Of a stretch of 64,000 nt of DNA, positions 1-64,000 are shown in pieces. The notes beneath the pieces are model-generated. The model was given only the letters and a program-made list of their open reading frames with translations, was not told where the DNA came from and searched no databases. Every line of letters begins with the position of its first letter. Position 1 is the stretch's first letter. The translations under genes were made by a program, and so were the position numbers. This DNA comes from Ferruginibacter sp. (lineage in GTDB: Bacteria; Bacteroidota; Bacteroidia; Chitinophagales; Chitinophagaceae), in contig JAHBTO010000003.1 of the NCBI GenBank assembly GCA_019638525.1, positions 310,001-374,000 of the forward strand, in the 5' to 3' direction.

Positions 1-1754
1 GCGTTATTGTAGAAAAGTACATCACCGGTTTCGATTTCAGGATACTTGTTATCAATTATAAATTTATTTGTGCAGCATTGCGTACGCCGGCTGCAGTAGT
101 GGGCGATGGAAAAAATACAATTCAATATTTAATTGATGAAGTAAACAAAGACCCACGCCGTGGTTACGGGCACGAAAAAGTTTTAACCCAAATCACTATC
201 GACCAGTTTACACAAAAAATGCTGGACGAAAAAAATTATACGCTTGATACTATTCCTAAAAAAGGCGAACAGGTTTTATTAAAACCAACAGCCAACCTGT
301 CAACCGGCGGCACAAGCACCGATGTTACCGACGAAGTGCATCCTGCCAATATTATCATGTGCGAACGAATTGCCCGAATCATAGGACTTGATATTTGTGG
401 AATAGATATTATGGCAAAAGACTTACGCAGCCCCGTAAGAGAAAGTGGTGGCGCCATCCTTGAAGTGAATGCAGCGCCGGGTTTCCGTATGCATATAGAT
501 CCATCAGTAGGCCTGCCACGCAATGTAGCCGAACCGGTGGTGGATATGCTTTTTCCAAAAGGCAGTGCAGGCACCATTCCCATCATTGCCATAACAGGCA
601 CCAATGGTAAAACAACCACAACAAGGCTTACGGCACATATTGCCAAAACTGCCGGTTATAAAGTGGGTTATACAACCAGCGATGGTGTATATATTCAAAA
701 TCAAATGATGATGAAAGGAGATTGCACAGGGCCTGTTTCATCAAAATTTGTATTAAAAGACCCTACCGTTGATTTTGCAGTATTAGAATGTGCACGAGGC
801 GGTATATTAAAAAGCGGATTGGCTTTTCAGAATTGCGATGTATCAATCGTTACAAATATAAGCGCCGATCATATCGGGCTTGGTGGTATCGATTCGATGG
901 AACAGATGGCAAAAGTAAAAGCCGTTGTGCCCGAAACAACTTTTAAACATGGCTATGCCATTTTAAATGCCGATGATGATTTGGTGTATGCCATGAAAGA
1001 CGGGCTGAGTTGTAATGTGGGTTTATTTAGCATGGATGAAAAAAATCCACGGATAATAGAACATACTAAAGAAGGCGGCTATGCATCGGTGTTTGAAAAT
1101 GGTTATATCACTATTATGAAAGGTACCTGGAAAATTAGGGTGTTAAAAGTTACTGATATACCTGTAACCTATGGTGGTAAGGCGGTTCATAACATTATGA
1201 ACTGTTTACCGGCAGTATTAAGCACTTACTTCTGGCGCAATATCCAAATTGAAGATATAAGACTGGCGCTGCAAACATTTGTACCGTCAACCACGCAAAC
1301 TCCCGGAAGGTTAAACCTGTTTCAGTTTAAAAATTTCCAGTTTTTGGTTGACTTTGCACATAACCCGGCCGGGCTTGAACTGCTATGCGATTTTGTTAGC
1401 AAACTTGATGGCGAACCCAAGGTTGGAATTATTAGCGGAACCGGCGACAGGAGGGATGAAGACATAAAAGAACTGGGAAAAATTTCGGGTAAACATTTTG
1501 ATGAAATCATCATCAGGCAGGATAAAAACTTACGTGGCCGTACAGCAGAAGAAATTGTAAACCTATTGGTGGCCGGAATTAAAGAAACACAACCAAAAGA
1601 AATACCCATCCAAATCATCTACAACGAAAAAGAAGCCATTATGCATGCATATGAAAATGCTAAACCGGGTTCGTTAATCACCATCATGTGCGATGTGGTA
1701 GCAGAAGCGTTGGATTTGATAAAGGGATTAAAAGAAAAAGAAGATACAGAATAA
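1..1754 (+). CDS. cphA: Cyanophycin synthetase, 3' part (5' end outside window)
   Basis: The reading frame is open from base 3 to the stop at 1752-1754, giving about 583 C-terminal residues of a protein usually near 870-900 aa. The first third is the end of an ATP-grasp domain (motifs LEVNAAPGFRMH and GIDIMAKD). A Mur-ligase-type domain follows, with the P-loop GTNGKTTTTR encoded around base 598 and the DFAHNPAG and SGTGDRRDED motifs. The family polymerises aspartate and arginine into cyanophycin, a nitrogen/carbon store, using ATP for both bond types. The start lies upstream of the window. A plant-type isoaspartyl peptidase that could act on beta-Asp-Arg is encoded about 29 kb away at 30757-31707. 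Identification is firm; whether the polymer is made is inference. Confidence 0.95.
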   Translation, partial: VIVEKYITGFDFRILVINYKFICAALRTPAAVVGDGKNTIQYLIDEVNKDPRRGYGHEKVLTQITIDQFTQKMLDEKNYTLDTIPKKGEQVLLKPTANLSTGGTSTDVTDEVHPANIIMCERIARIIGLDICGIDIMAKDLRSPVRESGGAILEVNAAPGFRMHIDPSVGLPRNVAEPVVDMLFPKGSAGTIPIIAITGTNGKTTTTRLTAHIAKTAGYKVGYTTSDGVYIQNQMMMKGDCTGPVSSKFVLKDPTVDFAVLECARGGILKSGLAFQNCDVSIVTNISADHIGLGGIDSMEQMAKVKAVVPETTFKHGYAILNADDDLVYAMKDGLSCNVGLFSMDEKNPRIIEHTKEGGYASVFENGYITIMKGTWKIRVLKVTDIPVTYGGKAVHNIMNCLPAVLSTYFWRNIQIEDIRLALQTFVPSTTQTPGRLNLFQFKNFQFLVDFAHNPAGLELLCDFVSKLDGEPKVGIISGTGDRRDEDIKELGKISGKHFDEIIIRQDKNLRGRTAEEIVNLLVAGIKETQPKEIPIQIIYNEKEAIMHAYENAKPGSLITIMCDVVAEALDLIKGLKEKEDTE

Positions 1755-1805
1755 ATAAGTTGTAAATGTAGTAAGAGATATAGATAGTTGAGGCTCATAA
1801 AATCC

Positions 1806-1838
1806 TTTTGGGAAATATGGCCTGTTACCCTAAATTTG
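1806..1838 (+). promoter_or_regulatory. Bacteroidota-type promoter for tRNA-Gln
   Basis: A -33 TTTTG at 1806-1810 and a -7 TAAATTTG at 1831-1838 are separated by 20 bases, matching the Bacteroidota sigma-70 consensus TTTG/TAnnTTTG. The tRNA begins 31 bases downstream of the -7 box. Confidence 0.7.
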
Positions 1839-1869
1839 CACTCCCGATAAATTTTTAGAGGTGGATTAT

Positions 1870-1940
1870 TGGGTTATGGTGTAACGGCAGCACTACAGAT
1901 TTTGATTCTGTCTGTCTAGGTTCGAATCCTAGTAACCCAA
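1870..1940 (+). tRNA. tRNA-Gln (anticodon UUG)
   Basis: Full cloverleaf of 71 nt. The acceptor stem pairs TGGGTTA (1870-1876) with TAACCCA (1933-1939), discriminator A at 1940. The anticodon arm is ACAGA-TTTTGAT-TCTGT, so the anticodon is TTG. The T arm carries GGTTCGAATCC. The 3' CCA is not encoded. Confidence 0.97.
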
Positions 1941-1946
1941 CAAATG

Positions 1947-1973
1947 AGAACTGGAATATTTCAGTTCTTTTTT
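1947..1973 (+). terminator. Intrinsic terminator after tRNA-Gln
   Basis: AGAACTG (1947-1953) pairs with CAGTTCT (1962-1968), followed by a T-run to 1973. It lies 6 bases after the tRNA end, so the tRNA is a single-gene transcript. Confidence 0.8.
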
Positions 1974-2070
1974 ATTTGAATTAATTGATATTTTGGGTAC
2001 ACACTATATGAAAGTTTTTCCCGTTTAAACTGTCTATATCATACAATACAATATCCCTGTAAACCAATAG

Positions 2071-3798
2071 ATGAAAATATTTTTTACACTGTTTTTGATT
2101 TGTTTCGCTTTTTATTCAAAGTGCCAGTATAATTTTTACTTTGGCAATATACATAGCCATTCATCTTACTCAGACGGTAATAAAGATGCCGGCACTACAG
2201 GATATTATACACCCGGCGATGATTATAACTATGCCAAAGGCAGTTACCACATGGATTTTTTAGGTATATCAGAACATAATCATTACAGCTCGGCTAATAA
2301 CCCCGGTATGCATGTTGCTGATTATAACAGGGGATTATACGAAGCTGATACGGCAACAAAAAATGGAAGTTTTGTAGCCATGTATGGTTTTGAATGGGGC
2401 ACCATTAGCACCGGTGGCCACGTGGTAACCTATGGCATGCCCGGCCTTGTAGGATGGGAAACCGGCAGTGGCGCATGGGGGCCATCAAATAATTATAATA
2501 TTTTTTGCGCCAAAGGCGATTATGCCAGTTTTTGGCCAATCATAAAATCGTATCCCGGGGCATTTTGTACACTTGCACATCCGCAAACAAACGACTACCA
2601 ATCTTTATTGGATGCTGCTGGCGTGTACGATGCTAATACTGATAGTGTAATAGTAGGTATTGCAATAAGAAGTGGAAATGCAATGTCAACCACTACTAAT
2701 TATTCCGATCCGCATGCAACTTTGTACGAACAAAAATTTTTAAAAGCGCTTGCAAAAGGTTACCACCTTGCTCCATCCATCGACCATGATAACCATTACA
2801 CCACTTTTGGCCGTACCAACGATTCAAGAACGGTTGTGTTAGCAACCTCATTAAACCGTGATAGCATCATGGCTGCCTATAAGGCAAACCGTTTTTATGC
2901 ATCCGACGACTGGAATACAGAAGTGAATTTCACCATCAACGGAAAATTTATGGGTAGCGATTTTTCCAGTACATCTAATTCTTCTATTTCTGTTTCGGTA
3001 AATGATCCGGATGCTTCTACCAATCCCAACGATAATGTAAGTAAAATTGAAATTTACAATGGCATTACCGGTAGCGGCATTAATGCAACCATACTTACAT
3101 CAAACAGTGGGATGAATACACTTTATTTTTCTCATACCACAACCCTGCATACGTCTAATTATTATTTTGCAAAAATTACACAGGTTGATGGCGATGTTAT
3201 TTGGACGGCACCCATTTGGGTATACAGGGATGCAGTGGTGCTGCCAATTGTTTTAACAAAATTTACCGGCATACAGCAAGACGCTGTGATTGATTTAAAC
3301 TGGGAGACAGCCACCGAAACCAATGTTGATTATTTTGAAGTGGAGCATAGTGCAGATGGAAATAATTTTACAAAAATTGCTACGGTTGCAAGCAAATATC
3401 ATAACAGTGCTTTGCCTACCGGCTATAATATGGTTCACGATGCACCGGTTAAAGGAATAAACTTTTACAGGTTAAAACAATTTGACCTGGATGGTAAATA
3501 CAGTTACTCAGAAATAATACCGGTGCAGTTTAATTATTCCATTGTTCAAAAAATAAAAATTTATCCTAACCCCGTATTTAATAACCTGAATTTGGAATTA
3601 ACTGTTTTACAAAACAGCACCTTGCTTTGTAAAATATACAATGCAGCAGGCAGGGAAGTAAAGGCGTTTACAACTTCTGTATCAGCAGGAATCAACAATG
3701 TACATACCAATGTTTCAAATTTACCTAATGGCAATTATTTTATTGTAATCATCAACAAAAATGATAGGGTTGCCGAAACAAAGTTTGTTAAACAATAA
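2071..3798 (+). CDS. Secreted PHP-domain (CehA/McbA-like) protein with T9SS sorting domain
   Basis: 575 aa. An N-terminal signal peptide (about residues 1-18, ending near KCQ) precedes a PHP-type metal-binding region: HSHSSYSDG near residue 30, GISEHNHY near 70, TLAHPQ near 170 and SIDHDNH near 235. This suggests a metal-dependent phosphoesterase-like fold such as the CehA/McbA family. From about residue 390 there is a beta-sandwich linker typical of Bacteroidota surface proteins. The last 75 residues, starting at IYPNPVFNN, are a Por/type IX secretion C-terminal sorting domain. The protein is therefore probably exported and attached to or released from the cell surface. The substrate is unknown. 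It stands alone, 25 bases from the converging phosphatase gene. Confidence 0.85.
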   Translation: MKIFFTLFLICFAFYSKCQYNFYFGNIHSHSSYSDGNKDAGTTGYYTPGDDYNYAKGSYHMDFLGISEHNHYSSANNPGMHVADYNRGLYEADTATKNGSFVAMYGFEWGTISTGGHVVTYGMPGLVGWETGSGAWGPSNNYNIFCAKGDYASFWPIIKSYPGAFCTLAHPQTNDYQSLLDAAGVYDANTDSVIVGIAIRSGNAMSTTTNYSDPHATLYEQKFLKALAKGYHLAPSIDHDNHYTTFGRTNDSRTVVLATSLNRDSIMAAYKANRFYASDDWNTEVNFTINGKFMGSDFSSTSNSSISVSVNDPDASTNPNDNVSKIEIYNGITGSGINATILTSNSGMNTLYFSHTTTLHTSNYYFAKITQVDGDVIWTAPIWVYRDAVVLPIVLTKFTGIQQDAVIDLNWETATETNVDYFEVEHSADGNNFTKIATVASKYHNSALPTGYNMVHDAPVKGINFYRLKQFDLDGKYSYSEIIPVQFNYSIVQKIKIYPNPVFNNLNLELTVLQNSTLLCKIYNAAGREVKAFTTSVSAGINNVHTNVSNLPNGNYFIVIINKNDRVAETKFVKQ

Positions 3799-3822
3799 TT
3801 AGTTAGTTGCAGGTAACCCAAA

Positions 3823-5436
3823 TCATTTAAAAACTTCTTCAATCACCTTGCCAACATTTCCGTTGGGCATTTGTATATGCAACATAGCAGCTATGGTAGG
3901 CGAAATGTCTGTCATAAACACCTGCCTGTTGCTTTTACCTGGTTTTACTTTCCAGCCAAACCATAACAAAGGAATGTGTGAGTCGTAAGGGTTCCATAAA
4001 CCATGTGTGGTTCCTTTTTTACCACCGGCAAAATAACCCGGTTTTATTGAAAATTGAATATCGCCGCTGCGTTTGGGGTTAAAACCGTTTATTGTCATTT
4101 GCTTTTGGGGTTCGGGCATAGTAACAGCTTCAATTTCCCTGTTAGTAAAAACATTTAAGATATAAGGCTTTTGTGAAAGTGTTTTTATGATTAGTTTTTT
4201 TACTTCACTTGCATTTTGTTCGGTAAGGTTTTCATCATTTAAATACACCTGGTAATTCATTACTGTACTAATTGCTTTATTGATACCAAATTTTGAAACG
4301 ATGGCTTCATCTAATTCTTTTGCAAGGTCTTTATTATCAAAAATACCGGCAGGTATTTTGTGTTCATTTAAAAAAGCAGGTACATGTGCAGCGCCATGAT
4401 CGGCAGTGAGGAAAAATAGATAGTTGCCCATGCCCACCGTCTTATCAAGGTACGATAAGAAATCAGCAATATCTTTATCAAGTCTTAAATAGGCATCTTC
4501 GGCTTCTATCGAATTGGGGCCAAAGGCATGGCCTATATAATCAGTTGATGAAATGCTAACCGCTAAAAAATCCGTTACAGTATTTTTTCCCAGCTTTTCG
4601 TTTTCTATGGCAGCTTTTGCAAAATCAAAAGTAAAAGTGGCTGCAAAAGGTGTGGTTTTAAATGCGTCAAATTTTGATGATGCCGGTATAGCTGCAAGAT
4701 TATGAGGAAACACTACCGATTTTTCGCCTTTTATATTACTTTCATAAGGCTTATCATCATCAGTACTTTGGCTGTATTTGTTTATTGGCAAAAGAGTGTT
4801 CCAATCTTTATTCATATAGGCAGTTGCAAGGTCTTTTGCATTAAACTGGTTTACCCAGCCGGGTAAATTATTCATATAATATGAGCTGGTTATCCATTTA
4901 CCTTCATCGTACCAGTAAGCGGCATTGGCTGCATGGCCAGCAGGTAAAATAGCCCCACGGTCTTTTAATGCAATACCAATTACTTTGCTTTTAAAATTAG
5001 TGCCCAGCCTAAGCTCATCAGTTATTGTAGTAACCCATAAATTATCGGGGCTCATCTTACCTGCATTACTATTGCTGCCTACAGTTTGTACGGTAGAATC
5101 TTCGGTGCAATAAACACTTCGGTTTAGCGATTTATCAAACCAGTTATTGCCTACAATACCAGTTATAGAAGGAAGGCTGCCTGTATATACACAAGTATGC
5201 CCCACTGCAGTATAGGTAGGTAAATATGGTATAAACGTGTTTTCATTGCTAAAACCCTGTTTCAGCAAGCGTTTAAAACCACCATTACCATACTGGTCAT
5301 TATAGCGGTACAGGTAGTCCCAGCGCATTTGGTCAACCACAAGGCCAACTACAAGTTTAGGCCTGTTTATTTGTGCTGTAACAGAAAAAGATAAAATCAA
5401 CAGGAAAAAAGAAACACAAATTTTTTTTAGAAGCAT
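3823..5436 (-). CDS. PafA-like alkaline phosphatase / phosphodiesterase
   Basis: 537 aa with a signal peptide (LLILSFSVTAQ, cleavage after about residue 22), so periplasmic or outer-membrane associated. The alkaline phosphatase superfamily metal sites are visible: VDQMRWDYLYRY near residue 34, nucleophile Thr in PTYTAVGH near 75, SSTDYIGHAFG near 300, and the FLTADHGAAH metal-binding segment near 350. A Thr nucleophile rather than Ser, and the overall length, match the PafA group common in Bacteroidota, which removes phosphate from organic monoesters. A distal GTTHGLWNPYDSH segment gives the last metal-binding His. No partner genes are adjacent. The family call is firm; the natural substrate is not shown by sequence. 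Confidence 0.9.
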   Translation of the reverse strand: MLLKKICVSFFLLILSFSVTAQINRPKLVVGLVVDQMRWDYLYRYNDQYGNGGFKRLLKQGFSNENTFIPYLPTYTAVGHTCVYTGSLPSITGIVGNNWFDKSLNRSVYCTEDSTVQTVGSNSNAGKMSPDNLWVTTITDELRLGTNFKSKVIGIALKDRGAILPAGHAANAAYWYDEGKWITSSYYMNNLPGWVNQFNAKDLATAYMNKDWNTLLPINKYSQSTDDDKPYESNIKGEKSVVFPHNLAAIPASSKFDAFKTTPFAATFTFDFAKAAIENEKLGKNTVTDFLAVSISSTDYIGHAFGPNSIEAEDAYLRLDKDIADFLSYLDKTVGMGNYLFFLTADHGAAHVPAFLNEHKIPAGIFDNKDLAKELDEAIVSKFGINKAISTVMNYQVYLNDENLTEQNASEVKKLIIKTLSQKPYILNVFTNREIEAVTMPEPQKQMTINGFNPKRSGDIQFSIKPGYFAGGKKGTTHGLWNPYDSHIPLLWFGWKVKPGKSNRQVFMTDISPTIAAMLHIQMPNGNVGKVIEEVFK

Positions 5437-5530
5437 GTTAATCGGTTTTTTTCAAAGATATATATTAACAGCTTTTAAAGATTCATTACTTCATGTTATG
5501 CTTATGTTATGATGTTTAGCTGCAAAGCCT

Positions 5531-5538
5531 TAATTTTG
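5531..5538 (+). promoter_or_regulatory. -7 element TAATTTTG upstream of the palmitoyltransferase-like gene
   Basis: TAATTTTG fits TAnnTTTG and lies 62 bases before the start codon at 5601. No clear -33 TTTG is seen at the usual distance, so support is moderate. Confidence 0.45.
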
Positions 5539-5600
5539 CAAATGAAAAATCACACAATGCTCAACCGGCATCTATCACTAATTTATAATTCCAAACATTT

Positions 5601-6902
5601 ATGGCAGATATTTTTGAACGCCTGATAAAGAACTACGGGCCTATTGGACAGCATAGGGAAAGAGCCCATGGCTATTTTGCATTTCCAAAACTTGAAGGTG
5701 AAATAAGCAGCCGCATGAAATTTCGTGGCAAAGAAGTTATAACCTGGAGCCTGAATAATTATTTGGGCCTGGCCAATCATCCCGAAGTACGCAAAGCAGA
5801 TACTGAGGGTACCGCTCAATACGGGTTGGCATCGCCCATGGGTGCACGAATGATGAGTGGCAACACAACCCTGCACGAACAATTAGAAAACGAACTGGCT
5901 AGTTTTGTAAATAAAGAAGATGCCATACTGGTTAACTATGGTTACCAGGGCATGGTAAGCCTTATAGATGTAATCTGCAGCAGGCACGATATAATTGTAT
6001 ATGATGCCGAAAGCCATGCATGTATTATTGATGGCCTGCGTTTGCATCCCGGGCACAGGTATGTGTTTAAACATAACGATTTGGAAGACCTGGAAAAACA
6101 ATTACAGCGCTCCACCGCATTAATTGAAAAACAAGGCGCAGGCGGCATACTTGTTATTACCGAAGGTGTTTTTGGTATGGCTGGCGACCAGGGAAAACTG
6201 AAAGAGATTGCTGCCATGAAAGATACCTATTCGTTTCGCCTATTGGTAGATGACGCACATGGCTTTGGAACCCTGGGTAAAACAGGCGCAGGTGCCGGCG
6301 AAGAACAAGGTTGCCAGGATAAGATAGACCTGTACTTTTCAACCTTTGCAAAATCAATGGCTTCTATAGGCGCCTTTATTGCTGGCAACAGGCAAATAAT
6401 TGATTACATACGCTACAATATACGCAGCCAGATATTTGCAAAGAGTTTGCCCATGCCCATTGTGGTAGGTAATTTAAAAAGGCTGGAATTGTTGCGCAAT
6501 AATCCAGAACTAAAAGAAAGGCTTTGGAAAAACGCCTTACAATTACAAAACGGCTTAAAGCAAAGAGGTTTTGATATTGGCAAAACCGATAGCGTGGTTA
6601 CGCCTGTGTATATGAAAGGCGGTGTAGAAGAAGCTACCGCTATGGTGATGGACCTGAGGGAAAACTACAACATCTTTGCATCAATTGTAGTGTATCCAGT
6701 AATACCAAAAGGGCATATAATATATAGGCTTATACCATCGGCGGTGCATACAAGCGAGGATATTGAATTAACACTGCAGGCATTTGAAGCCACAAAGAAA
6801 AAACTGGATGCAGGCGAGTACAGGGTAGAAGCCATACCTGATATGGCCGAAGTAAGTGGCAAGCGCTTTGATTATATGACCAGCAAACTAAAGAATAAGT
6901 AA
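5601..6902 (+). CDS. Serine palmitoyltransferase-like PLP-dependent acyltransferase (AOS family)
   Basis: 433 aa, alpha-oxoamine synthase family of fold-type I PLP enzymes. Visible motifs are WSLNNYLGLANHP near residue 50, GARMMSGNT near 80, DAESHACI near 135, LLVDDAHGFGTLG near 215 and the PLP lysine in STFAKSMASIG near 250. The N-terminal region starting with ADIFERLIKNYGPIGQ resembles the soluble serine palmitoyltransferase-type enzymes of Bacteroidota, which condense serine with an acyl thioester to start sphingolipid synthesis. Related enzymes (KBL, BioF) make 2-amino-3-ketobutyrate or 8-amino-7-oxononanoate. No biotin or threonine genes are adjacent, so the sphingolipid role is favoured but is inference. 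A strong terminator follows. Confidence 0.85.
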   Translation: MADIFERLIKNYGPIGQHRERAHGYFAFPKLEGEISSRMKFRGKEVITWSLNNYLGLANHPEVRKADTEGTAQYGLASPMGARMMSGNTTLHEQLENELASFVNKEDAILVNYGYQGMVSLIDVICSRHDIIVYDAESHACIIDGLRLHPGHRYVFKHNDLEDLEKQLQRSTALIEKQGAGGILVITEGVFGMAGDQGKLKEIAAMKDTYSFRLLVDDAHGFGTLGKTGAGAGEEQGCQDKIDLYFSTFAKSMASIGAFIAGNRQIIDYIRYNIRSQIFAKSLPMPIVVGNLKRLELLRNNPELKERLWKNALQLQNGLKQRGFDIGKTDSVVTPVYMKGGVEEATAMVMDLRENYNIFASIVVYPVIPKGHIIYRLIPSAVHTSEDIELTLQAFEATKKKLDAGEYRVEAIPDMAEVSGKRFDYMTSKLKNK

Positions 6903-6925
6903 ACTACAGGAATAATAAAGATTGG

Positions 6926-6959
6926 TTCCGCCTGTGATGGTAACAGGCGGAATTTTTTT
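6926..6959 (+). terminator. Strong intrinsic terminator
   Basis: Perfect 9-bp stem TTCCGCCTG (6926-6934) / CAGGCGGAA (6944-6952) with a 9-base loop and seven T residues (6953-6959). It ends the transcript of the preceding gene and isolates the ArsR cassette. Confidence 0.92.
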
Positions 6960-7022
6960 ATAAAAATATTCTTGTTTGTTTTAACTCTCATTTTAATTTC
7001 TTTAAAAAATATTGAAGAAAAA

Positions 7023-7068
7023 TTTGCGAAACCGAAAAGTTGCACATATATTTGCAACCAGATGGTTT
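7023..7068 (+). promoter_or_regulatory. Promoter and candidate operator of the ArsR cassette
   Basis: -33 TTTG (7023-7026) and -7 TATATTTG (7047-7054) are 20 bases apart. The -7 box lies inside an inverted repeat GTTGCA-N8-TGCAAC (7039-7058), followed at once by a second palindrome AACC-AGAT-GGTT (7057-7068). A dimeric winged-helix repressor bound here would block RNA polymerase. Autoregulation by the downstream ArsR-type protein is the likely reading, but it is inferred from position. Confidence 0.6.
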
Positions 7069-7089
7069 CACAAAATATATGTATGAAAT

Positions 7090-7410
7090 ATGAGAAGAGA
7101 TATTTTTCAGGCAATAGCCGACCCCACAAGGCGGGCCATTATAGCTTTGATTGCTTTACAGGCCATGACACCCAATGCCATTGCCGAAAATTTTAACAGT
7201 ACCCGGCAGGCAGTATCCAAGCACCTGCGTATTTTAACCGAATGCAAATTGGTGAAGCAGCAGCAACAGGGTAGGGAAATTTATTACTCATTGCAAATTG
7301 AAAAGATGAAAGAGATTGACAAATGGCTGGAGCAGTACCGAAAAATTTGGGAAACAAGGTTCAATCAATTAGACAAAGTATTATCCACAATAAAAAAACA
7401 AAAAAAATGA
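7090..7410 (+). CDS. ArsR-family winged-helix transcriptional regulator
   Basis: 106 aa, almost entirely a helix-turn-helix domain. It starts with the typical [13 protein letters not shown] helix, has the recognition region [16 protein letters not shown] near residues 36-51, and a wing around GREIYYSLQ. No metal-binding Cys pair (CVC) is seen, so it is not an arsenic/metal sensor of the classical kind. It belongs to the group commonly paired with SRPBCC (AHSA1) proteins. Its stop codon overlaps the next start (ATGA at 7407-7410), showing translational coupling. A long upstream alternative frame is spurious. The ligand is unknown. Confidence 0.9.
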
Positions 7411-7904
7411 AAAACGATTTGTTGTTTGATTTTACGGTTGATAAACCGGCCAAAACAGTTTACATAACACGTGAGTTTGATGCAGAACAATCGCTTGTTT
7501 GGGATGCATTCACCAAAGCTGAATTGATAGACCAATGGATTGCGCCTGCGCCCATGGTAGCAAAAACAAAGTACCAGGATTTTAAAGTGGGCGGCAAAAG
7601 GTTTTATGCAATGATAAGTCCTGATGGGCAGGAGCGTTGGGCATTACAGCAGTACACTTCCATTACACCAAAAACCAACTTTAAAATGTTTAATGTTTTT
7701 GCTGATAAAGATGAAAACCCTGAGCCGTTTGGTTCAGAGTGGGACCATACTTTCAGTGAAGATAACGGCATTACCAAAGTGAGCATCGTTATTTATAACG
7801 AATCGATGGAAAGGTTAGAAATGATTCTCGAAGGCTTTACCATTGGCATGAGAATGTCATTAACAAACCTGGAAACACTTTTGGAAAAATTATCAAAAAA
7901 ATGA
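7407..7904 (+). CDS. SRPBCC (AHSA1-like) domain protein
   Basis: 165 aa with the start at ATG 7407, which overlaps the ArsR stop by three bases. An earlier in-frame start at 7323 would lie deep inside arsR and is unlikely. The sequence has the START-like fold signature: [28 protein letters not shown] near residues 22-49, [12 protein letters not shown] near 60, and a C-terminal amphipathic helix with [22 protein letters not shown]. Members bind small hydrophobic ligands; no reaction is known for this one. The ArsR-AHSA1 pairing is a common two-gene unit in bacteria, and the regulator probably controls this gene. Confidence 0.9.
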
Positions 7905-7952
7905 GTTCCTTTTTATTAACAATAATATTTTACAAATTAAAAAAACAAAATC

Positions 7953-8390
7953 ATGGCACTTATCAATCCTTACATCAATTTTAACGGCAATGCCGAAGAA
8001 GCATTTAATTTTTACAAGTCGGTATTTGGCGGCGAGTTTGCCAATATAATACGCTTTAAAGAATTTGAAAGTCCTCAATTTCCGGTATCGGAAAAAGAAG
8101 CAAATAAAATCATACACATAGCATTCCCCATTGGCGGCAATATATTAATGGGTAGCGATGTACCCGAAATGATGGGCCGTGTAAATGAAAATGAAAACAG
8201 GTCAAAAATTTCTATCAGCGCACAAAGTAAAGAAGAAGCCGACAGGTTATTTAACGGACTCTCTGCCGGCGGCGCTATCGAAATGCCCATTGCCGACAGC
8301 CCCTGGGGTTCTTACTTTGGCATGTTTAGAGATAAATATGGAATTGAGTGGATGGTGGATTATGACCCGAGATACAAGGGCAAAGCGTAA
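7953..8390 (+). CDS. VOC-family (PhnB/glyoxalase-like) protein
   Basis: 145 aa. The N-terminus INPYINFNGNAEEAFNFYKSVFGGEF is typical of PhnB-like proteins of the vicinal oxygen chelate superfamily. The C-terminal half ends with SPWGSYFGMFRDKYGIEWMVDYD, the second beta-alpha-beta module. Such proteins are often annotated as 3-demethylubiquinone methyltransferase-like, but no catalytic role is established for this branch. It lies 48 bases after the SRPBCC gene on the same strand and is likely in the same transcript. Function unknown. Confidence 0.88.
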   Translation: MALINPYINFNGNAEEAFNFYKSVFGGEFANIIRFKEFESPQFPVSEKEANKIIHIAFPIGGNILMGSDVPEMMGRVNENENRSKISISAQSKEEADRLFNGLSAGGAIEMPIADSPWGSYFGMFRDKYGIEWMVDYDPRYKGKA

Positions 8391-8699
8391 TTGATATCAA
8401 CAAATATTTTTATCAGGCAAATACATCAGTGTTTGCTTTTTTGTTTATTGACATTTTGTAAAATTTTTTCAGCCAAACAAAATGTGTATCAATGTCATGT
8501 GCATAGCCCTATAAAACTAACGCTTTAAAACGCAAAAGCTGTAGCGGTTAATAATGGAATACCCGTTTATTTATATTTACTTTGGGTTGTGATTTTATTA
8601 TGCTATTAAAATGGATTTGTAAATATTAGCATTGAATGTATAACAGGTAACCTTCAGCAAAATTACCTGCCTGGCAATCTTAACATCAACTTTGAAAAC
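8391..8699. other. 309-base intergenic region with two inverted repeats
   Basis: No coding signal. ACATTTTGT (8451-8459) and ACAAAATGT (8477-8485) form a 9-bp inverted repeat with a 17-base spacer. CAGGTAA (8644-8650) and TTACCTG (8663-8669) form a 7-bp inverted repeat 30 bases before the next start codon. Neither is followed by a clear T-run. The region may hold the promoter of the TPR gene, but no full TAnnTTTG is present; CAACTTTG just before the ATG is one base off. Confidence 0.5.
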
Positions 8700-10394
8700 A
8701 TGAAACAATTTAAACGTTTTTTCAGCCTGTTGATTTTTATGGTATTCACAATCTCAGAATTTTCATGTAATAACAATCAATCAACACCGTCACAGGCAAT
8801 CATTAAACAGTTAAATCTTAAAAGAGGCAACATAATAAGTTGCAGCCCCGTAGCAGCCCAATTCGGTTTGGTGAATTTTGAAGTAACAGGAGGTGATGAT
8901 GTAAAAAAAGATTTTAACCTTGCGGTTGAGCTTTTACATTCTTTTGAATATGATGAAAGCGAAAAAGTTTTTGCAAAAATTATTGATGAAGCACCTGGTT
9001 GTGCAATGGCTTACTGGGGTATTGCTATGTGTAATTTTCATGCATTGTGGACACCCCCAACAGAAGCAGAATTGAAAAAAGGGGCACAGGCCATTGAGAT
9101 AGCTAAATCAATTAAAAATAAAATAGCAAAAGAAACGGGTTTCATTAATGCGCTAAGTTTATTTTATAAAGACTGGAATAAAACAAGCCATCTTGCACGA
9201 TGTTTGGATTTTGAAAAAGCAATGGAAAATTTACAGCAAGCTTTCCCCAACGATAACGAAGTTGCAATATTTTATGCCTTATCATTAGTTGCTGCTGCCA
9301 ATCCAAAAGACAAAACATATGCAAAACAAAAAAAAGCCGGGGCCATTTTAGAAGCTATGTACAAAACAGAACCAAACCATCCAGGTGTAATTCATTACAT
9401 TATCCATACGTATGATTATCCCGAATTAGCATCCCTTGCGTTGCCCGCTGCAGAACGATATGCAGGTGTGGCTCCTTCATCGGCTCATGCACTGCACATG
9501 CCTTCGCATATTTTTACAAGATTAGGGTTATGGGATAAAAGTATCCAAACAAATTTGCGATCGGTAGAAGCTGCAAGATGCTATGCAGAATCATCAGGCA
9601 ACCCGGGGCATTGGGATGAAGAACTGCATGGCCTTGATTATCTTGTGTACGCTTATTTACAAAAGGGGGATAATATACAGGCTCAAAAACAAATAGACTA
9701 TCTAAATTCATTCAAAATAATTTCACCGGTTAATTTTAAGGTTGCTTATGCACTTGCAGCTATTCCCAGCCGTTATGTGCTTGAAAATAAAAATTGGAAA
9801 GATGCGGCAAATTTGGAATCGCATGCTGTAAAAATAAACTGGGATGATTACCCCTGGCAGGAATCCATCATCCATTTTGCCCGTTTATTAGGCGCCGTAC
9901 ACACCCATAATTTACAAGCAGCAGAACTTGAAATGGAGAATCTTAAAAAACTGCAAGGCAGGCTGCAAAAACAAAAAGATATTTATAAAGCAACAGAGGT
10001 AACCATACAAATGAATGCAGGAGATGCATGGATACAATTTGCAAAAGGCGATAACGCCTCTGCACTTAAATTAATGAACATGGCTGCTGATATGGAAGAT
10101 AGTACCGGCAAGCATCCCGTAACACCGGGCGAGGTATTGCCGGCAAGAGAATTGTTAGGAGATATGTATTTTAAATTGAATGATTATAAAAACGCCTTGA
10201 AAACTTATGAAGATGTGTTAAAGAAAAGCCCTAACCGGTTTAATAGTTTATATGGCGCAGGAAAATCTGCAGAAAAAATAAATGACAAAGAAAAAACCAT
10301 TTACTATTACAAACAATTAGCCGCAATTACAAATTCAAAAAACCCCGTGCGAAAAGAACTAAGTGAAATCGTAGGTTTTTTGGCAAAGAATTAA
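8700..10394 (+). CDS. TPR-repeat lipoprotein
   Basis: 564 aa. A hydrophobic N-terminus ends in SEFSC near residue 23, a plausible though weak lipobox, so it is probably an envelope lipoprotein. Helical repeat sequence runs through most of the protein: a first TPR around residues 78-110 (AVELLHSFEYDESEKVFAKI and AYWGIAMCNFHALW), a central segment with HYIIHTYDYPELASLALPAAERYA and HALHMPSHIFTRLGLWDKSI, and two clear C-terminal TPRs near 485-550. The His-rich HMPSHIFTRLG segment is found in a widespread family of TPR proteins without known function. Role probably protein-protein interaction in the periplasm; partner unknown. Confidence 0.82.
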   Translation: MKQFKRFFSLLIFMVFTISEFSCNNNQSTPSQAIIKQLNLKRGNIISCSPVAAQFGLVNFEVTGGDDVKKDFNLAVELLHSFEYDESEKVFAKIIDEAPGCAMAYWGIAMCNFHALWTPPTEAELKKGAQAIEIAKSIKNKIAKETGFINALSLFYKDWNKTSHLARCLDFEKAMENLQQAFPNDNEVAIFYALSLVAAANPKDKTYAKQKKAGAILEAMYKTEPNHPGVIHYIIHTYDYPELASLALPAAERYAGVAPSSAHALHMPSHIFTRLGLWDKSIQTNLRSVEAARCYAESSGNPGHWDEELHGLDYLVYAYLQKGDNIQAQKQIDYLNSFKIISPVNFKVAYALAAIPSRYVLENKNWKDAANLESHAVKINWDDYPWQESIIHFARLLGAVHTHNLQAAELEMENLKKLQGRLQKQKDIYKATEVTIQMNAGDAWIQFAKGDNASALKLMNMAADMEDSTGKHPVTPGEVLPARELLGDMYFKLNDYKNALKTYEDVLKKSPNRFNSLYGAGKSAEKINDKEKTIYYYKQLAAITNSKNPVRKELSEIVGFLAKN

Positions 10395-10438
10395 GCAATT
10401 TATTTTCGTTGATTTTTATCTTTAAAAATTATTTTATA

Positions 10439-10861
10439 ATGACGGTAAAAGAACAAATCAAGCAATATATATCATCATTGCAGGTAACCAAAGCTAATGA
10501 GTTACAAACACTGCATAAACATATCATGCAAATAAAACCAGCCAGTAAACTTTGGTTTCTTAATGGAAAAGACGAGAATGGGAAAGTGATTTCCAATCCT
10601 AATATTGGGTATGGTTCTATTAATATTAAATACAAGGATGGTTCAACAAGAGAATTTTATCAAATTGGATTGAGTGCAAATACAACCGGCATCTCGGTAT
10701 ATATCATGGGCATTGCAGATAAGGCATACCTGTTAAATAATTATGGTAAAAAAATAGGCAAGGCAAGTGTAACCGGATATTGTATCAAATTCAAAACGCT
10801 GAAAGATATCAATATGGATGTGCTTGCATCGGCAATTAAATTTGGATTTGAAAATAAGTGA
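10439..10861 (+). CDS. DUF1801-like small protein
   Basis: 140 aa from ATG 10439; a longer reading from 10409 would add a hydrophobic stretch out of keeping with the family. The sequence begins TVKEQIKQYISSLQ and has SKLWFLNGKDENG and NPNIGYGSI, followed by a beta-rich core with FYQIGLSANTTGISVYIMG and a C-terminal FKTLKDINMDVLASAIKFG helix. This matches the DUF1801/YdhG-like fold, frequently encoded near ArsR/SRPBCC genes. No enzyme activity is known. It follows the TPR gene by 44 bases. Confidence 0.75.
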   Translation: MTVKEQIKQYISSLQVTKANELQTLHKHIMQIKPASKLWFLNGKDENGKVISNPNIGYGSINIKYKDGSTREFYQIGLSANTTGISVYIMGIADKAYLLNNYGKKIGKASVTGYCIKFKTLKDINMDVLASAIKFGFENK

Positions 10862-10883
10862 TAATTGAATGAAAGATTTTTGC

Positions 10884-11696
10884 TTATTCTGTTTTATTAT
10901 CTACCATAAAATCAAACATGTCTTCATTTATTTCATCCGGTTCATCGCAATGGGTTATTTGTGCAAAGGCGCTGAAGGTAGAGCCAATCATCAAGGGTAA
11001 ACTAAACAGCAATCCTATGCCGCAGGGTATGGCGCTGATGAAGATGATAAGCCCTATCAATATAAAATAACCAATCAGTGGTAACAGGTTACGGGTTGCT
11101 ATTTTACGAGACATTTCCATTGCCGGCCAAGCTTGCATCTTATAAATAACAATAAAATGGTTTTTAAATACCCAAATAATTGAAATAAGCATGATAAAGA
11201 ACATAAGCAATAAAAAAAGCACTGCCGATTCGGGTGTAAACATTTGCATTGCTAATGCCTTCAATTCATCCTGGTTATTAAGTGCACCGGCGCTTTGTAG
11301 TGATTCAAAAAATTTAATGATGATACCCAGGTAATTTAACAAGAAAAGTACAGAGAGAATAATAATTACTACAAACTGAATGCATGCGCTGATGGCAATG
11401 GGCCCCAGGAATTTAAAACCTTTGAACATGTCTCCTAAATCGGCCCAGCCAAAACCTTTTGAAATGCGCCATGTAACATAAATAGCGCCTGCCATAAGGC
11501 AGGGCGACAATATCACCTGGTTAGCTAAACTACCAACAAAAGGAATCAATCCTGCTGCAAAACTTATCACCACCGATACAATACCGCCTAAAATATAATA
11601 GCCCAAATGTTTTGAAACCAATGCCCATCCATCAGATAATGCCCTGCCTATAGAGAAAGTTGATTTATCGGTACTGAGTTCTGTTAATGTCTTCAT
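10884..11696 (-). CDS. Polytopic inner-membrane protein of unknown function
   Basis: 270 aa with about five to six hydrophobic segments, beginning near residue 32 (YYILGGIVSVVISFAAGLI), then near 100-125, 150-175 and 205-240. The N-terminus has a short cytoplasmic region with FSIGRALSDGWALVSKHLG, and the C-terminus is acidic. The pattern (glycine-rich helices, ADLGDMFKGFKFLGP loop) resembles the DUF975/DUF4013-type membrane proteins. Bacteroidota homologues are often mislabelled as carotene monooxygenases. No transport or enzyme motif is visible. It is divergent from the next gene with a 148-base spacer. Confidence 0.75.
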   Translation of the reverse strand: MKTLTELSTDKSTFSIGRALSDGWALVSKHLGYYILGGIVSVVISFAAGLIPFVGSLANQVILSPCLMAGAIYVTWRISKGFGWADLGDMFKGFKFLGPIAISACIQFVVIIILSVLFLLNYLGIIIKFFESLQSAGALNNQDELKALAMQMFTPESAVLFLLLMFFIMLISIIWVFKNHFIVIYKMQAWPAMEMSRKIATRNLLPLIGYFILIGLIIFISAIPCGIGLLFSLPLMIGSTFSAFAQITHCDEPDEINEDMFDFMVDNKTE

Positions 11697-11820
11697 CGTT
11701 TATTTTTTTTAAAACTAATATTTTTAATGCATTATCATGCATTATGTAATCAATTAAATACAATGTTTTATTAACAATAAATAATCAAACTTAAAACAAA
11801 GATTGAATACATTTAATATG

Positions 11821-11828
11821 TAGATTTG
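11821..11828 (+). promoter_or_regulatory. -7 element TAGATTTG of the envelope-protein operon
   Basis: TAGATTTG fits TAnnTTTG and lies 16 bases before the ATG at 11845, implying a very short 5' leader. The -33 element is not obvious. Confidence 0.5.
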
Positions 11829-11844
11829 CTCTTAATTTGCAACT

Positions 11845-12513
11845 ATGAAGACATACGCTTACATTATTTTATTTTCGTGCCTGTTACTTTTTCAAAGTTG
11901 TTTTGAAATTGTTGAAACGGTTTTCCTGAATACAGACGGATCAGGAAATTTTCAACTGGTGTTGAACCTAAGCAAAAGCAAAACAAAGCTCAACTCCATT
12001 ATTAAAATGAAAACAATAAACGGGCACAATGTACCCTCAAAGGAAGAAATTAAGGAAAAGATTGCAAGTATTGAAAAAACGGCTGCCAAAACTCCCGGTA
12101 TCAGTAATGTAAAAGCCACGGTTGATTTTAATAATTATATTGCCACTATCAATTTTAATTTTACACAGGTTAACCGTATTAACGATGTAGTTAAGAATGT
12201 ATATATAAAAGAAGGAGGCAAAGGTAAAGTGCCCGAAAAAATTTACGATTATACCCCCGGCAGTAAAACTTTTAAAAGGATGAATCCTTATTCGTTTAAA
12301 GATGAATATAAAAAACTGAGTAATGCCGATAAAGAGATATTTGCCACAGCCAATTATACTGCTATCTTTAAATTTGAAGCATCTGTTACGGGTGCTTCAA
12401 ACAAGAGTACAAAAATAGCTCCCAGTAATAAAGCAACTATGCTTAAACTGAATGCACTTGATGTGGCTACAGAAAAAAAATCTATCGAAAATAAAATAAC
12501 CTTAACTAACTAA
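11845..12513 (+). CDS. Hypothetical lipoprotein, first gene of a three-gene unit
   Basis: 222 aa. A signal peptide ends in the lipobox LFQSC, with the lipidated Cys at residue 19, so it is exported and lipid-anchored. The mature part begins FEIVETVFLNTDGSGNFQLVLNLSKSK, a beta-rich region, followed by a helical Lys-rich segment and a C-terminal part rich in Ser, Thr and Lys. I do not recognise a named family. It is 5 bases upstream of the next gene and likely co-transcribed with the following two envelope proteins, so it probably acts with them. Confidence 0.8.
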   Translation: MKTYAYIILFSCLLLFQSCFEIVETVFLNTDGSGNFQLVLNLSKSKTKLNSIIKMKTINGHNVPSKEEIKEKIASIEKTAAKTPGISNVKATVDFNNYIATINFNFTQVNRINDVVKNVYIKEGGKGKVPEKIYDYTPGSKTFKRMNPYSFKDEYKKLSNADKEIFATANYTAIFKFEASVTGASNKSTKIAPSNKATMLKLNALDVATEKKSIENKITLTN

Positions 12514-12518
12514 CATTT

Positions 12519-14423
12519 ATGAAAACATTCATTACCGCTCTTGTGTGTTGTTTTACTTTTAGCACAGTAAGCCTGGCGCAAAATAACCTGTCATTAGTAC
12601 CGGCATCTGCAACTTTTGTGATTAAATATGCCGGAGAAAATTTCACCAAAAATATTTCAATAAAAAAAATTGACAGTTATAATTTTATTAAAGAAGATTT
12701 TTTTAAGAAACTACATCTTGATAAGCGCTCTTCATTAAAAAACACCGGTATCAATTTTGAGCAGGATAGTTATCAATACGTTATTATACAAGACACCTGT
12801 ATCAACTTTGTATCGTTGTTGAACATTAAAAACCAGGCACAGTTTCTAAAACTAATAAAAGATAATTACAGCGATGCTTCCGAACCGGTAAATAAAAACG
12901 GGTTTAGTTACATCCCGGTATCAAACACAACCTTTATTGGATGGAACAGCAATATGGCCGTTATAGTTAACAGTACTTACCAAAACCGTAAATATTATTT
13001 TGATGACAATTATGGTTCGGATACTGGCCTTGTAGAATTAAAAGTAGATACTGCAATTACTATGGAACCCGACACAACGCTTACTGAAGAAGAAAAAGAA
13101 GCCAAAGAACAGGAAGAACAACGTATTCGGGATAGTATTTATAATTATAAATGGGATTTGTGGCAACAGCAACAGGATATGATTGCAAAAAAACAGCAAC
13201 AGGCAACCGCCGAAGCAATTATGCAAAATACTTTTACTGGTTCTGTTAAATCTATTGCCAACGAAGCAGGCTATCAAAAGATAGTTGAACCGGCGGCTCA
13301 TGTAAGTGCCTGGTTTAATACCGAAAGTATCTTTAACCAATACATGAATTATTTTAACAAGGGCACTTATGGTGTTGTTAGCAGCATTACAACACCGTAT
13401 TATAGCAAGTCAGATGGCTTTAACTCGGCAGTGAACGTTTATTTTGATAAAGACAAACTGCGTATGGAGCAAAAAACTTTTTCGGCTAATGATAGCCTTA
13501 ATAAACTTTCGCTGGCAGTAATGAACAATAAGCAAAGTAACGGCCTCATCAAATTTGTAAACCCCGGAAATATCGGTTACCTGTCTATGAGCATTAATAC
13601 CGAGGCAATGGCTAATTATTATTATCCTTTGCTTAAAAGTTATTTGGGCAATGCATCGTATATGAACGATTATACCGACCTTATAGATGTGTATATAGAC
13701 CTGTTGCAGATTATCATTGATGAAAAAGGTATTGCAGAACTACTGCCGGGCAACTATATGTTTGTAATGCATGATATGAAAGCAAGGATGGTTGATTACA
13801 CCGATTATGAATACGATGAAGAATACAACCGTAAGGAAGTTAGAAAAACAAAGAAGGAACTATCGCCCGATTTTACATTTGCTTTTGAAACCAACAGGAG
13901 CGATTTTTTAGAAAGAGTGGCACATTTGCCATTGAAGTATGCCGAGAAAGAGCATTTTGATTATAAACAGAAAGACGGCTATTATGTTCTTACTTTTGAT
14001 ACTGGTAAATATCCTATCAACAGTTTATATTTTATGGTTAAAGATGGCAAAGCGATTATCACCACTTCTAAAAACATTGTTGATATGGTGAAAAACAATA
14101 CCGGTTTTACAACCGATGATGAAACAAAAAAAGAGATACTTGATAATAATTACTCGTTGCAGTTAAATAGTACAAAACTTATCGAAAAATTGCAAACACA
14201 ATTTAATACAGATGTAAACAAGAAAGTAAGCGATTACCTGAAACAAAACCTGGGCGATGTGAAAATGGAAAGCCGTATTAAAGACGGGATGATACAAGGT
14301 ACTGCCACAATGAATATTAAAGGTAAGCACAGCAATAGCCTCGAGTTTTTCTTCAACATTATTGACGGTGTGAATTCCATTGTTGAAAAAGACCGCCAGG
14401 ACAAAGAAAAAAAAATGAATTAA
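12519..14423 (+). CDS. Large secreted protein resembling DUF4836/DUF3352-type proteins
   Basis: 634 aa. The signal peptide ends in STVSLAQ (residue 21). The mature protein starts LSLVPASATFVIKYAGENF, a pattern seen in Bacteroidota DUF4836-like proteins. A strongly charged helical linker rich in Glu, Gln and Lys, with likely coiled coil, lies at about residues 185-235. A second beta-rich repeat follows with NPGNIGYLSMSINTEA and ALIDV-type strands, and the C-terminus is again charged. No catalytic motif is visible. The next gene begins immediately after the stop. Role unknown; localisation is periplasmic or outer membrane by inference. Confidence 0.78.
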   Translation: MKTFITALVCCFTFSTVSLAQNNLSLVPASATFVIKYAGENFTKNISIKKIDSYNFIKEDFFKKLHLDKRSSLKNTGINFEQDSYQYVIIQDTCINFVSLLNIKNQAQFLKLIKDNYSDASEPVNKNGFSYIPVSNTTFIGWNSNMAVIVNSTYQNRKYYFDDNYGSDTGLVELKVDTAITMEPDTTLTEEEKEAKEQEEQRIRDSIYNYKWDLWQQQQDMIAKKQQQATAEAIMQNTFTGSVKSIANEAGYQKIVEPAAHVSAWFNTESIFNQYMNYFNKGTYGVVSSITTPYYSKSDGFNSAVNVYFDKDKLRMEQKTFSANDSLNKLSLAVMNNKQSNGLIKFVNPGNIGYLSMSINTEAMANYYYPLLKSYLGNASYMNDYTDLIDVYIDLLQIIIDEKGIAELLPGNYMFVMHDMKARMVDYTDYEYDEEYNRKEVRKTKKELSPDFTFAFETNRSDFLERVAHLPLKYAEKEHFDYKQKDGYYVLTFDTGKYPINSLYFMVKDGKAIITTSKNIVDMVKNNTGFTTDDETKKEILDNNYSLQLNSTKLIEKLQTQFNTDVNKKVSDYLKQNLGDVKMESRIKDGMIQGTATMNIKGKHSNSLEFFFNIIDGVNSIVEKDRQDKEKKMN

Positions 14424-15773
14424 ATGAGTAAGAAAAAATGGGGGCTGCTTCTGTTAGCAGCCCTTTTGCTTTTTGGATATGTAAAACTGTTTTATAAAAC
14501 TTACAGTCATAAAGCCGTGCCTTTAAGCGCCGATTATGTGGTGGCTGCCGATGTGAAAAGAATTACCAATTCCTTGATATGGAATTATATAACCACACCG
14601 GCGTTGTGGAAAGATTTCAGCCTTTCGTCAAAAAAAACTAAAGAGATAAGCTGGGATGATATGGTGAAACTACCCGATTATATCCTGGCATTTCATGTAC
14701 ACAACCAACCTGCATCTATATGGTATGCTTTGTTTGATATAAAGGACAAAGCCGATTTTGAAAAAGGGATGCGACAATTTCAATTTGAAAAATTGAACAG
14801 TCATGAATATGTAAACAAAACAAACAGCATTTATATATTTGTACAGGATGAAAAGCTGTTGGTTGCAACAGCTTCTGCCGAAAGGAAAAACGAAGTGCTT
14901 GCAACGGCTAACGAACTGTTTGCTAAAAAAGCATATATGCCCGAAGCAAACTTAAAAAAAGCTATACATGCTAAAAGCCACCTTGCTGCTTATTTAAGAC
15001 CTGGCGGGGTTTTACAAAAAGAAACAGTGGTTACGGCAAATTTTAACAAAGATAAAATTGAAATAAACGGAAACTTTGAACCCGGCGCCCAATACGATTT
15101 TGCAGATTATAATTTTAAATATGCTTCCGGTTCCTTATGTGCAACAGCTTTTACCCAACCACCTGTAAAATTTTGGAACCTTGTAGATTCTGCAAGTAAA
15201 GAAAAAATTTCTACGGCATTAAATTTTAATATTGATTCGCTGATGCAACAGGGCAACAACCGCTATAGCATTAACATTAATGAAATAAAAACCAGGGTTG
15301 ATAGCGCTGTAACTTATACTTACGATGATGAATTTAACAAGGTAGAAAAAACAACCGTTAATTATATACAGGAACCTTCGTTTGATTTTATAATTACAGG
15401 TAACCGTGCACAAGCTTTTGATGCGTACCTGCTGCATGCCGGTAAACTTGAAACCACAAGTGCTGGGAAACTTTTTTTACCCATGCCATTTGTAAAGGCA
15501 TATTGTATTAACAGTAACCACCGGTTAAATATTACATCGGCCAATTATAGTGAAATGGCAACTGATAAAACTACCAAAGCGATTTTCTTTTTAAATATGG
15601 TTATTTCAAAAATTCCGCAAAACCTTTTAAACTACCTGCCAGAGCAGTTAAAGAAGTTCATCATAACTCTTGATACAATGAATATTTCTTTTACTAAAAA
15701 AGAAAAACTGGTGTTGCTGAATATAGTGGTTCAAAAAAGGAAAAACGAACTTCCTCTTTTCATGTATCTATAA
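14424..15773 (+). CDS. Membrane-anchored hypothetical protein related to the preceding gene
   Basis: 449 aa. The ATG follows directly on the upstream stop codon, so translation is coupled. One N-terminal transmembrane anchor (KKWGLLLLAALLLFGYVKLF, residues 4-23) is followed by VPLSADYVVAADVKRITNS, the same theme as the PASATFVIKYAG start of the neighbour. This suggests the two are distant paralogues of the DUF3352-like type. The remainder is beta-rich and periplasmic. No active-site motif is seen. A 7-bp palindrome lies 52 bases downstream. Confidence 0.75.
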   Translation: MSKKKWGLLLLAALLLFGYVKLFYKTYSHKAVPLSADYVVAADVKRITNSLIWNYITTPALWKDFSLSSKKTKEISWDDMVKLPDYILAFHVHNQPASIWYALFDIKDKADFEKGMRQFQFEKLNSHEYVNKTNSIYIFVQDEKLLVATASAERKNEVLATANELFAKKAYMPEANLKKAIHAKSHLAAYLRPGGVLQKETVVTANFNKDKIEINGNFEPGAQYDFADYNFKYASGSLCATAFTQPPVKFWNLVDSASKEKISTALNFNIDSLMQQGNNRYSININEIKTRVDSAVTYTYDDEFNKVEKTTVNYIQEPSFDFIITGNRAQAFDAYLLHAGKLETTSAGKLFLPMPFVKAYCINSNHRLNITSANYSEMATDKTTKAIFFLNMVISKIPQNLLNYLPEQLKKFIITLDTMNISFTKKEKLVLLNIVVQKRKNELPLFMYL

Positions 15774-15824
15774 ATGTTACACACTTTAAATCAATATAGC
15801 TACTAAATGTTGTGTTGGTTATCA

Positions 15825-15841
15825 TAAGCACGCAGTGCTTA
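15825..15841. repeat. Perfect palindrome TAAGCAC-GCA-GTGCTTA
   Basis: 7-bp arms around a 3-base loop in the 285-base spacer 15774-16058. There is no T-run straight after it, so it may be a poor terminator for the preceding operon or a protein-binding site. The rest of the spacer is G/T-rich on the plus strand without a gene. Confidence 0.6.
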
Positions 15842-16058
15842 AACCTTTTACTGGTAAGGATTTGTTGTTTTTTTGTAAAGGTTGGGTATTTGTTTTTAGT
15901 GCTGAGGTTGGTTTCGGGCATTTACAGGTTGTTTTTAATTTTACATCATCAGGAACAAACAAATTATTTACCTGCTCTTTTTTAACTTTTAAATGCTGTA
16001 TGTAAAGTTTAATGATTGCTTTTGTGTGGATTTTTTATTAACTATTAAATTAAACTTT

Positions 16059-16457
16059 ATGAAACAGGTTAAAACATTTTTAGCAGTAGCAATTTTTTCA
16101 ATTTTTTATTTCACGCAGGTTGCAGTAGCCAATACTGTAGAAAATACAAATACATTACCTGTAGAACTAACCATTGCAGGTACTTTTAAAAGCCAGCCAT
16201 TGGTGCAACTGAACTTTACAGCTAATGAACAAGACAATGTATTTAAGATATTGATTACTGATGAAGCCGGTGTGGAACTGTATAACAACGAAGTAAAGGG
16301 TACTGTTTTTTCAAAACAGTTTTTATTAGATACTGATGATTTGGGAGATGCTGTTTTGTATTTTGAGATTACAGGTAAAAAATCGGGAAATAAAACTGTG
16401 TATAAACTAAACAGGCAGCAACAAGTAACTCAAAAGTTGAACGTTGTAAAATTATAA
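16059..16457 (+). CDS. Small secreted beta-sandwich protein, unknown function
   Basis: 132 aa from ATG 16059; the longer frame from 15993 adds residues before a clear signal peptide and is rejected. The signal peptide VKTFLAVAIFSIFYFTQVAVA is cleaved near residue 24. The mature part (PVELTIAGTFKSQPLVQLNF, ILITDEAGVELYN, and VLYFEITGKKSG) alternates hydrophobic and polar residues like a single Ig-like or T9SS-type beta-sandwich, but no sorting motif is complete. It stands alone between an unusually G/T-rich leader and a bidirectional terminator. I do not recognise the family. Confidence 0.75.
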   Translation: MKQVKTFLAVAIFSIFYFTQVAVANTVENTNTLPVELTIAGTFKSQPLVQLNFTANEQDNVFKILITDEAGVELYNNEVKGTVFSKQFLLDTDDLGDAVLYFEITGKKSGNKTVYKLNRQQQVTQKLNVVKL

Positions 16458-16496
16458 CTGTAAACTTTCAATTGTATCAAATATACCCTATAAAAA

Positions 16497-16528
16497 AGGC
16501 TGCCCTGTAAATGAGCAGCCTATATTTT
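16497..16528. terminator. Bidirectional intrinsic terminator
   Basis: AGGCTGC (16497-16503) pairs with GCAGCCT (16515-16521). A-rich sequence precedes it and ATATTTTTTT follows, so it can end transcripts from both the plus-strand small secreted protein and the minus-strand dehydrogenase that converge here. Confidence 0.85.
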
Positions 16529-16543
16529 TTTGATAGATTATTT

Positions 16544-17965
16544 TTATGGGAAAATACCCAACTCGGCATAGCTGGTAGCCACTTTGTTGATGGCGCTTAC
16601 ATATGCTGCTGTACGCATATCGGGTATGTCATCGTTGTTAAGCCATATATCCATTATTTCACGGGTGGCTGCAATCATTGTTTCTTCTAATCCGCTGTGT
16701 ACTAGGTCCACTTCATCGGCGCCATGCAGTATGATGGCTTTTTCTTCGGCGCCAACTTTTTTACCGGTAAGGCTTTCAATTTCGTTTATGATTTTGCCAT
16801 TAAGGTTTTCGGTAAATCTTTTTTCCATGCGGCCATAACGCACATGGCTAAGGTTTTTTAGCCACTCAAAATAACTTACGGTAACACCACCTGCATTCAG
16901 GTACATATCGGGTACGCATAAAATATTTTTCTTCAGGAAAATTTCATCGGCATCGGGTGTGCAGGGGCCGTTAGCGGCTTCGCCAATTATTTTTGCTTTT
17001 ACCCTGTCGGCATTTTCTTTAGTTATCACACTTTCAAGGGCGGCAGGTATTAATATGTCGCATTCCATCTCCAGTGCGTCGGTATTTTTTGCAAGGTTTG
17101 TGGCGCCCGGAAAATCAAGGATAGAACCTGTTTTTTGCCTGTGTAAAAACACTTCATGTTCATTTAAACCTGCAGCATTAAATATAGCGCCTTCATATTC
17201 TGCCAATGCAATTACTTTAGCGCCATGTTCTCTAAAAAATTTTGCACTATGATAGCCCACATTACCAAGCCCCTGTACAATTACGGATTTTCCTTCGATA
17301 CCGGTACTAAGGCCAAGTTTTTTCATCACTTCGGGCATGTTACAAACTTCTCTTATACCGTAAAATACGCCAAGGCCGGTGGCTTCTTTACGGCCACGTA
17401 CACCACCCTGGGTAACCGGCTTTCCGGTAACACAACCGGCAGCATCAATTTCGCCAGGTTTTAAAGATGTGTAGGTATCTACAATCCATGCCATTTCTCT
17501 TTCGCCGGTGCCATAATCAGGTGCAGGAACATCAATACCCGGGCCTATAAAATTTTTCTTTACCAGTTCTGATGTATAACGACGGGTAATTTTTTCAAGT
17601 TCATAAGGGCTGTAGTTCCTGGGATTAATTTTAATACCACCTTTACCTCCACCAAATGGAACATTTACAATAGCACATTTATAGGTCATAAGGCTTGCAA
17701 GTGCCATCACTTCATCCTGGTTTACTTCATCACTAAACCTGATACCGCCTTTGCAGGGAGATTTGTGATGACTGTGTTGCACCCTGTATGCTTCAATTAC
17801 TTCAATGGTACCATTATCTCTTTTAATGGGGAAACGCATACGGTAAACACTGTTACAGGCTTTTATTTGCTCCAGTACACCTAGATCCCATTTGGTAAAC
17901 TTGGCAGCCTTGTCAAAACTTCTTTCTACGTTTTCGAAGAAGGTGAATTCTTGTTTTTCACTCAT
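16544..17965 (-). CDS. Glutamate (Glu/Leu/Phe/Val-type) dehydrogenase
   Basis: 473 aa, the length of hexameric bacterial enzymes with extra N-terminal residues. Substrate-domain motifs are [15 protein letters not shown] near residue 65 (catalytic lysine region) and [15 protein letters not shown] near 100. The nucleotide-binding domain carries [14 protein letters not shown] near 230. C-terminal [13 protein letters not shown] is also family-typical. It interconverts glutamate and 2-oxoglutarate plus ammonium with NAD(P). The cofactor cannot be fixed from sequence. It lies 59 bases downstream of ccmD on the same strand; the link to cytochrome maturation is probably only positional. Confidence 0.93.
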
Positions 17966-18024
17966 AAAATTGTTTTTAATTTTTTACAATCGTTAGTTGA
18001 GAATTTATATAGCAATATTAAAAA

Positions 18025-18246
18025 CTATTCTTTGTTTTTTTCCAGGCGGCTTATCTTCCTGTCTAATAAAAATACATAGATGAACAAGCCAATCAAAATA
18101 GTGAGGCAAACAGCCACCACCACGTAAATTTTTCCGTTACTCCGCATCACATCTGCCATATCCGGTTGTGTATCTTGTGCAAAACAAATAGCAGTGCTGC
18201 ATAAACAGGTTGCAAGCAACAATAACTTACGTACTATCTTAATCAT
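18025..18246 (-). CDS. ccmD: CcmD-family small membrane protein
   Basis: 73 aa. It has an N-terminal hydrophobic segment that looks like a signal sequence (LLLLATCLCSTAICFAQ), a second transmembrane helix near residues 40-60 (VVVAVCLTILIGLFIYVFLL) and a basic tail DRKISRLEKNK. The start overlaps the end of ccsA by eight bases, a standard arrangement for the heme-export helper CcmD, which assists heme handling by CcmC. Short, poorly conserved proteins make the name context-dependent. Confidence 0.75.
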   Translation of the reverse strand: MIKIVRKLLLLATCLCSTAICFAQDTQPDMADVMRSNGKIYVVVAVCLTILIGLFIYVFLLDRKISRLEKNKE

Positions 18247-18937
18247 GTAACAGCGTTTTATCTTTAATCAATTGTAATCTTATCCGTAAAGTGGTTATCC
18301 ATACGCCTAATAAAGTCCACCCTATAATGGCAGGATAAAAAACCATGCGTAACCTGCTATCAATATCTTTAAAATTTAAAGCCGGGTTGCCGCTTTCGCT
18401 GCCCGGTGAGCCCGGATGTAAACTACCTACCAGCCTGGGTATTATCCATATACTTGGAAACAGCATGGCAAAAGCAAAAATATTATATACAGCGCTAACC
18501 CTTGCCTTTTTATCCATATCGGTGAAAGAGCCACGTAAAACAAAGTAGGCGCCATATATTAATAAGGCAATAGCTGCGCCAATAAGTTTGGGCTCTCTTA
18601 AAATATTTCCCAGCGACTGGCTTTGGTCGGTAACCCAGGTATAATTGGCCCAAATAGTACCGGTGGCGTAACCCAATATTCCAAAAAATGAACCAACAGC
18701 AGCATATTGATGAGCATAAATATCGTTGCGTAAATTAAAACCACGCAGGTATTTTATGCTGTATACAAAACTGGTACTAAATAAAATCATCATACCAAAC
18801 CACATGCACACATGAAAATATAAATTTCTAATTGTTTCGTTAAGAATAAATAAACGAGGTACATCTAATAAAAAACCGCCCACAATGGTATAAACCAGTA
18901 AAAGAAAGGATAATATTTTCCACCAGTTTTTCTGCAA
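18239..18937 (-). CDS. ccsA: CcmC/CcsA-type heme handling protein for cytochrome c biogenesis
   Basis: 232 aa, six hydrophobic segments. It starts at TTG 18935-18937, because the codon just upstream in frame is a TGA stop; the N-terminus QKNWWKILSFLLL fits the usual start of the family. The region ETIRNLYFHVCMWFGMM and the GTIWANYTWVTDQ loop match the tryptophan-rich heme-binding motif of CcmC/CcsA proteins. It delivers heme on the periplasmic side for attachment to apocytochrome c. It is translationally coupled to ccmD and lies 78 bases after ccmB. The UUG start is unusual. Confidence 0.85.
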   Translation of the reverse strand: MQKNWWKILSFLLLVYTIVGGFLLDVPRLFILNETIRNLYFHVCMWFGMMILFSTSFVYSIKYLRGFNLRNDIYAHQYAAVGSFFGILGYATGTIWANYTWVTDQSQSLGNILREPKLIGAAIALLIYGAYFVLRGSFTDMDKKARVSAVYNIFAFAMLFPSIWIIPRLVGSLHPGSPGSESGNPALNFKDIDSRLRMVFYPAIIGWTLLGVWITTLRIRLQLIKDKTLLHD

Positions 18938-18962
18938 TCAAAAAAAGGGTTTAATTGAGCAG

Positions 18963-18970
18963 CAAAGTTA
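18963..18970 (-). promoter_or_regulatory. Candidate -7 element for ccsA-ccmD
   Basis: Minus strand reads TAACTTTG (plus-strand CAAAGTTA at 18963-18970), 25 bases before the TTG start of ccsA. It would provide a promoter separate from the upstream tdk-ccmB unit. The -33 element is not convincing. Confidence 0.45.
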
Positions 18971-19015
18971 GGGTAATCACTATCAAAGAATAAAAAAATA
19001 TTGCTTTTTATATCA

Positions 19016-19672
19016 TCATTCTTTCCATAAATAGGGAAAAAGGATTACCGACATAGCAATAACTAAAATATCTAAACCAATAATTAAAGCCATTAACTGC
19101 ATTACAGCGCCCTGTTTAAATATTTCTGCAAATGCAGTTTTGCTTAATCGTATTAATAATAATAACTGCGGAAGTATTACCGGGAAACCCAATATGGCTA
19201 TCAAGGCAGCATTTTGCTGTGCCTTAGCTGCAATGGCGCTCATTAAAGTAAATACAATGCTGATGCTACTGCCACCTAACAGTACAATACCGGTAAATAA
19301 TAAAAAATTGTTTAACGGGTTGGTTAAAAATGCAGAGAAGAGCATTAATGTAAGCAGGCTCATCATTGTCATCAACAATATATTGTATATCATTTTTGAT
19401 ATGATGAACTCAACCGGCGAAGTAATTGAATAAAAATATAGCATACGCCCCTTGTTTTCCTGCAAAAAACTTTTTGCTACAGCATTTACACACACAAATA
19501 AAAGTATTACCCAGAATAATCCGTTCCAAATATTTGCATCGGGTTTGTCGATAGAAAGGTATAATACAAAAATGGTAGCAGCTATGTACAATAAGATACC
19601 ATAAAAAGTATGCTTTTGCCTAAGCTCAAGCAAAATATCTTTTTTAAGTAATGCTATTATTCTTTTGTACAT
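19016..19672 (-). CDS. ccmB: Heme exporter membrane protein CcmB
   Basis: 218 aa from the ATG at 19670-19672. A longer frame to 19915 overlaps thymidine kinase and is spurious. The N-terminus YKRIIALLKKDILLELRQKH is the typical amphipathic start of CcmB, followed by about six transmembrane helices, including FWVILLFVCVNAVAKSFLQENKGR. It is the permease part of the CcmAB ABC transporter that helps release holo-CcmE during cytochrome c maturation. CcmA (ATPase), CcmE, CcmF and CcmG/H are not in this window. The gene is 19 bases from tdk on the same strand. Confidence 0.88.
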   Translation of the reverse strand: MYKRIIALLKKDILLELRQKHTFYGILLYIAATIFVLYLSIDKPDANIWNGLFWVILLFVCVNAVAKSFLQENKGRMLYFYSITSPVEFIISKMIYNILLMTMMSLLTLMLFSAFLTNPLNNFLLFTGIVLLGGSSISIVFTLMSAIAAKAQQNAALIAILGFPVILPQLLLLIRLSKTAFAEIFKQGAVMQLMALIIGLDILVIAMSVILFPYLWKE

Positions 19673-19691
19673 AATAACAGGATGTATCGTT

Positions 19692-20261
19692 TTAATTCTT
19701 TTCCTGGGCACAATGCCTGCACCTGGGTTCGTAAATGTCTTTTTCGCCCAATAATACCTGCGGGCCTTCGGCAATTTTTCTGTAACTGATATTTGCAATA
19801 TTGCCACACTTAACACAAATGGCGTGCAGTTTAGTAATATAATCGGCTTTTGCAAGTAAATTGGGCATTTGTCCAAATGCATTACCCAGGTAATCCATAT
19901 CAAGCCCGGCCACAATCACCCGTATGCCACGTAGTGCAAGCTGCTCACATACATTGCTTATCTCGCTGTCGAAAAACTGTGCTTCGTCAATACCTACCAC
20001 ATCTACATCCTGCGCCAGCAATAAAATTGTTTGTGAACTTTCAACCGGGGTTGATGCGATAGCATTGGTATCGTGGCTTACTATTTTTACTTCATCATAA
20101 CGTACATCAATAGCCGGTTTAAAAATCTCTACTTTTAAATTAGCAATTTTTACCCTTTTTAACCTGCGTATCAATTCCTCGGTTTTGCCACTGAACATAC
20201 TGCCGCAAATCACTTCAATCCATCCACGCCTTTCTCCTTTTAAATTTGGTTCTATAAACAT
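19692..20261 (-). CDS. tdk: Thymidine kinase (type II)
   Basis: 189 aa. P-loop [17 protein letters not shown] near residues 21-37, the Walker B-like GIDEAQFFD near 91, and a C-terminal lasso region with a zinc site (CVKCGN near 151 and CRHCAQEK near the end). It phosphorylates thymidine to dTMP in the salvage pathway. The length is usual. It is the first gene of the tdk-ccmB unit and is divergent from the 252-aa hypothetical gene. Confidence 0.95.
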
Positions 20262-20304
20262 TTAAGTATTTTTTTTAAGAATCTGTTAGTAACTTAGAGT
20301 TTCA

Positions 20305-20344
20305 GGCATGGTTGTTTTAAACATGCCCCATTTGGTACGGGCAT
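20305..20344. promoter_or_regulatory. Three GGCAT half-sites forming two exclusive hairpins
   Basis: GGCATG (20305-20310) pairs with CATGCC (20322-20327), and ATGCCC (20323-20328) pairs with GGGCAT (20339-20344). The middle arm can join only one partner. The spacer divides tdk (minus) from the gene at 20363 (plus), so this is either an operator array at about 17-base spacing or an RNA switch in the plus-strand leader. Confidence 0.4.
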
Positions 20345-20362
20345 CAAAAGTATAATAATATC

Positions 20363-21121
20363 ATGGAAAGAGTGGAGACACTCCTTAAAAAATTACTAGA
20401 CCAGTTTTCAGAAAAAGCTTCTCCAGGGCAGCTACTGCTTACTGTTCAAATGTTACAGGCAGAGCTACAGCATCTGCAGGCAGGTAATACATCTGTAGTT
20501 GATAATGATGCTGCTGTGGCTGTAACTATTTCGGCTATGCCTGCAAATCATACTTTGGCCGAACCTGCAACGCAAAATAAAGATGAAGAAAGAATAGTAG
20601 AAGTGCTTCAGGTGAACGAAGCAGAGGTAGAAGCCGAACTGGAAGAGATAAAAAGAAATGCCGAAGCAATACAAAAGATAAGTGTGCAAAATAAACCTCA
20701 TATTATTTTTGATACGGGAGATGATATACCTACCCTTACCCACCAGCAAAAGCCATTTGTAAAAACTATACCGGCTACCGAGAGAAAAGAAATAAACGAT
20801 ACCATTAATGAAAACCACCATACTTCATTAAACGAAAGGCTTAAACAATCTAAAATTGATTTAGGCGATACACTTACAGAAGCACCCATCAGGGATTTAA
20901 AAAAAGCTATTGGTGTAAACGACCGTTTTTTATTCATCAATGAATTATTCAGGGGCGACGAAGCTGTTTATGAAAGAAGCATTAAAACCATCAATAATTT
21001 TTCAATTTTTGCCGAGGCTGAGTATTGGATTCAAAGAGAATTAAAAGTAAAAAACGGCTGGAACGATAATGATGAAATGGTAAAGCAGTTTTATCAACTT
21101 GTTAAGAGGCGGTTTTCATAA
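20363..21121 (+). CDS. Conserved Bacteroidota hypothetical protein with charged linker
   Basis: 252 aa, no signal peptide, so cytoplasmic. An N-terminal helical segment (residues 1-35, ERVETLLKKLLDQFSEKA) is followed by a low-complexity acidic region to about residue 165. A compact, strongly conserved-looking C-terminal domain begins DLKKAIGVNDRFLFINELFRG and ends AEYWIQRELKVKNGW...FYQLVKRRF. The pattern, a disordered linker joined to a small helical domain, suggests a protein-interaction role. I do not recognise a named family. Its last 28 bases overlap the converging Kdo transferase gene. Confidence 0.8.
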   Translation: MERVETLLKKLLDQFSEKASPGQLLLTVQMLQAELQHLQAGNTSVVDNDAAVAVTISAMPANHTLAEPATQNKDEERIVEVLQVNEAEVEAELEEIKRNAEAIQKISVQNKPHIIFDTGDDIPTLTHQQKPFVKTIPATERKEINDTINENHHTSLNERLKQSKIDLGDTLTEAPIRDLKKAIGVNDRFLFINELFRGDEAVYERSIKTINNFSIFAEAEYWIQRELKVKNGWNDNDEMVKQFYQLVKRRFS

Positions 21122-22356
21122 ATAAACTGTAATATTTTTTTTGACGCCCCTGCATGTTCTGTCACATATTTTTTTGCAGCTTCTCCTTTTTGCCGGCAGG
21201 CAGTTTCATCATCCAATAAATTTTTTAAAACAGCATCCAGTTTTACCGGGCCATCAATACTAATGCCGCCTCCGGCTTGTAATAGCCCCAGCGCTTCATC
21301 AAATTTTTCGTACACGGGGCCAAAAACCACTGGTTTGCCATACACTGCCGCTTCCAGTACATTGTGTACACCATCGGCGCCAAAGCCGCCACCCACATAA
21401 GTTACAGTAGCATATTTATAAATGCGTGAAAGCATACCAACATTATCTATTATAAGTACATGCGGTAAAGTTGCATTAAATGATGCCAACTGTAATTGAG
21501 AATATAAAATTGATTTTGGGAATTCGTCTTTTACATTGCTGATATTTTCTTTATCAATTTCGTGCGGTACTATGATAAATTTAATACCTGGGTTGGTATT
21601 GATAAAATGCAACAGTTCTATTTCATCTTCTTCCCAGGTGCTGCCGGCAACAACCACTTTATCTGTGCCGCAAAATTCTTCTATGAATGGTACAGGAACA
21701 TACTTTTCAGATATTTCCAGTACACGATCAAAACGGGTATCGCCATTGATACTTACGTTATCATCATAACCAAGCTGTTTTAATAATTCTTTCGAATCTT
21801 CATTTTGTACAAAAAAATGTGTAAATGATGATAGCATAATTCGCCAAATATGGCCATACCATTTAAAGAAGGGTTGGCTATCTCTAAATATACCTGATAC
21901 CAATACGGTGGGGATGTTTCTTTTTTTAAGTTCATGCAAATAATAAAACCAATATTCGTATTTAACCCAAAGTGCCAGGCAAGGGTTTACCGCATCTAAA
22001 AATTTTTTTGCATGTAGTGCTGAATCCATAGGCAGATAAAAAACATAATCTGCACCTTTATAATCTTTCATTACTTCGTAACCCGACGGGGAAAAAAAAC
22101 TAAGAATAATGCTTTGCTTCGGATAATTTTTTTTTATCTCTTCCAGCAATGGCCTGCCTTGTTCAAATTCGCCAAGGCTGGCACAATGCATCCATACCGG
22201 ACGGCCTTGTATTTCTTTTATTTTACTGTTTATTTCTGAAAAAATATTTTTACGCCCCTTTACCCACTTTGCAGCTTTGCTGTTCCACAACGAAGCAACC
22301 TGCACACCCGAAGCATACAACTGCAGGAATATATTGTATAGAATTTTACTCATCAT
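21094..22356 (-). CDS. waaA: 3-deoxy-D-manno-octulosonic acid (Kdo) transferase
   Basis: 420 aa, GT30 family. Motifs are WMHCASLGEFEQGRPLLE near residue 53 (catalytic Glu region), FFSPSGYEVMKDY near 90, a central linker, VAGSTWEEDE near 225, YVGGGFGADGVHNVLEAAVYGKPVVFGP near 315-342, and the downstream helical tail. It transfers Kdo from CMP-Kdo to lipid A precursor on the cytoplasmic face of the inner membrane. An N-terminal hydrophobic stretch anchors it. A -7 element lies 11 bases upstream, so the mRNA is almost leaderless. Two in-frame Met codons at the start leave a 1-residue ambiguity. Confidence 0.95.
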   Translation of the reverse strand: MMSKILYNIFLQLYASGVQVASLWNSKAAKWVKGRKNIFSEINSKIKEIQGRPVWMHCASLGEFEQGRPLLEEIKKNYPKQSIILSFFSPSGYEVMKDYKGADYVFYLPMDSALHAKKFLDAVNPCLALWVKYEYWFYYLHELKKRNIPTVLVSGIFRDSQPFFKWYGHIWRIMLSSFTHFFVQNEDSKELLKQLGYDDNVSINGDTRFDRVLEISEKYVPVPFIEEFCGTDKVVVAGSTWEEDEIELLHFINTNPGIKFIIVPHEIDKENISNVKDEFPKSILYSQLQLASFNATLPHVLIIDNVGMLSRIYKYATVTYVGGGFGADGVHNVLEAAVYGKPVVFGPVYEKFDEALGLLQAGGGISIDGPVKLDAVLKNLLDDETACRQKGEAAKKYVTEHAGASKKILQFIYENRLLTS

Positions 22357-22366
22357 TAATTTGTAA

Positions 22367-22374
22367 CAAATCTA
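22367..22374 (-). promoter_or_regulatory. -7 element TAGATTTG of waaA
   Basis: Minus-strand TAGATTTG (plus CAAATCTA, 22367-22374). The waaA ATG begins 11 bases downstream, implying a leader of only a few bases. Confidence 0.5.
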
Positions 22375-22464
22375 TATAAAAAAGCGTAGCAGATTTTGTG
22401 CTTACATAAAAGGAAGAATACAATTCAATTAAAATACTTTATGTAATACCTGCCTAAACCTCAC

Positions 22465-22496
22465 TTTTGTGAACTGACTGCCGAATCTTATCTTTG
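22465..22496 (+). promoter_or_regulatory. Promoter of the nucleotide-sugar operon
   Basis: -33 TTTTG (22465-22469) and -7 TATCTTTG (22489-22496) are 19 bases apart, a near-consensus Bacteroidota promoter, and the first start codon is at 22516. It probably drives the seven-gene run 22516-29878. Confidence 0.72.
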
Positions 22497-22515
22497 CCAC
22501 GCAAAAAATTAATAT

Positions 22516-23646
22516 ATGAGGCCTTTACAAATGGTAGATACCAAAACACAATACCAAGCTATAAAAAAAGAGATAGATGCGGCTGTGATAGAGGTAATGG
22601 AAAGCTCTATGTTCATTGGCGGTAAAGTGGTGAACGGTTTTGCAGATAACCTGGCAAAATACCATGGCAGCAAACATTGCATACCATGTGCAAACGGTAC
22701 CGATGCCTTACAAATTGCCATGATGGCGCTTGGATTACAACCGGGCGATGAAGTAATTACTCCTTCTTTTACATATATAGCAACGGTGGAAGTAGCCGCC
22801 CTGCTAAATATTAAACCCATATTTGTAGAGGTAAACCCCAAAACTTTTTGTATTGATACGGCAGCAATTGAAAAAGCTATTACTCCAAAAACAAAAGCTA
22901 TAGTGCCGGTACATCTTTATGGGCAGGCTGCCGATATGGAAAAGATAATGGATATTGCCAACAGGCATCATTTGTATGTGATAGAAGATAACGCACAGGC
23001 CATAGGTTGTAATTATACTTTTAGCGATGGACGAGTGAAAAAAACAGGAACAATTGGACATATAGGCTGCACATCTTTTTATCCATCAAAAAACCTGGGC
23101 GCTTTTGGCGATGGCGGCGCCATGTTTACCGATGACGATGACATCGCCAGCAAGCTGCGTATGATAGCATCGCACGGGCAAAGCAAAAGATATTACCACG
23201 ATGTGGTTGGTTGCAACAGCAGGCTTGATGCCATGCAGGCAGCCATACTTGATATAAAATTAAAACACCTGGATAATTATATTGCCGCAAGAAGAAAAGC
23301 TGCAGATTTTTACGATAAAGCTTTTGCAGATAATAAACATATCACTATTCCGTTTAGAGCAGGCAATAATACGCATGTTTTTCATCAATACACTTTGCAG
23401 TTAAATGATGTAAACAGGGATGCATTAAGCAGTTTTTTAACTGAGCAGGGAATACCTAACATGATTTATTACCCCGTTCCGGCACATCGCCAAAAAATGT
23501 TTGATGCATTTGGTGGCAGCAATTATAACCTGCCTGTAACCGACTGGTTAACGGAAAGGGTGATATCGTTGCCCATTCACACCGAACTTGATGATGAACA
23601 GCAAACATTCATTGCAGGCAAAGTTTTGGAATTTGTAAACAGGTGA
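22516..23646 (+). CDS. DegT/DnrJ/EryC1 sugar aminotransferase (WbpE-like)
   Basis: 376 aa, PLP-dependent fold-type I enzyme of the DegT family. Motifs are CIPCANGTDALQIAMMALGL near residue 55, TPSFTYIATVE near 80, VPVHLYGQAADM near 135, VIEDNAQAIG near 155 and the PLP lysine in FYPSKNLGAFGDGGAM near 195. The sequence layout is close to WbpE/WlbC and QdtB/FdtB types, which aminate a 3-keto nucleotide sugar. It is the first gene of the nucleotide-sugar operon, 36 bases before ugd. A second possible start is at 22531. The exact sugar is undetermined. Confidence 0.88.
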   Translation: MRPLQMVDTKTQYQAIKKEIDAAVIEVMESSMFIGGKVVNGFADNLAKYHGSKHCIPCANGTDALQIAMMALGLQPGDEVITPSFTYIATVEVAALLNIKPIFVEVNPKTFCIDTAAIEKAITPKTKAIVPVHLYGQAADMEKIMDIANRHHLYVIEDNAQAIGCNYTFSDGRVKKTGTIGHIGCTSFYPSKNLGAFGDGGAMFTDDDDIASKLRMIASHGQSKRYYHDVVGCNSRLDAMQAAILDIKLKHLDNYIAARRKAADFYDKAFADNKHITIPFRAGNNTHVFHQYTLQLNDVNRDALSSFLTEQGIPNMIYYPVPAHRQKMFDAFGGSNYNLPVTDWLTERVISLPIHTELDDEQQTFIAGKVLEFVNR

Positions 23647-23682
23647 TTAATATTTAAAAAATTTTTTCCAAAAGGTTAGAGT

Positions 23683-24996
23683 ATGAAAATTGCAGTAATA
23701 GGAACAGGATATGTAGGATTGGTAACAGGCACCTGCTTTGCTGAAACCGGCAATACGGTTACTTGTGTGGATATTGATGTAAGCAAGATTGAGAAACTTA
23801 CTTCGGGTAAGCTTACCATTTATGAGCCCGGGCTGGAGAAAATATTTATTCGTAACCAAAAAGAAAACCGCCTGCATTTTACCACATCACTTACAGAAGG
23901 TATTAACGGTGCACAGGTTATTTTCCTGGCATTGCCTACGCCACCTGGCGAAGATGGCAGCGCCGATTTGAAATACATATTAAAAGTGGCTGATGATTTG
24001 GGTAAGATTATAAAAGATTATGTTATCATCATCGATAAAAGTACAGTGCCGGTTGGTACAGCCGATAAAGTGCATGCTGCAGTAGCAAAAAATGCAACTG
24101 TTGATTTTGATATCGTATCTAACCCCGAGTTTTTACGGGAAGGCGTAGCCGTAGATGATTTTATGAAGCCGGATAGGGTGGTGATAGGCACCACATCGGA
24201 AAAGGCTAAAAAAATACTTAACGAATTATACCAACCCTTTGTACGACAGGGCAACCCCATCATTTACATGGATGAAAAAAGTGCCGAGTTAACCAAATAT
24301 GCTGCCAATTCGTTTTTAGCCACCAAAATTACTTTTATGAACGAGATTGCCAACCTGTGCGAAAAATTTGGTGCCGATGTGGATATGGTGCGTAAAGGTA
24401 TTGGCAGCGATGAACGTATCGGAAGAAGATTTCTTTTTCCGGGAATAGGATATGGTGGCAGTTGTTTTCCAAAGGATGTACAGGCATTGGCTAAATCGGC
24501 CAAAGATGTTGATTACGATTTTAAAATTCTGGAAGCTGTAATGGAGATTAATGCAAAACAAAAAATGCATCTTATTCCAAAAATAAAATCATATTTTAAT
24601 AACGATTTAAAGAATAAAAAAATAGCAGTATGGGGGTTGGCTTTTAAACCTAATACAGATGATATACGTGAAGCCCCGGCTCTTACAATCATTGATGAAT
24701 TGCTGGCAGCAGAGGCTATTATTAGCGCATACGACCCCGAGGCGATGAGTAATGTAAAAGCATTACTTGGCAATGCAATACAATTTACCGATCATCAATA
24801 CGAAGCATTGCAGGATGCCGATGCTTTGCTGATTGCAACAGAATGGAGCGAATTTAGGACACCCGATTTCAATAGAATCATCAGCCTGCTTAAAAACAAA
24901 GTGATTTTTGACGGCAGGAATTTATTTGATTTACAAAAAATGGAAGAAATGGGTTTTCATTATATAAGCGTGGGAAGAAGAGCTATTAAACCTTAA
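23683..24996 (+). CDS. ugd: UDP-glucose 6-dehydrogenase
   Basis: 437 aa. NAD-binding GTGYVGLVTGTCFAETGN at residues 7-24, VDIDVSKIEKL, TVPVGTADK near 125, NPEFLREG near 147 and the catalytic Cys in YGGSCFPKDVQAL near 260. The C-terminal domain has WGLAFKPNTDDIREAP. It oxidises UDP-glucose to UDP-glucuronate in two NAD-dependent steps. The next gene converts UDP-glucuronate to UDP-xylose, so the two form a short pathway. Clear family match. Confidence 0.94.
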   Translation: MKIAVIGTGYVGLVTGTCFAETGNTVTCVDIDVSKIEKLTSGKLTIYEPGLEKIFIRNQKENRLHFTTSLTEGINGAQVIFLALPTPPGEDGSADLKYILKVADDLGKIIKDYVIIIDKSTVPVGTADKVHAAVAKNATVDFDIVSNPEFLREGVAVDDFMKPDRVVIGTTSEKAKKILNELYQPFVRQGNPIIYMDEKSAELTKYAANSFLATKITFMNEIANLCEKFGADVDMVRKGIGSDERIGRRFLFPGIGYGGSCFPKDVQALAKSAKDVDYDFKILEAVMEINAKQKMHLIPKIKSYFNNDLKNKKIAVWGLAFKPNTDDIREAPALTIIDELLAAEAIISAYDPEAMSNVKALLGNAIQFTDHQYEALQDADALLIATEWSEFRTPDFNRIISLLKNKVIFDGRNLFDLQKMEEMGFHYISVGRRAIKP

Positions 24997-25013
24997 ACTT
25001 TTAAATTTTTTCT

Positions 25014-25997
25014 GTGGCAACAAAAAAAATTTTAATTACCGGCGCTGCAGGTTTCCTGGGATCGCACCTTTGCGACCGTTTTATAAATGAAGGCAACCGG
25101 GTAATTGGCATGGATAACCTCATCACCGGCGATTTAAAAAATATTGAGCACCTTTTTAAATTAAAAGAGTTTGAATTTTACCATCACGATGTTTCAAAAT
25201 TCATACACGTAACAGGGCAGCTTGATTATATTTTACATTTTGCATCGCCTGCCAGCCCCATTGATTATTTAAAAATACCCATCCAAACTTTAAAAGTAAG
25301 TTCATTAGGTACACATAATTGCCTTGGTTTGGCTAAAGCAAAAAATGCAAGGATTCTTGTAGCATCCACCAGCGAAGTATATGGCGATCCATTGGTTCAT
25401 CCGCAAACAGAAGATTACTGGGGTAATGTAAACCCAGTTGGCCCAAGAGGAGTGTATGACGAAGCCAAACGGTTTATGGAAGCCATCACCATGGCATATC
25501 ATACTTTTCATCATGTAGAAACAAGAATTGTAAGGATATTTAACACGTATGGCCCACGAATGCGTTTGAATGATGGCCGGGCCTTACCTGCATTTATTGG
25601 GCAGGCACTGCGTGGCGAAGACCTAACTGTTTTTGGCGATGGCAGCCAAACACGTAGTTTTTGTTATGTAGATGATTTGGTTGAAGGTATTTACCGCTTG
25701 CTGATGAGCGATTATGCACAACCGGTTAATGTGGGCAACCCCGATGAAATTTCGTTGCTTGACTTTGCCAACGAAATAATAAAACTTACCGGTACCAAAC
25801 AAAAAATTGTATTTAAAGATTTACCAACCGACGATCCAAAACAAAGAAAACCGGATATTAGTAAAGCAAAAGAATTGTTAGGATGGGAACCAAAAGTTTC
25901 AAGAGCCGAAGGGCTTAAAATAACGTATGAGTATTTTAAAAGTTTACCAAAAGAAGAATTAAATAAATTGCCAAAACAGTTTTACAGCAATAAATAA
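25014..25997 (+). CDS. UDP-glucuronate decarboxylase (UXS-like SDR)
   Basis: 327 aa, extended short-chain dehydrogenase. It starts at GTG 25014, 17 bases after the ugd stop; no ATG is available before the NAD motif [10 protein letters not shown]. The region [11 protein letters not shown] near residue 78 and [10 protein letters not shown] near 117, plus the active-site YDEAKR near 146, are diagnostic of UDP-xylose synthases. Product: UDP-xylose and CO2 from UDP-glucuronate. Direct pairing with ugd supports the assignment. Confidence 0.9.
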
Positions 25998-26076
25998 CAT
26001 TGTAATAATCTAAAAAAAACTTATATCCTGTTATTATATAAAAATGTATAAACAGGTAAAAGCAGAAATAATAATT

Positions 26077-27366
26077 ATGTACCAGGATTTGTTAGATAAA
26101 AAGAAAACACTTGCTGTTATTGGCTTGGGTTATGTGGGCCTGCCCATTGCATTAGAGTTTGCAAAAAAAATAAAAGTGATAGGCTTTGATATCAATGCAG
26201 GCCGTATTGAAATGATGCGTAATAATATCGATCCCAGCCAGGAACTTGAATCGAAAGATTTTGAAGGCTGCGATATTGAATTTACTAACGACCTGGATGT
26301 GTTAAGAAAAGCAAACTTTTTTATTGTGGCTGTGCCTACACCGGTTGATGAACATAATGTACCCGACCTGGTACCTGTGCAACGTGCCAGCGAAACAATT
26401 GGAAAAGTAATAAAAAAAGGAGATTATGTAGTGTACGAAAGTACCGTATACCCGGGTTGTACCGAAGAAGATTGTGTACCCATCATCGAAAAAAATTCGG
26501 GATTAAAAATGACACAGGATTATAAAATTGGTTACTCTCCCGAAAGAATTAACCCCGGCGATAAACAACATACCATCAGCACCATCGTAAAAGTTGTAAG
26601 TGGTTGCTGCAAAGAAAGTTTAGATACTATTGCAAAAGTGTATGAGCTGGTTGTAAAAGCAGGCGTACACAAAGCTTCATCAATAAAAGTGGCCGAGGCT
26701 GCAAAAATAATTGAAAACACACAGCGTGATCTTAACATTGCATTGATGAATGAACTATCCATCATTTTTGATAAGATGGATATTAATACTTACGAAGTGC
26801 TGGAAGCTGCCGGTACCAAATGGAATTTTTTAAAGTTTCAACCGGGGCTTGTTGGAGGGCATTGCATTGGAGTAGATCCATACTATCTTACTTATAAATC
26901 AAAAAAACTGGGTTACAACTCACAGGTAATTTTAGCCGGCAGGTTTATTAATGATGCTATGGCCGGTTATGTAGCCAGAAAAATTTTGCAGAATATAATC
27001 CTGTACAATAGTGATATAAAAAAAGCAAAAGTGCTGGTGATGGGCGCCACCTTTAAAGAAAACGTTAGCGATATAAGAAACAGCAAAGTAGCTGATGTGA
27101 TAAAAGAACTAAAAGCATATTCATTAAATGTAGATGTTACCGATCCGCATGCAGAAAGTGAAGAACTAAAACATGAATATGGTTTTGAACTTACTGAAAC
27201 ACTTGCCAACAATTACGATGCAGTGTTAATTACTGTGCCTCATGATGATTATAAAAAACTTGATGATGCATATTTTGCATCTATCACAAAAGAACATGCT
27301 TTGGTTGCCGATATTAAAGGTATTTATCGTGGAAAGATCCAAAGCAGGAAATACTGGAGTTTATAA
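26077..27366 (+). CDS. UDP-HexNAc 6-dehydrogenase (WbpO/TviB-like)
   Basis: 429 aa from ATG 26077. An alternative ATG at 26044 would add 11 residues and is less typical for the family, which begins with YQDLLDKKKTLAVIGLGYVG. Motifs: GLGYVGLPIALEFAKK, VAVPTPVDEHNVPDL near 85, YESTVYPGCTEED near 120 and the catalytic Cys in LVGGHCIGVDPYYL near 262. This is the branch that oxidises UDP-N-acetylglucosamine or -galactosamine to the uronate, distinct from the ugd earlier in the operon. The following epimerase gene completes a Vi-antigen-like UDP-GalNAcA route (inference). Confidence 0.88.
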   Translation: MYQDLLDKKKTLAVIGLGYVGLPIALEFAKKIKVIGFDINAGRIEMMRNNIDPSQELESKDFEGCDIEFTNDLDVLRKANFFIVAVPTPVDEHNVPDLVPVQRASETIGKVIKKGDYVVYESTVYPGCTEEDCVPIIEKNSGLKMTQDYKIGYSPERINPGDKQHTISTIVKVVSGCCKESLDTIAKVYELVVKAGVHKASSIKVAEAAKIIENTQRDLNIALMNELSIIFDKMDINTYEVLEAAGTKWNFLKFQPGLVGGHCIGVDPYYLTYKSKKLGYNSQVILAGRFINDAMAGYVARKILQNIILYNSDIKKAKVLVMGATFKENVSDIRNSKVADVIKELKAYSLNVDVTDPHAESEELKHEYGFELTETLANNYDAVLITVPHDDYKKLDDAYFASITKEHALVADIKGIYRGKIQSRKYWSL

Positions 27367-27447
27367 ACCATTTTATTTTGTTACTTTAAATGATAGTTGT
27401 AAAGCAAAAGCTGTTAACGTTTTTGCTAAAAATAATTGTAAATAAAA

Positions 27448-28437
27448 ATGAGTAATATTTTTCATTCACAGGATATAAGCCAGGCAACATTTTTAGTTAC
27501 AGGTGGCGCAGGTTTTATTGGCAGCCATATTGCTGAATACCTGCTTGCCAATGGCGCCAAAAAAGTTAGGGTGCTTGATAATATGGCCAATGGTTTTACC
27601 AGCAATCTTGATATTTTAAAACATTACCCGGCATTTGAATTTTATGAAGGCGATATAAGAGATTTTGATACCTGTGCACAAGCATGCACCGGGATTGATT
27701 ATGTAAGCCACCAGGCAGCGCTTGGTTCAGTACCACGCAGTATTAAAGAACCGGTTTATTTTAACGATGTTAATGTGGGTGGTTTTGTAAACATGCTAAA
27801 AGCTGCTGTAGATAATAATATAAAACAATTTGTGTACGCTTCTTCATCATCTGTTTATGGCGACGAGCCAACATTGCCCAAGCAGGAAAATAAAATTGGT
27901 AATTGCCTTTCGCCCTATGCTGCCACAAAAAAAACTAATGAACTATATGCACAAATATTTTCAGATGTGTATGGCTTAAAATTAATGGGGTTCAGGTATT
28001 TTAATATTTTTGGACCAAGGCAGGACCCCGATGGTGCTTATGCAGCAGTGATACCATTGTTTGTAAAACATATTATTAAACGCATCCCCGTATTTATTAA
28101 TGGTGACGGTGCACAAACAAGGGATTTTACTTTTGTAGAAAATGCGGTACAGGTGAATATTAAAGGCATGCTTACTAATAACACAGAAGCTTTAAATAAA
28201 GTTTATAATGTTGCCGTAGGCGAAAGTTATAGTGTAAATTATCTTTACCAGGCATGTACTAATTATTTAAAAAGTGATTTTGCAGCTACTTACCGTGAAC
28301 CAAGGGCAGGAGATATAAGGAACTCACTGGCTGATATTACACTTGCCAAAAATTTACTGAACTATAAACCGGTAAAAAAATTTGAAGAAGGATTAGAATT
28401 AACCATTGAGTTTTTTAAAAAACTATATAGCAATTAG
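27448..28437 (+). CDS. UDP-HexNAc(A) 4-epimerase, WbpP/TviC-like SDR
   Basis: 329 aa. NAD motif GGAGFIGSHIAEYLL near residue 18, AALGSVPRSIKEP near 90 and YASSSSVYGDEP near 130 with the catalytic YAATKKTNE near 155. The VPRSI loop and the small substrate-pocket residues match epimerases acting on UDP-N-acetylhexosamines (WbpP, WbgU) or uronates (TviC). It interconverts the gluco and galacto forms. It sits 81 bases after the dehydrogenase, with which it probably cooperates. Confidence 0.86.
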   Translation: MSNIFHSQDISQATFLVTGGAGFIGSHIAEYLLANGAKKVRVLDNMANGFTSNLDILKHYPAFEFYEGDIRDFDTCAQACTGIDYVSHQAALGSVPRSIKEPVYFNDVNVGGFVNMLKAAVDNNIKQFVYASSSSVYGDEPTLPKQENKIGNCLSPYAATKKTNELYAQIFSDVYGLKLMGFRYFNIFGPRQDPDGAYAAVIPLFVKHIIKRIPVFINGDGAQTRDFTFVENAVQVNIKGMLTNNTEALNKVYNVAVGESYSVNYLYQACTNYLKSDFAATYREPRAGDIRNSLADITLAKNLLNYKPVKKFEEGLELTIEFFKKLYSN

Positions 28438-28454
28438 AAATATTTAATGTTACG

Positions 28455-29009
28455 ATGGCATTTTTTAAAACTGAATTTCCCGGGCTTTTAATAATTGAAC
28501 CAACTGTTTTTACCGACAGCCGGGGATATTTTTTTGAAAGCTACAATGAAAATAATTTTAAAGCAGAGGGAATTGATATAAAATTTGTACAGGACAACCA
28601 GTCAAAATCTTCTTACGGAGTAATAAGAGGGCTTCATTACCAGTTAGCGCCTTATGCACAAACAAAACTTATACGTGTATTAAGTGGTGTAATATTAGAT
28701 GTAGTTGTTGACTTAAGAAAAGGCTCGCCAACTTTTGGTAAATCATTTTCGTTAGAACTATCGGCACAAAACAATAAACAGTTGTTTATACCTAAAGGTT
28801 TTGCTCATGGCTTTTCTGTTTTAAGCGATACGGCAGAAGTTTTGTATAAATGTGATGCTTTTTATAATAAAGCATCTGAAGCAGGCATTGCATATAATGA
28901 TAAAGAGCTGGAAATAAACTGGCAAATACCGGCGCAACTGGCTATCATATCCGATAAAGACAAAATAAATCCATTGTTTAAAGATTGTAAAAATAATTTC
29001 AACTTTTGA
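28455..29009 (+). CDS. rfbC: dTDP-4-dehydrorhamnose 3,5-epimerase
   Basis: 184 aa, usual length. Cupin-fold motifs: EPTVFTDSRGYFFESYNENN near residue 15, VIRGLHYQ near 57 (catalytic His), VVDLRKGSPTFG near 82, LFIPKGFAHGF near 107 and the Tyr in YKCDAFYNKASE near 132. It makes dTDP-4-keto-L-rhamnose. The gene for the last step (rfbD) overlaps its stop; rfbA and rfbB are absent here. Confidence 0.95.
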   Translation: MAFFKTEFPGLLIIEPTVFTDSRGYFFESYNENNFKAEGIDIKFVQDNQSKSSYGVIRGLHYQLAPYAQTKLIRVLSGVILDVVVDLRKGSPTFGKSFSLELSAQNNKQLFIPKGFAHGFSVLSDTAEVLYKCDAFYNKASEAGIAYNDKELEINWQIPAQLAIISDKDKINPLFKDCKNNFNF

Positions 29010-29878
29010 CCGACAAACTGCTAACAATATTGGTTACAGGTGCCGAAGGCCAACTGGGCAAACAATTAAAACTGCTTGCACCTAAATTTCCCTATTGCCA
29101 GTTTTTATTTGCAACAAAAAAAGAATTAGATATTACTAATGCTCACTCGGTTAAAAATTATTTCTCGGGCCACTCCATTGATTATTGCATTAACTGTGCT
29201 GCCTATACAGCTGTTGATTTAGCCGAAAAAAATAAAGATGAAGCATTTTTATTAAATGCCGATGCTGTGGCAACATTAGCTGCCGTGTGCGAAAAAAGGA
29301 ATACACAACTTATTCATATTTCTACCGATTATGTTTTTAGCGGTAAATTAAAGAAGGCATATACAGAACTTGATGATACCGACCCCATCAATGTATATGG
29401 GCAATCAAAACTAAAAGGCGAAAAACTGGTTTTGCAAAATGCTCCATCTGCTATTATCATCCGTACATCCTGGTTATATTCTCCATTTGGAAATAATTTT
29501 TTATTAACCATGTTACGGTTAATGAACGAAAAAGAAAGTATTAATGTGGTAGATGATCAATGGGGCTGCCCCACGTATGCTGGCGATCTTGCACTTGCAA
29601 TTATGCGTATCATAAAATCTGGTAAAAGCAGGATATATACAGGCATTTTTAATTACACAAATTCTGATGCTACCACCTGGTACCAGTTTGCTAAGGCGAT
29701 AAAAGAATTAAGCAATAACAATTGTATAATTAACCCAATAAAAACATCGGACTACCCAACAACTGCCAAGCGTCCGGCATATTCTGTATTAGACTGCACA
29801 AAAATTTTAGAAGCTTACCAAAGTGTTAGTATCAGGAACTGGAAGGATGGTTTACGTAGTTGCCTGGCAGCAATATAA
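29006..29878 (+). CDS. rfbD: dTDP-4-dehydrorhamnose reductase
   Basis: 290 aa. It begins at TTG 29006, overlapping the rfbC stop in a TTGA junction, so translation is coupled. NAD(P) motif LVTGAEGQLGKQL near residue 10, NCAAYTAVDLAE near 63, ISTDYVFSGK near 106 and the catalytic YGQSKLKGE near 130. It reduces dTDP-4-keto-L-rhamnose to dTDP-L-rhamnose. It is the last gene of the nucleotide-sugar run; no terminator is evident in the 167-base spacer. Confidence 0.94.
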   Translation: MTDKLLTILVTGAEGQLGKQLKLLAPKFPYCQFLFATKKELDITNAHSVKNYFSGHSIDYCINCAAYTAVDLAEKNKDEAFLLNADAVATLAAVCEKRNTQLIHISTDYVFSGKLKKAYTELDDTDPINVYGQSKLKGEKLVLQNAPSAIIIRTSWLYSPFGNNFLLTMLRLMNEKESINVVDDQWGCPTYAGDLALAIMRIIKSGKSRIYTGIFNYTNSDATTWYQFAKAIKELSNNNCIINPIKTSDYPTTAKRPAYSVLDCTKILEAYQSVSIRNWKDGLRSCLAAI

Positions 29879-30045
29879 TTTCAATTTGTTTGTAATTAAT
29901 TTTTAAGATTGAAATATTTTTAAAACAAGCAATCAATCTTGTAATTACTTTCATTTAGTATGCTGTACTTAAATAAGCATAAAATGTATTTGCTTTTTAT
30001 TAAAATTTAATTTGAATATGAAAAATGAGGAATAGGGTAAATCAA

Positions 30046-30714
30046 TTAATTTACAGCAAGTAAATGTTCGGCAATTATCAAATCGGTTGGCCTGGTTATT
30101 TTTAAATTATTTTCATCGCCTTTAACCAAATTTACTTTTAATCCAAAAGCTTCTACTACGGCTGCTTCATCAGTAAATTTATCTTTATAATCAATCTGGT
30201 AGGCGGGCAATAATATTTTACTGTGAAAAGTTTGAGGAGTTTGTACCTGTTTTATATTTTCCCTTTCCAGTGCCATATTTGTATCGCCATTTATAAAGCG
30301 TACACTGTCTTTACTATCTACAACAGGTATGGCCGAGCCGCTATCCATAGCCGATTCATAACATCGTTTTATTAAATCAATGCTCACAAGGCATCGCACA
30401 GCATCATGTACAAATATGATGCATTCATCATGTACCAATTGTAAACCGTTTTGTACTGAGTGAAACCTAGTACGGCCACCAATGGTAATTTGTATTCGGT
30501 TGTAATCAAAAAAAGCATCAATAATTTCCTGCCCTGCAGCCACATGTTCTTCGGGCAATACTAAAATAACAGAGAGATCATCATAAGCCTGTAAAAAAGT
30601 ATTAATAGTATAATACATAACAGGTTTACCATTAAGTAATAAAAATTGTTTGGGAATATTGGTGTTCATCCTGCTACCTGTACCTCCGGCAACAATTACA
30701 GCAATTTTTTTCAT
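30046..30714 (-). CDS. ispD: 2-C-methyl-D-erythritol 4-phosphate cytidylyltransferase
   Basis: 222 aa. The nucleotidyltransferase signature VAGGTGSRMNTNIPKQFLLL is at residues 8-27, VHDAVRCLVS near 101 and VQTPQTFHSKIL near 159. It attaches CMP to methylerythritol phosphate in the MEP isoprenoid pathway. Length is usual. It follows the isoaspartyl peptidase on the same strand with a 42-base gap; no functional link is obvious. Confidence 0.93.
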   Translation of the reverse strand: MKKIAVIVAGGTGSRMNTNIPKQFLLLNGKPVMYYTINTFLQAYDDLSVILVLPEEHVAAGQEIIDAFFDYNRIQITIGGRTRFHSVQNGLQLVHDECIIFVHDAVRCLVSIDLIKRCYESAMDSGSAIPVVDSKDSVRFINGDTNMALERENIKQVQTPQTFHSKILLPAYQIDYKDKFTDEAAVVEAFGLKVNLVKGDENNLKITRPTDLIIAEHLLAVN

Positions 30715-30756
30715 AGTGTGAAAAGATGTTATTTTTTACTTCATAACATCATTTGG

Positions 30757-31707
30757 TTAGTCGTTATAAATTCCAATCTTATTTTCGCCTTTACTGTTAC
30801 GCATGCCCCTGTACATACCTGCGCTGTTAAAAATCATAGAAACATTTCCTTTTGCATCTACTCCAATCATACCGCCTTCGCCATCCATTTTTACCAATTT
30901 TACTTTCACCACTTCATACATTGCATCCTGTAGGCTCATGCCTTTATATTCCATCAGGCAGCTAACATCGTGCGCTGCCACTGCACAAATAAAAGGTTCG
31001 CCATGGCCGGTGCAACTGATGGCACAGGTTTTATTATTGGCATAAGTGCCGGCGCCAATTAAAGGGCTATCGCCAATGCGGCCATATTTTTTGTTGGTCA
31101 TACCACCTGTGCTTGTAGCTCCCGCTATATTGCCGTGCATATCGCATGCTACGGCGCCCACCGTGCCAAACTTTTTATCTTTCATTAATTCTTCTACACC
31201 TTTATGGGTATGGTCTAATGAATAATTATCGCTGTCTCTTATTTCTTTCCATTGGTCGTACCTGAACTGAGAGAAAAAATATTCATCAGGCTCTAATTTT
31301 ATCCCTTGTTTAATGGCAAAATCATTGGCACCTTTTCCGCTTAAAAAAACATGGTTGCTGTGCAGCATCACTTCAGTTGCCAGTTCAATGGGGTTGCGTA
31401 CGTTTCTGATACCGGCTACAGAGCCTGCCGATAAATCTTTACCATCCATGATGGCGGCATCCATTTCCTGCAAGCCTTTTTTTGTAAATACCGAACCACG
31501 CCCTGCATTAAAGAGCAGGTTATCTTCAAGTACTACGATGGATGCTTTAACGGCATTTACTGCCGAACCTCCTTCTTCCAGTACTGCATATCCTGCAGTT
31601 ACGGCTTCCTGCAATCCTTTTATATAAGCTTGTTCCAGTTCGGCAGTCATATCTTCTTTTAAAATAGTACCGGCTCCGCCGTGTATGGCTATTGAAAATT
31701 GATTCAT
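30757..31707 (-). CDS. Isoaspartyl peptidase / plant-type L-asparaginase (Ntn-hydrolase)
   Basis: 316 aa. N-terminal IAIHGGAGTILKEDM, central GTVGAVACDMHGNIAGATSTGG with the autocleavage site just before the nucleophile Thr (near residue 183), and GDSPLIGAGTYANN near 219. The proenzyme self-cleaves to alpha and beta chains and hydrolyses beta-aspartyl dipeptides or asparagine. No signal peptide is seen, so it is cytoplasmic, unlike secreted lysosomal-type forms. In cyanophycin users such enzymes can split beta-Asp-Arg; cphA at the window start makes this attractive but unproven. Confidence 0.93.
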   Translation of the reverse strand: MNQFSIAIHGGAGTILKEDMTAELEQAYIKGLQEAVTAGYAVLEEGGSAVNAVKASIVVLEDNLLFNAGRGSVFTKKGLQEMDAAIMDGKDLSAGSVAGIRNVRNPIELATEVMLHSNHVFLSGKGANDFAIKQGIKLEPDEYFFSQFRYDQWKEIRDSDNYSLDHTHKGVEELMKDKKFGTVGAVACDMHGNIAGATSTGGMTNKKYGRIGDSPLIGAGTYANNKTCAISCTGHGEPFICAVAAHDVSCLMEYKGMSLQDAMYEVVKVKLVKMDGEGGMIGVDAKGNVSMIFNSAGMYRGMRNSKGENKIGIYND

Positions 31708-31778
31708 ACGTGTTAGTGGGTATTAATATTTGCTCAAAAATATCTATTTTCCACACATTAACCTGACTGATTTTTGTA

Positions 31779-32465
31779 ATGAAACTAAGAAAACTAACAG
31801 TAAGCGACTATTTTCTTATTCTGGTAAACCTGGTTCCGGTATATGGTGTTTGGTTCGAAGGATGGAATGCTGCACAGGTATTTTTAGTGTATTGCCTGGA
31901 AACAGTAATCATTGGTGTAATCAATGTAATAAAGATGGCTTGTGTTACATTGTTTGTAAAACCAACAGATGTTTGGGATTACAAAACGGGTATTACCAGG
32001 GTGAGTGGATTTTTCTTTATTGTATTTTTTATTTTTCATTATGGTTTTTTTGTGTTTGTACAAACACAGATTTTTTTTGGAGTAAGCGGTATTATCGACG
32101 ATAGTTCCATCATAAGATCGTACAGCAAAATACCGGCTGTGTTGGGGCACGATGGGCTTTTATTATTGCTTATATTCATTGCCTATTATACTTTACAAAC
32201 ACTGTTTGATTTTTTCTTGTCGGGGAAATATAAACAAGTAACCATGATAAAACTGATGTTTCAACCTTATGGAAGAATAGTTGTGCAGCAGTTTGTAGTA
32301 ATTATTGGAAGTATGTTTTTAGCTGTTGGTTTTTCTAATGTATTTATATTGATACTGGCACTGGTTAAAACAGGTTTTGAATTGTTTGTAAATTTTGAAA
32401 GGTTTATCGATAAGGCCGAAGCAGATGCAAAGAGAAAAATGGCAGCTGAAAATAAAAAGTCATAG
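31779..32465 (+). CDS. Multi-pass membrane protein, DUF6498-like
   Basis: 228 aa with about six hydrophobic helices, including DYFLILVNLVPVYGVWFEGW near residue 10, FLVYCLETVIIGVINVIKMA near 34 and FFFIVFFIFHYGFFVFV near 77. The LVYCLETVIIG motif recalls DUF6498 proteins of unknown function. The C-terminal 30 residues are basic and cytoplasmic. It is divergent from the isoaspartyl peptidase (71-base gap) and its last 6 bases overlap the converging heptose kinase gene. Confidence 0.7.
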   Translation: MKLRKLTVSDYFLILVNLVPVYGVWFEGWNAAQVFLVYCLETVIIGVINVIKMACVTLFVKPTDVWDYKTGITRVSGFFFIVFFIFHYGFFVFVQTQIFFGVSGIIDDSSIIRSYSKIPAVLGHDGLLLLLIFIAYYTLQTLFDFFLSGKYKQVTMIKLMFQPYGRIVVQQFVVIIGSMFLAVGFSNVFILILALVKTGFELFVNFERFIDKAEADAKRKMAAENKKS

Positions 32466-33455
32466 TAAAAGATGTTTACATTCCTGTAGCAGTTTCATTT
32501 TATCAATGGCTACTGTGCCCACTTCTTCACAAACAAGGCCACCTGCAATATTTGACATTTCCGACATAAGCCTGGCATCTTTAGTTGCTGCATATACAAG
32601 CGATGCAACAGCTATCACCGTATCACCTGCGCCGCTTACATCGGCAATGCTGCGTATATGAGTAGGTATAATGGCGGCATTTTTATCATCCTGGTAAAAA
32701 ACCCCTTTTTCTGATAAAGTGATAAGTGATATTTTATGGTCAAGTTTTTCCTGCAATAAAAGATGCACATCTTTTAAGAAACTTAAAGTTATATTCTGTT
32801 GTAAGATATTCAGCCCGTCTTTTACTTCTTTAAGGTTTGGTTTAAATATGTCTACACCTGTGTAAGCAAAAAAGTTTTTTCTTTTAGGATCTACTGTGGT
32901 TATAATATTTTGTTTTTTACACAGGTTTATAATTTTTTTAATTACGTTTTCGGTAAGCACACCTTTGTTATAATCTTCCAGTATAACAATATGTGGGCTT
33001 TCAGCAGCAAGATAGTTTTCAAAAGCATATAACAACCTTTCTTCATCGGCTGTTTTAATATCATCAGCCATTTCTGCATCAAGCCTCATCATATGCTGGT
33101 TACGGCTTATGATGCGAATTTTGTTTGTAGTTATCCTGTGTTCGCTATACACCAGGTATTTTGTATTGATACGATTGGTTGCTAATAACTTTGTCAGCTG
33201 CTCGCCTTCATCATCATTACCCAGTATGCTTATCATACTAATGTTTGCACCAAGTGCAGCTACATTTAGTGCTACATTGGCTGCACCGCCAATGCGCTGT
33301 TCTTTTTTGTTTAGCGCTACCACAGGCACAGGCGCTTCGGGCGAAATACGATCAACATTGCCCAGCCAGTAAGTATCCAGCATTATATCGCCAACTACTG
33401 CAACTTTTAATTGAGTAAACTGGTGAAATAATTTATCAAAATCCTGCATTGCCAT
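32460..33455 (-). CDS. D-glycero-beta-D-manno-heptose-7-phosphate kinase (RfaE1 type)
   Basis: 331 aa, PfkB/ribokinase family. Motifs: VVGDIMLDTYWLGNVDRISPEAP near residue 20, RIGGAANVALNVAALGA near 53, VDPKRKNFFAYTGVDIFKPN near 197 and the anion-hole motif VSGAGDTVIAVAS near 272. Only the kinase half is present; the C-terminal adenylyltransferase found in fused HldE is absent, so it would work with a separate RfaE2. Role: making ADP-heptose for LPS core. It lies 2 bases after the permease gene on the same strand. Confidence 0.85.
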   Translation of the reverse strand: MAMQDFDKLFHQFTQLKVAVVGDIMLDTYWLGNVDRISPEAPVPVVALNKKEQRIGGAANVALNVAALGANISMISILGNDDEGEQLTKLLATNRINTKYLVYSEHRITTNKIRIISRNQHMMRLDAEMADDIKTADEERLLYAFENYLAAESPHIVILEDYNKGVLTENVIKKIINLCKKQNIITTVDPKRKNFFAYTGVDIFKPNLKEVKDGLNILQQNITLSFLKDVHLLLQEKLDHKISLITLSEKGVFYQDDKNAAIIPTHIRSIADVSGAGDTVIAVASLVYAATKDARLMSEMSNIAGGLVCEEVGTVAIDKMKLLQECKHLLL

Positions 33456-33457
33456 AA

Positions 33458-34879
33458 TTAATCATTCTTTTTTTGATTGGCTATTGAAAGATAGTAAACA
33501 GGAATGCCTAATAATACTATTCCCAAACCAATGCCTGCATAAACAGGTTTAAAGATGATAAGAAAAACACAAAACACCAATGCCATTATAATATAAATGA
33601 TTGGCAATACCGGGTAGCCAAAAGCTTTGTATGGCCGCTCGGCATTGGGCCTTGTTTTGCGTAATTTAAATATGCCTATGATGGTGATAGCATAAAACAA
33701 TACCACTACAAATGAAATCATATCAAGCAGGTCGCCGTATTTGCCACTCAGGCAAAGAATTGATGCCATTATAAATTGCGCCCATAAAGCATATTCGGGC
33801 ACTGCATATTTATTAAGAACAGCAGCTTTTTTAAAAAATAATTTATCAATTGCCATTGCATTATAAACCCTGGCTCCTGCTAAAATCAATCCATTATTAC
33901 ATCCAAAGGTTGATATCATAATCATCACTGCAATAACAATAGTACCGGCATTACCAAAAATGGCGTGCGATGCAGTTACTGCCACCCGGTCGTTTTCAGC
34001 AAAAGCAATCTCTTTCATAGGTAATACCGATACATACATCAGGTTGGTAGCAATATAAATTACTGTTACTATAAGTGTTCCTAAAAACAATGCAAGGCCA
34101 ATATTGCGTTTTGGGTTTTTTACCTCTCCAGCAATAAAAGTTATATTGTTCCATGCATCGCTGCTAAAAATAGAACCTACCATTGAGGCGGCAATTGCAC
34201 CCACCAGTGCAGCGCCGCTAATGGGTAACCAACTATCGCCGGTATCGCTTTTTGTATAATGCAGGGCATTCATTCCTGTTTGCCAGTTTTCGTCCCAATA
34301 ACTGTGTTTTACCAGTAAAAATCCAAATATGGTAAGGCCCAGCAATGCCAGTAGTTTTGTAGAAGTGAAAATAGTTTGAATGATGGTACCGCTTTTAATA
34401 CCTTTTGAATTAATAAAAGTAAGTAGGCCTATTAACACGATGGCTACTATTTGTGCAGCCGATATTTGAATAAAGCCCAGGTTGAACAAAATGTTTTTTT
34501 CGCTTACTGCCGGAATGATATAAGCGGTAAACTTACTAAATGCCACACCAACAGCTGCAATAGTTGCAGTTTGTATTACGGTAAAAAAACTCCAGCCATA
34601 TAAAAAACCGGCTAGTGGATTAAAAGCTTCTTTTAAAAAAATATACTGCCCGCCTGCTTTAGGAAACATAGCACTCAACTCGCCATAACTTAAGGCAGCA
34701 GTTAAAGTCATAAAACCCGTAATGACCCATACGGCAATTAACCAGCCTGCACTGCCTACATTACGGGTAATATCGGCGCTTACAATAAAAATACCGGAAC
34801 CAATCATGGATCCGGCAACAATCATAGTAGAATCCAACAAACCAATTGTTGGTTTAAAAGAAGCAGTTTGTTCAGCCAT
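33458..34879 (-). CDS. APC-family amino acid permease
   Basis: 473 aa with about 12 transmembrane segments. The N-terminal IVAGSMIGSGIFIVSADITRN (residues 21-41) is the unwound substrate-binding TM1 motif of the amino acid-polyamine-organocation superfamily. LSYGELSAMFPKAGGQYIFLKEAF near 64 is a second family hallmark. It imports or exchanges amino acids; the substrate cannot be read from sequence. It lies between ompH and the heptose kinase gene on one strand, with gaps of 82 and 2 bases. Confidence 0.9.
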   Translation of the reverse strand: MAEQTASFKPTIGLLDSTMIVAGSMIGSGIFIVSADITRNVGSAGWLIAVWVITGFMTLTAALSYGELSAMFPKAGGQYIFLKEAFNPLAGFLYGWSFFTVIQTATIAAVGVAFSKFTAYIIPAVSEKNILFNLGFIQISAAQIVAIVLIGLLTFINSKGIKSGTIIQTIFTSTKLLALLGLTIFGFLLVKHSYWDENWQTGMNALHYTKSDTGDSWLPISGAALVGAIAASMVGSIFSSDAWNNITFIAGEVKNPKRNIGLALFLGTLIVTVIYIATNLMYVSVLPMKEIAFAENDRVAVTASHAIFGNAGTIVIAVMIMISTFGCNNGLILAGARVYNAMAIDKLFFKKAAVLNKYAVPEYALWAQFIMASILCLSGKYGDLLDMISFVVVLFYAITIIGIFKLRKTRPNAERPYKAFGYPVLPIIYIIMALVFCVFLIIFKPVYAGIGLGIVLLGIPVYYLSIANQKKND

Positions 34880-34961
34880 TGTTATTCCGGTTTATCGGAA
34901 CAAGATATAGAAATTGTATGAAATAATTTAAGAAGGCCAATATAAACTTTTTGCAGCAGGC

Positions 34962-35579
34962 TTATTTTTTTTCTTCGGCTTTTAGTTTTGCATTCATTCC
35001 TTTAATAACATCTTTGGTAATGTTTAATGCCGAATCTTTATAAACCATGTAATCGAGCCCATTACCGGTGGTAAATATGTACATGTATTTTTTGTCCTTA
35101 TTATAATCGGCTAAAAATTCTTTTAATTTTTTTTGAATGCCATCCATAATGTTAAAACTTTTTTCGTTTAGCTTTTGGCTTTGGTTTTGTTTTTTTTGAT
35201 CAATGGCCTGTTGCTGTTCGATAAGTTTTCCCTGGAATACCTGTGCTTCTTCTTCTGTTATGGCTGCACCACGTTTTAAAAAATTATCTTTTTGTGCCTG
35301 TAACCCCCGGTAAGCATTTTCCTGTTCGGTTTCAATTGCTTTCATTTCGGCTTCCAGTTCTTTACGCCTGTCTTTTATATAAGTAATGTTTTCATTTAAT
35401 GAATCAAGATCAACGTAAGCCAACAATGGCTGGTGCCCGTTATTTTGTAAAGCAGCAGCATTCATGTTTAGCTTTTCGGCAGTATCTGCAACTTTTTTGC
35501 CCGAAAAATCATAGTAATATAAATAACCAACTGCTAAAGCTAAAATGATATTTAATGCCAGTGATAAATTTTTCATCAT
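34962..35579 (-). CDS. OmpH/Skp-family periplasmic chaperone
   Basis: 205 aa. One N-terminal hydrophobic segment (LSLALNIILALAVGYLYYY) is a signal peptide or anchor. The start of the mature domain (LAYVDLDSLNENITYIKDRR) is followed by a long charged coiled coil (about residues 75-140) and a C-terminal strand region with YMYIFTTGNGLDYMVY. This is the jellyfish-like architecture of Skp/OmpH, which holds unfolded outer-membrane proteins in the periplasm. A -7 element precedes it. Confidence 0.88.
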   Translation of the reverse strand: MMKNLSLALNIILALAVGYLYYYDFSGKKVADTAEKLNMNAAALQNNGHQPLLAYVDLDSLNENITYIKDRRKELEAEMKAIETEQENAYRGLQAQKDNFLKRGAAITEEEAQVFQGKLIEQQQAIDQKKQNQSQKLNEKSFNIMDGIQKKLKEFLADYNKDKKYMYIFTTGNGLDYMVYKDSALNITKDVIKGMNAKLKAEEKK

Positions 35580-35609
35580 GCGTAAACAAATTTTGCGGCA
35601 ATATACTCA

Positions 35610-35617
35610 CAAACCTA
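35610..35617 (-). promoter_or_regulatory. -7 element TAGGTTTG of ompH
   Basis: Minus-strand TAGGTTTG (plus CAAACCTA), 31 bases upstream of the ompH start codon. It fits TAnnTTTG; no -33 TTTG is evident. Confidence 0.45.
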
Positions 35618-35681
35618 CACAGGGCAATGAGATAATAATTTTTTTAGGAAAGGGTTAACGGTAATATCAAAAGCAATAGAT

Positions 35682-35759
35682 TTGAATAAGTGTATTCATT
35701 TATTCAATTCTTTTACATGCTTTGTTAATTTATATCAGCTTTTTTTATTTGTACATTTG
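35682..35759 (+). promoter_or_regulatory. Inverted repeat and -7 element upstream of hscA
   Basis: TTGAATAA (35682-35689) and TTATTCAA (35700-35707) form a perfect 8-bp inverted repeat with a 10-base spacer. TACATTTG (35752-35759) fits the -7 consensus and ends 10 bases before the ATG at 35770, so the mRNA would have almost no leader. The inverted repeat lies about 60 bases upstream of the predicted start, suitable for an activator site. Confidence 0.45.
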
Positions 35760-35769
35760 CTAAAAAAAT

Positions 35770-37638
35770 ATGGCTAAAATACCCATCAATATAGCCACCG
35801 GAAGTTTACAAAAAGATGAAATTATAGTAGGGATTGATTTAGGTACAACTAACAGCCTTATTGCAGTAATACATCCCGATAGTAAAAAACCGGTTGCACT
35901 TAAAGAGCATAATGGTATGTCGTTAGTGCCATCTGTAATACATTTTGATGAATCAGGAAATGTGGTGGTAGGAGAGGATGCTAAACCATACCTGCAAACC
36001 GATGCTGCAAATACTATTTTTTCGGCTAAACGCCTCATGGGCAAAACATACAAAGATGTAAAAGAAGCCGGCGAACTGGCTTATAAAATAATTGATGATG
36101 ATGATAATAAACTGGTAAAAGTGCAGGTTGGCAATAAATTTTATTCGCCGGTAGATTTATCGTCACTTATTTTAAAAGAACTTAAAAAACAAGCAGAGCA
36201 TATTTTAAAAACACCTGTTAATAAAGCTGTAATTACTGTACCTGCTTATTTCAACGATGCTCAGCGGCAGGCAACCAGGGATGCAGGTAAACTGGCCGGG
36301 CTTGATGTACTTCGAATTATTAATGAACCTACTGCAGCCAGCCTGGCTTATGGCTTTGGGGTATCTGATAAAGAACACGATGCCAATGCAGATGGTAAAA
36401 CAATTGCTGTGTACGATCTTGGTGGCGGTACATTCGATATATCTATCTTAAATATAGCCAATGGCATTTTTGAAGTGCTATCAACCCATGGAAATACTTT
36501 ACTGGGTGGTGATGATTTTGATACTGCCATTGTGAATTACTGGATGTCAGAAAATAAATTTGAGGGTGATGAAATTAAACACAGGCAAGCCCTGCGGTTA
36601 ATTGCAGAAGAAGCCAAAAAATATTTATCGGCTAATGAAATATTTGAGAAAGAATACAAGGGTTATAAATTAAACTTAAACCTTGCAACCTTCAATAAAT
36701 TAATAAAACCTATTGCCGATAAAACCATCATAGCATGCAAACATGCCCTAATAGATGCCGGTTTAAATAAACAGGATATTGATGAAGTAGTGATGGTTGG
36801 CGGAAGTACAAGAGTACCATTGATAAAACAAATGGTAAGAGATTTTTTTGGAAAACAATTAAATGACAGTGTGCATCCCGATGAAGTAGTGGCATTGGGT
36901 GCAGCTATACAAGCCGATATACTTGCTGGTAATACTACAGGTTTATTATTACTGGATATAACACCACTTTCGCTGGGATTGGAAACAATGGGAGGATTGA
37001 TGGATGTATTATTACCACGTAATTCTAAAATACCAACAAAAGCAAGCAGGCAATACACAACATATAAAGACGGGCAAAGCGGAATGAAAATTGCCGTTTA
37101 CCAGGGTGAACGGGATTTGGTGAAAGACAACCGGCGCCTTGCCGAGTTTAACTTAACCGGAATACCGGGTATGCCTGCGGGATTACCCAAGGTTGAAATA
37201 AGTTTCCTGATAAATGCTGATGGAATTTTAGTGGTTAATGCAAAAGAATTACGCAGTGGCATTGAGCAATCGGTGGAAGTAAAACCACAATACGGATTAA
37301 CAGATGAGGAAGTTGAAAAGATGCTGCTCGATTCGATGCAACATGCAAAAGAAGATATGGACATACGTGCCTTAACAGAAGCAAAAACAGAAGCAGAGCA
37401 ACTTTTAACTACAACAGAAAAATTTATACAAAAAAATTTCAATTCTATAAGTAAAGAAGAACTTACCGCTACATCGCTTGCCATGCAAGCATTACAGTTG
37501 GCTTTGGATATGGATGATAAAAACCTGGTGCAGGCTAAAACCCAGGAACTAAATGAAATATCAAAGCCGTATGCAGAGAGGATTATGGATGAGGCTATTC
37601 AAAAATCGATGCAGGGTAGTAAAATAGGCCCGGCTTAA
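35770..37638 (+). CDS. hscA: Hsp70-family chaperone, HscA-like
   Basis: 622 aa, close to the 616 of E. coli HscA and shorter than canonical DnaK. The ATPase domain has an N-terminal extension before VGIDLGTTNSLIAVIHP (residue 19), ANTIFSAKRLMGKTY near 79, VYDLGGGTFDISIL near 215 and VMVGGSTRVPLIKQM near 341. The DnaK-typical NSCVAV is replaced by NSLIAV, as in HscA. The substrate domain and lid follow, and the end is not the acidic EEVD-like tail of DnaK. HscA assists Fe-S cluster transfer from IscU. No hscB, iscU or fdx genes are adjacent. A specialised DnaK paralogue is the alternative. Confidence 0.8.
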   Translation: MAKIPINIATGSLQKDEIIVGIDLGTTNSLIAVIHPDSKKPVALKEHNGMSLVPSVIHFDESGNVVVGEDAKPYLQTDAANTIFSAKRLMGKTYKDVKEAGELAYKIIDDDDNKLVKVQVGNKFYSPVDLSSLILKELKKQAEHILKTPVNKAVITVPAYFNDAQRQATRDAGKLAGLDVLRIINEPTAASLAYGFGVSDKEHDANADGKTIAVYDLGGGTFDISILNIANGIFEVLSTHGNTLLGGDDFDTAIVNYWMSENKFEGDEIKHRQALRLIAEEAKKYLSANEIFEKEYKGYKLNLNLATFNKLIKPIADKTIIACKHALIDAGLNKQDIDEVVMVGGSTRVPLIKQMVRDFFGKQLNDSVHPDEVVALGAAIQADILAGNTTGLLLLDITPLSLGLETMGGLMDVLLPRNSKIPTKASRQYTTYKDGQSGMKIAVYQGERDLVKDNRRLAEFNLTGIPGMPAGLPKVEISFLINADGILVVNAKELRSGIEQSVEVKPQYGLTDEEVEKMLLDSMQHAKEDMDIRALTEAKTEAEQLLTTTEKFIQKNFNSISKEELTATSLAMQALQLALDMDDKNLVQAKTQELNEISKPYAERIMDEAIQKSMQGSKIGPA

Positions 37639-38738
37639 TGAGCAACAGGCATAAATATTATTTTCCACAACTGGATTCTATAAGAGGCTTGTCTTTTTTA
37701 GCAGTTTATTGTTTTCATGCTTTTCATCCACAGTTTGGCAGTAGCTTTTTGGGCGGCATGGTTAATTATTTTTATCAAAACCTGGTACTTTCAATAGATG
37801 TGTTTTTTATCCTTTCGGCCTTCCTGCTTACCTGGTTGGGCATTAATGAATATAAGGTAAAAGGCAATTTTTCATTTGTAAATTATTTTATAAGACGTGC
37901 ACTTCGTATATGGCCTTTATATTTTTTGCTGATGTTGTTTGCTTTTGTGATTGTACCGTTTGCGTCTTCTTATTTTAATGTACCGGTATCTTTACCTCCT
38001 GCCTATTACTATTTATTTTTTATTTCAAATTTTTACCTGGAAGGCCATGTTTATTTTTTAAGGTTCCTGTGGACACTCTCGGTTGAAGAACAGTTTTACC
38101 TGCTTTGGGGCATCTGTTTATTATTATTTCAAAAAAGATTGATGGTTTGCGTTGCCCTGTTAGCAGCGCTAAGTTTTTGTTATACCGTATATGCCATATA
38201 CAATAATGTGCATCACGATTTTAATACACTTACTTACCTGTTTGATTTTGCTGTTGGTATTTGGGCTGCCATACTGATGCATAAGCAAAACCGTGTAACG
38301 GCTTTTTTTAAAAATATAAGCAGGAGGAAAAACCTGGCATTTTTTTTATCGCTGCCGCTGTTTTTTATCTTAATTTTTTGTTTTTATTATTTTGCTCCAA
38401 CATCTTTTTCACCATGGATTGACCTGCTGGGGCGATACCTGTTCATCATCTTTACAGGCTTGCTTATTATTGAACAAATGGTTAATGAAAACAGTTTGCT
38501 AAGATTAAAAACGCAAAAGTTTTTGATTTATACAGGCAAAATTTCATACGGCCTGTATTGTTTTCATGGTATTGTGCTCACTTTTGGAATAATAATTTTG
38601 CAAAAACTTGAAATTGAAATGCCAATAGTTTTACGTGGAGTAATTTTTTTAATAATTAATTATCTTGTTTCGGCCATAAGCTACAGTTTTATCGAAAAAC
38701 CATTTTTACGGTTAAAAAATAAAGTACGCAGGGTATAA
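37638..38738 (+). CDS. Acyltransferase family 3 membrane protein
   Basis: 366 aa with about ten transmembrane helices. The N-terminal motif LDSIRGLSFLAVYCFHAFHP (residues 10-29) is the signature with the catalytic His of acyltransferase-3 proteins, which O-acylate sugars of LPS, capsule or exported glycans. RRALRIWPLYFLL near 84 and SVEEQFYLLWGI near 144 are the second and third conserved blocks. The ATG shares one base with the hscA stop, so it is co-translated with hscA; the reason for the pairing is not obvious. Confidence 0.88.
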   Translation: MSNRHKYYFPQLDSIRGLSFLAVYCFHAFHPQFGSSFLGGMVNYFYQNLVLSIDVFFILSAFLLTWLGINEYKVKGNFSFVNYFIRRALRIWPLYFLLMLFAFVIVPFASSYFNVPVSLPPAYYYLFFISNFYLEGHVYFLRFLWTLSVEEQFYLLWGICLLLFQKRLMVCVALLAALSFCYTVYAIYNNVHHDFNTLTYLFDFAVGIWAAILMHKQNRVTAFFKNISRRKNLAFFLSLPLFFILIFCFYYFAPTSFSPWIDLLGRYLFIIFTGLLIIEQMVNENSLLRLKTQKFLIYTGKISYGLYCFHGIVLTFGIIILQKLEIEMPIVLRGVIFLIINYLVSAISYSFIEKPFLRLKNKVRRV

Positions 38739-38739
38739 T

Positions 38740-39327
38740 TTATTTAAGCATTTGTATCCGGTTTACATATTTGCCAATAACATCAAACTCCAGGTTTACA
38801 GTATCGCCGGTTTTTAAAACGTTCATGTTTGTATTATTATAGGTGTACGGTATAATGGCAACAGTAAAGTTGTTTTTACCTACATTAAACACAGTAAGGC
38901 TTACGCCATTTATGGTAATAGAGCCTTTTTCTATGATATAACCTGCAAATTCTTCGGGAAATTGAAAAATAAATTGCCAACTACCTTCTTTTTCCTCAAT
39001 ATTTAAGCATTGGCCGGTACAGTCCACATGCCCCTGTACTAAATGCCCGTCAAGCCTTCCGTTTAACTGCATACAACGTTCAAGATTAATAACAGAACCG
39101 GCTTGCCAGGTGTTTAAATTGGTTTTAAGCAAAGTTTCCTTTATAGCGGTAACCCTGTGTAAACCATCTTTAATTTCTTCTACGGTTAAGCAAACCCCGT
39201 TGTGGCTTAAACTTTGGTCAACCTTTAGTTCATTAGATATAGCCGATGCCACCCAAAAAGTTTTATTGCCACCTCCAGGTATCACTTCGGCAACTTTACC
39301 TGTATTTTCAATAATGCCTGTAAACAT
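38740..39327 (-). CDS. ribE: Riboflavin synthase, alpha subunit
   Basis: 195 aa. It has the duplicated lumazine-binding domains: the first with FTGIIENTGKV at residue 2 and SLSHNGVCLTVEE near 40, the second with GHLVQGHVDCTG near 94 and GSITINGVSLTVFNVG near 137. It dismutates two 6,7-dimethyl-8-ribityllumazine molecules to riboflavin. Length is slightly below the usual 200-220. It converges with the acyltransferase, with 1 base between stops, and is divergent from rpsU. Confidence 0.94.
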   Translation of the reverse strand: MFTGIIENTGKVAEVIPGGGNKTFWVASAISNELKVDQSLSHNGVCLTVEEIKDGLHRVTAIKETLLKTNLNTWQAGSVINLERCMQLNGRLDGHLVQGHVDCTGQCLNIEEKEGSWQFIFQFPEEFAGYIIEKGSITINGVSLTVFNVGKNNFTVAIIPYTYNNTNMNVLKTGDTVNLEFDVIGKYVNRIQMLK

Positions 39328-39380
39328 GCTTCAAATTTCGGATTTTGTTGTAAAGTATTTCATTATTTAATTTTTTCGGC

Positions 39381-39388
39381 TATCTTTG
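39381..39388 (+). promoter_or_regulatory. rpsU: -7 element TATCTTTG of rpsU
   Basis: TATCTTTG followed by GCGCCC gives a predicted start near 39394 and a leader of about 29 bases that contains the Shine-Dalgarno sequence. Confidence 0.65.
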
Positions 39389-39404
39389 CGCCCTTAATTC
39401 ACTT

Positions 39405-39413
39405 AAAGGAGGT
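39405..39413 (+). promoter_or_regulatory. rpsU: Perfect Shine-Dalgarno sequence of rpsU (AAAGGAGGT)
   Basis: AAAGGAGGT is fully complementary to the usual 16S rRNA 3' end ACCUCCUUU. The AGGAGG core ends at 39412, ten bases before the ATG at 39423. I see no comparable sequence in front of the other genes of this window, such as tuf, rplJ or rpoB. In Bacteroidota the anti-SD is masked by bS21 and neighbours, and the bS21 gene is the exception that keeps a strong SD, allowing autoregulation. Confidence 0.85.
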
Positions 39414-39422
39414 ATATATTTT

Positions 39423-39617
39423 ATGTTAATAATTGATTCAAAAGACTGCGAAAACATTGACAAGGCGCTCAAAAAGTATAAAAAGAAATTTGAGAAAAGT
39501 AAAGTGTTATTGGAGTTAAGAGACAGGCAAACATTTACCAAACCTTCTGTTCGCCGCAGGCAGGAAATACTGAGAGCTATATATAAAGAGCAGGTTTCTT
39601 CTGGCAAATTTGAATAA
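39423..39617 (+). CDS. rpsU: 30S ribosomal protein bS21
   Basis: 64 aa. It has the typical S21 features: DSKDCENIDKALKKYKKKFEK at residues 5-25, LLELRDRQTFTKPSVRRRQ near 32-50 and a basic helix ending KEQVSSG. S21 binds the 30S platform near the 16S 3' end. In Bacteroidota it contributes to hiding the anti-SD from mRNA. The strong SD directly upstream fits feedback control: ribosomes lacking S21 would expose the anti-SD and translate rpsU more. It is followed by the xer gene and hpf in the same direction. Confidence 0.95.
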   Translation: MLIIDSKDCENIDKALKKYKKKFEKSKVLLELRDRQTFTKPSVRRRQEILRAIYKEQVSSGKFE

Positions 39618-39660
39618 GATATTTAAATCAGCAATATATTAAACTGATATCCGGTTATCA

Positions 39661-39668
39661 TAACTTTG
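39661..39668 (+). promoter_or_regulatory. -7 element TAACTTTG of the xer recombinase gene
   Basis: TAACTTTG lies 15 bases before the ATG at 39684, implying a short leader. It overlaps the alternative TTG start at 39666, which is therefore rejected. Confidence 0.5.
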
Positions 39669-39683
39669 GATATCAGTTTTTTT

Positions 39684-40583
39684 ATGCTTCAAAGTGATCA
39701 ATATCCAATACAACCGTTTATCAATTACCTTAAATTTCAAAAAAGGTATTCACAGCATACTATTGTCTCGTATCAAACCGACCTTAGTGCTTTTTTCAGC
39801 TTTCTGCAGCAACAATTTGAAGTTTTAGAACTTAAGGATATAAAAACTGTTTATATACGCTCGTGGCTTGCAGAGTTAAAACAGCAGGGGCTTGAAGCAA
39901 AAAGCATCAACCGGAAAATTTCATCCTTAAAATCTTTTTTTAAATATAATTTGAGGCAACAACATATTACTGTAAGCCCAATGGATGCAATTATATCTTT
40001 AAAAATTAGCAAGCGCCTGCCTCAATTTGTAAATGAAAAAGATATGCATGTGCTTTTACAACATGTTGAATTTCCGGATACTTGGGATGGCCAAAATGAA
40101 AGATTGATTATTGAGCTTTTGTATAATACCGGCATTAGGCAGGCAGAACTTATTGGATTAAAAGAAATGCATGTTTCAAAAAATAATAACAGTATAAAAG
40201 TTATAGGAAAAGGTAATAAGGAGAGGATTTTACCGGTAAGTAATTATCTGATGAATTGTATACAGGATTATATTGCTGCTAAGAAGAAATCAATTGAAAC
40301 AGGAGATGGGGTTTTACTTGTATTAAAAAATGGCAAAAAGCTATATCCCAGGTATGTGTATAATGTAGTAAACAAGTATTTGAATATTATAACTACAATT
40401 GATAAAAAAAGCCCCCATGTACTTAGGCATACATTTGCCACCCATTTAATGGAAGGAGGGGCCGACTTAAATGCAGTTAAAGAATTACTGGGCCATAGCA
40501 GCCTGGCAGCTACTCAAATTTATACCCATAATACCATCGAAAAGCTGAAAGATATACATAAAAAAGCCCATCCTAAAGCCTAA
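39684..40583 (+). CDS. Tyrosine recombinase, XerC/XerD family
   Basis: 299 aa from ATG 39684, the usual size of Xer enzymes. The N-terminal SAM-like core-binding domain begins FINYLKFQKRYSQHTIVSYQTDL (split over residues 11-33). The catalytic domain shows the Arg in YNTGIRQAELIGL near 155, Lys in VIGKGNKERILP near 177, HVLRHTFATHLMEGG near 248, LGHSSLAATQIYTH near 272 with the nucleophile Tyr. It probably resolves chromosome dimers at dif. The conserved rpsU-xer-hpf neighbourhood argues against a phage integrase. C versus D cannot be told apart here. Confidence 0.9.
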   Translation: MLQSDQYPIQPFINYLKFQKRYSQHTIVSYQTDLSAFFSFLQQQFEVLELKDIKTVYIRSWLAELKQQGLEAKSINRKISSLKSFFKYNLRQQHITVSPMDAIISLKISKRLPQFVNEKDMHVLLQHVEFPDTWDGQNERLIIELLYNTGIRQAELIGLKEMHVSKNNNSIKVIGKGNKERILPVSNYLMNCIQDYIAAKKKSIETGDGVLLVLKNGKKLYPRYVYNVVNKYLNIITTIDKKSPHVLRHTFATHLMEGGADLNAVKELLGHSSLAATQIYTHNTIEKLKDIHKKAHPKA

Positions 40584-40597
40584 TAAATTAAATTTTC

Positions 40598-40620
40598 GGG
40601 TTAAGTAATATAACCCTTTT
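40598..40620 (+). terminator. Weak terminator-like hairpin after the xer gene
   Basis: GGGTTA (40598-40603) pairs with TAACCC (40611-40616), followed by only four T residues. Confidence 0.4.
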
Positions 40621-40789
40621 ATAAGCGTTAATTCTTTAAAAATACATGGTTTAATTTTTTTGAAAGATAATTTTATCTTGTTATCTTCAATTTAAAATAA
40701 TACCAAAAAATTCACCCCCAGTTTTGCCTATGAATTTGTTTTTACCCGATTAATTCACATTATTTTTTTCACAGATTAAAACAGAAGTT

Positions 40790-41089
40790 ATGAACTTAAA
40801 CATTCAGACTGTACACTTTGATGCAGACTCAAAATTGGTTTCGTATATCGAAAAAAAAGTTTCAAAACTTAACCAGTTTCATGATAACCTTATTAAGATT
40901 GATGTGTATTTAAAGCTTGATAACATAGTGCACAAAATAAAAGATAAGGTGGCTGAAATTAAAGTGCTTATACCACGTCACGAATTTTTTGTAAAACAAT
41001 CGTCTAAATCATTTGAAGAAAGCTTTGACCTGGCACTGGATTCACTAATTAACCAAATTAAAAGAAAGAAAGAAAAACAGGCTGCCTAA
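40790..41089 (+). CDS. hpf: Ribosome hibernation-promoting factor, short form (HPF/RaiA)
   Basis: 99 aa. Motifs: LNIQTVHFDADSKLVSYIEKK at the N-terminus, KIDVYLKLDN near 42 and the basic KVLIPRHEFFVKQSSKSFEESFDLALDSL region near 62-90, matching the beta-alpha fold of short HPF. It blocks the mRNA and tRNA channels of idle ribosomes and promotes 100S or inactive 70S forms. The long-form C-terminal dimerisation domain is absent. A strong terminator follows. The gene neighbours rpsU, another ribosome-availability factor. Confidence 0.92.
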   Translation: MNLNIQTVHFDADSKLVSYIEKKVSKLNQFHDNLIKIDVYLKLDNIVHKIKDKVAEIKVLIPRHEFFVKQSSKSFEESFDLALDSLINQIKRKKEKQAA

Positions 41090-41113
41090 AATTACAGGCA
41101 ATGCATATATTTC

Positions 41114-41147
41114 TCCCCGGTTATTGTTGTATCCGGGGATTTTTTTT
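41114..41147 (+). terminator. Strong intrinsic terminator after hpf
   Basis: TCCCCGG (41114-41120) pairs with CCGGGGA (41133-41139), followed by eight T residues. It separates the rpsU-xer-hpf unit from the tRNA-tuf operon. Confidence 0.92.
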
Positions 41148-41196
41148 GCGGTTATTCACATTTAAAAATGTAACGGCAAAAAAAACCATTTCAAAG

Positions 41197-41227
41197 TTTT
41201 GCTATTAATCATTTTCTCTTACCTTTG
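41197..41227 (+). promoter_or_regulatory. Promoter of the tRNA-tuf operon
   Basis: -33 TTTTG (41197-41201) and -7 TACCTTTG (41220-41227) with an 18-base spacing. The core TTACCTTTGCC (41219-41229) is followed by TTCCC, similar to the rplK and rpoB promoters of this window. Confidence 0.72.
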
Positions 41228-41293
41228 CCTTCCCAAAAAATAGGGGTGTTTTTGTGTGGCCTTTATTTTTTGATATTAAGTTCTTATAAATAT

Positions 41294-41366
41294 GCCGAAA
41301 TAGCTCAGTTGGTAGAGCAACTGATTTGTAATCAGTAGGTCGCTGGTTCGACTCCAGTTTTCGGCT
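41294..41366 (+). tRNA. tRNA-Thr (anticodon UGU)
   Basis: Full cloverleaf of 73 nt. Acceptor GCCGAAA (41294-41300) pairs with TTTCGGC (41359-41365). The anticodon arm is ACTGA-TTTGTAA-TCAGT, giving TGT. T arm GGTTCGACTCC. It is the first tRNA of a Thr-Tyr-Gly-Thr-tuf cluster, and its 3' part is the source of the copies that follow. Confidence 0.97.
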
Positions 41367-41403
41367 CAAACAAGTTCTTAAAATAAGTTGAGAAAAGGAG
41401 AAA

Positions 41404-41462
41404 GGTAGTGCATCCCGACAAGTAAGTCGGGAAGATCGCTGGTTCGACTCCAGTTTTCGGCT
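41404..41462 (+). pseudogene. Truncated tRNA-Thr-like copy 1
   Basis: From GGTAG (D loop) to the discriminator T it parallels tRNA-Thr(UGU): GGTAGTGCA versus GGTAGAGCA, then TCGCTGGTTCGACTCC and TTTTCGGCT are identical. The anticodon arm is replaced by the 7-bp palindrome TCCCGAC/GTCGGGA with a 6-base AAGTAA loop. The 5' acceptor strand is missing: the upstream sequence (GAGAAAAGGAG) does not pair with TTTCGGC. It cannot be a working tRNA. Confidence 0.75.
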
Positions 41463-41499
41463 CAAACAAGTTCTTAAAATAAGTTGAGAAAAGGAGAAA

Positions 41500-41558
41500 G
41501 GTAGTGCATCCCGACAAGTAAGTCGGGAAGGTCGCTGGTCCGACTCCAGTTTTCGGCT
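41500..41558 (+). pseudogene. Truncated tRNA-Thr-like copy 2
   Basis: Same structure as copy 1, shifted by 96 bases. It differs by GGTCC in place of GGTTC in the T arm, which breaks the universal TTC of the T loop, and by AAGG for AAGA before TCGCTGG. This further shows loss of tRNA function. Confidence 0.75.
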
Positions 41559-41565
41559 CAAAGTA

Positions 41566-41648
41566 GGGCAGATGGCCGAGCGGTTAAAGGCGACAGACTG
41601 TAAATCTGTTCACGTAAGTGTACGTAGGTTCGAACCCTACTCTGCCCA
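41566..41648 (+). tRNA. tRNA-Tyr (anticodon GUA)
   Basis: 83 nt with a long variable arm. Acceptor GGGCAGA (41566-41572) pairs with TCTGCCC (41641-41647), discriminator A. Anticodon arm ACAGA-CTGTAAA-TCTGT gives GTA. The variable arm CACGTAAGTGTACG supports a class II tRNA. Confidence 0.97.
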
Positions 41649-41670
41649 CAGTTCTTTTAATTTTGTTCAT

Positions 41671-41729
41671 TTAAAATTGATGATTAAATATACATTCATC
41701 AATGCTCAATGAACAATACTCAATTTTAA
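41671..41729 (+). repeat. Inverted repeat filling the Tyr-Gly tRNA spacer
   Basis: TTAAAATTGA (41671-41680) and TCAATTTTAA (41720-41729) are perfect 10-bp arms ending one base before tRNA-Gly. Inside, TTGATG pairs with CATCAA, so the whole spacer folds on itself. No T-run follows, and the transcript probably continues to tuf. Confidence 0.7.
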
Positions 41730-41730
41730 T

Positions 41731-41803
41731 GCGGAAGTAGCTCATTTGGTAGAGCGGTAGCCTTCCAAGCTTCAGGTGGCCGGTTCGAGCCCGGTCTTCC
41801 GCT
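41731..41803 (+). tRNA. tRNA-Gly (anticodon UCC)
   Basis: 73 nt. Acceptor GCGGAAG (41731-41737) pairs with CTTCCGC (41796-41802). Anticodon loop CTTCCAA in the arm GTAGC/GCTTC gives TCC; one stem position is a T-T mismatch. T arm GGTTCGAGCCC. Confidence 0.95.
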
Positions 41804-41812
41804 CAAAATAGG

Positions 41813-41882
41813 AAGTCATTAGTTATTAAGTTGTTGGCTCAATGGTTTTATTAACTTAATGGCTCTTCTGACCCAATGACTT
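41813..41882 (+). repeat. Nested inverted repeat filling the Gly-Thr tRNA spacer
   Basis: The outer arms AAGTCATT (41813-41820) and AATGACTT (41875-41882) enclose the inner arms ATTAAGTT (41825-41832) and AACTTAAT (41853-41860); both are perfect 8-bp pairs. The spacer can form a long compound hairpin between two tRNAs. Confidence 0.75.
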
Positions 41883-41890
41883 GATTTCAA

Positions 41891-41962
41891 GCCGTGGTAG
41901 CTCAGGGGTAGAGCACTTCCTTGGTAGGGAAGGGGTCGTGAGTTCGATTCTCACCTATGGCT
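41891..41962 (+). tRNA. tRNA-Thr (anticodon GGU)
   Basis: 72 nt. Acceptor GCCGTGG (41891-41897) pairs with CTATGGC (41955-41961) with two G-T pairs. Anticodon arm CTTCC-TTGGTAG-GGAAG gives GGT. It is the last tRNA before tuf. Confidence 0.95.
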
Positions 41963-41977
41963 CAATAAAGATGTAAA

Positions 41978-42029
41978 GTACAAGTGTGCGACGCCAATGA
42001 AGCTTAATAGTAGTACAAAGGCCGGGTAC
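41978..42029 (+). other. Structured element in the tuf leader
   Basis: A GC-richer island in an AT-rich leader runs from GTAC (41978-41981) to GTAC (42026-42029), with GCC (41993-41995) facing GGC (42020-42022). It lies between tRNA-Thr and the tuf start and has no coding capacity. Possible mRNA structure or dispersed repeat; no known motif is recognised. Confidence 0.3.
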
Positions 42030-42143
42030 ATAAAAAATTAAATGATTATCTCATTTGGGATATAGAAAATAAAAAAAAAAGTCGATGGTGTACAGACTTA
42101 AAATGATAACCAATTATTCAAAACAAATATTAAAATATAAACA

Positions 42144-43331
42144 ATGGCAAAAGAATCATTCAAAAGGGATAAACCCCATTTAAACGTTGGAACTATCGGT
42201 CACGTGGATCATGGTAAAACAACACTTACAGCCGCTATAACCGATGTTTTGTCAAAGAAAGGTTTGGCGGAGAAAAAAAATTATGATGATATTGATGGCG
42301 CTCCTGAAGAAAAAGAAAGGGGTATCACAATTAATACAGCACACGTGGAGTATGCAACTGCAACTCGCCACTATGCACACGTAGACTGTCCGGGTCACGC
42401 CGACTATGTTAAAAACATGATTACTGGTGCTGCACAGATGGATGGTGCAATTTTAGTGGTTGCTGCTACTGATGGCCCTATGCCTCAAACAAAAGAGCAC
42501 ATTCTTTTGGCTCGCCAGGTAGGTGTACCAAGGATTGTTGTATTTATGAATAAGGTTGATTTAGTTGATGATCCCGAATTACTTGAACTGGTTGAAATGG
42601 AAATTCGTGAATTATTAACTTCTTATGGTTTTGATGGTGATAACACACCAATCATCCAGGGTTCTGCCACTGGTGCTTTAGCCGGAGAAGAGAAATGGGT
42701 AGCTAAAATTGGTGAATTAATGGATGCTGTTGATACCTATATTCCATTACCTCCACGGTTAGTTGACCAGCCTTTCCTGATGAGTGTTGAGGACGTATTC
42801 TCAATCACTGGTCGTGGTACAGTAGCTACCGGTCGTATCGAAAGGGGTAAAATTAAAGTAGGCGATCCAATGGAAATAGTTGGTTTAATGGAAAAACCAT
42901 TATCAACTACTTGTACAGGTGTTGAAATGTTCAAAAAATTATTAGACGAAGGTGAAGCTGGTGATAACGCAGGTTTATTATTACGTGGTATTGAAAAAAA
43001 TCAAATCCGCCGTGGTATGGTACTTTGCAAACCGGGTTCTATTACACCTCATACTGAGTTTAAAGGTGAAGTTTACGTATTAAGCAAAGAAGAAGGTGGA
43101 CGTCATACTCCGTTCTTCAACAAATACCGTCCTCAATTCTATTTCCGTACAACCGACGTTACTGGCGAAGTTACTTTAGCTCCGGGTACAGAAATGGTGA
43201 TGCCTGGCGATAACACTTCTTTAAGTGTTGCGTTAATTCAGCCAATCGCTATGGAAAAAGGTTTAAAATTTGCGATTCGTGAAGGTGGCCGCACAGTTGG
43301 TGCCGGTCAGGTAACTGAAATTGTAAAATAA
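42144..43331 (+). CDS. tuf: Elongation factor Tu
   Basis: 395 aa, normal length. G-domain motifs: [13 protein letters not shown] near residue 19 (P-loop), [12 protein letters not shown] near 81, NKVDLVDD near 136 and GSATGAL near 174; then beta-barrel domains with [13 protein letters not shown] near 223. It carries aminoacyl-tRNA to the ribosome. It follows four tRNA genes in the order also found upstream of tufB in E. coli, so tRNA and EF-Tu supply are probably co-regulated. No SD sequence precedes the ATG. Codons are biased toward the highly expressed type. Confidence 0.98.
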
Positions 43332-43382
43332 GAGTAACGACTAATCCTTTGTTTTTAATAGGGATTTTTTGAAGCTTTTTAA

Positions 43383-43430
43383 TATCTTTGCAGAGTACTT
43401 AGGCCAAAAGCTTAGGTACTTTGCTTTTTT
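43383..43430 (+). promoter_or_regulatory. Promoter with overlapping terminator-like hairpin before tRNA-Trp
   Basis: -7 TATCTTTG (43383-43390). Starting 3 bases downstream, AGTACTTAGGC (43394-43404) pairs with GCTTAGGTACT (43410-43420) over 11 bp (two G-T pairs), followed by TTGCTTTTTT. The hairpin may end tuf transcripts or attenuate the secE-nusG transcript, which would begin at its 5' arm. A further GTACT (43437-43441) could compete for the AGTAC arm. Confidence 0.6.
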
Positions 43431-43531
43431 AAAGGGGTACTGTTTTTGAAGTTAAATCAAAAACACAATTAAGTTCTTTAGGTAAGATTATTTTTTGTAC
43501 CACATTAAAAGGTATAAATAGTATAAAATAT

Positions 43532-43602
43532 ACGGGCATGGTGCAACGGTAGCATACGGGTCTCCAAAACCTTTGATCTGGGTTCGAATCCTAGTGCCCG
43601 TG
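43532..43602 (+). tRNA. tRNA-Trp (anticodon CCA)
   Basis: 71 nt. Acceptor ACGGGCA (43532-43538) pairs with TGCCCGT (43595-43601). Loop CTCCAAA gives CCA. T arm GGTTCGAATCC. The gene sits 73 bases before secE, an arrangement common in many bacteria. Confidence 0.95.
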
Positions 43603-43619
43603 CTAATAAAAGGTTGTAA

Positions 43620-43650
43620 GGTTTAACATATAATGTTTCAATGTTAAACC
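43620..43650 (+). repeat. Inverted repeat between tRNA-Trp and secE
   Basis: GGTTTAACAT (43620-43629) and ATGTTAAACC (43641-43650) are perfect 10-bp arms around an 11-base loop. There is no T-run, so it is more likely a processing or mRNA-stability structure than a terminator. Confidence 0.7.
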
Positions 43651-43674
43651 CTTAAATGATTTAAACAAATAAAT

Positions 43675-43869
43675 ATGAATAAACTCACTGCATACGTTAA
43701 AGATTCTTACAAAGAATTAATACATAAGGTAACCTGGCCTAATTGGGATCAGTTACAACAGGCAACAATGATTGTATTGGGTGCAACATTACTGTTAACA
43801 GCAATTGTGGGAATAATGGATTTTGTAGCCAATAACGCATTGAAATTTATTTACTCGTTATTTCAATAA
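43675..43869 (+). CDS. secE: Protein translocase subunit SecE
   Basis: 64 aa, the short single-helix form of most bacteria. The conserved amphipathic region YKELIHKVTWPNWDQLQQA (residues 13-31) precedes one transmembrane segment (IVLGATLLLTAIVGIMDFVA). It stabilises SecY in the SecYEG channel of the inner membrane. nusG follows 6 bases later. Confidence 0.95.
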   Translation: MNKLTAYVKDSYKELIHKVTWPNWDQLQQATMIVLGATLLLTAIVGIMDFVANNALKFIYSLFQ

Positions 43870-43875
43870 TTAATT

Positions 43876-44490
43876 ATGGAAGCAACAACACCGATAACTG
43901 AAAATGTTGAACATGCAGGAAAACCAGAAAAAGAATCGAAATGGTATGTGCTGCGTGTGGTAAGTGGCAAAGAGCGCAAGATTAAAGAATACCTTGATAA
44001 AGACGTTGTGCGTAATGGCTGGGCAAATATTGTAAAACAGGTTTTTTTACCTGTTGAAAAAGTGTATAAGGTTGTTAACGGTAAAAAAGTAATGAGAGAA
44101 CGTAACTTTTATCCCGGGTATATTATGATTGAAGTGGCTGATGGCAAACTTAATGATGATATGATTCAGAGTATGAGTAACATCAGCAATGTAATGCACT
44201 TTTTAACAGATGGTAAGGGCTCAAAGGGTAATATTATTTCATTACGCAAAGCCGAGGTTAATAAAATGTTGGGTAAGGTAGATGAAATGAGTGATGTTGG
44301 CGGAATGACGATGAGTGAACCATTTATCATTGGCGAAACAATTAAAATAATCGACGGGCCATTTAATGACTTTAACGGGGTTATTGAAGAGGTTAATGAT
44401 GAAAAAAAGAAACTTAAAGTACAGGTAAAAATATTTGGGCGTGCCACCCCTGTAGAACTCAGCTATATGCAGGTTGAAAAAATTGTTTAA
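43876..44490 (+). CDS. nusG: Transcription termination/antitermination protein NusG
   Basis: 204 aa. The NGN domain has [20 protein letters not shown] (residues 22-41) and [15 protein letters not shown] near 75, and the KOW domain has [22 protein letters not shown] near 153. It couples RNA polymerase to Rho or the ribosome. It ends a secE-nusG transcript at a strong terminator 8 bases downstream. Confidence 0.97.
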
Positions 44491-44498
44491 TGTACCAT

Positions 44499-44518
44499 GC
44501 CACGAAAGTGGCTTTTTT
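44499..44518 (+). terminator. Intrinsic terminator after nusG
   Basis: GCCAC-GAAA-GTGGC (44499-44512) followed by six T residues: a 5-bp GC-rich stem with a GAAA tetraloop. Confidence 0.9.
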
Positions 44519-44538
44519 AATAAATTAAAATTAAAACG

Positions 44539-45006
44539 ATGAAAAAAATATTAACAATGGTTCCTGCAATGTTATTTGCTTTTACCATAATCGCACAACC
44601 ACCAAAAATTGATGCAAAAAGCGGAATGACATTTGGTGAAAAAATTACAGCTGATGGTTCTATAACAGCATCTGAACTGGCTACAACTATAACTACAAAA
44701 GAACCAAAAGAAGTGAAGGTAACCGGTGAGGTAACTGAAGTTTGTAAAATGGAAGGATGCTGGATACGCATGAAGACCGATAAAGGTACCATGCTTATTA
44801 AGATGAAAGACCATGCATTCCTGGTTCCGTTATCATTAAATGGTAAAACAGTAGTAGTAAGCGGAGTGGCAACTTTTAAAGAAACTTCGGTAGAAATGCT
44901 GCGTCATTATGCTGAAGATGCCGGAAAGTCAAAAGAAGAAATAGCCGCTATTACCGAGCCTAAAAAAGAAATTACAATGCAGGCTAAAGGAATTTTGGTT
45001 TTATAA
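44539..45006 (+). CDS. DUF4920 secreted protein
   Basis: 155 aa. The signal peptide VPAMLFAFTIIAQ ends near residue 19. The mature part (FGEKITADGSITASELATTI, VTGEVTEVCKMEGCWIRMK and IKMKDHAFLVPLSLNGKTV) matches DUF4920, a small OB-like domain. A CxxxGCW motif (CKMEGCW, two cysteines) could bind a metal or form a disulfide. The function is unknown. It lies between two terminators, only 20 bases after the nusG terminator, so it needs read-through or a promoter inside nusG. This is an insertion between nusG and rplK compared with E. coli. Confidence 0.82.
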   Translation: MKKILTMVPAMLFAFTIIAQPPKIDAKSGMTFGEKITADGSITASELATTITTKEPKEVKVTGEVTEVCKMEGCWIRMKTDKGTMLIKMKDHAFLVPLSLNGKTVVVSGVATFKETSVEMLRHYAEDAGKSKEEIAAITEPKKEITMQAKGILVL

Positions 45007-45032
45007 AATTCAAAATTGCTGGCAAAAATATG

Positions 45033-45062
45033 AACCACCGGTAATTATACAGGTGGTTTTTT
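45033..45062 (+). terminator. Intrinsic terminator after the DUF4920 gene
   Basis: AACCACC (45033-45039) pairs with GGTGGTT (45052-45058), followed by a run of T. Confidence 0.85.
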
Positions 45063-45134
45063 ATTTACCGTTACAGCTTTTGTAGAAAATTAAAAATTTA
45101 TCCTATAAATACAATATTTATCAGTGTTTTCCCT

Positions 45135-45142
45135 TACCTTTG
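45135..45142 (+). promoter_or_regulatory. -7 element TACCTTTG of the rplKAJL operon
   Basis: Part of TTACCTTTGCCGCCCC, nearly the same as the promoters before the tRNA-tuf operon and rpoB. The predicted start is near 45148. Confidence 0.68.
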
Positions 45143-45183
45143 CCGCCCCAAATAGTTCTTTTTAGGAATTTATTGTATTGGGA

Positions 45184-45203
45184 GCCTGGTTTAAATGCCA
45201 GGC
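45184..45203 (+). promoter_or_regulatory. Leader hairpin before rplK
   Basis: GCCTGG (45184-45189) pairs with CCAGGC (45198-45203) with an 8-base loop, 24 bases upstream of the rplK ATG. In many bacteria L1 represses the L11 operon by binding such a leader; here this is only a positional suggestion. Confidence 0.4.
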
Positions 45204-45227
45204 GCTATCACCAAAAAATGTAAAAAA

Positions 45228-45671
45228 ATGGCAAAAGAGATTACCGGCTATGTCAAGCTCCAGTGTAAAGGAGGGCAAGCCAATCCGGCACCGCCAATAG
45301 GGCCTGCATTAGGTTCTAAAGGTATCAACATCATGGAGTTCTGTAAAGCTTTCAATGGCAGAACCCAGGACAAACAGGGAAAAGTGCTACCTGTATTAAT
45401 TACCGTTTATGCCGATAAGTCGTTCGACTTTATCATTAAAACTCCTCCTGCAGCAGTTCAGTTAATGGAAGCCGCTAAAATTACCAGCGGAAGTAAAGAG
45501 CCTAATCGTGTAAAGGTTGGAAAAGTTACCTGGGCACAGGTAGAAGAAATAGCTAAAGACAAAATGGAAGACCTTAACGCTTTTACAGTTAAAAGTGCTA
45601 TGAGCATGGTTGCCGGTACTGCACGCAGTATGGGTTTAACTGTAGAAGGTAAAGCCCCATGGGAAAATTAA
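45228..45671 (+). CDS. rplK: 50S ribosomal protein uL11
   Basis: 147 aa from ATG 45228; the longer frame from 45195 would start inside the leader hairpin loop and is rejected. Motifs: [23 protein letters not shown] at the N-terminus (broken over residues 7-29), [10 protein letters not shown] near 37, [15 protein letters not shown] near 78 and the C-terminal rRNA-binding part with [12 protein letters not shown]. It forms the GTPase-associated stalk base with 23S rRNA and L10. Confidence 0.97.
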
Positions 45672-45695
45672 TCATCAACCTTAAAACTGTAAAAA

Positions 45696-46385
45696 ATGAT
45701 TACGAAAAAAAGAAAAATAGCAAACGCTAAGGTTGATATTAATAAAGCATATACCCTTAAGGAGGCTTCAGCTTTAGTAAAAGAAGTAAACACAACAAAA
45801 TTTGATAGTTCTGTTGATCTGCATATTAAATTGGGAGTAGATCCAAAGAAAGCCGACCAGGCTATTCGTGGAACTGTATCGCTTCCTCATGGCACAGGAA
45901 AAACAAAACGGGTTTTAGTTTTATGCACACCTGATAAGGAAGCAGAAGCCAAAGCTGCCGGTGCCGATCATGTTGGTTTAGATGAATATATCACCAAAAT
46001 AGATGGTGGTTGGACAGATATTGATGTAATTGTAGCTACCCCGGCAGTAATGCCTAAAATTGGTAGGTTGGGTAAAGTATTAGGCCCTCGTAACCTTATG
46101 CCAAATCCAAAAACAGGAACTGTTACCAATGATGTGGCAGCAGCAGTTACGGATTTAAAAGGTGGAAAAATTGCATTTAAAGTAGATAAAGTGGGAATCA
46201 TCCATGCATCTATCGGAAGGGTAAGCTTTGCCCCTGAAAAAATCGCCGAAAACAGCCAGGAACTTATCAATGCTATTGTTAAGCTAAAACCATCATCAAG
46301 TAAAGGAACTTACCTGAGAGGAGTTAGCATGGCCAGCACAATGAGCCCGGGTATTGCAATTGACACAAAATCTGTTCAAAATTAA
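45696..46385 (+). CDS. rplA: 50S ribosomal protein uL1
   Basis: 229 aa. Motifs: [20 protein letters not shown] near residue 40, [15 protein letters not shown] near 62, [20 protein letters not shown] near 124-143 (signature) and the C-terminal TMSPGIAID. It forms the L1 stalk near the E site and often represses its own operon. It is 24 bases after rplK. Confidence 0.97.
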
Positions 46386-46421
46386 TCCTTAGCTAAGCTC
46401 AGGATCTAAAAAATAATTTAT

Positions 46422-47015
46422 ATGACAAAACAGGAAAAAAATGAAGTGATTGAGGTACTGAAAGGAAAATTTACCCAGTACAGCAACTTCTATATAACCG
46501 ATACAGAAAGCTTAACGGTGGCACAGGTTAATAAGTTACGCAACCATTGCTTTAACAAGCAGGTTGAAATGAAAGTAGCTAAAAACACATTAATCAGGAA
46601 AGCGCTTGAAAGTATTGATGCTGAAAAATACAATGGTGTTTTTGATTCACTACACCAGGTAACAGCACTCATGTTCTGCGAAAATCCAAAAGAACCAGCT
46701 ATTATCATAAGCAGTTTCAGGAAAGATAACAACCAAGAAAAGCCTTTGCTTAAAGCGGCTTTTATTAATGGTGATATTTTTATTGGTAACGACCAACTGA
46801 AGGCATTAACTCAAATAAAAACCAAGAATGAATTAATTGGCGAAGTAATTGGATTATTGCAATCTCCTATACAGCGTGTATTAGGTGCGTTACAAAATAA
46901 AGAAGCTGCAACCGGTAAAGCAGAAGTAGCAGAAGCACCTGTTGCAGAAGCGCCAGCGACCCAAGCCTCTGCAGCAGAGGACCAGAAAGCAGGAGATGAT
47001 GCGCCACAGGCTTAA
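46422..47015 (+). CDS. rplJ: 50S ribosomal protein uL10
   Basis: 197 aa. The N-terminal domain starts KQEKNEVIEVLKGKFTQYSN and has VKVAKNTLIRKAL near 48; the middle contains KTKNELIGEVIGLLQSPIQRV. The C-terminal tail, rich in Ala, Glu and Pro (EVAEAPVAEAPATQAS), is a flexible extension longer than in E. coli. It anchors L7/L12 dimers on the ribosome stalk. The gap to rplL is 140 bases and contains a hairpin. Confidence 0.96.
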   Translation: MTKQEKNEVIEVLKGKFTQYSNFYITDTESLTVAQVNKLRNHCFNKQVEMKVAKNTLIRKALESIDAEKYNGVFDSLHQVTALMFCENPKEPAIIISSFRKDNNQEKPLLKAAFINGDIFIGNDQLKALTQIKTKNELIGEVIGLLQSPIQRVLGALQNKEAATGKAEVAEAPVAEAPATQASAAEDQKAGDDAPQA

Positions 47016-47104
47016 AGCCATTAGGCAGTAACAATTTAAATTTTGCGAATTTGTTTATAGCCAATTTGCATATTTATAAAACAAAACAATTTTTTTTAAA
47101 ACTC

Positions 47105-47140
47105 TCCGACGGATTCGCAAGAAGCGGATAAGAAGCCGGA
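47105..47140 (+). promoter_or_regulatory. Hairpin in the rplJ-rplL spacer
   Basis: TCCG (47105-47108) faces CGGA (47137-47140), and inside it TTCGC (47114-47118) pairs with GCGGA (47124-47128). The structure ends 15 bases before the rplL ATG and is the only GC-rich part of a 140-base spacer. Confidence 0.35.
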
Positions 47141-47155
47141 AAAAAAACAAACATT

Positions 47156-47533
47156 ATGGCAGACGTAAAAGCATTAGCTGAAAATTTAGTAGGCTTAACA
47201 GTAAAAGAAGTACAAGAATTAGCAGAATTCTTAAAAACCGAGTATGGTATTGAACCAGCTGCTGCTGCAGTTGTAGTAAGTGCTGGTGGTGGCGAAGGCG
47301 GTGGCGCTGCTGCAGAAGAGAAAACATCTTTCAATGTAATCTTAAAATCTGCAGGTGCAAATAAATTAGCTATTGTAAAAGTAGTTAAAGAATTAACAGG
47401 CTTAGGATTGAAAGAAGCTAAAGATTTAGTTGACGGCGCTCCAAAACCAGTTAAAGAAGGTGCAGATAAAGCTACTGCCGAAGAAATAAAAGCAAAATTA
47501 ACTGAAGCAGGTGCTGAAGTAGAAATAGCTTAA
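47156..47533 (+). CDS. rplL: 50S ribosomal protein bL12 (L7/L12)
   Basis: 125 aa. The N-terminal dimerisation domain ([20 protein letters not shown]) is followed by the flexible hinge rich in Ala and Gly (residues 36-56) and the C-terminal factor-binding domain with [22 protein letters not shown] and [19 protein letters not shown]. It recruits translation GTPases. It is followed by a strong terminator. Confidence 0.97.
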
Positions 47534-47555
47534 TTCTTTTTTTAAAAGAAGCTTT

Positions 47556-47586
47556 AAAAGCCGTTCGGGTTACCGGGCGGCTTTTT
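47556..47586 (+). terminator. Intrinsic terminator of the rplKAJL operon
   Basis: AAAAGCCG (47556-47563) pairs with CGGCTTTT (47578-47585); the inner TTCGG/CCGGG pairs extend the stem toward a GTTA loop (two G-T pairs). Followed by T residues. It shows that rpoB has its own promoter. Confidence 0.9.
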
Positions 47587-47664
47587 CCGTTTATAAAATA
47601 TATTTTTAACCTCCATGATTTTTGCATAAATTATATGCTATTTCTTCAATTAAACAGATTATGT

Positions 47665-49701
47665 ATGAAACCTGCACCAATTATTTTACTTGCATTGTTT
47701 TTTGTAACCTTATTTGCATGTAATACTCCTGCAACCAATAATTCAAATGGCCACAAAGCTTTTTTTGATAAATCGGGTATGGATACAACCATTAAACCCG
47801 GCGATAATTTTTTTGAATACGTTAATGGCAATTGGGTAAAAAACACAGCCATACCAGATGACCAAACCGGCTGGGGATCTTTCTATATCATTAATGAAAA
47901 CAATCTTAAAAACCTTGATACTTTGTTGCAGGATGCAGCAAAAGGAAATTATCCCAAGGGTAGCCTCGAACAAAAGGTAGGCGATTATTATGCAAGTGGT
48001 ATGGATACCGTTGCTATTGAAAAAGTTGGAAGTGAACCATTAAAACCTGCACTTTTAGCAATTGATGCCATAAAAGATTATAAACAACTAATGGATTATA
48101 TTGATGATGGGTATATAAAAGGTGAAGGAGATTTATTAGGCATGTATGTAACTGCCGATGATAAAAACAGTAGAGAAAATATTGTTGTGTTTACACAATC
48201 GGGATTAAGCCTTCCTGAAAAAGGTTATTATACCAGGCAAGACAGTTCAACCAAAGCAGCAAGGAATGCCCTGGTTACTTATGCTGCCAAATTATTTGAA
48301 TTAACAGGTGCCAACAGCACGGATGCATTAAAAAATGCAAATGATATTTTGTTGCTCGAAACAGAAATTGCCAAATCGCACCGGTCGCAGGTAGAACTAA
48401 GAGACCCTCAAAAAAATTATAATAAAATTAGTGTTGCCGAAATTGATAAACAAGAACCTAATATTGGATGGGTAAACCTTTTTAATAAATTAAATAAAAA
48501 AGTAGATAGTGTAAACATAGCACAACCAGATTATTTTAAAGCGCTTAACGGTTTATTGGCATCAAAACCTATTGAACTTTGGAAAACAAAATTGAAGTAC
48601 GACTACATTAACCACAATGCATCTTTACTTACAAAAGCTTTTAATGATGCACAATTTAAATTTCAGCAGGTTTTTAGAGGCACTAAAAAAGATAATGAAC
48701 GATGGAAAAAAATGGTACAAAGGGTTGATGGAGGCTTAGGAGAATTACTTGGGCAGCTATATGTAAAAAAATATTTTAACGAAGCTGCTAAAAAAAGGAT
48801 GGATGAGTTGGTAAACAATTTACAAAAAGCCTTTGAAGCCAGGATAGCAAAGCTGGATTGGATGAGCGACAGTACTAAACTTATGGCTAAAAATAAATTG
48901 AATGCATTCCTGAAAAAAATTGGCTACCCAACTAAATGGAAAAATTATGACGATGTAACTATTGATAAAAACAATTTTTTTGCCAACGCTATGAATGTTA
49001 GGATGCATAACCAAAAAGAGATGCTTGATAAGATTGGCAAACCTGTTGACCGCAACGAATGGATGATGACGGCGCCTACCGTAAATGCTTATTATAATCC
49101 TACCAATAATGAGATTGTATTTCCGGCTGGGATATTGCAACCGCCATTTTTTGATGCTAATGCCGATGATGCCATTAACTATGGAGCCATAGGCATGGTG
49201 ATTGGCCATGAAATGACCCATGGTTTTGATGACCAGGGAAGCCAGTATGATGCAAATGGCAATTTAAAAAATTGGTGGAGCAAAGAAGACAATACTAAAT
49301 TTAAAGCTAAAACATCCGGCGTAGCAAAACTGTATAATTCATTTACACTTTTTGATAGTGTACATGTAAACGGTGAACTTACATTGGGAGAAAATATTGC
49401 CGACATTGGCGGCCTTGCAATAGCTTACGATGCATTTAAGATGACTAAACAAGGACAGGGTAACGAAAAGATTGACGGCTTTACACCCGATCAAAGGTTC
49501 TTTCTTGGTTTTGCACAGTCATGGAGGATTAAGAACAGGGAAGCAACAGCCAGGTTAAGGCTTAATGTTGATCCACATTCACCAGAAATGTACAGGGTTG
49601 ATGGGCCTGTTTATAATTTTGACCCATTTTATGCAGCCTTTAATGTAAAAGAAGGCGATAAGATGTATATCAAACCACAAGACAGGCTGCATGTTTGGTA
49701 A
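47665..49701 (+). CDS. M13-family zinc metallopeptidase lipoprotein (PepO/neprilysin-like)
   Basis: 678 aa from ATG 47665, which gives a clean lipoprotein signal LLALFFVTLFAC (Cys near residue 19); the upstream ATG at 47635 is rejected. The zinc site HEMTH is at residues 515-519, with the third ligand in ENIADIGG (E576, D580). NAYYNPTNNEIVFPAGILQPP near 476 is the substrate-binding signature of the family. It is a periplasmic or surface endopeptidase that trims oligopeptides. It is an insertion between rplL and rpoB, flanked by terminators on both sides. Confidence 0.93.
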   Translation: MKPAPIILLALFFVTLFACNTPATNNSNGHKAFFDKSGMDTTIKPGDNFFEYVNGNWVKNTAIPDDQTGWGSFYIINENNLKNLDTLLQDAAKGNYPKGSLEQKVGDYYASGMDTVAIEKVGSEPLKPALLAIDAIKDYKQLMDYIDDGYIKGEGDLLGMYVTADDKNSRENIVVFTQSGLSLPEKGYYTRQDSSTKAARNALVTYAAKLFELTGANSTDALKNANDILLLETEIAKSHRSQVELRDPQKNYNKISVAEIDKQEPNIGWVNLFNKLNKKVDSVNIAQPDYFKALNGLLASKPIELWKTKLKYDYINHNASLLTKAFNDAQFKFQQVFRGTKKDNERWKKMVQRVDGGLGELLGQLYVKKYFNEAAKKRMDELVNNLQKAFEARIAKLDWMSDSTKLMAKNKLNAFLKKIGYPTKWKNYDDVTIDKNNFFANAMNVRMHNQKEMLDKIGKPVDRNEWMMTAPTVNAYYNPTNNEIVFPAGILQPPFFDANADDAINYGAIGMVIGHEMTHGFDDQGSQYDANGNLKNWWSKEDNTKFKAKTSGVAKLYNSFTLFDSVHVNGELTLGENIADIGGLAIAYDAFKMTKQGQGNEKIDGFTPDQRFFLGFAQSWRIKNREATARLRLNVDPHSPEMYRVDGPVYNFDPFYAAFNVKEGDKMYIKPQDRLHVW

Positions 49702-49726
49702 AATACTCTTTTAAATAAAGTTTAAT

Positions 49727-49752
49727 GACCGGGATTTTACTACCGGTCTTTT
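49727..49752 (+). terminator. Intrinsic terminator after the M13 peptidase gene
   Basis: GACCGG (49727-49732) pairs with CCGGTC (49743-49748) with a 10-base loop, followed by TTTT. Confidence 0.75.
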
Positions 49753-49947
49753 AAATTTTAAAAGGGTTGGTTTTAAAACAAATTCATTGAAATATTTTTT
49801 ATTTCAACAATATTTCTATTTTTTTTTAACAACTTGATTTTCAATGATAAATATTAGAAAAAAATAAAATATTTATGATATCTACAAAAATCCTTCCAAA
49901 AAACTAAAAAATCGTAAATCGTAATCATTTAAACGGAAAATAATCCC

Positions 49948-49955
49948 TACCTTTG
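49948..49955 (+). promoter_or_regulatory. -7 element TACCTTTG of rpoBC
   Basis: Same extended core (TACCTTTGCC) as the tRNA-tuf and rplK promoters; 91 bases before the rpoB ATG. The -33 box is not evident. Confidence 0.65.
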
Positions 49956-50046
49956 CCGTCCTTTAATTTATGGGTTAGTGGCGCAAGCTGTATCTACTCA
50001 ATAAATAAAAGGGCCTTCTCTACATAAAAAAAGTCTGAATTACAAT

Positions 50047-53000
50047 ATGTCTGCAACAAAAACACCCGCTGCTAAACGTTTCAATTTCGGTAAAGTTGAA
50101 TTTTTAGCAGAAACACCCGATTTGCTGGGAATCCAGATCCAATCATTTAAAGATTTCTTTCAGTTACAAACCACTCCCGATAAGCGTAATGTGGAGGGCT
50201 TGTTCCGTGTGTTCAAGGAAAATTTTCCTATCACCGATACTCGTAACATTTTTGTGCTGGAATTTCTTGACTATTTTGTTGACCCTCCACGTTACACCAT
50301 TGAAGAGTGTATAGAAAGAGGCTTAACCTATGCTGTTCCCTTAAAAGCAAAATTGCGTTTAAGCTGTAACGATGAAGAGCATGTTGACTTCCAAACTATC
50401 GTGCAGGATGTGTTTTTAGGCAATATCCCATATATGACACCTCGTGGTACTTTTGTTATCAATGGTGCCGAACGTGTGGTGGTTAGCCAGTTGCATCGTT
50501 CGCCAGGTGTTTTCTTTGGCCAGTCAATTCATCCTAATGGAACCAAAATATACTCTGCAAGGGTAATTCCTTTTAAAGGTGCCTGGATGGAATTTGCAAC
50601 TGACATCAACAATGTAATGTTTGCATATATCGACCGTAAGAAAAAATTCCCGGTAACTACTTTATTACGTTCTATTGGTTATGAAACCGATAAGGATATT
50701 TTGGAGCTCTTTGGCATGGCCGATGAAGTTAAAGCCGATAAAAAGAGCCTGGAGAAATGTATTGGTAAACGTTTAGCTGCTCGTGTATTACGTACATGGG
50801 TGGAGGATTTTGTGGATGAAGATACCGGCGAAGTAGTATCTATCGAAAGAAATGAAATCATCCTGGAAAGAGATGTTATTTTAGATGAATCGAATATTGA
50901 ACTGATATTAGAAAATGAAGCTAAAAGCGTTTTCATTCAAAAAGAAGAAGTGAGTGGTGATTATGCCATCATCTATAATACATTAAACAAAGATACTTCT
51001 AACAGTGAGTTGGAAGCGGTACAGCATATATACAAGCAATTGCGTGGCGCCGATGCACCGGATGATGAAACAGCCCGTGGTATTATTGATAAATTATTTT
51101 TTAGTGATAAGCGTTACGATTTAGGCGAAGTAGGCCGTTACAAAATTAACCGCCGCCTTGGCCTCGATTTCCCAATCACTAAAAAAGTTTTAACTAAAGA
51201 CGATATCATTGCCATTATAAAAACATTGGTGCTTTTAACCAACGGAAAGAGCGAGGTAGATGATATTGATCACCTAAGCAACCGTCGTGTACGTACCGTA
51301 GGCGAACAGTTGTATGCACAATTTGGTGTTGGTTTGGCCCGTATGGCCCGTACCATTCGTGAAAGGATGAACGTAAGAGATAATGAAGTGTTTACTCCGG
51401 TTGACTTGATTAATGCAAGAACTTTATCTTCCGTTATCAACTCTTTCTTTGGTACATCGCAATTATCTCAGTTCCTTGATCAAACAAATCCACTAAGTGA
51501 GATAACGCATAAGCGCCGTATATCAGCACTTGGCCCCGGCGGTTTAAGCCGTGAGCGTGCAGGTTTTGAGGTACGTGACGTTCACTATTCGCACTACGGC
51601 CGTTTATGTACTATTGAAACTCCCGAGGGTCCAAATATCGGTTTAATATCAACTCTTTGCGTGCATGCTAAAATAAATGAGATGGGCTTTATAGAAACCC
51701 CATATCATAAAGTTACTGATGGCAGGGCAGATATGAAGAAGATTACCTTCCTGAGTGCCGAAGAAGAAGATACAGCTAAAATAGCACAGGCAAATATTGA
51801 AATGGATGCAAAAGGGAATTTTGTAAACGACAGGATTAAAAGCCGTCAAACAGGCGATTTCCCTATTCTTGATAAAACAGAAGTAGAATATATGGATGTG
51901 GCACCCAACCAGATTGTTGGTTTAAGTGCTTCACTAATTCCATTCTTAGAGCATGATGATGCTAACCGTGCCCTGATGGGTTCAAACATGCAGCGCCAGG
52001 CAGTACCATTAATTAAACCAGAAGTGCCCATTGTTGGTACCGGGTTAGAAGGTAAAGCAGCACGTGATGCAAGAATCCAGATACATGCTGATGGTGAAGG
52101 TGTGGTAGAATATGTTGATGCTAATGAAATTCATGTTCGTTATAAACGTAACGAAACACAGCAACTGGTAAGTTTTGATGAAGACCTGGTGGTTTATAAA
52201 CTCACCAAATTTGTACGCACTAACCAGGAAACCTGTATAAACCTGCGCCCTGCAGTGGTTAAAGGGCAAAAAGTTAGCGAAGGCGATTTCTTAACCGAAG
52301 GTTATGCAACCAAAGCAGGCGAAATTGCTTTAGGAAGAAATATGAAAGTGGCATTTATGCCATGGAAAGGTTACAACTTTGAAGATGCAATAGTGATTAG
52401 TGAGAAAGTTGTTAAGGAAGACCTGTTTACTTCGCTGCATATTTCTGAATACGAAATTGAAGTGCGTGATACTAAACTTGGTGAAGAAGAATTAACGCCT
52501 GATATTCCAAACGTAAGCGAAGAAGCCACTAAGGACCTCGATCAAAACGGTATCATCCGTATTGGCGCTCATGTAAAAGAAGGCGATATCATCATTGGTA
52601 AAATAACACCAAAAGGCGAGAGCGATCCAACACCGGAAGAAAAACTGTTACGTGCCATATTTGGCGATAAAGCCGGCGATGCTAAAGATGCTTCATTAAA
52701 AGCTTCCAGCGGAACCGAAGGTGTTATCATTGATAAAAAATTATTCCAAAGGGCTAAAAAAGATAAGAATGCTAAAGTGCGTGAAAAAGCCCAGATGGAA
52801 AAGATTGAAAAAGTTCATGAGAAAAACGAAGCCGACCTGCTTGAATTGCTGATAAACAAATTGCAAACCCTGTTGAAAGATAAAACAAGTGCAGGTGTAA
52901 GTAATAATTTTGGCGAAGTATTGATTGGTAAAGGCGCAAAATTCAATGCTAAAAATTTGGCCAATATCGATTATCAAAATGTAAACCCATTGGGATGGTG

Positions 53001-53856
53001 TGGCGATGAAACAACCGACCAGTTGATAAACGTGTTGTTGCACAACTACAATATCAAGTTCAATGAAGAGTTAGGCCGTTATAAGCGTGAAAAATTCAAC
53101 ATCTCTATAGGTGATGAATTGCCAGCCGGCGTATTAAAACTTGCAAAAGTGTACATGGCTGTTAAACGTAAATTAAAAGTAGGTGATAAAATGGCCGGTC
53201 GCCACGGAAACAAAGGTATTGTAGCCAAAATTGTTCGCCAGGAAGATATGCCGTTCTTAGAAGACGGAACACCTGTAGATATAGTATTAAATCCATTAGG
53301 TGTACCAAGCCGTATGAACCTTGGCCAGATTTATGAAACCGTACTTGGCTGGGCCGGCGAAAAACTTGGTATGCGTTATGCCACTCCAATTTTTGACGGG
53401 GCAAGTGTATCGGAAATTGATGAACAAATTACTAAAGCAGGCCTTCCAAAATTTGGGCATACTTATTTATATGATGGAGAAACCGGCGAACGATTCGATC
53501 AGAAAGCAACCGTTGGTATTATTTATATCATTAAACTGCATCACATGGTTGATGATAAGATGCATGCCCGTTCAATTGGACCATACTCTTTAATAACACA
53601 GCAACCGTTGGGTGGTAAAGCGCAGTTTGGTGGACAAAGATTTGGTGAGATGGAGGTATGGGCTTTGGAAGCTTATGGCGCATCAAATATTTTACAGGAA
53701 TTGCTAACGTTAAAATCTGACGATATAATCGGAAGGGCTAAAACATACGAAGCAATTGTAAAAGGCGATAATATTCCAAGAGCAGGTATACCTGAATCAT
53801 TCAATGTATTGGTGCATGAGTTGAGAGGGTTAGGACTTGATTTGAAGTTTGACTAA
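50047..53856 (+). CDS. rpoB: DNA-directed RNA polymerase subunit beta
   Basis: 1269 aa, the size usual for Bacteroidota. Recognisable blocks: [22 protein letters not shown] (broken at residues 138-159), the rifampicin region [25 protein letters not shown] near 475-500, [17 protein letters not shown] near 518, [17 protein letters not shown] near 770 and the C-terminal [24 protein letters not shown]. The rifampicin pocket residues look wild type (S, D, H, R, S positions present). It forms the catalytic core with RpoC. Followed by rpoC after an AT-rich inverted repeat. Confidence 0.98.
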
Positions 53857-53868
53857 AAAATCAAAAAT

Positions 53869-53926
53869 CAAAATTCAAAAGTAAAAACATCAGGCTCAGT
53901 TTTTGAATTTTAACTTTTGAATTTTG
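53869..53926 (+). repeat. Inverted repeat in the rpoB-rpoC spacer
   Basis: CAAAATTCAAAAGT (53869-53882) and ACTTTTGAATTTTG (53913-53926) are perfect 14-bp arms around a 30-base loop, in a spacer of 108 bases. The stem is nearly all A-T, so it is more like a repeat-type hairpin than a terminator. No T-run of terminator kind follows. Confidence 0.85.
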
Positions 53927-53964
53927 ACTTCGAAAAACTATTTTAAAAATTTATCTACTAAAAT

Positions 53965-56900
53965 ATGGCATTCAAAAAAGAAAACCGTCCAAGGCCAACA
54001 TTTTCACAAATCACAATTGGTTTGGCTTCTCCCGACAGTATTTTGGAAAAAAGCTATGGGGAAGTTTTAAAGCCCGAAACTATTAATTACCGTACTTACA
54101 AACCCGAACGTGACGGTTTGTTTTGCGAAAGAATTTTTGGGCCGGTAAAAGATTACGAATGTGCCTGTGGTAAATACAAGCGTATCCGTTACAAAGGTAT
54201 TGTGTGCGACCGTTGCGGTGTAGAAGTAACAGAGAAAAAAGTTCGTCGTGAACGTATGGGGCATATCAAATTAGTGGTACCTGTTGTTCATATCTGGTAT
54301 TTTAAATCGCTGCCTAATAAAATTGGTTACCTCTTAGGCATGAGCTCAAAAAAATTGGAGAGCATTGTTTACTACGAACGTTTCGTGGTTATTCAATCGG
54401 GTATACGTGCCGATAAAGGCCAAAACTATGGCGATTTATTAACTGAAGAAGAATATTTGGATATTTTGGATACACTTCCAAAAGATAACCAACATTTGCC
54501 CGATGAAGATCCAAATAAGTTTATAGCAAAAATGGGTGCCGAAGCAGTGCACGACATGTTGCAACGTATAGACCTTGATGAGTTAAGTTTTGATTTACGT
54601 AATGCCGCTGCCAACGAAACATCGCAGCAGCGTAAGGCAGATGCTTTAAAAAGGCTGAGTGTAGTTGAAAGCTTTCGTGATGCTAACACACGTATCAACA
54701 ATCGCCCTGAGTGGATGGTAATGCAATATATACCGGTAATACCACCTGAATTACGTCCACTTGTTCCTTTGGATGGCGGCCGTTTTGCGTCGAGTGATTT
54801 AAATGATTTGTACCGCCGTGTTATTATACGCAATAATCGTTTAAAAAGATTATTGGAAATTAAAGCCCCTGAAGTAATTCTGCGTAACGAAAAAAGGATG
54901 CTGCAGGAAGCAATTGATTCATTGTTTGATAACAGCCGTAAATCAAATGCCGTAAAAGCAGAAGGTGGCCGTGCATTAAAATCATTAAGCGATGTGTTGA
55001 AAGGTAAACAAGGCCGTTTCCGTCAAAACCTGTTGGGTAAACGTGTTGACTACTCTGGCCGTTCAGTTATCGTGGTAGGCCCCGAATTAAAAATGCATGA
55101 GTGCGGATTACCAAAAGATATGGCTGCAGAACTGTTTAAGCCATTCATCATTCGTAAACTTATTGAAAGAGGTATTGTAAAAACTGTAAAGAGTGCCCGT
55201 AAACTGGTTGATAAAAAAGAAGCCATCATTTGGGATATTCTTGAAAATATTTTAAAAGGCCATCCTGTTTTACTCAACAGGGCTCCAACCCTACACCGTT
55301 TATCAATACAGGCATTTCAACCTAAGTTGATAGAAGGTAAGGCCATTCAATTACACCCGTTGGTAACCACTGCCTTCAACGCCGACTTCGACGGTGACCA
55401 AATGGCGGTACACGTACCTTTAAGCAGTGCAGCAATTTTAGAAGCACAGTTACTGATGCTGTCTTCTCATAACATTTTGAACCCGCAGAACGGAACACCT
55501 ATCACTCTTCCTTCGCAAGACATGGTGCTTGGGCTGTATTACATTACCAAGGGTAAAAAAACAACCAAAGAAGAAGTTGTAAAAGGCGAAGGCAAAGCAT
55601 TTTATTCTCCCGAAGAAGTAATTATTGCATACAACGAAAAGCAAATTGACCTGCACGCCAACATAAAAGTAAAAGTTGATGTTCGTAACAATGATGGAAC
55701 TTTAACTAATAAACTTATTGATACAACTGTTGGTCGTGTAATATTTAACCAGCATGTTCCAAAATCAGTTGGCTTCATCAATGCATTGCTTACTAAAAAA
55801 GCGTTGCGTGAAATAATTGGCGATATCATTAAATGGACAAGCGTACCCGTTACTGCTAAGTTTTTGGATGATATTAAAACATTGGGATACAGGATGGCAT
55901 TCCGTGGTGGATTGTCGTTTAATATCAACGATCTTATCATACCCGAAATTAAAGCCATGCTGGTTGAAAATGCACAGAGCGAAGTAGATGAAGTATGGGA
56001 TAATTACAATATGGGTTTAATTACCAATAACGAACGTTACAACCAGATTATTGATATATGGAGCCGTGTAGATACTAAAGTAACAGAAACATTAATACAG
56101 GAACTGGCAGCCAACAAACAAGGCTTTAACTCGGTGTATATGATGCTTGATAGTGGCGCCCGGGGTAGTAAGCAGCAAATTAAACAGCTTGCCGGTTTAA
56201 GAGGATTAATGGCTAAGCCACGTAAATCAGGTTCATCGGGCAGCGAGATTATTGAAAACCCAATTCTTGCCAACTTTAAAGATGGCTTAAGCGTATTGGA
56301 ATACTTTATCTCTACACATGGCGCCCGTAAAGGTCTTGCCGATACGGCGCTTAAAACAGCCGATGCCGGTTACCTTACCCGTCGTTTGGTGGATGTAAGC
56401 CAGGATGTGGTAATTAATGAAGAAGATTGCGGAACATTGCGTGGCATTGCTACTTCAGCATTAAAAGATAATGAAGATATTATTGAAGCATTGAGCGATA
56501 GGATTGAAGGTCGTATGTCGTTGCATGATGTTTTTCACCCGGTAACCGAAGAGTTATTGATTGCCGGAGGCGAAATGATAAGTGCAGATATAGCTAAGAA
56601 AATTGAAGAGAGTGGCATTGAAACCGTTGATATACGCTCGGTATTAACCTGCGAAAGTAAACGTGGTGTTTGTGTTAAATGTTATGGTAAAAACCTGGCA
56701 TCGGGCATGATAGCACAGCGAGGCGATGCGGTTGGTATTATTGCTGCGCAATCAATTGGTGAGCCGGGTACACAGTTAACATTACGTACTTTCCACGTGG
56801 GTGGTGTGGCTGGTTCTGCATCAGTTGAATCTTCATTACCTGCTAAGTTTGATGGTACTTTGCAATTTGACGGATTGCGTACAGTACATACCGAAGATGC

Positions 56901-58257
56901 AAGTGGTAAAAAAATAAATGTGGTAATAGGCCGTACCGGCGAGATAAGGAACATTGATGTAAAGAGCGACCGCTTGTTAAATACATCTCATATCCCTTAT
57001 GGAGCCATATTGAATGTAAAAGACGGGCAAAAAGTTTCAAAGGGTGATATAATTTGCACATGGGATCCGTTCAATAACGTAATTGTTGCTGAAGCAAATG
57101 GCCGTGTAACTTTCGAAAGCCTTTTAGAAGGTATTACTTACCGTGATGAAGCGGATGAACAAACAGGCCACCGTGAAAAAGTGGTTATCGAAACAAAAGA
57201 TAAAACCAAATTACCATCTATCATCATAGAAGGAAAAGATAAAAAAACATATAACTTACCGGTTGGTTCTCATATAGTGGTAGATGAAGGTGAAGATGTA
57301 AGAAGCGGACAGGTTCTTGTTAAAATACCAAGGGTACTTAGCAAGCTAAAGGATATCACCGGTGGTTTGCCTCGTGTAACCGAATTGTTTGAAGCCCGTA
57401 ATCCAAGCAGCCCTGCTGTTGTTTGCGAAATTGATGGTGTAGTTACATTTGGTGCCATTAAGCGTGGTAACAGGGAAATAGTTGTAGAAGCTAAAGATGG
57501 TGTGGTTAAAAAATACCTTGTACCATTAAGTCGCCAGATACTTGTACAGGATGGTGACTTTGTGAAGGCCGGTACTGCATTAAGCGATGGGCAGATTGCA
57601 CCGATTGATATTCTTGCTATTAAAGGCCCGTTTGCTGTACAAGAATATGTGGTTAATGAAATACAGGAAGTTTACCGATTGCAAGGTGTGAAGATAAATG
57701 ACAAGCACATTGAAGTTATAGTTAGGCAGATGATGAGGAAAGTGAAAATTGAAGATGCAGGTGATACTAAATTCCTGGAAGGAGATACAGAAGACCGTTT
57801 AGATTTTAATATGGAAAATGACTACATCTTTGATAAAAAAGTAATCACAGATGCTGGTGAGAGTACTAAATTAAGATCAGGACAAATTGTAACACTTCGT
57901 GAAGTACGTGAAGAAAATTCACTGTTGCGCCGTGCCGATAAAAAGCTGGCCGAGTACCGTGATGCATCACCTGCTACATCATCTCCATTGTTGCTTGGTA
58001 TCACAAAAGCATCGCTTGGTACGCATAGCTGGATATCTGCCGCATCGTTCCAGGAAACAACCAAAGTATTAAGTTCTGCTGCCATACAGGGTAAAACAGA
58101 CGAAATGCTTGGCCTGAAAGAGAACGTAATCACCGGCCATCATATACCTGCCGGAACAGGTTTGCGTGAGTTTGAAAATATGATTGTTGGCAGCAAAGAA
58201 GAATATGAACTGTTGATGACTACTAAAGAAGCAATGAGCTTCGACGAAGAAGAGTAA
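53965..58257 (+). CDS. rpoC: DNA-directed RNA polymerase subunit beta'
   Basis: 1430 aa. The N-terminal zinc site shows [20 protein letters not shown] (residues about 69-88). The catalytic Mg site [12 protein letters not shown] is at 472-483, with the three Asp at 474, 476 and 478. [21 protein letters not shown] near 353 and the bridge-helix/trigger-loop region with [18 protein letters not shown] near 930 are intact. The second zinc site is [13 protein letters not shown] near 893. Followed by a strong terminator. Confidence 0.98.
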
Positions 58258-58281
58258 TTATTACCAGGTTCAATACAATAT

Positions 58282-58312
58282 TCCCGGATGCATTAGTATC
58301 CGGGATTTTTTT
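58282..58312 (+). terminator. Intrinsic terminator of rpoBC
   Basis: TCCCGGAT (58282-58289) pairs with ATCCGGGA (58298-58305), followed by seven T residues (58306-58312). Confidence 0.92.
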
Positions 58313-58457
58313 ACCATATCTACTGGCTTTGATTTTCAATTATTAAAAATGAAAAAATTAAATGATTTAAAATACAGGCTGAATTACCGTAGATAAAAAA
58401 GCAGGATTTTATGAATAGATAATCCCGGGTTATCAATAACTTCACAAAAATTATTTT

Positions 58458-59339
58458 ATGAATTTGCGTACACAATTGAAGGGTACAGGCGTAGCTATTG
58501 TAACCCCTTTTAAAAAAAATATGCTGGTTGATTTTGATGCCCTGGGCAAGCTGATTGATTTTATTATAAATAACAAGGTAGAATATATTGTAACCCTTGG
58601 TACCACCGGCGAAACACCCGTACTGGATGCTGTAGAAAAAGAAGATATCATTAATTACACTTTCGAAAAAGTAAATGGCAGGGTGCCCATAGTTGTAGGA
58701 GTTGGCGGCAACAATACCAAAGAAGTGATGGAAAGCCTTCAAAGTTTGCCTTTAGAAAAAGCAACTGCTATTTTAAGTGCAAGTCCTTACTATAATAAAC
58801 CTTCGCAGGAAGGCATTTTTCAACATTATAAATACCTTGCCGAAGCAAGTCCCAAACCATTGATATTGTATAATGTGCCGGGGCGTACAGGCAGCAATAT
58901 TACTGCCGATACCACATTGCGCCTTGCATATGAAGTGGAGAACATTGCAGGAATAAAAGAAGCAAGCGGCAATATGATACAGTGTATGCAGGTTTTAAAA
59001 GACAGGCCCGAAAATTTTTTAGTAGTTAGCGGCGACGATCATCTTACACTTCCTTTAATAGCCTGCGGAATGGATGGTGTAATAAGTGTTGCAGCAAATT
59101 GTTTCCCGGCCAGTTTTTCTGAAATGGTACGTCTTTGTTTAAACAACAACTTTAATGCGGCAAGGCCATTGCATTATAAATGCCTGCAGGGAAACAACCT
59201 GTTGTTTGCCGAAAACAACCCTGCAGGTGTAAAAGCATTTTTATTTGAAATGGGTTTAATTGAAAATGTATTAAGGTTTCCTCTGGTACCTTTAAGCAAT
59301 AGTATTCACCAACAAATAAAAGATTACCTTAAAGAATAA
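58458..59339 (+). CDS. dapA: 4-hydroxy-tetrahydrodipicolinate synthase
   Basis: 293 aa, usual length. TLGTTGETPVLDAVE near residue 43, SPYYNKPSQEG near 109, YNVPGRTGSNI near 136 (catalytic Tyr) and the Schiff-base Lys in AGIKEASGNM near 164. It condenses pyruvate and aspartate semialdehyde in lysine and cell-wall synthesis. Its stop overlaps the next start by one base. Confidence 0.93.
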   Translation: MNLRTQLKGTGVAIVTPFKKNMLVDFDALGKLIDFIINNKVEYIVTLGTTGETPVLDAVEKEDIINYTFEKVNGRVPIVVGVGGNNTKEVMESLQSLPLEKATAILSASPYYNKPSQEGIFQHYKYLAEASPKPLILYNVPGRTGSNITADTTLRLAYEVENIAGIKEASGNMIQCMQVLKDRPENFLVVSGDDHLTLPLIACGMDGVISVAANCFPASFSEMVRLCLNNNFNAARPLHYKCLQGNNLLFAENNPAGVKAFLFEMGLIENVLRFPLVPLSNSIHQQIKDYLKE

Positions 59340-60532
59340 TGATTAAAAACTTTTTGTGTACTGCCGGATTTATTTTTATATGCCTTATAAGTCAGGCACA
59401 ATACAGGGTTGTTTTTAAACTGAAAGACTATCCGCAGCAGCACAAAAACGATAGCATATTTATAGCCGGCGATTTTAACGGATGGAATCCGTACAATAAA
59501 ATTTTTGGATTATCAACTACCGGTGAAAATGCCGATAGTATAAGTGTACATTTAGCAGCAGGTAACTATCAGTATAAATGCACAAGAGGCAGTTGGCAAA
59601 AAACAGAATGCGCCATCAGTGGGGCAGATGTAGCTAATCATGAGCTTACCATAAACTCTGATACTACCATTGAATTAATAATTGCCGCCTGGAAAGATGA
59701 TTTTAAAACTGAAGAAAAAAAACATACCGCAAGCAGCCATGTTCACATAATGGATTCGGCATTTTATATTCCTCAGCTTAACCGTTACAGGCGAATATGG
59801 ATTTATTTACCCGAAGGATATGCTAACACAAAAAAACATTACCCGGTATTGTATATGCACGATGGGCAAAACCTCTTTGATGCTTACACTTCGGGCTTTG
59901 GAGAATGGGGGGTGGATGAATGTCTTGATAGTTTGATAAAAAAAGGGGTACAGGCATGCATTGTTGTAGGAATTGATAACGGTGGCGAAAAAAGATTGAA
60001 TGAATACAATCCATACAAGTTTATTTTAAAAAGGCAGCAGCAGGATAGTGGCCAGGTTTTTTTACCCGAAGGAAAAGAATACATCAACTTTATAACCGAA
60101 ACATTAAAACCTTACATTGATAAAAAATACCGCACCCTTGCTGATAAGAACAATACACTTATTGCCGGCAGTTCAATGGGTGGGCTTATTTCATATTATG
60201 CTATGTTGGTTAAGCCAAATGTTTTTGGCAAAGCAGGTATTTTTTCTCCAGCATTTTGGACAGCGCCTGATATAAAATTGCTCACCGATTCGCTGGCACA
60301 AAATACAAGCGGTAAATTTTTCTTTTATGCAGGCGGAAAAGAGGGAGAAGACTTTGTAAACGATATGAAAGATGTGCAGGAGATGCTGGGCGAAAAATCT
60401 GGCGCTATGATTTATTCAATTATTGACCCCAATGCTGCACATAATGAAAAAGCATGGCGGCAGTGGTTTCCCGAATTTTATGTATGGATGATGGCAAATG
60501 GTTTCAACACAGTGATAAAACTAAAAGATTAA
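59339..60532 (+). CDS. Secreted alpha/beta-hydrolase esterase with N-terminal carbohydrate-binding-like domain
   Basis: 397 aa. The signal peptide TAGFIFICLISQAQ ends near residue 21. Residues 22-120 (FKLKDYPQQHKNDSIFIAGDF, NGWNP, YQYKCTRGSWQKTECA) look like a CBM20/48-type starch-binding fold. From about 140 an esterase-D-like alpha/beta hydrolase follows: YPVLYMHDGQNLFD near 173 and the nucleophile S279 in AGSSMGGL; a late AHNEKAW gives the catalytic His. The putative enzyme is periplasmic or extracellular; substrate unknown. Overlaps dapA by one base and rnz by four (convergent). Confidence 0.86.
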   Translation: MIKNFLCTAGFIFICLISQAQYRVVFKLKDYPQQHKNDSIFIAGDFNGWNPYNKIFGLSTTGENADSISVHLAAGNYQYKCTRGSWQKTECAISGADVANHELTINSDTTIELIIAAWKDDFKTEEKKHTASSHVHIMDSAFYIPQLNRYRRIWIYLPEGYANTKKHYPVLYMHDGQNLFDAYTSGFGEWGVDECLDSLIKKGVQACIVVGIDNGGEKRLNEYNPYKFILKRQQQDSGQVFLPEGKEYINFITETLKPYIDKKYRTLADKNNTLIAGSSMGGLISYYAMLVKPNVFGKAGIFSPAFWTAPDIKLLTDSLAQNTSGKFFFYAGGKEGEDFVNDMKDVQEMLGEKSGAMIYSIIDPNAAHNEKAWRQWFPEFYVWMMANGFNTVIKLKD

Positions 60533-61431
60533 ACTATGTAACAGCAACCTTGTAAGGCAAGTTCAGTGTTCTCAAAAATTTCTTTTGTTTCACTTAAAAA
60601 TTCATCAAGGCTTTCGTATTTGGAAGAGAAATGGCCAATCAGTAATTTTTTAACGCCGGCTTTTTTTGCAATAGAGCCGGCCTGTATGGTTGTGCTGTGG
60701 TAACGGTCGGTAGCCCGTTGTTGCAAGTTTTTTAGATAGGTGGTTTCGTGGTACAGTAAATCAACTCCCTTCACTTTTTCTGCCAGGCTTTCATCATAAA
60801 TAGTATCGGCGCAATATGCATACGATTTTGGGATAGGGCCTGCAGTTGTAACTTCTTCATTGGGTACAATGGTACCTTTCTTGTTTACATAATCATGGCC
60901 CTGCTGCAGCTTTTCATAAAAGGCTGCAGGTATCTCATAAATTTTTGCCCTTTCCGGATCAAGTTTCCTGGAATTTTTTTTCTCTTTAAACAAAAAACCC
61001 CAACAATCAATACGATGCTGCACTTTAAAACAAGTAATTGTTATTTTATCATTGCTTACAATGGCACCCTCATCCTGCAAGGAATGAAAATGCAAGGGAA
61101 AACATAGTTGTGTAGATGCAAAATCAAGTTGCATGTTGATGAGTTCCTGCAACGGTGCAGGAGCATGAATATGCAAGGGCTGGTTGCGGTTTAAAAGGCT
61201 CATGCTGGTAAGCAGGCCAATTAAGCCAAAATAATGGTCGCCATGCAAATGCGAAATAAAGATGTGGTTTATCCTGCTGCGTTTTATTTTGTATTTACTT
61301 AATTGCATTTGTGTGCCTTCGCCACAATCAATTAAAAAACTTTCATCCATGGTTTGTAAAACCTGTGCGGTTGGGTTCCTGTCAAAAGCAGGTATGGCCG
61401 AATTGTTTCCAAGTATGGTTAGGGCAAACAA
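60529..61431 (-). CDS. rnz: Ribonuclease Z
   Basis: 300 aa, the short bacterial form. Metallo-beta-lactamase motif HLHGDHYFGLIGLL near residue 61 with NPTAQVLQTMDESFLIDCGEG upstream (split over 20-40), DLLYHETTYL near 225 and the C-terminal LLIGHFSSKY near 265. It trims 3' trailers of tRNA precursors, including those that lack an encoded CCA, as do the tRNAs in this window. It converges with the esterase gene. Confidence 0.94.
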   Translation of the reverse strand: MFALTILGNNSAIPAFDRNPTAQVLQTMDESFLIDCGEGTQMQLSKYKIKRSRINHIFISHLHGDHYFGLIGLLTSMSLLNRNQPLHIHAPAPLQELINMQLDFASTQLCFPLHFHSLQDEGAIVSNDKITITCFKVQHRIDCWGFLFKEKKNSRKLDPERAKIYEIPAAFYEKLQQGHDYVNKKGTIVPNEEVTTAGPIPKSYAYCADTIYDESLAEKVKGVDLLYHETTYLKNLQQRATDRYHSTTIQAGSIAKKAGVKKLLIGHFSSKYESLDEFLSETKEIFENTELALQGCCYIV

Positions 61432-61482
61432 GATTTATTTTTTAGTACATGTAAATTAATAAACAAAAATTCAAAACAAATT

Positions 61483-61857
61483 TCAATCTCCCAGCAACTC
61501 TCTTTCAATTTCTTCCATTTGTACTATATCCCATGCTTCACTTTCTGATGGCGTTACATTCATCGTGTCTAAAATATCGGCATTATTAAAAACCGCTTCT
61601 ACTTCTTTAGTAAGGTTGCAAACAACAAATGAGCAGTTATTTTCGTAAAACTGTTGTTGAGTTTTTGCAATTGCTTTTGCCACAGGTATATCAACAGATT
61701 GCACAGCTTGCATGTTTACAATTACATGCGGTATGTCTTTTTGCAGGCAGCCAAGCAACATTTGGGTAAGTTCATCTGTCATTATTGCCGGTAAGTGGGC
61801 ATCTTGCGGCGTAATAACAGTAAATTTCTCTTTGGTATCTATTTTGACATTTAACAT
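61483..61857 (-). CDS. STAS-domain (anti-anti-sigma factor-like) protein
   Basis: 124 aa. Beta-alpha STAS fold: an N-terminal strand KFTVITPQDAHLPAIMTDEL, the strand PHVIVNMQAVQSVDIPVAKAIAKTQQ with the Ser of the DS-type phosphorylation site (near residue 55), and NCSFVVCNLTKEVEAVF. Proteins of this kind can relieve inhibition of a sigma factor or act in other partner switches. No kinase or sigma gene is adjacent, so its partner is unknown. It is divergent from clpC. Confidence 0.8.
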   Translation of the reverse strand: MLNVKIDTKEKFTVITPQDAHLPAIMTDELTQMLLGCLQKDIPHVIVNMQAVQSVDIPVAKAIAKTQQQFYENNCSFVVCNLTKEVEAVFNNADILDTMNVTPSESEAWDIVQMEEIERELLGD

Positions 61858-62030
61858 AGTAAGTTCAGTTTATAGCACATGGCTCATTGTAAAGTAAATG
61901 AAATTTTGTTATGTTGATTTATTTAAAACTGTTTTTAAAAATAAATCTTTTGTAGTTAAAATTTTAAAACAAGGCAATTAACAATTTTCAACTTTTTAAC
62001 ATATTAACATTTACAAAGCCATTCAAACTA

Positions 62031-62038
62031 TATCTTTG
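62031..62038 (+). promoter_or_regulatory. -7 element TATCTTTG of clpC
   Basis: TATCTTTG fits TAnnTTTG and is 41 bases before the clpC ATG. No heat-shock operator (CtsR box) is seen. The rest of 61858-62078 shows nothing else. Confidence 0.5.
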
Positions 62039-62078
62039 AAATAATCGTTATTATTGTACAAGCAAAATTCAATATAAA

Positions 62079-64000
62079 ATGGATAATAATTTTTCAGCAC
62101 AGGTAAAAGAAATTATCTCCTATAGCCGTGAGGAAGCATTAAGGTTAGGTAATGATTTCATCGGCACCGAGCACCTTGTTTTGGGTTTGATAAGGGATGG
62201 GGAAAACACCGCTGTTAAAATTTTAAAGTCGCTCAATATCGACTTGTTTGAGTTACGCAAAGAAATTGAGATTGCCGTTAAAGACAAGACAGGAAAAAAT
62301 ATTGCTAACATTAATTCGTTGCCCCTAACCAAGCAAGCCGAAAAAGTGATACGCATAACCGTGTTGGAAGCCAAGGCGCAAAAAAGTGCTTTGGTTGAGA
62401 GCGAACACCTGATGCTTTCCATCTTAAAAAATAAAGAAAATATTGCCACTCAAATTTTAAACCAGTTTGATGTGGATTATGATGTTTTTAAAAACGAACT
62501 TGGTTTTGTAACGAGCAATCCGCCGGCAGCCGAATTCAGCGATGAAGGCGAAGAAGATTTTGACGAAGAAAGAAAATACAGCGGCAGCCAAAAATCGCAA
62601 CGCTCAGGTGCAGGCAATCAACCCAAAACAAAAACTCCCGTACTTGATAATTTTGGGCGTGATATTACAAGGCTTGCCGAGAATGGCTCATTAGATCCGA
62701 TAGTAGGAAGAGAGAATGAGATAGAAAGAGTATCGCAAATATTATCACGCCGCAAAAAGAATAACCCAATTTTAATTGGTGAGCCCGGTGTGGGCAAAAC
62801 CGCCATAGTAGAAGGTTTGGCATTAAGGATTGTGCAGCGTAAAGTATCCCGTGTATTATTTGATAAGAGAGTGGTAAGCCTGGACCTGGCAGCGCTTGTG
62901 GCCGGAACAAAATACCGTGGCCAGTTTGAAGAACGCATGAAAGCCATCATGAACGAGCTTGAAAAAAACAGGGATGTAATTTTATTTATTGATGAAATAC
63001 ATACCATTGTTGGCGCCGGTGGCGCAAGCGGCTCGTTAGATGCTTCAAATATTTTTAAACCTGCCCTTGCAAGGGGCGAACTGCAATGCATTGGTGCATC
63101 TACTTTAGATGAGTATCGCATGCACATAGAAAAAGACGGCGCCCTTGATCGCCGTTTTCAAAAAGTGATTGTAGAGCAGCCATCGGTTGAAGAAACAATT
63201 GAGATACTCAACAACATTAAAAACAAATACGAAGACTATCACAATGTAACTTACAGCAAAGACGCAATTGAAGCATGTGTAAAACTCAGCGACCGGTACA
63301 TGACCGACCGCCTATTGCCTGATAAAGCGATTGATGTGTTGGATGAAGTGGGTGCCAGGAAACACATCAAGAACATAAATGTGCCACCTGAAATTATTGA
63401 ACTGGAAAAAAAGATTGAAGATATAAAGCTTGAAAAAAATAAAGTGGTAAAGAGCCAGCGTTTTGAAGAAGCGGCTTCGTTGCGTGATACCGAAAAACGT
63501 TTGCAGGAAGAATTAGAAGCTGCAAAAAATGCATGGGAAGAAGAGAGTAAACATAAGCGTTACCCGATAGAAGAAGAAGATATAGCCGAAGTGGTTTGCA
63601 TGATGACCGGCATACCAGTAAAAAGGATGGTGCAGGCCGAAACAGAAAAACTGCGCCGTATGGCCAACGATTTACAAGGCGCTGTTGTAGGGCAAGATGA
63701 AGCCATATCGAAAGTGGTAAAAGCCATACAACGCAACAGGGTTGGATTGAAAGACCCAAAGAAACCGATTGGTACATTTATTTTTCTTGGGCCAACGGGT
63801 GTGGGTAAAACAGAATTGGCCCGCTCACTGGCACGCCACATGTTTGATAGTGATGATGCATTGATAAGGATTGACATGAGCGAATACATGGAGAAGTTTA
63901 CCGTAAGCCGTTTAATTGGCGCACCTCCGGGCTATGTGGGTTACGAAGAAGGCGGGCAGTTAACGGAGAAAGTGCGCCGCAAGCCTTATTGTGTAATATT
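62079..64000 (+). CDS. clpC: ATP-dependent Clp protease ATP-binding subunit ClpC (3' end outside window)
   Basis: 640 codons are visible to the window edge and no stop is reached; ClpC is about 810-850 aa. The Clp N-terminal repeat domain starts [22 protein letters not shown]. The first AAA domain has Walker [10 protein letters not shown] at residues 234-242, with [20 protein letters not shown] following; an UVR-like helical region with [15 protein letters not shown] is near 470. The second AAA domain has Walker [10 protein letters not shown] at 571-579. It unfolds substrates for ClpP. The partial end is the window border, not a mutation. Confidence 0.96.

Follow-up and report, generated by a model that had tools for sequence, protein, structure and literature searches.

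In Flavobacterium johnsoniae the tail of the 16S rRNA is held in a pocket of the ribosomal proteins bS21, bS18 and bS6 (PMC9976891), and autoregulation of bS21 by ribosomes that lack this protein, a model of Jha et al. 2021 (as cited in PMC9976891 and PMC8710568), has been shown in that species (McNutt et al. 2023, PMC9976891). Truncation of bS21, the exchange Y54A or depletion of the protein raised expression of an rpsU'-gfp reporter 3-fold to >4-fold, while reporters without a Shine-Dalgarno (SD) sequence hardly changed; ribosomes with truncated bS21 (bS21 being largely missing once they were purified) initiated more quickly on rpsU mRNA, those that contained bS21 made poor use of strong SDs, and in a dipeptide assay in vitro at 37 C the bS21-truncated ribosomes had no rate advantage (all reported in PMC9976891). 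The same paper credits about half of the Chitinophagales with an outstanding rpsU SD, describes a natural covariation of Chryseobacterium type, in which an anti-SD UCUCA occurs with a matching rpsU SD, and reports strong SDs before rpsR, the gene of bS18, for Bacteroidales, Cytophagales and Sphingobacteriales.

The genome studied here belongs to another order than F. johnsoniae, the Chitinophagales, and resembles it in an extended SD before rpsU that pairs more strongly than -13 kcal/mol, in few other SD-like sites, and in tyrosine 54 of bS21. It differs in its 16S tail (AUACCUCC, the family tail, as against ACACCUCC in F. johnsoniae), in its leader (GGAGGTAT as against GGAGGTGT), in the pairing energy (-16.0 as against about -20 kcal/mol reported for F. 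johnsoniae, the two values coming from different programs), and in the kind of evidence, since the loop is read from sequence here and from cell tests there. By examining the locus in a window of 64,000 nucleotides (the whole stretch of DNA that was analysed), the strength and rarity of its SD within the genome, and the rpsU leaders, rpsR leaders and 16S tails of relatives, we propose that the SD of rpsU probably works as the sensor of a bS21 feedback loop.

The rpsU locus and its extended SD

The features of the locus are as follows.

38740-39327, minus strand: riboflavin synthase-type gene (PF00677, 156 bits), divergent from rpsU
39381-39388, plus strand: TATCTTTG, probable -7 promoter element of rpsU, assigned by sequence pattern
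39389-39422, plus strand: predicted short rpsU leader of about 34 bases, placed from the promoter-like element
39405-39415, plus strand: extended SD AAAGGAGGTAT, 11 contiguous bases complementary to the family 16S tail AUACCUCCUUU
39423-39617, plus strand: rpsU, encoding bS21 of 64 aa (PF01165, 54.4 bits; TIGR00030, 40.6 bits, cut-off 28.95)
39582-39584, plus strand: rpsU codon 54, TAT (tyrosine), counterpart of the residue mutated in F. johnsoniae (Y54A)
39684-40583, plus strand: Xer-type tyrosine recombinase (PF00589, 118.6 bits; TIGR02224, 305 bits, below its cut-off of 335.15)
40790-41089, plus strand: hpf, HPF/RaiA-type ribosome hibernation factor (PF02482, 67.6 bits; TIGR00741, 40.5 bits, below its cut-off of 40.9)

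A perfect 9-base SD before rpsU had been described in an earlier note on this DNA, and AAAGGAGGT does lie at 39405-39413, ahead of the ATG at 39423. The length is understated, as the family 16S tail pairs with 11 leader bases; the spacing of ten bases holds when counted from the end of GGAGG, the gap between the 9-base sequence and the ATG being nine. The own assembly (3.4 Mb in 33 contigs) yielded no 16S match, and the tail used for pairing was taken from relatives of the same family (f1), whose tails, where read, contain AAUACCUCCUUUU in the form GGAATACCTCCTTTT(T); we infer that the tail of this genome equals theirs. Against this tail the rpsU leader forms 11 contiguous pairs at -16.0 kcal/mol (RNAduplex), beyond the published threshold of -13 kcal/mol, which was set with another program, free_scan.

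The leader length of about 34 bases follows from a predicted start of transcription, presumed to lie just 3' of the -7 element. We read TATCTTTG as such an element on the basis of TAnnTTTG, which we take to be the consensus, and the related pattern TAnnTT[TC]G occurs no more than 75 bases from the rpsU start in 49 of 51 family f1 genomes. Folding of the stretch 39389-39480 is weak (z +1.94) and is equalled or bettered by 197 of 200 shuffles, which leaves the leader open.

The order of genes is the riboflavin synthase-type gene (minus strand), rpsU, xer, hpf, four tRNA genes, tuf and a further tRNA gene, followed by secE, nusG, rplK, rplA, rplJ, rplL, rpoB and rpoC; two further ORFs are interspersed. 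Family libraries were searched with rpsU, xer, hpf and the riboflavin synthase gene, and the other names come from reading translations. Across the loci compared, the riboflavin synthase-type gene lies upstream of rpsU in divergent orientation in 53 of 76, and in loci long enough to judge, xer comes after rpsU in 73 of 74, with hpf next in line in 71 of 74. The clustering of hpf with rpsU, to which the earlier note drew attention, is thus a conserved arrangement; shared control is not borne out, as hpf stands behind xer and has a leader without an SD (+0.4 kcal/mol). The Xer recombinase is not part of the proposed control. On the minus strand at 41205-41561, an ORF that overlaps tRNA-Thr contains a segment of about 30 aa three times; it is probably an artefact of repeats located between the tRNA genes.

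Rarity of SD-like pairing within the genome

Pairing was scored for 365 other genes in 464 kb, about 14% of the genome (the window and twenty 20-kb stretches), in bases -24 to -5 before each start and, as a mock, 40 bases upstream. Gene calls were crude: ORFs of at least 100 aa beginning with ATG, taken longest first and with no start-site model. At or below -4 kcal/mol there were 39 starts against 75 mock regions, at -6 12 against 23, at -9 3 against 4, and at -10 3 against 0; weak SD-like pairing is hence under-represented at starts, which fall below the mock at -4 and -6. A single one of the 365 genes reached -13 and none -14, so that rpsU, at -16.0, is the strongest. When a start anywhere in the initial part of an ORF was allowed, 8 of 365 genes were at -10, 1 at -13 and 0 at -14. 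That the genome otherwise ignores the SD, as had been claimed, agrees with these counts, which cover the 464-kb sample, not the whole genome; four of the genes named in that claim all score weaker than rpsU (tuf +0.5, rplK -6.5 or -0.5 depending on the start chosen, rplJ -4.1 and rpoB -2.4 kcal/mol).

These counts bear on the reading that the site is an ordinary strong SD, raising rpsU translation at all times with no feedback. Basal initiation, too, would gain from such pairing in an open leader; but starts show less SD-like pairing than the mock (the 12 against 23 at -6), strong SDs served bS21-containing ribosomes of F. johnsoniae poorly (PMC9976891), and the reading does not explain why relatives carry strong SDs on genes for pocket proteins, rpsU or rpsR (see below). 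We consider an ordinary SD unlikely, if still worth weighing beside a sensor.

The word itself is not scarce. AGGAGGN{3,10}ATG occurs 78 times genome-wide against 75 for the reversed pattern, and AAAGGAGG is found twice in the window (1.78 expected) and 64 times in the genome (77 for the reversed pattern). Base composition predicts about 1.0 nine-base match to the 16S tail before an assumed 3000 genes, so the nine bases first noticed are not striking alone; for an 11-base match the figure is 0.05. The rpsU site is unusual by its length, place and conservation, not by the word alone.

Among the ribosomal protein genes, of which a subset was scored, rpsU exceeds rplE (-10.0 kcal/mol) and rpsR (+0.1). 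The site before rplE (L367:4848-5438, same genome) may be a real, weaker SD, and rplE is listed among the genes with SDs in some Bacteroidia (PMC9976891). Other strong matches in the sample precede a 109-aa ORF with no Pfam family (-13.0) and feoB (-11.3, about 17 bases from the ATG). Genome-wide, AAAGGAGGT followed by an ATG occurs at six sites, one of them rpsU, and these six showed no SD regulon. Another stands before an ABC-ATPase ORF, of heme type by reading of its translation, which we rejected as a second SD-controlled gene: the site also codes for Lys-Gly-Gly at the end of an overlapping upstream permease. Of the remaining sites, also set aside, one falls within a longer reading frame and three head ORFs of fewer than 40 codons.

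Conservation among relatives

All 118 genomes of a phylum sample and 142 of the 148 in an order sample gave PF01165 hits, and 289 rpsU leaders (160 + 129) were read, picked by family and by known 16S tail. Ferruginibacter (92%), Flavihumibacter, Sediminibacterium and Chitinophaga are among the named records closest in rpsU, and family f1 is most likely Chitinophagaceae. Within this family GG[AG]GGTAT lies no more than 26 bases from the rpsU start in 47 of 51 genomes (own included), a control stretch and the opposite strand each giving 0 of 51; the own genus has GGAGGTAT in 14 of 16 genomes, and of the four f1 genomes that lack the motif (G007, G239, G336 and G414) G336 and G414 belong to it. 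The spacing from motif to start varies from 6 to 16 bases across the 47 leaders, and among those long enough to be aligned (32 of 47) the SD block is the invariant part. Beyond the family set, 50 of 80 named relatives carry the motif (22 in the form GGAGGTAT, 28 in the form GGGGGTAT, which retains a G-U pair) and 30 lack it, several Chitinophaga included; at least three of the 80 overlap with the sampled genomes. Strong leaders, that is, leaders at or beyond -10 kcal/mol, are few in two other families (3 of 45 in f2 and 0 of 18 in f35). The bS21 proteins of f1 all have Tyr54 (51 of 51), and the best matches of the own bS21, bS18 and bS6 are chains of 9i5v and of the F. johnsoniae structure 7jil.

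Could the site be a relic, or a chance match without function? A 9-base match is to be expected about once per 3000 genes, and the site has been lost several times among relatives; yet 11 bases are expected only 0.05 times, the core is kept in 47 of 51 f1 genomes while the surrounding bases vary, and in one genus the SD has changed along with its 16S rRNA (see below), all of which makes this reading very improbable. Autogenous control is common among ribosomal proteins, and free bS21 might bind the leader and repress its own mRNA, but a short leader that folds worse than nearly all shuffles (197 of 200 at least as good) and whose invariant part is the SD block (32 of 47 leaders aligned) leaves a bS21 repressor with hardly any likelihood.

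Changes of SD and 16S tail together

A pattern for the 16S tail matched 75 of 393 genomes of the order. The patterns fix part of the tail, and 16S tails changed at those bases are therefore missed; a few matches were chance matches elsewhere in the genomes and were excluded from the tail set. A pattern with T after GGA matched 1 of 148 genomes and was replaced, A being present after GGA in nearly all 16S tails read in the order.

Leaders and tails agree within several families: with the tail ACACCUCC, GGAGGTG or GGGGGTG stands before rpsU in five of six f5 genomes read (one has no SD), and with AUACCUCC, GGAGGTA is found in both f3 genomes whose tail was read, as in f1. This agreement is confounded with descent. 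The stronger case for a leader that follows its 16S tail is genus g115 of family f2, a family that we take to be probably Saprospiraceae. Here the tail is AAUACCUCUUUUU (CCUCU, not CCUCC) in five of five copies from three genomes, and all three rpsU leaders have AAAGAGGTA, with AGAGG (rpsU loci L129, L124 and L393; 16S ends L440 and L441). With their own tail these leaders form 9 contiguous pairs at -11.4 to -11.5 kcal/mol, and with the usual tail 6 pairs at -8.5; shuffles reached 9 bases in 6, 4 and 21 of 5000 cases for the three leaders. The remaining 42 of the 45 f2 leaders (45 loci in 43 genomes, the usual tail being assumed where none was read) miss -10. Each g115 leader is preceded by an apparent tRNA gene 3' end (GACCCCCAGCGGAATCACA), so that rpsU may be transcribed with the tRNA there.

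In genus g97 (family f43) the leaders have AAAAGAGGTAT in five of six genomes read (L205, L209, L210, L434 and L435), which would fit a CCUCU tail; a 16S tail was found in 0 of 8 g97 genomes.

Genus g115 thus resembles Chryseobacterium (PMC9976891) in that the rpsU SD changes together with the 16S anti-SD, and differs from it in belonging to another order and in pairing CCUCU with AGAGG, one base being changed; the own genome, as far as its relatives tell, has the usual family tail, unlike Chryseobacterium. We found no report of a CCUCU anti-SD with a matching rpsU SD in a search of the literature that took in passages of PMC9976891, PMC8710568 and PMC10783764, and the co-change may already be known.

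rpsU and rpsR as carriers of the SD

In family f35 none of 18 rpsU leaders reaches -10 kcal/mol and 8 of 10 rpsR leaders do (rpsR loci L376-L381, L337 and L343; rpsU loci L145-L162). In f33 both genes reach it (4 of 4 rpsU and 4 of 4 rpsR leaders) and in f42 neither does (0 of 4 and 0 of 4); rpsR leaders at -10 number 0 of 11 in f2 and 3 of 15 in f1. A role of rpsR as a strict substitute for rpsU was rejected, as a strong rpsR SD is about as frequent where rpsU has a strong SD (7 of 21 genomes) as where it lacks one (11 of 36; 57 leaders in all); a shift from rpsU to rpsR is clear only in f35. With an SD on rpsR, a pocket-protein gene, f35 and f33 are like the Bacteroidales, Cytophagales and Sphingobacteriales (PMC9976891), and the own genome, whose rpsR leader (+0.1) has no SD, is unlike them. 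The same literature search (passages of PMC9976891, PMC8710568 and PMC10783764 included) returned no report of such a shift inside the Chitinophagales, which may nevertheless be known already.

Changes of the anti-SD core

Leaders of rpsU were read for 47 of the 75 tail-matched genomes, the other 28 being f1 genomes with the usual tail. Among the 25 with an rpsU SD at or below -10 kcal/mol, core changes occur only in the three g115 genomes, where the leader matches them; among the 22 with no strong rpsU SD, four cores are changed (UCUCC in G129, G147 and G397; UCUCU in G157; loci L443, L444, L445 and L442, respectively). Uncompensated changes are thus seen in 4 of the 22 genomes and in 0 of the 25 (Fisher p 0.04, with relatedness uncorrected). 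Two observations count against a simple decay: CCUCC is kept in 18 of the 22 genomes lacking a strong rpsU SD, and G147, with a changed core, retains an rpsR SD of -7.5 kcal/mol. The anti-SD must have other duties, and contacts with Era and the pocket have been named as further roles (PMC8710568). A tie between loss of Tyr54 and a changed anti-SD was also considered and rejected: G157 has Met54 and G129 His54, but G147 and G397 keep Tyr54, and the coincidence in the former two is suggestive only.

A probable feedback loop in the Chitinophagales

In the loop that we propose, ribosomes lacking bS21 would expose their anti-SD, which would pair with AAAGGAGGTAT at 39405-39415 and lead to more bS21 being made; in ribosomes complete with bS21 the anti-SD would stay within the pocket of bS21, bS18 and bS6 and rpsU would be started poorly, so that synthesis would fall once bS21 is plentiful. 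That AAAGGAGGTAT acts as the sensor is favoured by the 11-base match at -16.0 kcal/mol, its rarity, its conservation in f1, the open leader, Tyr54 and the co-change in g115; the 4 of 51 f1 genomes and 30 of 80 named relatives without the motif, the few strong leaders in f2 and f35, the variable spacing, and the absent rate advantage of bS21-truncated ribosomes at 37 C (PMC9976891) count against it. Given Tyr54, the matches of the pocket proteins, the open leader and the results from F. johnsoniae, the same loop is likely here, and by this analogy we infer that it runs in this organism.

The earlier note had suggested such a loop, and its outline agrees with the published model (PMC9976891) and with the extended SD, the scarcity of SD-like sites, Tyr54, bS18 and bS6, the conservation and the co-change; the loop so stated is already in print (PMC9976891). 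The present analysis extends this published example of specialised ribosomes in bacteria to a member of a family of Chitinophagaceae type, with a pairing of 11 bases.

More tentatively, we raise a possibility that we hold to be rather doubtful as yet: that among the Chitinophagales the SD/anti-SD loop is a movable control that outlasts changes in its own code. On this view anti-SD (CCUCU) and SD (AGAGG) switched together in one genus, the control passed from rpsU to rpsR in one family, and lineages with no strong rpsU SD are beginning to lose the anti-SD; the guarding of one feedback gene would then be among the chief reasons for an anti-SD to persist in these SD-blind bacteria. The survey thereby bears on why bacteria that ignore the SD retain its partner on the ribosome, and the co-change in g115 and the shift from rpsU to rpsR in f35 are natural variants with which this retention could be tested.
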